Assembly (NCBI GenBank): GCA_002689345.1
Contig: NZFU01000010.1
Coordinates: 1 to 33,454 of the forward strand
Direction: 5' to 3'
From: Methanobacteriota archaeon
GTDB lineage: Archaea > Thermoplasmatota > Poseidoniia > Poseidoniales > Poseidoniaceae
Length of the DNA: 33,454 nucleotides
Shown in pieces: positions 1-33,454 of the stretch. The position numbers and the translations under genes are program-made. Numbering within the stretch: the stretch's first letter is position 1; the number at the start of each line of letters is the position of its first letter. The notes under the pieces were generated by a model, which was given only the letters and a program-made list of their open reading frames with translations, had not been told where the DNA came from and did no database searches.

Positions 1-8671: not shown

Positions 8672-11200
8672 TTATTTATTCAAACCAGCGTGTCCAGGAG
8701 TATCTGCACCATCTCCCTTCAATATTGTCGTAATTGTGCTTTGTCCAAATACGAGACAAGTAATCCAGAATAAATAAACAACAGACGAAAATCCAATCAT
8801 TAACAATACTTGTGGCCTATACATTATCAGCCACATATTCGAAATATTTGTCACAAACATGTAGAACAATAATATGATTGCTGGGAATAAATCAAAACCA
8901 GATTTCGACCAAGTATTGACTACCATTGTACATGAAATGGCAAGAGGTAATGTGACCATTGATACCATCCATAATATCGGTGGGTCTACTCTTGCGCCAA
9001 AGAATCCTCCCGTGACGATGATTTTGCTTGGGTTGAATTCGATTAATCCCATAGGTGTGAGTAGTGAATAGTGCGTCCATACAATACACAGTAACAACCA
9101 TGGCATCAATCCTAGTACAATTTTTCTACAGGACTCTAATAACAAGTCTTCTTTTGGTTCATTCAGCCACTGAAGATTGTTTTCGACAAATCCAGGTATA
9201 GTTCTTACCAACAATAGGGTTGTCATCGCTGGCCAGGCACCCCATGTAGGAATAATTATGCAAAGGGCAAACATTTCCAACCAGCTTGATCTAAATGGAG
9301 ATTTGATGGCATAAGGGTGCTTGATACGCACCATAACCATTTGAATAACACAAAACAAGATCCATAATATGACAATTCTATCAATCCACGAACTTCCAAG
9401 AGAATGTAGGAATATTGTAGCAGAGACTGGAATCGAAAATCTAAGCCATTGCCAATTTTTTTCACCGAAATATATTCTATCTGCAATGAACATACAAAGA
9501 TTAGCCAATATGAGAGCAGCAATCAAATTGTCAGTCATAAAAGATGTGATTATGTGTTGCCAAATTTTGTAGAAAAAGTCGATACTAGTCAATTCAAACA
9601 ATGATGTGTTCACAATCAATCCAATGTAATAGTTGACGATGGTCCATATTGGCAACAGGATTAGAATCATGAAAACAAAAGAGTTCAATCTATTTTTCTG
9701 AGGGGTTTTTGATTTACGAAGATAAATAATCATAGTTACACAGAATACCAACAATACTGGTGACAATCTACTATCTGGTTGCCATAATGTTACTGCTAGA
9801 AGCATGTACGGTGACCAATGTGGTAAATTCGGAGGACTATAATCTTCAGATTTTGATTTGAAGAATACAAGGTAAAACGCCATACCTGTTACAGCAATTA
9901 GAGATAGAATCCCAAATGATTTCCTCAACCAACCATTGGTCCAAAAAGTGACCTCAATGTCATAAAACCAAATGTAATGAGTCATAATTAGTATACAGTA
10001 TCCCACCGATAAGGACAATATTTTGTATGAATTATCTTGAATAGCCTTTTTCCCATTCAAGTTTTTATATGCTAAAAATGCGATACCGACAAAGGGAATT
10101 ATTGAAAGTAACATGTCTAAATTAGAAGGGGTTTGAGTGAGGCTAGGTAATGCTCCCCATTCGATTGAATCTTCTGATAATTCCGCATAAGGGTAGCCGT
10201 TTTCCTCTAACCAAATCTGCCGCTCCATCTGAGCCTGCCAATTCCATTGTTCCAATGCCGACGAATGCTCGTCAGTTAACGAAAATAGATCCAACGGGAT
10301 TCTAGAATCTGCTGAAACAGGGAATGGTAAGTCTAACAATACCAGAGGTATTGATGCAATATCCCTTTGCACAATATCCTGAACTCCTCCTGCTTCTACA
10401 CCTGCTCCATAAAGTAGCAAATTGACTTTCATGGCCATATCTCCTGTACTGATTGCATGCCCACCGGATTCAGTCATTCCATGATCAGCGGTAATCATCA
10501 GCGTCCAATTGTCTGGGACTCTTTCACGAATCGAGTTTAGTTGATTGTCTAAGTGTAACATTTTATTCTGATATTTTTCACTTTTAACTCCAAACATGTG
10601 GCCAGCATGGTCAGTACCGCCCAGGTGGGCAACCATCAAATCATGTTCTTGTTCATCCATCCATGTATTTACATTAGCAATAATCTTGTCATCTGCATCG
10701 TATACATCACTGAAACCGGAATCATATACTGTTTCATGAATGAACCTTTCATCAGTAAACAAATTTGCCCAAACATAGAATCCAGTAAATGCTACACTCA
10801 TATTTTTGTCGAGTGCATAATGGAATGCATCGTCCTTCCCATCGTATTGGATAGCCCAATTTCTCATGGCATCTATCGGTGAAGAGTGGATGCCAGTTGA
10901 CATTTCTTTTGTACAAGGTCCCGTCAGTGTAATTTCACTAGTCGAAACATTTGCCTTGGCCCCATAATCAGTCCAGTTAGCCAAATTAGGCATATATTCT
11001 GGATTGTCCATGACGTATGCGGGTAATCCATCTAGTACGATCAGCAATACTCCATCGGAAACTCTGTCATGAATTTCGGGTGGTTCGACAGTTAGGTCTT
11101 GTGGAGATTCGGGGCCATTAAAGATACTAACTCCGGTGAATAATATTGGTAAAATAGCCGGCAATAAAATTGCTAGAATTGTAATTCTCTTACTTAACAT
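8672..11200 (-). CDS. Alkaline-phosphatase-superfamily enzyme with C-terminal polytopic membrane domain, resembling GPI ethanolamine phosphate transferase (PIG-N/O/G type)
   Basis: ORF track starts at 11284, but that start lies inside the tRNA; MLSKRITILAILLPAILPILF at 11200 is the likely start (about 842 aa). Metal-site motifs GVLLIVLDGLPA, LMVAHLGGTDHAGHMFGVKSEKYQNKMLHLDNQL, LMITADHGMTESGGHA, followed by many hydrophobic helices. Confidence 0.75.
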   Translation of the reverse strand: MLSKRITILAILLPAILPILFTGVSIFNGPESPQDLTVEPPEIHDRVSDGVLLIVLDGLPAYVMDNPEYMPNLANWTDYGAKANVSTSEITLTGPCTKEMSTGIHSSPIDAMRNWAIQYDGKDDAFHYALDKNMSVAFTGFYVWANLFTDERFIHETVYDSGFSDVYDADDKIIANVNTWMDEQEHDLMVAHLGGTDHAGHMFGVKSEKYQNKMLHLDNQLNSIRERVPDNWTLMITADHGMTESGGHAISTGDMAMKVNLLLYGAGVEAGGVQDIVQRDIASIPLVLLDLPFPVSADSRIPLDLFSLTDEHSSALEQWNWQAQMERQIWLEENGYPYAELSEDSIEWGALPSLTQTPSNLDMLLSIIPFVGIAFLAYKNLNGKKAIQDNSYKILSLSVGYCILIMTHYIWFYDIEVTFWTNGWLRKSFGILSLIAVTGMAFYLVFFKSKSEDYSPPNLPHWSPYMLLAVTLWQPDSRLSPVLLVFCVTMIIYLRKSKTPQKNRLNSFVFMILILLPIWTIVNYYIGLIVNTSLFELTSIDFFYKIWQHIITSFMTDNLIAALILANLCMFIADRIYFGEKNWQWLRFSIPVSATIFLHSLGSSWIDRIVILWILFCVIQMVMVRIKHPYAIKSPFRSSWLEMFALCIIIPTWGAWPAMTTLLLVRTIPGFVENNLQWLNEPKEDLLLESCRKIVLGLMPWLLLCIVWTHYSLLTPMGLIEFNPSKIIVTGGFFGARVDPPILWMVSMVTLPLAISCTMVVNTWSKSGFDLFPAIILLFYMFVTNISNMWLIMYRPQVLLMIGFSSVVYLFWITCLVFGQSTITTILKGDGADTPGHAGLNK

Positions 11201-11278
11201 TCTATTACCATCCGGTGGGTGAAAACAGTTGATAGAAATAGATATCGCCGTTCTAAATGCACTAAAGGCTAGATTTGG

Positions 11279-11351
11279 AGCCAACGGAGGGACTCGAACC
11301 CTCGACCGTCGGATTACAAATCCGAAGCACTACCAGCTATGCTACGTTGGC
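11279..11351 (-). tRNA. tRNA-Thr (anticodon UGU)
   Basis: Reverse strand folds by eye as GCCAACG-TA-GCA-TAGCTGGTAG-TGC-T-TCGGA-TTTGTAA-TCCGA-CGGTC-GAGGG-TTCGAGT-CCCTC-CGTTGGC-T. Perfect 7-bp acceptor, 5-bp anticodon and T stems; anticodon TGT; discriminator U. Confidence 0.96.
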
Positions 11352-11382
11352 GCATACCGGGCCAGACTCGTTTAGTTGATGA

Positions 11383-12702
11383 ATGCGTCGGCAGTACAAT
11401 ATCCTCCAACATGGTGCGTTGAGTATGGCTGGAGAGAATTTGCTAAATGCCGCAGGTATTGCAAAGCAAGGTAGCGATACCATCTTCAGTTGGTGGGCTA
11501 GGTATCAAGATGCCAAAGCAGCAGGTAGACCAGCAGTCAATGGTACAATAGGTGCATTACTGGAAGATGATGGTAATCTAGCGATTAACAAAGTAGTAGA
11601 TGCTGCGGTGCGGGCTGCACCTGAAATTGAGATCTCCGCCTATGCTCCACTTGCCGGACTTCCTTCATTTCTAGACCTCTCCAAAACCTTGGCATTTGGC
11701 GAATCAAGAATTAGACTTGAAGAATTAGGTTTCAACCTAGCATCTACTGCAAGTCCTGGTGGAAGCGGAGCATTGTATTTGGCTGCTAATAATTTCCTTA
11801 ATCGTGGCCAAGTGGCTCTATTGCGAGATAGACATTGGGGCCCATACAAAGGATTCCTCCAGAATAATGGAATCGATTTTGAGACTTGGCCATTACTACC
11901 CCCTGGTGGCAATGATGAGCATCCATTCTTCGCAGATGAGGAATTTCAAACTAAGTTGGGAGAATTATGTTCCAAACAGGACAAAATTATGGTTTGGCTA
12001 AATGACCCTGCGCATAACCCAACGGGATTGTCTATGGGTTCAGAAGGTCGTTCAGCTTGTTTAAATTCATTTGTAAATTCAGCTTTGAATAATGAAAATG
12101 TAGGTCATACATTGCTCATAGATTCAGCATACAGTTTGTATGCTGATGAGCCACATGCATGGGCAGATACAATCCTAGAAGCGATTGAAGATGGACTGTT
12201 ATGGCCTGAAAACCTGTTAATTTGCGTTGCTATTTCACTTTCTAAATCCCATACAATTTATGGTCTAAGAACCGGAGCAATAGTTAGCCTACATCCTGAG
12301 AAATCAGTTACTGACCGACTAAATACTGTGATGAGCGTAACCGGAAGGCAAACTTGGAGTGCAGCCCCTCGCGTAGCACAATATTGTGTTAGCGAGATGC
12401 ATTCTACCGAAGAAGGTGGCGCTGCCTGGGGTAAGGAAAGAGATCGTCTAAAGAAACTTCTAGATGATAGAAGAGCCAATTTGAAATCGGAATGCGAGAA
12501 ACTAGAAGTTCCTCTGAATCCTACTATGGATGGGTTTTTCGCTTGGATTGAAGCAGATGATCCTGTAGCCGTAGCCGAAGCATGTGCAAAGAACGATGTT
12601 TTCCTCGTACCATTAAACGGTGGTGTTCGAATTGGGTTGTGTGCTCTATCTTCGGGCGATATGGGTAAAGTAGCCGAAGCATTGAGTATTGCATTGGGTT
12701 GA
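11383..12702 (+). CDS. Class I/II PLP-dependent aminotransferase (aspartate/aromatic aminotransferase-like)
   Basis: 439 aa; MVWLNDPAHNPTGLSM, LLIDSAYSLYADE, AISLSKSHTIYGLRTGAIVS (PLP-lysine region). Start may be the internal MAGENLLNAAG at 11425. Confidence 0.88.
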   Translation: MRRQYNILQHGALSMAGENLLNAAGIAKQGSDTIFSWWARYQDAKAAGRPAVNGTIGALLEDDGNLAINKVVDAAVRAAPEIEISAYAPLAGLPSFLDLSKTLAFGESRIRLEELGFNLASTASPGGSGALYLAANNFLNRGQVALLRDRHWGPYKGFLQNNGIDFETWPLLPPGGNDEHPFFADEEFQTKLGELCSKQDKIMVWLNDPAHNPTGLSMGSEGRSACLNSFVNSALNNENVGHTLLIDSAYSLYADEPHAWADTILEAIEDGLLWPENLLICVAISLSKSHTIYGLRTGAIVSLHPEKSVTDRLNTVMSVTGRQTWSAAPRVAQYCVSEMHSTEEGGAAWGKERDRLKKLLDDRRANLKSECEKLEVPLNPTMDGFFAWIEADDPVAVAEACAKNDVFLVPLNGGVRIGLCALSSGDMGKVAEALSIALG

Positions 12703-13085
12703 TGTTCATGAAAAATAGGAGAGAGAATTTTCTCATTTCAGGAATAGTCTTGATTGTATTTGGAGCCCTCCTCTCCTTAGCAGTTAATATTGGCATGGGA
12801 GCTGTTACTGGAATTGGCGGAATAGTTTGTTTCATAATTGGTATGTCGATTCCAACCAGTATGGAAATGAGTCCTGAAGCAGTCGCAGCATGGCAGCCTT
12901 CTATGGAGAGGCTTCCAGATGCTGGTAGGTTCATGTATCGTGTTGATGTAACGATGGATGAGCCGATACGCTCAACAATTCTGTGTGGACCTTGTGGTAA
13001 TCTTGAGACAGTTGATGGAACAAAACCGAATGAATATTCTTGTCCAGCCTGTGGACGATTACTTTGGGCAAACGAAGAAGAATGA
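12702..13085 (+). CDS. Small 2-TM protein with C-terminal zinc-ribbon-like CxxC...CxxC motif
   Basis: Two hydrophobic helices, then ILCGPCGNLETVDGTKPNEYSCPACGRLLW. ATG overlaps the upstream TGA (TGATG); the track's 12699 start is a TTG. Confidence 0.7.
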   Translation: MFMKNRRENFLISGIVLIVFGALLSLAVNIGMGAVTGIGGIVCFIIGMSIPTSMEMSPEAVAAWQPSMERLPDAGRFMYRVDVTMDEPIRSTILCGPCGNLETVDGTKPNEYSCPACGRLLWANEEE

Positions 13086-13137
13086 TTTAGGGAATAGAGA
13101 CACAAGTCTCATCACCGAATAGCCTTTCGCCAAAACC

Positions 13138-14004
13138 ATGACAGCAACTCGCTTGGATGGTAAAGCATGTGCGGCTGACCTTGAAGAAAGGTTGAAACAG
13201 CGTATTGCTAATTGTGACATTCAACCACATTTAGCGGTTGTAATCGTTGGAAATGATCCTGCTTCACATGTATATGTTAGAAATAAAATTCGTTCTTGTG
13301 AAAGACTAGGAATAAAATCAACACATATCGAATTACCAGATGATTCTCCTCAAGAAGAAGTTGCTAAAACAATAATTTCTCTAAATAATGATGATTCATT
13401 GCACGGAATTCTGATTCAATCTCCTCTACCATCACATATGGATGAAGAATCATTGACTGATTTAATCGACCCTACAAAAGATGTTGACGGCTTCCATCCT
13501 GCAAATCTAGGCAGGATTGTACAGGGGAGACTCGATGGTATGATTCCTTGTACTCCTGCAGGCGTTATGGAAATGATACGCTGGGCAAAGGTGGATATGA
13601 CTGGCAAAAAAGCAGTTGTCATTGGTCGCTCATTCAATGTTGGAATGCCTCAAGCACTACTTTTAGCAGCTAAAGGTGCTGATGCCACAGTAACGATTGT
13701 TCATTCAAGGACTACTGATGCAAAGGCAGAGTGCCTAGCAGCTGACATTGTTATTGCAGCGGTAGGGCGTCCTGAAATGGTCAAGTCGGATTGGATTAAG
13801 CCAGGCGCAGTTGTAATCGATGTTGGAATAAATCGTGTAGATGATTCCTCACGTGAAAGAGGTTGGAGATTAGCAGGTGATGTCCATCCTGATGTGGAAA
13901 AAGTAGCCTCTCTATTATCACCAGTTCCAGGTGGTGTTGGTCCAATGACCGTTGCAATGTTAATGGCAAATACTGTCACGTCCGCAGAAAGCCAACATTC
14001 TTGA
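13138..14004 (+). CDS. folD: Methylenetetrahydrofolate dehydrogenase/cyclohydrolase
   Basis: 288 aa; LAVVIVGNDPASHVYVRNKIRSCERLGI, GILIQSPLPSHMDE, IDPTKDVDGFHPANLGR, CTPAGVMEMI, KKAVVIGRSFNVGMPQALLL, ATVTIVHSRT, DVHPDVEKVASLLSPVPGGVGPMTVAMLMANT. Confidence 0.97.
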   Translation: MTATRLDGKACAADLEERLKQRIANCDIQPHLAVVIVGNDPASHVYVRNKIRSCERLGIKSTHIELPDDSPQEEVAKTIISLNNDDSLHGILIQSPLPSHMDEESLTDLIDPTKDVDGFHPANLGRIVQGRLDGMIPCTPAGVMEMIRWAKVDMTGKKAVVIGRSFNVGMPQALLLAAKGADATVTIVHSRTTDAKAECLAADIVIAAVGRPEMVKSDWIKPGAVVIDVGINRVDDSSRERGWRLAGDVHPDVEKVASLLSPVPGGVGPMTVAMLMANTVTSAESQHS

Positions 14005-14026
14005 GTTATCCACCCCAGTTGCAGGT

Positions 14027-14677
14027 ATGGACCCGAGACACCCCAACCTCGCATTTGCTGCGAACACCGGGGCCCTGGTATTTTTTATCGGGCTTTTATT
14101 TTCTGCATTCTTACCAATCGGAACAGCGAAAGGATGGGATACTCCTGAGACAATTTTACTGATCTTAATTCCAATTTGCATAGGTGTATCTTATTGGGCT
14201 AAGAGGGAACATGACATTCCAGTAGTACATGCCCATGGTACTTCTTCTGAGCAATATGAAGCAATGGAGGATTTGCCAACAATGGTTAGCCTTGATGCTG
14301 CTCAAGATAATGTAAATCCCGATACAGCAGCAGTCATTGCTTCAATTATAGGTGCAGAATCATCACAGGATCAAAATGCGGTCACCAGTGCTATCGATAC
14401 ACTATCGACGGGAGATATTGGTGAAAGTGCAGCACAAGCAGTTGCTCACAACGATACTGACCATACAAATGTGAACGTTGCAGAATTCGATGTCAGAGGA
14501 TTTCAAACCCAAGGGGTCGCAACAATTCCGTTACCTGATGTTCCAGCATTGGAGATACCAGACCTGCCGGCGCCCTTAGATTTACCAGAGATGCCAGACT
14601 TGGATGACCTTTTACAAGAAGACGCTAATTCTGCGGCACCTCCTCCTCTCGACTTACCAGATTTACCAGACTTTTGA
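14027..14677 (+). CDS. Hypothetical 2-TM protein with Pro/Leu/Asp-rich repetitive C-terminus
   Basis: 216 aa; TMs GALVFFIGLLFSAFLPI and TILLILIPICIGVSYWA; tail PLPDVPALEIPDLPAPLDLPEMPDLDDLLQ...PPPLDLPDLPDF. Confidence 0.65.
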   Translation: MDPRHPNLAFAANTGALVFFIGLLFSAFLPIGTAKGWDTPETILLILIPICIGVSYWAKREHDIPVVHAHGTSSEQYEAMEDLPTMVSLDAAQDNVNPDTAAVIASIIGAESSQDQNAVTSAIDTLSTGDIGESAAQAVAHNDTDHTNVNVAEFDVRGFQTQGVATIPLPDVPALEIPDLPAPLDLPEMPDLDDLLQEDANSAAPPPLDLPDLPDF

Positions 14678-14686
14678 GAGATTTTA

Positions 14687-15511
14687 ATGTGGACTGAATC
14701 TGTCGACCTTCATTGTCATTCGTGGCATAGCGACGGTCTATCATCACCCGAAGAAATGGCGAAACGAGCATTTGATTCTGGTGTCAAAGTTTGGTCATTG
14801 ACCGACCATGATACGAATTCTGGGTGGGATGAGGCCCAATCTGCTTGTGAGAATCTCGGTATGAGATTCATTCCAGGTGTTGAGATTACCTGTGAAGTTG
14901 AGATTTCTAGTGAAACTCATAATCCAACCTCGTGGCACCTGTTGGCATATTTTCCAGAAGGTTCTTCCCCTGAGTTTAGCGATTGGTTACTAAGTTTGAA
15001 AGAAGCCAGAGTGCCTCGCATGAAACTCATGCTTTCCGCGTTAAATGAGTTAGGCCATTCAATAGCAATTGAGGACGTTGAAAAACATGCTGAAGGAGCA
15101 CTTGGTCGGCCACACTTGGCTAGGGCAATGGTCGAATATGGGATTGTAGAGAGTGTACAAGAAGCGTTCGATGAATGGATTGGCGATTCAGGTCCAGCAT
15201 TCAGAGAAAGGCCATTGCCAACGATTTCTCATGCGGTAGAAATGGTACACCAGGCGGGAGGAATAACTTCTCTTGCTCATCCATACTATTATGGAATAAA
15301 AACAGAAATATTGATTCCTACTCTATTGAAATTGGGTGTTGATTGTATTGAAGCGGTTCACAATTCACATTCTGATTCTTACCGATGGGAATTGATGCAA
15401 CAAGGTCTGCCAATCACAGTTGGCGGCGATTCACATGGTACTGAGAAACGCCCATCTCCTGGAAAGATGGCAGTACCAATCAAGCATTTGCACTCTTGCT
15501 TTCACCGGTGA
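14687..15511 (+). CDS. PHP-domain metal-dependent phosphoesterase
   Basis: 274 aa; VDLHCHSWHSDGLSSPEEMAKRAFDSGVKVWSLTDHDTNSGWDEA, FIPGVEITCE, GRPHLARAMVEYG, AHPYYYG, GGDSHG. Confidence 0.93.
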   Translation: MWTESVDLHCHSWHSDGLSSPEEMAKRAFDSGVKVWSLTDHDTNSGWDEAQSACENLGMRFIPGVEITCEVEISSETHNPTSWHLLAYFPEGSSPEFSDWLLSLKEARVPRMKLMLSALNELGHSIAIEDVEKHAEGALGRPHLARAMVEYGIVESVQEAFDEWIGDSGPAFRERPLPTISHAVEMVHQAGGITSLAHPYYYGIKTEILIPTLLKLGVDCIEAVHNSHSDSYRWELMQQGLPITVGGDSHGTEKRPSPGKMAVPIKHLHSCFHR

Positions 15512-16247
15512 GAATATCCCAAATAATTGCTGCTTCAAACAGTATAATTATTGGAATTGCTACTAGGAATAGAGATAGTGGGTCTGGAGGGGAAAATGCA
15601 GCCCCTAGTACAAATGTTGCAAACCAAATGTGCTTACGGTAAGCGAGTAATGATGTCCTATCAATCGCTCCTGTTCTTATTGACAGTAGTGTGATTAATG
15701 GGGCTTGGAACCCAATAGCACACGCCAAACACAAACTAACAATAAATCCGACAAAAGATGAAAGTCGCCATTCTGTTGATAGTCCAGCAGCCTGTGCATC
15801 GGTTGCTAAATATTCAAGCAGCATTGGTGTGAGAAGATACCATGAATAGATTAGGCCAGTAATTGCTAATGAGATTGAAATCATCACAGCTAAGACAACA
15901 CTCGATGCAGGTCGCGGGCTCTTTTTGGCCAAACCACTTTTCCACGCTCCATCAATTATGAGAGCGAATAATGCCAATCCTGCACCTAACCATGCTCCAA
16001 CTCTTACTTGAATCATAATGAATTCTACGGGAGTGAGAATAATTATGTTGACATCATCAGGTAGTAAGCCTACATTTAGTAGCCAATCTACAACCCTGTG
16101 CGCTAAAGGTATTCCAATTACCAATCCAAGTAAAAACAAGGACACAATCAACTTAATTCGAGTACGGATGTGGTTGGAAACCTGTTTGAATAGATTTTTG
16201 ATTTCAGGATTGATAACAGGTTTGTCGTCCATCATTCTTCCTCCCAT
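15480..16247 (-). CDS. tatC: Twin-arginine translocase subunit TatC
   Basis: 255 aa; multi-TM with TPVEFIMIQVRVGAWLGAGLALFALI, YSWYLLTPMLLEYL, SSFVGFIVSLCLACAIGFQAPLITLLSIRTGAI, YRKHIWFATFVLGAAFSPPDPLSLFLVAIPIIILFEAAI. Confidence 0.92.
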   Translation of the reverse strand: MGGRMMDDKPVINPEIKNLFKQVSNHIRTRIKLIVSLFLLGLVIGIPLAHRVVDWLLNVGLLPDDVNIIILTPVEFIMIQVRVGAWLGAGLALFALIIDGAWKSGLAKKSPRPASSVVLAVMISISLAITGLIYSWYLLTPMLLEYLATDAQAAGLSTEWRLSSFVGFIVSLCLACAIGFQAPLITLLSIRTGAIDRTSLLAYRKHIWFATFVLGAAFSPPDPLSLFLVAIPIIILFEAAIIWDILTGESKSANA

Positions 16248-17701
16248 AGGTGGGACGGGGTTGAATCAATTAATGAGCGTCCGGCTTGCTTTAGTCGCTT
16301 GAGGCGATGAATTACGAAACCAGTCATCCACATAGAAGGAATCGATAGGGCGATTGCTTTCCACATTTCATCATCACCATAATCGTTGATAATTTTGACT
16401 TCAATGACATCATCGGTTTTTTCTGCAGAGTTGTGAAGAATAACCAAATGCCATAATTTCGTTTCGGTTATTTTGTAATCATATGTTTCACCAGGCAGAA
16501 CCTCAATAACAGTTTGATTTGCCTCTAATTCTGACCAATTGATTACTCCCTGGTCCATCGCTGAAACAGATTCTTCAACCCAAAGGACTGTGAATTTTAA
16601 TGTTAATGAATCATCTAAATTTGTAATAGATGTTGTTATTTCTTCATCAAATTGTAGCGGTGTGAGTATTTCATAGGTTGAATCCCCTCCTCCTAATCGC
16701 ATTGAGACTCTATCGTCAATGTTGTTTTCTTGATAGGAAACTGCTGATAGAACTAAGAATAATAATAGCAGAGTAGCGGCACCTTCCCAGAACGTATGAT
16801 TCATAACTTTCTTTTTTGTTACACCTTTGAACATAGAACCGTGGTCATTACGCATTCTTGGTTGTAGATGGTGGATAAATAATGCCCCTATACCTCCTAC
16901 AATCATTCCCAGTGGGATATCGACTAGCCAGTGTATACCTAGGTAAGCAATTGTGAAAATGAATAGTATTGTATTGATGACGATAAAAAGGTGATATGGC
17001 CAGTGTGTCCATTCACGCATTTTGATATTCTTCTCTTTACAATGCAGCCAATTTAGAAGAATCATTCCGAATGGAATTGCTACGTGTAATGAAGGAACCG
17101 CATTATCCAGAGGGTCATGCGTTGCATAGAATACTGTGTACCACCCATCATGATACAACAAAGCATCCATTCCTGGGATCCATGATGACGTAACTTCAAC
17201 ATTGAAGAATAGGTAATATGGTACAGCTAAGGCATAAATTAGAAGATAATTCAATGTGACCTTATCGGTCATGTCCCTCTCGCCTACATAGGCAAAATAG
17301 ACGGTTGTAATGTAAATTAAGAACAGATAAATAAACAGGTAATGGAAATTTAGGAATTCAGTTAACCAAGCGTTTTCAAAAGTCTGCTGAACCCATAATG
17401 TTGCATTTCCTTCAAGGGAATATATCCATTCAGTCCAGTTGCCAGTCCTGATTTTAATGGGTTCATTTAGGTCATCAGTTAATGCCTTCCACTTGATAAT
17501 GAAAAGATATCCTAATGCGTGTAGATAGTATCTTTTTTCATGAATAACCTGGAACATTTTTCCAAAAGGTGTCCGAGTTTCCTTTCTGCCCAGAGTGAAT
17601 AGCCAACAGATAGCCGGTGTGAGGATTAGGATTAATCCCATCATCACCGTGTACGGGCTCATGTTAATGCTCCCATAGCCTATGGCTATGAGCGTTTTCA
17701 C
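16232..17701 (-). CDS. PAP2-superfamily (PAP2_3/AUR1-like) membrane phosphatase/transferase
   Basis: 489 aa; NAVPSLHVAIPFGMILLNWLH and AYLGIHWLVDIPLGMIVGGIGALFIHHL match PAP2 C2/C3 motifs; later TM, extracytoplasmic domain, TM. Start is GTG overlapping the upstream TGA (GTGA), or internal ATG at 17662. Confidence 0.8.
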   Translation of the reverse strand: MKTLIAIGYGSINMSPYTVMMGLILILTPAICWLFTLGRKETRTPFGKMFQVIHEKRYYLHALGYLFIIKWKALTDDLNEPIKIRTGNWTEWIYSLEGNATLWVQQTFENAWLTEFLNFHYLFIYLFLIYITTVYFAYVGERDMTDKVTLNYLLIYALAVPYYLFFNVEVTSSWIPGMDALLYHDGWYTVFYATHDPLDNAVPSLHVAIPFGMILLNWLHCKEKNIKMREWTHWPYHLFIVINTILFIFTIAYLGIHWLVDIPLGMIVGGIGALFIHHLQPRMRNDHGSMFKGVTKKKVMNHTFWEGAATLLLLFLVLSAVSYQENNIDDRVSMRLGGGDSTYEILTPLQFDEEITTSITNLDDSLTLKFTVLWVEESVSAMDQGVINWSELEANQTVIEVLPGETYDYKITETKLWHLVILHNSAEKTDDVIEVKIINDYGDDEMWKAIALSIPSMWMTGFVIHRLKRLKQAGRSLIDSTPSHLWEEE

Positions 17702-19464
17702 TCAGAGGAGGCTGAACGGTTTCTTTCATCCTCTGCTTTGGCTACTGCAATACCATCTTCAACATCGACCTTGCGCAGAATTATGACTCCTGCAATAATC
17801 AATGTAGATAGTGCGAAAATACCGACTCTTGAGTCAAACCACACAGTCATCAGTGAGTAAATTAGAGGACCAAGTAAAGCTGCTACTTTTCCAAAGAATC
17901 CGAAGAAACCGAAGAACTCGGCAGACCTTGTTTCAGGGACCATCTGTCCAAACATTGAGCGAGCAAGTCCTTGAGATCCACCTAGTAGGGCTCCTGCAAA
18001 TACGCCCAGTAGTAGGAATTGGAAGAATACGGTCATTCCAAGTGGTGCCCAAACCCAAGAGCGTACAGTTTCAGGGATGAAATCAAGCGTGCCATCTCCA
18101 AGGTTAGATGGATGATCTATCCCCACTCCTGTTTGTCCTCCTAATTCACCCTCTTCAACACTATATGAGAATCGGGATTCATCCATTGAGGCATCTAGTG
18201 TAGCAAGGTTTTCAGCAGTCAAATCTACTGCCATTGGAATCGGCTTACCATCCTCGTCAAAGGCCCATTTGACTGCATATCCTTGCCTTTTCACATCATC
18301 ATTTTCTTCAACAGGTAAAATATCTTCATTATCTAATGCCCATATTTGTTCATCATCATCTGGAAGTGCTGCTATGTTGTTCACATCTTCTCTGGCTTCT
18401 ACAACATATGTGCCATTTTCTTCATCCCAGGTGTATTGGATGTCGAATTCATCATGGTTTTCGAGTTCTAGTGGTGCGAATGAGAGCGCCCCTACTATGA
18501 CAAAACACCAACATACTAATGAAAATTGCAGCGCCTTCTTAGTGCCCCATTTTTCTGCTAATTTAGTAAATCCAATTGCTGCAGGAGCGGCTACGAATTG
18601 TATAATTACAATCGTCACAATCAGTCCGGTTAATGTTAGTCCAAGAACAACGACTCCGAATACTCCTGCTAGAGCAGTAACTGAATTTATTCCATCGATA
18701 AAACAGAAGTAAGCAATCATGTAAATGAATAGTGTTCTGAAACTCTTGATGCCTTTCAAGGTAGAATATACTTCACCAAGAGCCATCTTAGTGGAGGCTA
18801 CCAATCCCATTGGTTCCATTTCATCTTCAATATGTGGTTCAGGTACTAGGTTGAAGGTCATTTGAGCGAATCCAAGCCACCATAGTCCAGAGGAGGCCAT
18901 GACGAATGGAATCACCCACGACCCATCAAGAGTTTGCACCATTACCAAGTGAACAACAAGTAGGATGCCACCACCTAGGTAACCTGCTGCAAATGCCTTG
19001 TTGGAAATCGAATCCATTTCAGTATCTTTGCCCATGTGTGGAAGAAGTGCATTGTAGAATACTCCTGCTCCATTCAGGCCAACATTCGCAATCATGAACA
19101 TAATTAGGGCCCAAATCCACCCCATTGACACACCAAGGAATGGGGATGCTGCTAACAGAACACAAGAAATCGCACCAACCCATGTCAATATTCTGAGCCA
19201 CCACATTTTGATCATTCTACGGTCGGCAATAACTCCCAAAGATGGCGCACATAGTGCAACAATCAGGGCTCCAACCATCACTGCTCCTGAAAACATAGCA
19301 TCAGCAGTCCATTCTGAGCCAAGGAATTTAGTTGAAATTCCGTTTGCCTCAGCAAATAGGTAAGCGAACCATGCTGGGAATACAGCAGTTGTTACTGATG
19401 TTTCAAATGCACTCTTTCCCCAATCATATGCACAATATCCTCGTACGCGTTGGTCTTCTGCCAT
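17698..19464 (-). CDS. MFS transporter, UMF1/Atg22-like, with large acidic inter-TM insert
   Basis: 588 aa; RGYCAYDWGKSAFETSVTTAVFPAWFAYLFAEANG, GVIADRRMIKMWW, LLGGSQGLARSMFGQMVPETRSAEFFGFFGFFGKVAALLGPLIYS. Confidence 0.85.
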   Translation of the reverse strand: MAEDQRVRGYCAYDWGKSAFETSVTTAVFPAWFAYLFAEANGISTKFLGSEWTADAMFSGAVMVGALIVALCAPSLGVIADRRMIKMWWLRILTWVGAISCVLLAASPFLGVSMGWIWALIMFMIANVGLNGAGVFYNALLPHMGKDTEMDSISNKAFAAGYLGGGILLVVHLVMVQTLDGSWVIPFVMASSGLWWLGFAQMTFNLVPEPHIEDEMEPMGLVASTKMALGEVYSTLKGIKSFRTLFIYMIAYFCFIDGINSVTALAGVFGVVVLGLTLTGLIVTIVIIQFVAAPAAIGFTKLAEKWGTKKALQFSLVCWCFVIVGALSFAPLELENHDEFDIQYTWDEENGTYVVEAREDVNNIAALPDDDEQIWALDNEDILPVEENDDVKRQGYAVKWAFDEDGKPIPMAVDLTAENLATLDASMDESRFSYSVEEGELGGQTGVGIDHPSNLGDGTLDFIPETVRSWVWAPLGMTVFFQFLLLGVFAGALLGGSQGLARSMFGQMVPETRSAEFFGFFGFFGKVAALLGPLIYSLMTVWFDSRVGIFALSTLIIAGVIILRKVDVEDGIAVAKAEDERNRSASSE

Positions 19465-19555
19465 AGTTGACGAGTTACATTTTGCTTTATGATGGTTGGG
19501 CAGGATTTGATTTCCGGCACATGATTCAATAACAACATCATATCAAGCGGCTTCA

Positions 19556-20569
19556 ATGGTGTACACTCCACCACCTGAAAACACGCATGCTTCCTTGGTG
19601 GAAGCTATGCAAAAGATGGATGGTGTGGAATTCGACCTACGTCTCACTGCTGATGACCAATTGGTTGTGCATCACGACCACATAGTTTCTATTCCAAATG
19701 AAATGCTAGATGGGCGTTCAAAAATTGTTGAAGAATGGGATTTAGCTGATCTGGAAAAGGTTGGTTTTTGCTCTTTTGAGAGGTTAATGTCTGACAAGGA
19801 ATGGCTAATTCCTTGGCAAGAGCACTCAAAAGTGGCATGCTTGGAAATCAAAAGAAGTCTACCTGTCATTGCAAAAGACCCTACTTCTCGGATGGCACGA
19901 ATAATGGAGTTAGCTAGTGAAATGGTTGACGAGGCGGGGATTCATCAACAAGCTGCGGTTTTCTATGCCTTCCATCGACCTATGGCAAAGGTGGCTAAAT
20001 TATCAGGATCTGATCGGCCATGGTCCAGGTTGCTTCCAATTGTACCTAGGACGGGGTCACATAATAGCAAAAGATTACGAGCGTTACCAGAGTTTTTTGC
20101 TAACTCGTTTAATCGATTACTAAGGTCCCAGAGGAATTCTGGTGCTCCCATGATGCCATGTGCAGTAGATTATTTCGAAGGATTCAAGCGGTATATTCAC
20201 CTTGGAAGGCCAGTAGGTCTCAAAGGAAGACAATTGAGACGTTTAGAAAAAATCAAGGCTGATTTCCCTGTTTATGTTTGGCCAGGTCACCCTTATCTGG
20301 AGAGAGATTTACTGGATGCAGGTTTGTCTATTTTGACTGATTATGCTGACCCTGAACTGAAGTTACCATGTGGTAGTAATAGATGGTTAAGGCCTGCAAC
20401 CATGCCACTGACAGATGACCAGTGGCTTGGATTGAAGAATGGAATTATTCCCGAAGATATTGCTCCATGGCATGAATTAAGTGATGAGCAATTAGGTTGG
20501 GATGCTGTAAGAATCATCGGTCACAGAGGTTGTGGAAAAACCTCGAGACCAGTTATTCAATCAATATGA
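19556..20569 (+). CDS. Glycerophosphodiester phosphodiesterase (GDPD)-like protein, apparently circularly permuted
   Basis: 337 aa; PPPENTHASLVEAMQKMDGVEFDLRLTADDQLVVHHDHIV at the N-terminus, CLEIKRSLP, VFYAFHRPMAKVAKL, FPVYVWPGHPYLERDLLDAGLSILTDYADPE, and C-terminal VRIIGHRGCGKTSRP. Confidence 0.8.
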   Translation: MVYTPPPENTHASLVEAMQKMDGVEFDLRLTADDQLVVHHDHIVSIPNEMLDGRSKIVEEWDLADLEKVGFCSFERLMSDKEWLIPWQEHSKVACLEIKRSLPVIAKDPTSRMARIMELASEMVDEAGIHQQAAVFYAFHRPMAKVAKLSGSDRPWSRLLPIVPRTGSHNSKRLRALPEFFANSFNRLLRSQRNSGAPMMPCAVDYFEGFKRYIHLGRPVGLKGRQLRRLEKIKADFPVYVWPGHPYLERDLLDAGLSILTDYADPELKLPCGSNRWLRPATMPLTDDQWLGLKNGIIPEDIAPWHELSDEQLGWDAVRIIGHRGCGKTSRPVIQSI

Positions 20570-21756
20570 CGAAGAGTTTGTTCTTCAGCGATGTATTTTG
20601 GACGGTAGATTGGGATTCCCTTTCCATTTCTCATCACAGTTCTTTCGTCTACAATTTGTGCTCCAATTCCTGCAACCCGCGCCCATCCAAAGAAGGTGGT
20701 GTAGTACTCAGCATCTTGTAGCCCAACATAGTTGAGTAGAGTTCCGCTAGCGATATCGACATTTGCATTAGGGTTTCGAATCTTTGGATTTTCAGATAGT
20801 ACCATCGGTGCAACTTGGCGTAACACACGAATGATTCTGAAGTATTCATCATCAGGGCAAATCTCTTCTCCCAATGCGAATTGAGCAGACGCCCTTGGGT
20901 CTTCAGTTCGTAGAACTGCATGTCCAAATCCAAATACAGGACGCTTTGCTTCCAATTCACCGCGAACAAATCTTTCTACTTCAGCAGGGTCTGAAGTTCC
21001 GATTCTCTTTACGAATTCAAAACACGATTGATTAGCACGCCCATGCAATGGGCCAGAAAGAGCATTCATAGCTCCAGCCATCGATGAATAAACAGTAGCA
21101 TGGCCACTAGCGACGGCCTTGCCTGCAAATGTGGAGAGATTACCTCCTCCATGGTCCATGTGTAACACTAGGTAGGTTGACAGGACACGATTCATTACAG
21201 CATTGTCTACATTGTCAAGATCTAGAGTTTTGGTAAATCGCCCTACCAGTGGGAGAGAGAGGTCGTCTTCAGGAATATTCTCAATTCGGTTTTCCCGGTA
21301 GCGGAAAATCAACCCCATCAATCGAGGCATTCGAGCAATGAGATTCATGGCATCTTCTCGCCAATCATCGACTCCACCTAACATTCCAAGTGAATGAATG
21401 CCTATTGAAAGCCAATCCATCGGATGGCCATCTTTTGGAAGAGTAGCTAGTATTTGTTCAAGGCCATCGGGAATTTCCCCACGAGATTGCAAGTCATTTC
21501 TGAACTCAACAGATTGTTCAATATTTGGCAATTCTTTGTGAAATAGAAGATATACGATGTCTTCGGGTGACATCATGGCTAATTCACTAATTGGATATCC
21601 ACAGTAATGAACCCCCTCGTCCGGAGTGACATATGATGTTCTGCAAGTACCGACAGGGACCCCTCGCAAACCTGTATTCAGGTGGGCAGTGGTCAAGTCT
21701 AGAAGGGACTCTTCATCACTCATGATTTTCCACCAAGCACAGGGAAAAGCCACCAC
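20557..21756 (-). CDS. gltA: Citrate synthase
   Basis: 399 aa; GLRGVPVGTCRTSYVTPDEGVHYCGYPISEL, LDHGG-type segment VLHMDHGGGNLSTFAGKAVASG, GPLHGRANQ, FGFGHAVLRTEDPRA, PNANVDIASGTLLNYVGL. Likely start is the internal MSDEESLLDL. Confidence 0.95.
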   Translation of the reverse strand: MVAFPCAWWKIMSDEESLLDLTTAHLNTGLRGVPVGTCRTSYVTPDEGVHYCGYPISELAMMSPEDIVYLLFHKELPNIEQSVEFRNDLQSRGEIPDGLEQILATLPKDGHPMDWLSIGIHSLGMLGGVDDWREDAMNLIARMPRLMGLIFRYRENRIENIPEDDLSLPLVGRFTKTLDLDNVDNAVMNRVLSTYLVLHMDHGGGNLSTFAGKAVASGHATVYSSMAGAMNALSGPLHGRANQSCFEFVKRIGTSDPAEVERFVRGELEAKRPVFGFGHAVLRTEDPRASAQFALGEEICPDDEYFRIIRVLRQVAPMVLSENPKIRNPNANVDIASGTLLNYVGLQDAEYYTTFFGWARVAGIGAQIVDERTVMRNGKGIPIYRPKYIAEEQTLRHID

Positions 21757-21856
21757 GGTATAAGGGCGACGCTAATTTTCATCGACAGAATCAGTTCCGG
21801 TGTATTTTGGAACACCTAGTGTTTTGGAGGCGAGATGTAACTTTTGTCAAAAAGTT

Positions 21857-22321
21857 TCATCGCTTTTTTATCGGCCATTCACGAAAGCCTCTCGTAGCAT
21901 CTCTATCAACGATTATTTTGTTTCTAATCGTATTTCCGTCAATGATGAAAGCCTCTTCAGATTCTAATCCTGGGCATTCACTAACCGTTTTTTTCCATGA
22001 CCTGTCCGAACGAACATTTTCAGCCCAAAAAGGGAATGATCTACATTGGGCTGGTCGTGATTCATATGTAGTGCACTTTTTGTCCTCATCAAGGTAAATA
22101 CAAATGTCGGTTAAAGGGTCAGATTTGAGAACCCATCTTCCATCCAAAGTTTGTCTACAATCTCTTTCTAACCATTCAGGGACCTCTAGCCCATGGTGTG
22201 AAGCCATTGTCTGAGCATCTTCGGGGCGTAGATATACAATTCCACCTGGCTGATCACAGCATTTACCACAATTGGGTTGGCATGAAAAAGGCACTCCTGC
22301 CATCCACCATGGTGGCTTCAT
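21857..22321 (-). CDS. YkgJ/CxxCxxCC-family cysteine-cluster protein
   Basis: 154 aa; FSCQPNCGKCCDQPGGIVYLRPEDA...CIYLDEDKKCTTYESRPAQCRSFPFW. Confidence 0.92.
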   Translation of the reverse strand: MKPPWWMAGVPFSCQPNCGKCCDQPGGIVYLRPEDAQTMASHHGLEVPEWLERDCRQTLDGRWVLKSDPLTDICIYLDEDKKCTTYESRPAQCRSFPFWAENVRSDRSWKKTVSECPGLESEEAFIIDGNTIRNKIIVDRDATRGFREWPIKKR

Positions 22322-24069
22322 TCTTCTTCACCTAATGGTGTCAGAATCCGGATAGGAGTTAGCATTGTATGTTCGGGTACCTGTGCGATATTTCCGAGTA
22401 GCATCTCAATCTCTCCGATTCTATCTGCAATTAGGATTAATTCTTCAACAGTTGCCTCTTTGCTCATCTGAGCGAGAGTGTACATTTCATTTTCTAACTC
22501 AGCTAATTCATTTGATTGCTCGATATGGTCTCGACTCATTTGTTCAAACATTTCGTCAGTCATACTGTTGATACTAGAAGTTGTTTCTCTAGCACGAACT
22601 TTGTCAAGACCTCTAATTTCGGCATCACGCTGAACTAAGAAATCATCTTTTTCATCTACAGTTAAGGTAGTTGTGACGTGAGGAATTAGATTTTCGCTGG
22701 TCAAAACTTCGTGAAGTTCATCCTTTTCTGCAATGGTTAGTTCTGGGACTTCCCAATTATCACTCAGTTCGGGAAGTGGTGCGTTTAATTCAACACCTCC
22801 AATGTCCGTTCCTGTATAGACGTGATCTAGAGTTTCATTAACCACTCTAGATGCAATGTCCTCTAAATCTTCTCGTTCAGTGAAAATTTCTTGTTCAGTT
22901 TGCTGAACAGGGACTTCATTGAGAATATTTGTCACATCATGTGCAGTGATTATTCTCTCACCTGATTCAATTGCCAAAGCCACCTTTTCGAACGCAGCAT
23001 CGGTACTTCTCCAATCACCATCTCCATGCTTGACAATTCGAGCAAGCATGGCATCATCGAGTAGTAGAGCGCGACCCCCTGCAGAGCGTCTCAAATGAGT
23101 TATTAGCGAAGAGGAACTTGGTTTTCTAATCCAAATACTTGTGGCAGAACGCATTACCTCCCATAATCTTCGGGCTTGCCATTCATTGGAATCAACCCTT
23201 GATGTGGCGATGACTTGTATTCCTAGATTTAGTGCATAATCAATCATTAAACCAATTTCTGTTGCAATTCTTTCCTCGGCTAAATGAAGGTCATCAATTG
23301 CGATTAAATTTGCATGAGCGACCGCATCTTCCCAACCCTCAGGTAAAGATTCCCAAGATCGCATTGCAGATATTGATAACAAGTGGACATTACCATCTTG
23401 TCTTCGAATCATCGCTTGAACAGATGCGCTAAGTATGTGTGATTTCCCACATCCGCTTTCACCCAAAACCAATAATGGATTCATGGTGATTCCCGGCTTG
23501 TCAATTACCTTTTCACAAGCCATCGATGCTCTGGAGTTTTCTTCAACCACATGCCAAGTTTTCCATGTATTGTGGTCGGATAAATGCTGAACTGGCGGCC
23601 ATTTCGGTCTAAATGATAAGTCCTTCAATGCATAATCAGTTGAGTTGGTGGAATAACCTCTTTGAGAGTCTAGGACTTCTGCCCAAATCGGTCTTCCATC
23701 TTTCAATACTCCGAGGGAATCACCTAGCATCTCATCTTCTATTTCATCAGTAACCTGTCTCTCTCTCATTCCGCCAATGCGCTTTGCAGCAATTTGAGCG
23801 AGAGAACTTTCGCCTTCATCCAAGTCAATACTTGGTCTCCACTGTGGAGCCTCTCCTAGGATTTGGTCAGCTACCATGTCAAATGCAGGCCGGGTTTTAA
23901 CACCGGTTCGAGTAATCAGGTCTCCATCTCTTGTGTCTTGAGTTTCAGAAACACCACGGAGTGTATTCAATTTGGAAAGTGCAGGTCTACCTGATGGGGA
24001 CTGCTTCCCTAGGGTCTGTCTAGCATTTGCAAGAGCAAGTTGGAGTTTTTCATGATGCGAAATCCTCAT
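22318..24069 (-). CDS. DnaA/Hda-like AAA+ ATPase with C-terminal coiled-coil-like extension
   Basis: 583 aa; NPLLVLGESGCGKSHILSASVQAMI (Walker A), NLIAIDDLHLAEERIATEIGLMIDYALNLGIQVIATSRVDSNEW (Walker B, sensor 1), LITHLRRSAGGRALLLDDAMLARIVKH. C-terminus rich in Glu/Leu heptad-like sequence. Confidence 0.8.
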   Translation of the reverse strand: MRISHHEKLQLALANARQTLGKQSPSGRPALSKLNTLRGVSETQDTRDGDLITRTGVKTRPAFDMVADQILGEAPQWRPSIDLDEGESSLAQIAAKRIGGMRERQVTDEIEDEMLGDSLGVLKDGRPIWAEVLDSQRGYSTNSTDYALKDLSFRPKWPPVQHLSDHNTWKTWHVVEENSRASMACEKVIDKPGITMNPLLVLGESGCGKSHILSASVQAMIRRQDGNVHLLSISAMRSWESLPEGWEDAVAHANLIAIDDLHLAEERIATEIGLMIDYALNLGIQVIATSRVDSNEWQARRLWEVMRSATSIWIRKPSSSSLITHLRRSAGGRALLLDDAMLARIVKHGDGDWRSTDAAFEKVALAIESGERIITAHDVTNILNEVPVQQTEQEIFTEREDLEDIASRVVNETLDHVYTGTDIGGVELNAPLPELSDNWEVPELTIAEKDELHEVLTSENLIPHVTTTLTVDEKDDFLVQRDAEIRGLDKVRARETTSSINSMTDEMFEQMSRDHIEQSNELAELENEMYTLAQMSKEATVEELILIADRIGEIEMLLGNIAQVPEHTMLTPIRILTPLGEEE

Positions 24070-25826
24070 TCCTCATCACCTTCTTCAAATTTCCATGATT
24101 GCAATTCTTTGTCGAGGTCAATTTTCCTCTGTGGTACACTAGATGCTTGAGATCTCTTGGAAACATTTCGTTTTATCTCCACACCTCTGGCTGCAAGTGG
24201 ACTGATTACTTTCTTTTGTGAAATACTATTTTCTGGAGATTTACCTACTGCTTTCGGTCCAAGTTTTGTTTCAGGTAGTTTTCTGATTCTGGTGGTAGAA
24301 TCTTGCCTTACTACATCTCCTAAATCTGTAGGTATCACATTTGGAATGGATGGTAATTGGCCTTCATTCCCCATTCCAATCACTGTTTTTGGGAGCGAAT
24401 CTGTTGACGGAATTTCTCCAATTACACGGTCACTCTTAGCAGCTGCAAGTCCTGCAAGTCGCATGTCGCCGTCATTCATGATAGCGGGGTGCTTTGCTTT
24501 GCGCCTTTTCATACGCTGTGGCTTACGAGGGCCCTTTGATTCGACCACGGGCTCTTCTTCCACAGTAGTCTCTTCTTCCTCTTCAGTGATGATGATTTCC
24601 TCTTCAGCAACTTCAATCGGTACTTCTTGAGGTTCAGGCATGGATTCCATTTCGATGGTTTCCTCTTCATCTTCAACCGTCTCTAATGTGAAAGACTCAG
24701 GGGTATTGGCCTCTAAATATTCTGCCAATCGTAGTAATTCCTCTTCTGTAGGAGGCGCCATTAGAGGGTGATCTAAAAGTGCATCAGGGTCACTATTCCA
24801 TGAATTAATAATTTCATCTTCTAAGTGCGGAGCCGCCCTCATCAATTGGGCAGATTCAGATTTACTCCATGCTCTTTTATCACATGAAATCAATAAGCAA
24901 TCATCCTCAAACCGCATTCTATCTCCCAATTCTCTAACCATGTCAATAACTGGTTTTGGTCCACAAATATTTGCGAGATACTCTAATCCCTCCAGTAGCA
25001 ACACTGCTCTTAGGTTGCCTTCTAAGAATCCGTATACAGTTCCCTTAATGGCATCTATATCAACAAATTGAACACCCTCGCCTTCCCGTTGCGACAACCA
25101 TAAGCAATCATCAGCAGGAATGCTATGGTTTACAACTAGATCCTCGCGTGTTTTTCTACTAATTACAAGCAAAGGCCTGCCATGATTTCTCAGTGTTGAT
25201 GCCAGACTAAAAAGCAATTCACCTTCATTGGAATGTACACTTCCTGGTTTCAGTAATGTGCCTCCTTGTACATGTCTGTGTACCATTGCTGCTGCCTTTG
25301 CTTTAACGAATTCAGGGGCATCCATCGATGCATCGATAGTTGGTAATTTACTTGCTTTAGTCCAACTATTGGAATGATTGCTAATGTCTTGCCACCATTT
25401 GGAGGATTTACTCTTCTCGGGCGCTTCAACATTCAATTTTGCAGTTGGATGTAGGTCCAATATTCTGTAAATATCTACATTCTCAATCAATTGTAGGACA
25501 CAATCGAGTTCAAGACAATCCGTTTCGATTTCAATCAGGGCATCAACCCCTTCTAAAATCGCTTCAGATTCATGAATTGCAGCCGAGACTGATCCATTGC
25601 TAACAACTACTTGGCCCACTCTAGGCATGGCCTCAGTAGGCGTTCTTTCACATCGAATGTAACCACTGGATTTGAGTTTAACCATCTCGTTAACCAAGGT
25701 TGCAAGAATGCCAGCGCCTCCGCGCCTCTCCTCGATAATATTACCTTGTGGTAACTCGACCATACGCACCCCTACGGGGTGGTTGGCGATTGCACCCTTC
25801 TTGAATGATGGGGGTGTTCTAAGCAT
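24066..25826 (-). CDS. DUF835-like protein with N-terminal effector-like domain and acidic/basic linker tail
   Basis: Track ORF extends to 25937; internal starts at 25826 (MLRTPPSFKKG) or 25763 (MVELPQGN) are more plausible given the divergent neighbour. LLVISRKTREDLVVNHSIPADDCLWLSQREGEGVQFVDIDAIKGTVYGFLEGNLRAVLLLEGLEYLANICGPKPVIDMVRELGDRMRFEDDCLLISCDKRAWSKSE resembles DUF835. Confidence 0.7.
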   Translation of the reverse strand: MLRTPPSFKKGAIANHPVGVRMVELPQGNIIEERRGGAGILATLVNEMVKLKSSGYIRCERTPTEAMPRVGQVVVSNGSVSAAIHESEAILEGVDALIEIETDCLELDCVLQLIENVDIYRILDLHPTAKLNVEAPEKSKSSKWWQDISNHSNSWTKASKLPTIDASMDAPEFVKAKAAAMVHRHVQGGTLLKPGSVHSNEGELLFSLASTLRNHGRPLLVISRKTREDLVVNHSIPADDCLWLSQREGEGVQFVDIDAIKGTVYGFLEGNLRAVLLLEGLEYLANICGPKPVIDMVRELGDRMRFEDDCLLISCDKRAWSKSESAQLMRAAPHLEDEIINSWNSDPDALLDHPLMAPPTEEELLRLAEYLEANTPESFTLETVEDEEETIEMESMPEPQEVPIEVAEEEIIITEEEEETTVEEEPVVESKGPRKPQRMKRRKAKHPAIMNDGDMRLAGLAAAKSDRVIGEIPSTDSLPKTVIGMGNEGQLPSIPNVIPTDLGDVVRQDSTTRIRKLPETKLGPKAVGKSPENSISQKKVISPLAARGVEIKRNVSKRSQASSVPQRKIDLDKELQSWKFEEGDEE

Positions 25827-25867
25827 TTTAACGAGGGTTTCATGTCCTTTGTGCTCTTGGCCAAACC

Positions 25868-26494
25868 ATGAACTCGCCGCGGGGGCTAATCGATTTTGAA
25901 AACACCCCGTTAGGTCGTGAATTAGTAAAATCAGCATTCAAGCAAAATTGTCTATTGGCAGTTGTATTTTCTGTCCTGACATTTATTGCACTATTTTGGG
26001 TAATGGATTTCCTATTTCTTTCAATAATAATTATCTTAATATTGTCATTGTTTTATTTTAGCACTGAAAGGTATGTTAATCGCAATCTCAAAGTACCATT
26101 GGTAGTTAATTTGAATCATCCGTTTATGGAGACAGATTCCGTAGGTAATTCTGAAATTATGGTTAAATTTTCAGATGAATGGATAGACCCTGGGAAGCAC
26201 CGATTGAAATTAGGTTCCGACTCAATTTTAAGTTGGGTAGTGCATAAGCAAAATGATGATTTTTCCTTGTTATCAACTTGGGACTCAAGTTTGAATGAAA
26301 AAACGCTTAACAAGCAACTTTCGATAATTAACCAAGCAATTTCTCTAAACAATGCTGTAAATGAATCCAATGATGAATTTGAAGACGCAAGGAGTAGAGA
26401 GAAACAGGAGTCTTCCTTACTGGAAAGAGAATGGCTACCTGAAGAAGAAATTGAAATCCAAGGCCCATTGTCACGAATATTCTCTCCTGAGTAA
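25868..26494 (+). CDS. Hypothetical protein with two TM helices
   Basis: 208 aa; LLAVVFSVLTFIALFWVMDFLFLSIIIILILSLFYF followed by a soluble region. Confidence 0.65.
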   Translation: MNSPRGLIDFENTPLGRELVKSAFKQNCLLAVVFSVLTFIALFWVMDFLFLSIIIILILSLFYFSTERYVNRNLKVPLVVNLNHPFMETDSVGNSEIMVKFSDEWIDPGKHRLKLGSDSILSWVVHKQNDDFSLLSTWDSSLNEKTLNKQLSIINQAISLNNAVNESNDEFEDARSREKQESSLLEREWLPEEEIEIQGPLSRIFSPE

Positions 26495-26516
26495 GAATCG
26501 CACTCAGTTGTGATTC
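26495..26516 (+). terminator. Candidate stem-loop directly after the stop codon
   Basis: GAATCGCA-CTCAGT-TGTGATTC: 8-bp stem with one G-U wobble, immediately after the TAA at 26492-26494. Confidence 0.3.
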
Positions 26517-26559
26517 AACACACCGTACCTTCAAATGGTTTATTCTCCGCACACACAAT

Positions 26560-27177
26560 ATGGGCGAAAACGATGTTTGGGGAGATAGGTACCCTGATTT
26601 GGATGATTCTCATAAAGAACTTCTAAGCGGAGGGGGCCTTTCTAGGCGTTTTTCTCGCCTTCCACTTTGGATTTCTCACCCCTCAAATATTGGGGCATTT
26701 TACGGCCTGTTAATCTCATTAGCCCTAATTCTGCCTTACATCACAACAGAAGAGTTTTGGTTCCCATTATGGATCTATCATGCTAGTCTATTGATTGCAG
26801 CAACTACATTTCTTGGCATGGTAAGTCGAATAATGAATATCATCTTCAAAAGAATGCCAGTATCTGTAAATCGAAAAATGTTGTATCCAATGCCTTTCAT
26901 TGGTTTTACATTAGTAACCTTGATTTCTACAGAATTGATGGCTGATAATAGCATTACATCTTTCCTTTCATGGTGTATTCTCATGATCCCTGGTCCGCTT
27001 TACATTCATCTCTCATGGGCACCTAGATGGCGTCTTTTGTGTATGCTTGAAGATGGACTTAATCCGTTTGAGGGAATTGAAGTTGTTGAAAAGGATTACA
27101 GCCAAGATATTTCTGAAGTTGCAGGTGAAGATGAAGAACTGATGGAAGTAGTCGAAGAATTAGATTCTGAAGAATGA
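26560..27177 (+). CDS. Hypothetical multi-TM protein with acidic C-terminal tail
   Basis: 205 aa; four hydrophobic segments; tail EVVEKDYSQDISEVAGEDEELMEVVEELDSEE. Confidence 0.65.
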   Translation: MGENDVWGDRYPDLDDSHKELLSGGGLSRRFSRLPLWISHPSNIGAFYGLLISLALILPYITTEEFWFPLWIYHASLLIAATTFLGMVSRIMNIIFKRMPVSVNRKMLYPMPFIGFTLVTLISTELMADNSITSFLSWCILMIPGPLYIHLSWAPRWRLLCMLEDGLNPFEGIEVVEKDYSQDISEVAGEDEELMEVVEELDSEE

Positions 27178-27178
27178 G

Positions 27179-29371
27179 TTACTCCTCATCTATTTCAACA
27201 TGAATTCCATCCATTGATTGAGCATAGATGTCACATTCAACATATAGATTCTCATCACTCTCAAACGGATGTCCTGCCCCCAATACTTCTGCGGTAACAG
27301 TTACTTCCCAAGTACCGGTTAATGTTTGATTCCATTTGAATTGGGAAAGTATTTCATCACCATTTTGAGCCCAATGTTCACCATAGGGATATGTCCATTC
27401 TGCGAATATGGTGATGTAATCTTCATTGTCAAAACATTGCAAATCACCAGATGTTTCAAATTGGCTTGTATCCACTCCTTCAGGAGCAGAAATTGTCCAA
27501 TCGATGTTATCTCTCCTATCGCCTACCTCAGTTTCACCTTCATCACAATAGATTACTATCTGAACAAATGTTGCATTTCCAGGTACTACCTCGCTAGTAT
27601 CGATGGATAGTGACATGCTCTCACCATCTTTCAGCGTTGCAGAATCTTCTACTTCTGCAGTATTTTCGTCCCAATCAAATCTCCATTTGTAGAGTCCCTC
27701 GGGTGCAGAAGATTCTGATGATAAAACCAATTCCCCAACTCCGCCGCCCAGAGATGTAATCAAAACCACAGCGATCATCATAGCAATCGCAGGACGTCCC
27801 TTCCATGGCTCAATCTGTTCTGAATTGAAAGTGGGAATTTTTGCCTCATTGACGTGCCGAATAATTAGAGGCGACCAAATCAATAAAAGTGCAAATAAGC
27901 CAATCATAGCTGCTAGTGAAGAAAGTGTAGCACCAATCGAGTTACCCCATGACACTTGAATTGTATAAATTGAGATATCGTCTCCAATCCACCATGAACC
28001 ATTGACAAATGTAGTATAGTCTTGGCCGAAATTGGTATCTTTTGCCTCAGTAAATATTGGTTTTAGGGAGTATGAAGCGGATAGGTCGTCGATGTCATCT
28101 TCGGCTTTTCTGAATATACCGTCTTCGAATGCCGAGTTGGTAAGGGATATTGAAATCACTATCGCTGCTAAAAAGAGAGTATTCCATCCCGTTTCTTCAC
28201 CCTTGATAGCATTAGATACCCGTGAAGACACCTTCTTGGTAACCACAATTAGACACAGTAACAATATGCATATCAGCGGCCATCTTAACTCCAACATTGG
28301 TTCTGCAATATTTTCTAATTCAGGATGTTCAGAATAGGAGTTGTAACTAGTACTAGTCTCTCCTTCAGATATTTCATCTAATCCAGATTGATTATCGAAG
28401 GCTACAACGAAGGGGGACATCGTCCATGCAAAATCATGAGTTGTTTGACTTTCATTATCACCTAAATGAGTTCCTTCCCAGGTCTGTTCGATAGAATACC
28501 ACGGAGTAAATGCTGAACATATTGCCAATAATACAGTCGTAGCGATTAGTATTGATGGTAATTTGTCAAGATGTTTGGTGAAAAATTCAGGTGGATCATC
28601 TGAGAGTAACCACCTAGGTGCCTGCTCTACATCCAATTGTTCAAATTTGGTTACAAAACAAGCTATTGCTCCAAGTAAAGTGAACATTGAAAAGAATATC
28701 AACGCCAGAAAACCCACATGTGGACCCCATGTAATTTCGGAATATTGGGATACCCCATCGTCGTTTTCGCTTTCTGCATAAACGCCACCCCAAAAGCCAT
28801 CATCATATTCGAATCCATCGGCACCATCATCGTCAATATCTCCAAACGCTTTTTCCGAAAAATCTGAACCATATCCGATTATGCTGAAAACAAGTAACAA
28901 ACTTGAGAAGGCCATGAAAGCGAGAAGTGCACCTGTAATCATATCATGATTGAAGAATTTATTGACTTGAATTTTATCCTTGATTCCAACGATAATCAAT
29001 AGAAACAAAATAGTTGAGACGAGTAACCAAGTTGACAAATCAGAATCGATGTCCACCATCATTTGCCCAAGATAGTCCTCATCATCTGGTGTACTATCTG
29101 CTTCTACAATACGTTGTGTTTCCCCTCCGAACCAATCAGATGACAGATTGGATTGATACCTATCTTCAGAACTCGAATATACTGACATGTAGTCATCATA
29201 AAATTCGTTGGTAGTGGTACTCTCATTATCGCTCATTTCGAAATCAGTTTCTGAAAATTTAAATTCATAGAATGGAGCATACTCCATTGCAATGACTAGA
29301 AGAAGAGCTAGTATTGGGGTCCAAAGAATAAACCTTTCACGTTGTGATAGAATCTTCTCTTTGGCTTCCAT
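27179..29371 (-). CDS. Large membrane protein with apparent internally duplicated TM/ectodomain module and C-terminal extracytoplasmic domain
   Basis: 730 aa; alternating TM helices and acidic Ser/Thr/Tyr-rich loops; C-terminal beta-rich-looking domain after a final TM. Confidence 0.7.
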   Translation of the reverse strand: MEAKEKILSQRERFILWTPILALLLVIAMEYAPFYEFKFSETDFEMSDNESTTTNEFYDDYMSVYSSSEDRYQSNLSSDWFGGETQRIVEADSTPDDEDYLGQMMVDIDSDLSTWLLVSTILFLLIIVGIKDKIQVNKFFNHDMITGALLAFMAFSSLLLVFSIIGYGSDFSEKAFGDIDDDGADGFEYDDGFWGGVYAESENDDGVSQYSEITWGPHVGFLALIFFSMFTLLGAIACFVTKFEQLDVEQAPRWLLSDDPPEFFTKHLDKLPSILIATTVLLAICSAFTPWYSIEQTWEGTHLGDNESQTTHDFAWTMSPFVVAFDNQSGLDEISEGETSTSYNSYSEHPELENIAEPMLELRWPLICILLLCLIVVTKKVSSRVSNAIKGEETGWNTLFLAAIVISISLTNSAFEDGIFRKAEDDIDDLSASYSLKPIFTEAKDTNFGQDYTTFVNGSWWIGDDISIYTIQVSWGNSIGATLSSLAAMIGLFALLLIWSPLIIRHVNEAKIPTFNSEQIEPWKGRPAIAMMIAVVLITSLGGGVGELVLSSESSAPEGLYKWRFDWDENTAEVEDSATLKDGESMSLSIDTSEVVPGNATFVQIVIYCDEGETEVGDRRDNIDWTISAPEGVDTSQFETSGDLQCFDNEDYITIFAEWTYPYGEHWAQNGDEILSQFKWNQTLTGTWEVTVTAEVLGAGHPFESDENLYVECDIYAQSMDGIHVEIDEE

Positions 29372-29411
29372 ATCTTATACACATGGCATTTCACGCTTAA
29401 AACTTGAGCCG

Positions 29412-30632
29412 TCATATAAGCCCAATTTCTTTGCCTGCACTCTCGAAGATTCGTAGTACTTCATCTAGGTCTTCTTTAGAAAGTCCAGCTGACATTTGTG
29501 TTCTGACACGTGCCTTGTCACGAGCAACCATTGGGAAAACGATTGCACCGGCCATCACACCTTGCTTGAGCATTGATTCTGACAACCCCTTTGCAACCGA
29601 TGATTCCCCACACATTACTGGTATGATAGGAGTTGTTGAGACTCCTGTATCGAAACCTAATGACTGCATTTCTTTACGGAAATATTCTGTATTTTCCCAT
29701 AGTTTTGCATGATGCTCAGGCTCATTCATCAGCACTTCAACAGCCGCTTTCTGAGCAGCAGCAACACCGGGTGGTTGAGATCCAGATAATAGCCAAGACC
29801 TTGAATGATTTAGTGCATGGTTACGAACTATTTCTTTACCAGCAACAATCCCGCCTTGTACGCCTAATGCTTTAGAAAAAGAACCTACTTCAAAATCAAC
29901 TCTTCCCTGAAGTTTGAAGTGGTCAACTATACCCCTTCCACCATCACCGAGAACACCTTCACCATGACAATCATCAACGAAAACCATTGCATTGTATTCT
30001 TCAGCAATAGCGGTTAACTCATCCAATGGGCAGATGTCTCCATCCATTGAGAATACTCCGTCCACGATGACTAGTTTACGTTCAGCACCTTCATTTTCTT
30101 TGAGGACCTGTTCAAATGCGCCCATGTCATTGTGTGGGAAAACCGCTCGTTGAGCCTTAGTTAGGCGCACACCGTCGATAATGGAGCCATGATTGAGTTC
30201 ATCTGATATGATGACATCCTGCTTACCTTGAACTAGAGAAGGGATTAGTCCCACATTTGCAGTATAACCTGCAGAATAGATTAGTGATGATTCGACCCCT
30301 TTGAATTTGGCAACCATGTTTTCAGCTTCTAAGTGAATATCCATTGTACCGGCAATAGCTCTAACAGAGCCACTTCCGGCTCCATATTTCCGAGTAGCCT
30401 CAATAGAGGCTTCCACAACTTTAGGGTGAGTAGTAAGGTTGAGATAATTATTAGCAGATAGCATGATAGTAGGCTTTCCATCCATCATACAGCGCGGTTG
30501 ATTTGCAGTTTCCAAAGTGGGTGGTTGCCAGAGTAACGATTGTTCTTCTAGGTGAGCATATCGCTCTTGCATCCATGAAAGGTCTCCTGCCATGTAGGAC
30601 CGAGGAGGATGTTCTACATGTTGTTTCCTCAA
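29412..30632 (-). CDS. kbl: Alpha-oxoamine synthase family; most likely glycine C-acetyltransferase (2-amino-3-ketobutyrate CoA ligase)
   Basis: 406 aa; ANNYLNLTTHPKVVEASIEATRKYGAGSGSVRAIAGTMDIHLEAE, DELNHGSIIDGVRL, VFVDDCHGEGVLGDGGRGIVDHF, VGSFSKALGVQGG, RSWLLSGSQPPGVAAA. Confidence 0.87.
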   Translation of the reverse strand: MRKQHVEHPPRSYMAGDLSWMQERYAHLEEQSLLWQPPTLETANQPRCMMDGKPTIMLSANNYLNLTTHPKVVEASIEATRKYGAGSGSVRAIAGTMDIHLEAENMVAKFKGVESSLIYSAGYTANVGLIPSLVQGKQDVIISDELNHGSIIDGVRLTKAQRAVFPHNDMGAFEQVLKENEGAERKLVIVDGVFSMDGDICPLDELTAIAEEYNAMVFVDDCHGEGVLGDGGRGIVDHFKLQGRVDFEVGSFSKALGVQGGIVAGKEIVRNHALNHSRSWLLSGSQPPGVAAAQKAAVEVLMNEPEHHAKLWENTEYFRKEMQSLGFDTGVSTTPIIPVMCGESSVAKGLSESMLKQGVMAGAIVFPMVARDKARVRTQMSAGLSKEDLDEVLRIFESAGKEIGLI

Positions 30633-30645
30633 TTACAGAACAGTC

Positions 30646-31101
30646 ATGAGTGAGAGACCTTTCGGCGCACCAATGCGCATCGAAGGTATCGTGTCATCTG
30701 GCCTCGGCAGAGCCCACATCTTCATGTCGCAACATCATTACCAAGAACAATTCAAAGTTATTATTGGAAGAAGTGCTTGGCCTGGAACTTTGAATGTAAA
30801 TGTCGAAGGAGAATCACTAATTCAATATCAAAAGCTGAGAGTTTCAGCAGGACTGGATGAAGGAGAAGCTAGTTCAATAGAGTCTCACAGAATAAAAGGA
30901 TTCGATAGAGACGGGGTCTCCTTTGGAGGAGCAACAGCGTTCTTAGGTTCAATAAGTTGCAAAGAAGGAGAACATGATTGTGCGATTTTGATTCCAGACC
31001 TGACTCGTCACGAAGAAGTCGTCGAAGTTATCGCAGGGATTTTCTTACGAGAGTCATGCAATCTTGAAGATGGTGACAGCGTCAGTATCGTCCTTCAATG
31101 A
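30646..31101 (+). CDS. ribK: Archaeal CTP-dependent riboflavin kinase (DUF120 family)
   Basis: 151 aa; IEGIVSSGLGRAHIFMSQHHYQEQFKVIIGRSAWPGTLNVNVE, KGFDRDGVSFGGATAFLGSI, CAILIPDLTRHEEVVEVIAGIFLRESCNLEDGDSVSIVL. Confidence 0.9.
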   Translation: MSERPFGAPMRIEGIVSSGLGRAHIFMSQHHYQEQFKVIIGRSAWPGTLNVNVEGESLIQYQKLRVSAGLDEGEASSIESHRIKGFDRDGVSFGGATAFLGSISCKEGEHDCAILIPDLTRHEEVVEVIAGIFLRESCNLEDGDSVSIVLQ

Positions 31102-31951
31102 TATCGAATTGACGGATCAGAATTTCTTTTTGTTGTTGGCGGCACAATTCTTGCCATCTAGAACTAGTATGGTCTGGTTTAGGAATAATTGGTTCTTCAA
31201 AATCAATATCGGGGATTCCCTCCCAAGATACAGACCAAAGAATCAGCCAATCCGGTTCTGCCAGTCCTAAATCTATCTCTGTTTCGGGATTGTCTCTTGC
31301 TTCCAGAACTCTTTCTACACTTCTGTATTTGGTAATTACAGATAGCATTGCATTTGCGATTCTTCTAACCTGGTTCCAAACAAAAGCCTCACCTACGATT
31401 TGGAACCCAATGACCCTTCCCGAATTTATCCATGGTGTGCAAGATTCTACAACCCGCTTAGTTGATCGCCCCGGCTCTCTTCTGCAGAAATTAGCCCAAT
31501 CGTGCTCACCGTTGAATATGGAACACAGTTTTTCGAAATCTTTCACTTCTGGCTCGACCCATCCCTCCATACATTCCATCCTGTACCTGTAGGTGCGATA
31601 CAATGCTCGGCGAGGGCTCCAATCATCTGCAACTTGTCTAGCATCAATTAGTGAGATGCTATTTGGAATCTGATGGCCTACCGCTTTGATGAATCCTGCT
31701 TCACCCATTGCATCCCATCGATGTTGGTCGAGGTCGATAAATCCGCCATTCAATCTAACATGAACTCCTGAGTCTGTCCGGCTAGCAAAAGCCACTGGCA
31801 TTCGCTCATTGGTCCATTTCAATTTCTTCTTGAAAATGTGCATGAACGTACCTTGTACTGTAGGTACATCTGGTTGCACTTGGCTGCCATGAAAGCAATC
31901 ACCATAGTGGCCGAATCGGAAGGCGATGCGCGCCTTCCCCATCCAGTTCAC
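31082..31951 (-). CDS. truA: tRNA pseudouridine synthase A
   Basis: 289 aa; FRFGHYGDCFHGSQVQPDVPTVQG, VAFASRTDSGVHVRLNGGFIDL, RRALYRTYRYRM, GEHDWANFCRREPGRSTKRVV, GEAFVWNQVRRIANAML. Confidence 0.95.
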   Translation of the reverse strand: MNWMGKARIAFRFGHYGDCFHGSQVQPDVPTVQGTFMHIFKKKLKWTNERMPVAFASRTDSGVHVRLNGGFIDLDQHRWDAMGEAGFIKAVGHQIPNSISLIDARQVADDWSPRRALYRTYRYRMECMEGWVEPEVKDFEKLCSIFNGEHDWANFCRREPGRSTKRVVESCTPWINSGRVIGFQIVGEAFVWNQVRRIANAMLSVITKYRSVERVLEARDNPETEIDLGLAEPDWLILWSVSWEGIPDIDFEEPIIPKPDHTSSRWQELCRQQQKEILIRQFDIIEGRY

Positions 31952-31952
31952 C

Positions 31953-32465
31953 TCACTCTGAGGAAAGGGTTTCTACAGCGTCATCGGAACTGAATCCTAG
32001 GCCGCCTACTGCCCATATTAGGGCCTGCTTCAACCAAGGTTTGATCATTGGATTTTCTCTACCCTGGCCAACTCTCTCAATAGCGTCGACAATTAGTCGG
32101 CTAGCATCGAAAAGAGTGTCATCAACTGGAATCTCATTCAGGTCAGCCATCTTTTCTAGACGCTGGTATTCTTTGATTGCCATTGGAATGCGTCCACAAT
32201 CAAGGCAGAAGTTAGCAAATGATGCGACATATTCTAGATTCTCTTCATCCAGTTGCATTGCTTTCTTGTAGACCTGCATGATTTTACCAGCAGGAACATC
32301 TTCAGCCATATCCATAGACAAGCGCATAAATGCTGATTCAGCCCATCCATAATGCGCTACTGCGTTTTCAGGTTCTGCTTCTCGAGCCTTTTCGAAAAGT
32401 GCCATTGCTTCATCAAATTGTCCACTAGATAGTGCCATACCAGCCTGCTGGATGAGTTCGCTCAT
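31953..32465 (-). CDS. TPR-repeat protein
   Basis: 170 aa; MALSSGQFDEAMALFEKAREAEPENAVAHYGWAESAF and KAMQLDEENLEYVASFANFCLDCGRIPMAIKEYQRLEK. Confidence 0.8.
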   Translation of the reverse strand: MSELIQQAGMALSSGQFDEAMALFEKAREAEPENAVAHYGWAESAFMRLSMDMAEDVPAGKIMQVYKKAMQLDEENLEYVASFANFCLDCGRIPMAIKEYQRLEKMADLNEIPVDDTLFDASRLIVDAIERVGQGRENPMIKPWLKQALIWAVGGLGFSSDDAVETLSSE

Positions 32466-32509
32466 ACCCCTGCCTCTCTAAACAGGTTTTTGAAACCTAT
32501 GTGTCAATC

Positions 32510-33454
32510 TTACGATTCTGCAATCTGCTCTTTCAATTCATTTAGAATTCCAGATTGGCTGTGGCGCTGATGCATTTCATTGAGTAATTGTTCAGTCACT
32601 TTCCAGTTTGTAATGCAGAAGAATGAGAAACGTGGGTCTGGGAGATCTATCTTTCGAGACCTTTGATAGGTCAGGAAAGCAAACATTCTCCTGAAGAAAC
32701 TCTTGGTTACTTGTGATTCAATACTTCCTGAATCTGAACCAGCACCCGATGCTCCTGCGGAAATCGACATTGAATCTTCTCCAATACCCAATTGGCTACC
32801 AGTGTCACAAATGATGGTATTATATCCGAAAATTGCACCCATGAAAGTTCTTTGAGTTCTGATTTCATTTATGTTATCGAAAAGAATCCTTCTTCCATCT
32901 CCTGGAATAATCAAATGCTGAGTGAAAATGACTCTATGGTTAGTGATTGCATAATGGAAACTTCTCTGATAAAACACAGTTAGAACTGTGAATAGAGATG
33001 CCCAAAATATTCCAAAGAAGAAGAAATTATAGCTGTCTAATGGAATAAATCCTGAGTCTTTATCCATCATCCACGCTATGAAATCATCTATGCGAAGTAC
33101 AGGCGGTGTTAGTGCTACAACTAGGAGGAACATCGTAGTCCATTTCCCACTGGTCGTTCCGTTCATCATTCGGTTAAACCAAGTAATTGCAAGCATGACT
33201 AGTACAAATCCGATTTCACCCTTTTCAGACAATTCAATTAGCCAAACCATTATTTTGACAAGTATATTATCGTCATCATTTGTAGTCCATTCTATTGAGA
33301 ACAGTAAATGTGCTCCCAAGATTAGTAATGCAATGGCATACATCGGAATAAATGCAAAGATGGATGGCTTTACATCCTTCAAAATTTCTTCCTCAGATGT
33401 AAGTCGAAACTTCTGCTTAAGTGATGATTTTACGTCTTTCAATGCCTCTGGCTC
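32510..33454 (-). CDS. Membrane protein with bacterial PH-like (bPH2-type) domain; N-terminus beyond window
   Basis: The track start at 33442 is a TTG; the frame stays open upstream (EPEA-LKDVKSS...). Three or more TMs, then FHYAITNHRVIFTQHLIIPGDGRRILFDNINEIRTQRTFMGAIFGYNTIIC, typical of bPH2-like proteins. Confidence 0.7.
   Translation of the reverse strand, partial: EPEALKDVKSSLKQKFRLTSEEEILKDVKPSIFAFIPMYAIALLILGAHLLFSIEWTTNDDDNILVKIMVWLIELSEKGEIGFVLVMLAITWFNRMMNGTTSGKWTTMFLLVVALTPPVLRIDDFIAWMMDKDSGFIPLDSYNFFFFGIFWASLFTVLTVFYQRSFHYAITNHRVIFTQHLIIPGDGRRILFDNINEIRTQRTFMGAIFGYNTIICDTGSQLGIGEDSMSISAGASGAGSDSGSIESQVTKSFFRRMFAFLTYQRSRKIDLPDPRFSFFCITNWKVTEQLLNEMHQRHSQSGILNELKEQIAES

Follow-up and report, generated by a model that had tools for sequence, protein, structure and literature searches.

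Glycerophosphodiester phosphodiesterases (GDPDs) are common enzymes of phospholipid degradation. They carry the motif HR(X)nEN(X)nExD(X)nHD, in which His17 is the base and His59 the acid, and the metal ligands are Glu44, Asp46, and a further Glu downstream (PMC4926365, PMC5095149). Canonical members (PF03009; 2PZ0 of T. tengcongensis, 4OEC of T. kodakarensis, and 7E0V of P. furiosus) share the barrel fold and the HR, EN, ExD, HD, ExK, W, and TD residues with the protein described here and are its top structural and sequence matches, with a Pfam score above the cut-off. The present family differs from them in its C-terminal HRG strand, its length of 337-400 aa, and an extra connector and insert. 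The lysoplasmalogen-specific phospholipase D (7YMQ), a Foldseek match, shares the GDPD fold and the site of two His and a metal, but has the canonical order. The GDPD-like SMase D/PLD lineage is likewise a derived GDPD-fold branch with a C-terminal motif, but this motif is a stabilising plug, unlike the HRG strand, and PMC6299612 mentions no permutation. Among (beta/alpha)8 enzymes, natural circular permutation is known from GH70 glucansucrases, which are a permuted GH13 barrel (PMC4919382); these belong to an unrelated enzyme class and their chain starts at alpha3, whereas the start predicted for the permuted GDPD is in the beta1-alpha1 loop.

Literature searches for permuted GDPDs found none, the PDB matches contained none that was recognised, and the Pfam and NCBIfam searches showed no family of their own for them. 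As far as we have seen, the enzyme family and the phenomenon are known, and their combination, fixed across an order, is new. Natural permutations whose cut separates two catalytic motifs and which have become fixed across a whole archaeal order appear to be uncommon.

The protein is very probably a metal-dependent glycerophosphodiester phosphodiesterase, a (beta/alpha)8 barrel with a circularly permuted chain. Its motif order is an old and presumably working natural circular permutation fixed across the marine archaeal order Poseidoniales, as opposed to a sequencing error. A permutation keeping all catalytic residues had been proposed by the original prediction, and order-wide conservation, profile rotation by hhalign with controls, and two AlphaFold models now support this.

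Gene and motif order

The window, which is the whole stretch of 33,454 nucleotides analysed, contains the following features of the gene.

19556..20569, + strand: predicted circularly permuted GDPD gene, 337 aa (translation and ORF listing, Pfam, alignment, AlphaFold2, hhalign, motif-order count)
19577..19582, + strand: E8-N9, the "EN" of HR..EN..ExD..HD, near the N-terminus (alignment; motif definition in PMC4926365)
19628..19636, + strand: E25-x-D27, predicted metal ligands, E44/D46 of 2PZ0 (invariant; 2PZ0 alignment; ligands in PMC5095149)
19673..19678, + strand: H40-D41, predicted second catalytic His, H59 of 2PZ0 (H40 invariant; 2PZ0 alignment; PMC4926365)
19844..19852, + strand: E97-x-K99, predicted third metal ligand and substrate Lys (invariant; hhalign; PMC4926365, PMC5095149)
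20279..20281, + strand: W242 of strand VWP, WTVN in canonical enzymes (invariant; hhalign)
20339..20341, + strand: D262 of LTD, final strand before the connector (invariant; AlphaFold2; hhalign)
20348..20509, + strand: connector, residues 265-318, linking the last canonical strand with the relocated one (alignment, AlphaFold2, hhalign)
20510..20530, + strand: relocated beta-1, R319-I-I-G-H323-R324-G325, predicted first catalytic His and Arg (alignment, two AlphaFold2 models, motif order, hhalign, codons)
20531..20566, + strand: C-terminal tail CGKTSRPVIQSI after HRG (motif-order count)

By translation and ORF listing, the ORF of 337 aa runs from the ATG at 19556 to the TGA ending at 20569; the protein begins with MVYTPPPENT (N-terminus, MVYTPPPENTHASLVEAMQKMDGVEFDLRLTADDQLVVHHD) and ends with DAVRIIGHRGCGKTSRPVIQSI before the stop, the ending being also given as RIIGHRGCGKTSRPVIQSI. 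Translation confirmed the position of the upstream in-frame TGA (19508-19510) and found no in-frame HRG between it and the ATG, as had been noted from the sequence. The motifs follow in the order EN, E.D, HD, E.K, W, and TD, with HRG at the end. The HRG core had been placed at 20507-20551; the C-terminal HRG is real, but this range covers VRIIGHRGCGKTSRP, and the HRG codons themselves occupy 20522-20530. Across the permuted family, 4-16 residues follow HRG. Conserved RWxRPATxPL and PW motifs are found in the connector, to which hhalign aligned no canonical counterpart.

A Pfam search of the protein gave no family besides GDPD (PF03009; residues 7-70, profile positions 9-69, 38.3 bits against a cut-off of 23.6), and the match misses exactly the first profile positions, which are the site of the HRG strand. 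When the sequence was rotated, the profile was covered from position 1 and the score reached only 42.0 bits. Since profile annotation reaches just the first quarter of the protein, the permutation is easily overlooked.

Rotation of the chain and predicted structure

The profile of the permuted family was compared by hhalign with a reference profile built on 36 archaeal GDPDs of canonical order, all from the phylum. In native order, family columns 20-289 aligned to template positions 16-228 and the tail columns 380-391 aligned separately to positions 4-15; with the tail moved to the front, template positions 5-228 were matched. Homology improves on this rotation, from a score of 124.4 to 148.3, and spans the old termini, both of which are marks of circular permutation: for a doubled profile, one continuous alignment (columns 380-671, score 148.2) crosses the C-to-N junction. 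As controls, 100 column-shuffled tails placed in front gave a mean of 125.7 (sd 2.3, maximum 134.4) and 85 other protein segments a maximum of 125.7; the rotation gain is about 10 sd above the shuffled tails, and it was seen separately in the f1-rich and f2-rich halves of the family alignment. Only after rotation were canonical GDPDs matched along their whole length. Rotation of single sequences against a local HMM is a weaker test; it was uninformative for the window protein, which showed no gain (40.0 to 37.3 bits), and at the family level the signal was weak, with 34 of 55 members gaining against 5 of 55 controls.

AlphaFold2 modelled the window protein from the 55-sequence alignment with a mean pLDDT of 95.4 and a pTM of 0.93. 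Strands of the predicted barrel are E23-30, E93-98, E134-138, E156-158, E200-203, E239-242, E258-261, and E320-323, the eighth being RIIGHRG, and E36-38 is an extra short strand outside these eight. The model of a homologue with 38% identity (L093; pLDDT 94.3, pTM 0.93) has the same strand pattern, with E363-366 last. An eight-stranded TIM barrel, as in GDPDs, is accordingly predicted in both models, and in both confident models the C-terminal HRG forms the eighth strand. The number of strands and the confidence of the global model imply that this strand should occupy the beta1 slot. In Foldseek searches against PDB, the top matches were GDPDs and relatives of the GDPD fold. Their TM-scores, computed in order on the query, were 0.35-0.51, values that are expected to be modest if the order differs, though they are not specific to that. 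Against viral predictions, the significant named matches were again GDPDs with modest TM-scores.

Domain swapping often involves strands at a chain end. In the present family the HRG strand lies there and might complete the barrel of a neighbouring subunit in a swapped oligomer. We consider this very improbable; the models of the monomer place the strand with high confidence.

By its letters, GHRGCGKT (window 20519-20542) fits the Walker A pattern GxxxxGK[ST], and it could be read as a P-loop-like or chance motif on a GDPD relative without beta1. This reading is highly improbable, since the tail aligns to the canonical HRG strand with the above gain on rotation and the models make the C-terminal segment the eighth strand. 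A P-loop NTPase was rejected because Walker A is not conserved, the GKT part varying across the family (GEHH, GDTD, GVTD, GSSH), and a chance motif because HRG is invariant and is placed by the hhalign alignment, the rotation gain, and the models. For motif-based annotation, the stretch is a trap.

Conservation and origin of the permuted order

The motif order was counted in 100 distinct stop-bounded complete homologous ORFs from Poseidoniales. HRG lies within the last 45 residues in 99 of them and upstream of the E.D block, at the N-terminus, in none, so the family departs from other GDPDs in not having HR on a first, N-terminal strand, and it retains the conserved HR, EN, ExD, and HD motifs (E8, N9, and D41 in at least 90% of the alignment). 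An ORF beginning after HRG and ending in HRG, as originally described, is therefore genuine and its order is shared by close homologues; close orthologues with an N-terminal HRG, which had been named as evidence to the contrary, were looked for among these ORFs, and there were none. In the family alignment (55 sequences, down to 30% identity with the window protein, with L007 left out), D22, E25, D27, H40, E97, K99, W242, D262, R276, R319, G322, H323, R324, G325, and G327 are among the invariant residues. Every synonymous codon of His, Arg, and Gly occurs at HRG across the homologues, as selection on the protein predicts. Homologues are present in 92 of 99 relatives, and in a search of the class (table count) 165 of the 174 genomes belonging to the two families of this order had matches with E of about 1e-74 or lower.

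The genes around the GDPD gene in the window are the following.

16232..17701, - strand: PAP2-family protein (ORF listing; loci comparison)
17698..19464, - strand: Atg22-like MFS transporter, divergent neighbour (ORF listing; loci comparison)
20557..21756, - strand: citrate synthase, convergent, overlapping the GDPD 3' end (ORF listing; loci comparison)

The overlap with citrate synthase is 13 nt (20557-20569), just past the HRG tail, and in most of the Poseidoniales loci read citrate synthase adjoins the permuted gene convergently. On the divergent side, the neighbour is the Atg22-like MFS gene in the genus of the window, several other genera of family f1, and most of f2, and it is directly the PAP2 gene in several other f1 genera. 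The recurrence of the gene in one and the same position speaks for vertical descent rather than misassembly. Scanning for promoters and terminators gave counts within about one sd of chance.

Because the window comes from a fragmented MAG (1.68 Mb, 74 contigs, 77% complete), a normal gene might have been rearranged or truncated locally, or the HRG might belong elsewhere. The chance of such an artefact is practically negligible, since the permuted order recurs in the 99 ORFs, which come from many MAGs, a one-contig assembly (G036), and records such as AH-273-F07 and AG-404-K16, with conserved neighbour genes across loci. Misassembly was rejected because the homologues share the order.

The only homologue without a C-terminal HRG is that of genome G061 (L105/L168), where the last segment is missing: the frame stops at EEQGVQP, about 30 residues early, and citrate synthase directly follows. 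Deletion, pseudogene formation, or assembly error may account for this, and apart from this gene G061 carries a GDPD-like ORF in normal order (L139). Genome G023 has three permuted copies (L006, L108, and L070), spread over two contigs. One copy shares just about 40% identity with the window protein and groups in the tree with sequences from other genera; the genome is probably a mixed MAG. A contig titled Phycisphaerae bacterium MED703 (NZFX01000059.1, L031) carries the Poseidoniales GDPD gene at 83% identity as well as a citrate synthase sharing 93% identity with that of the window, and the record is probably mislabelled or a mixed MAG.

In the sister family f3 of the same class, 15 ORFs were read, and these have 230-247 aa and an N-terminal HRG. 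A search of the phylum (392 genomes) found full-length or long matches confined to two Poseidoniales families, and the other matches listed, none with an E below 5.8e-11, lie in frames of about 250-310 aa and cover just the first 60-110 or so positions. As is expected of a circular permutation, relatives have the permuted order and the outgroup the parent order. Since the permuted matches are confined to Poseidoniales and the outgroup is normal, the permutation maps to Poseidoniales or its direct ancestor. In a tree of rotated permuted and canonical sequences, all permuted rows were on one side of a branch with an SH-aLRT of 100; the tree was built quickly and has a long branch, and it gives no firm indication of the closest canonical relative.

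The permuted enzyme appears to be the only GDPD in the assembly of the window and in most genomes sampled, and some f2 genomes additionally carry separate normal-order GDPD genes. One Poseidoniales genome without a permuted match (G074) has a normal-order GDPD of 335 aa (L214), in which a hydrophobic stretch at the N-terminus precedes the GDPD and which does not adjoin citrate synthase. Beyond the phylum, the search consisted of one single-sequence scan of genome contigs, which reaches close relatives only, together with PDB, phages, and viral contigs; viral contigs gave pattern matches and no relative, phage records gave none, and permuted GDPDs in other phyla are possible.

The permutation would have a single origin, in the ancestor of Poseidoniales or earlier, and would have come about through duplication, fusion, and trimming. 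These steps are the usual explanation offered for natural permutations, and the GH70 permutation has been explained by permutation per duplication (PMC4919382). No duplication intermediate, an ORF with HRG at both ends, was found among the 100 ORFs.

Predicted catalysis and specificity

The cut would separate the catalytic HRG from the EN motif within the beta1-alpha1 loop. As a result, the chain would begin just before EN and pass through canonical beta2 to beta8, a new connector of about 55-100 residues would follow, and the former beta1 (RIIGHRG) at the end would fill the remaining slot of the barrel. From barrel topology, both termini should face the catalytic side. E25, D27, and H40 align on E44, D46, and H59 of 2PZ0, and in the hhalign alignment the C-terminal HRG and E97-x-K99 fall on HRG and E-x-K, respectively, of the canonical enzymes. 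Since the catalytic residues align with canonical GDPD positions, we infer the normal two-step, metal-assisted hydrolysis, with H323 acting from the relocated strand. H323/R324 and H40 would form the acid-base pair, E25, D27, and E97 would bind a divalent metal, and glycerophosphodiesters or lyso-phospholipids would be hydrolysed in the cytoplasm to glycerol phosphate and an alcohol. The permuted GDPD is a clean test of barrel folding and catalysis when the first catalytic strand is made last, and the canonical GDPDs of the sister family offer a comparison.

An inactive pseudo-enzyme kept for a non-catalytic role might explain the divergence of the sequence from canonical GDPDs and the loss of HRG in genome G061, but it is very unlikely, as all residues of the catalytic motifs are invariant across the order. 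A permuted barrel of changed rather than general GDPD activity, such as a lyso-phospholipase D on ether lysolipids or an enzyme whose inserts and connector fit it to a specialised archaeal substrate, is a possibility that we hold tentatively. The family exceeds the roughly 230-260 aa of canonical archaeal GDPDs, its conserved connector contains the invariant R276, a long insert is also present, and lyso-PLD activity exists among GDPD-fold enzymes (PMC4926365, PMC5095149). In the permuted GDPD, new specificity would probably reside in the connector (265-318, of greater length in other genera) and in the insert ahead of strand 200-203, and glycerophosphodiesters from lipid turnover or scavenging, or lysolipids, are putative substrates. 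It is rather doubtful that an apparently single order-wide permutation together with the connector and insert yielded a distinct enzyme with its own specificity (e.g., for archaeal ether-lipid head groups or lysolipids), active only once its last residues are translated.

Elsewhere in the window (8672-11284, - strand), a protein of 870 aa combines a type I phosphodiesterase/metalloenzyme domain with a C-terminal half that is long and hydrophobic, an architecture resembling that of GPI-ethanolamine-phosphate-transferase-like enzymes.
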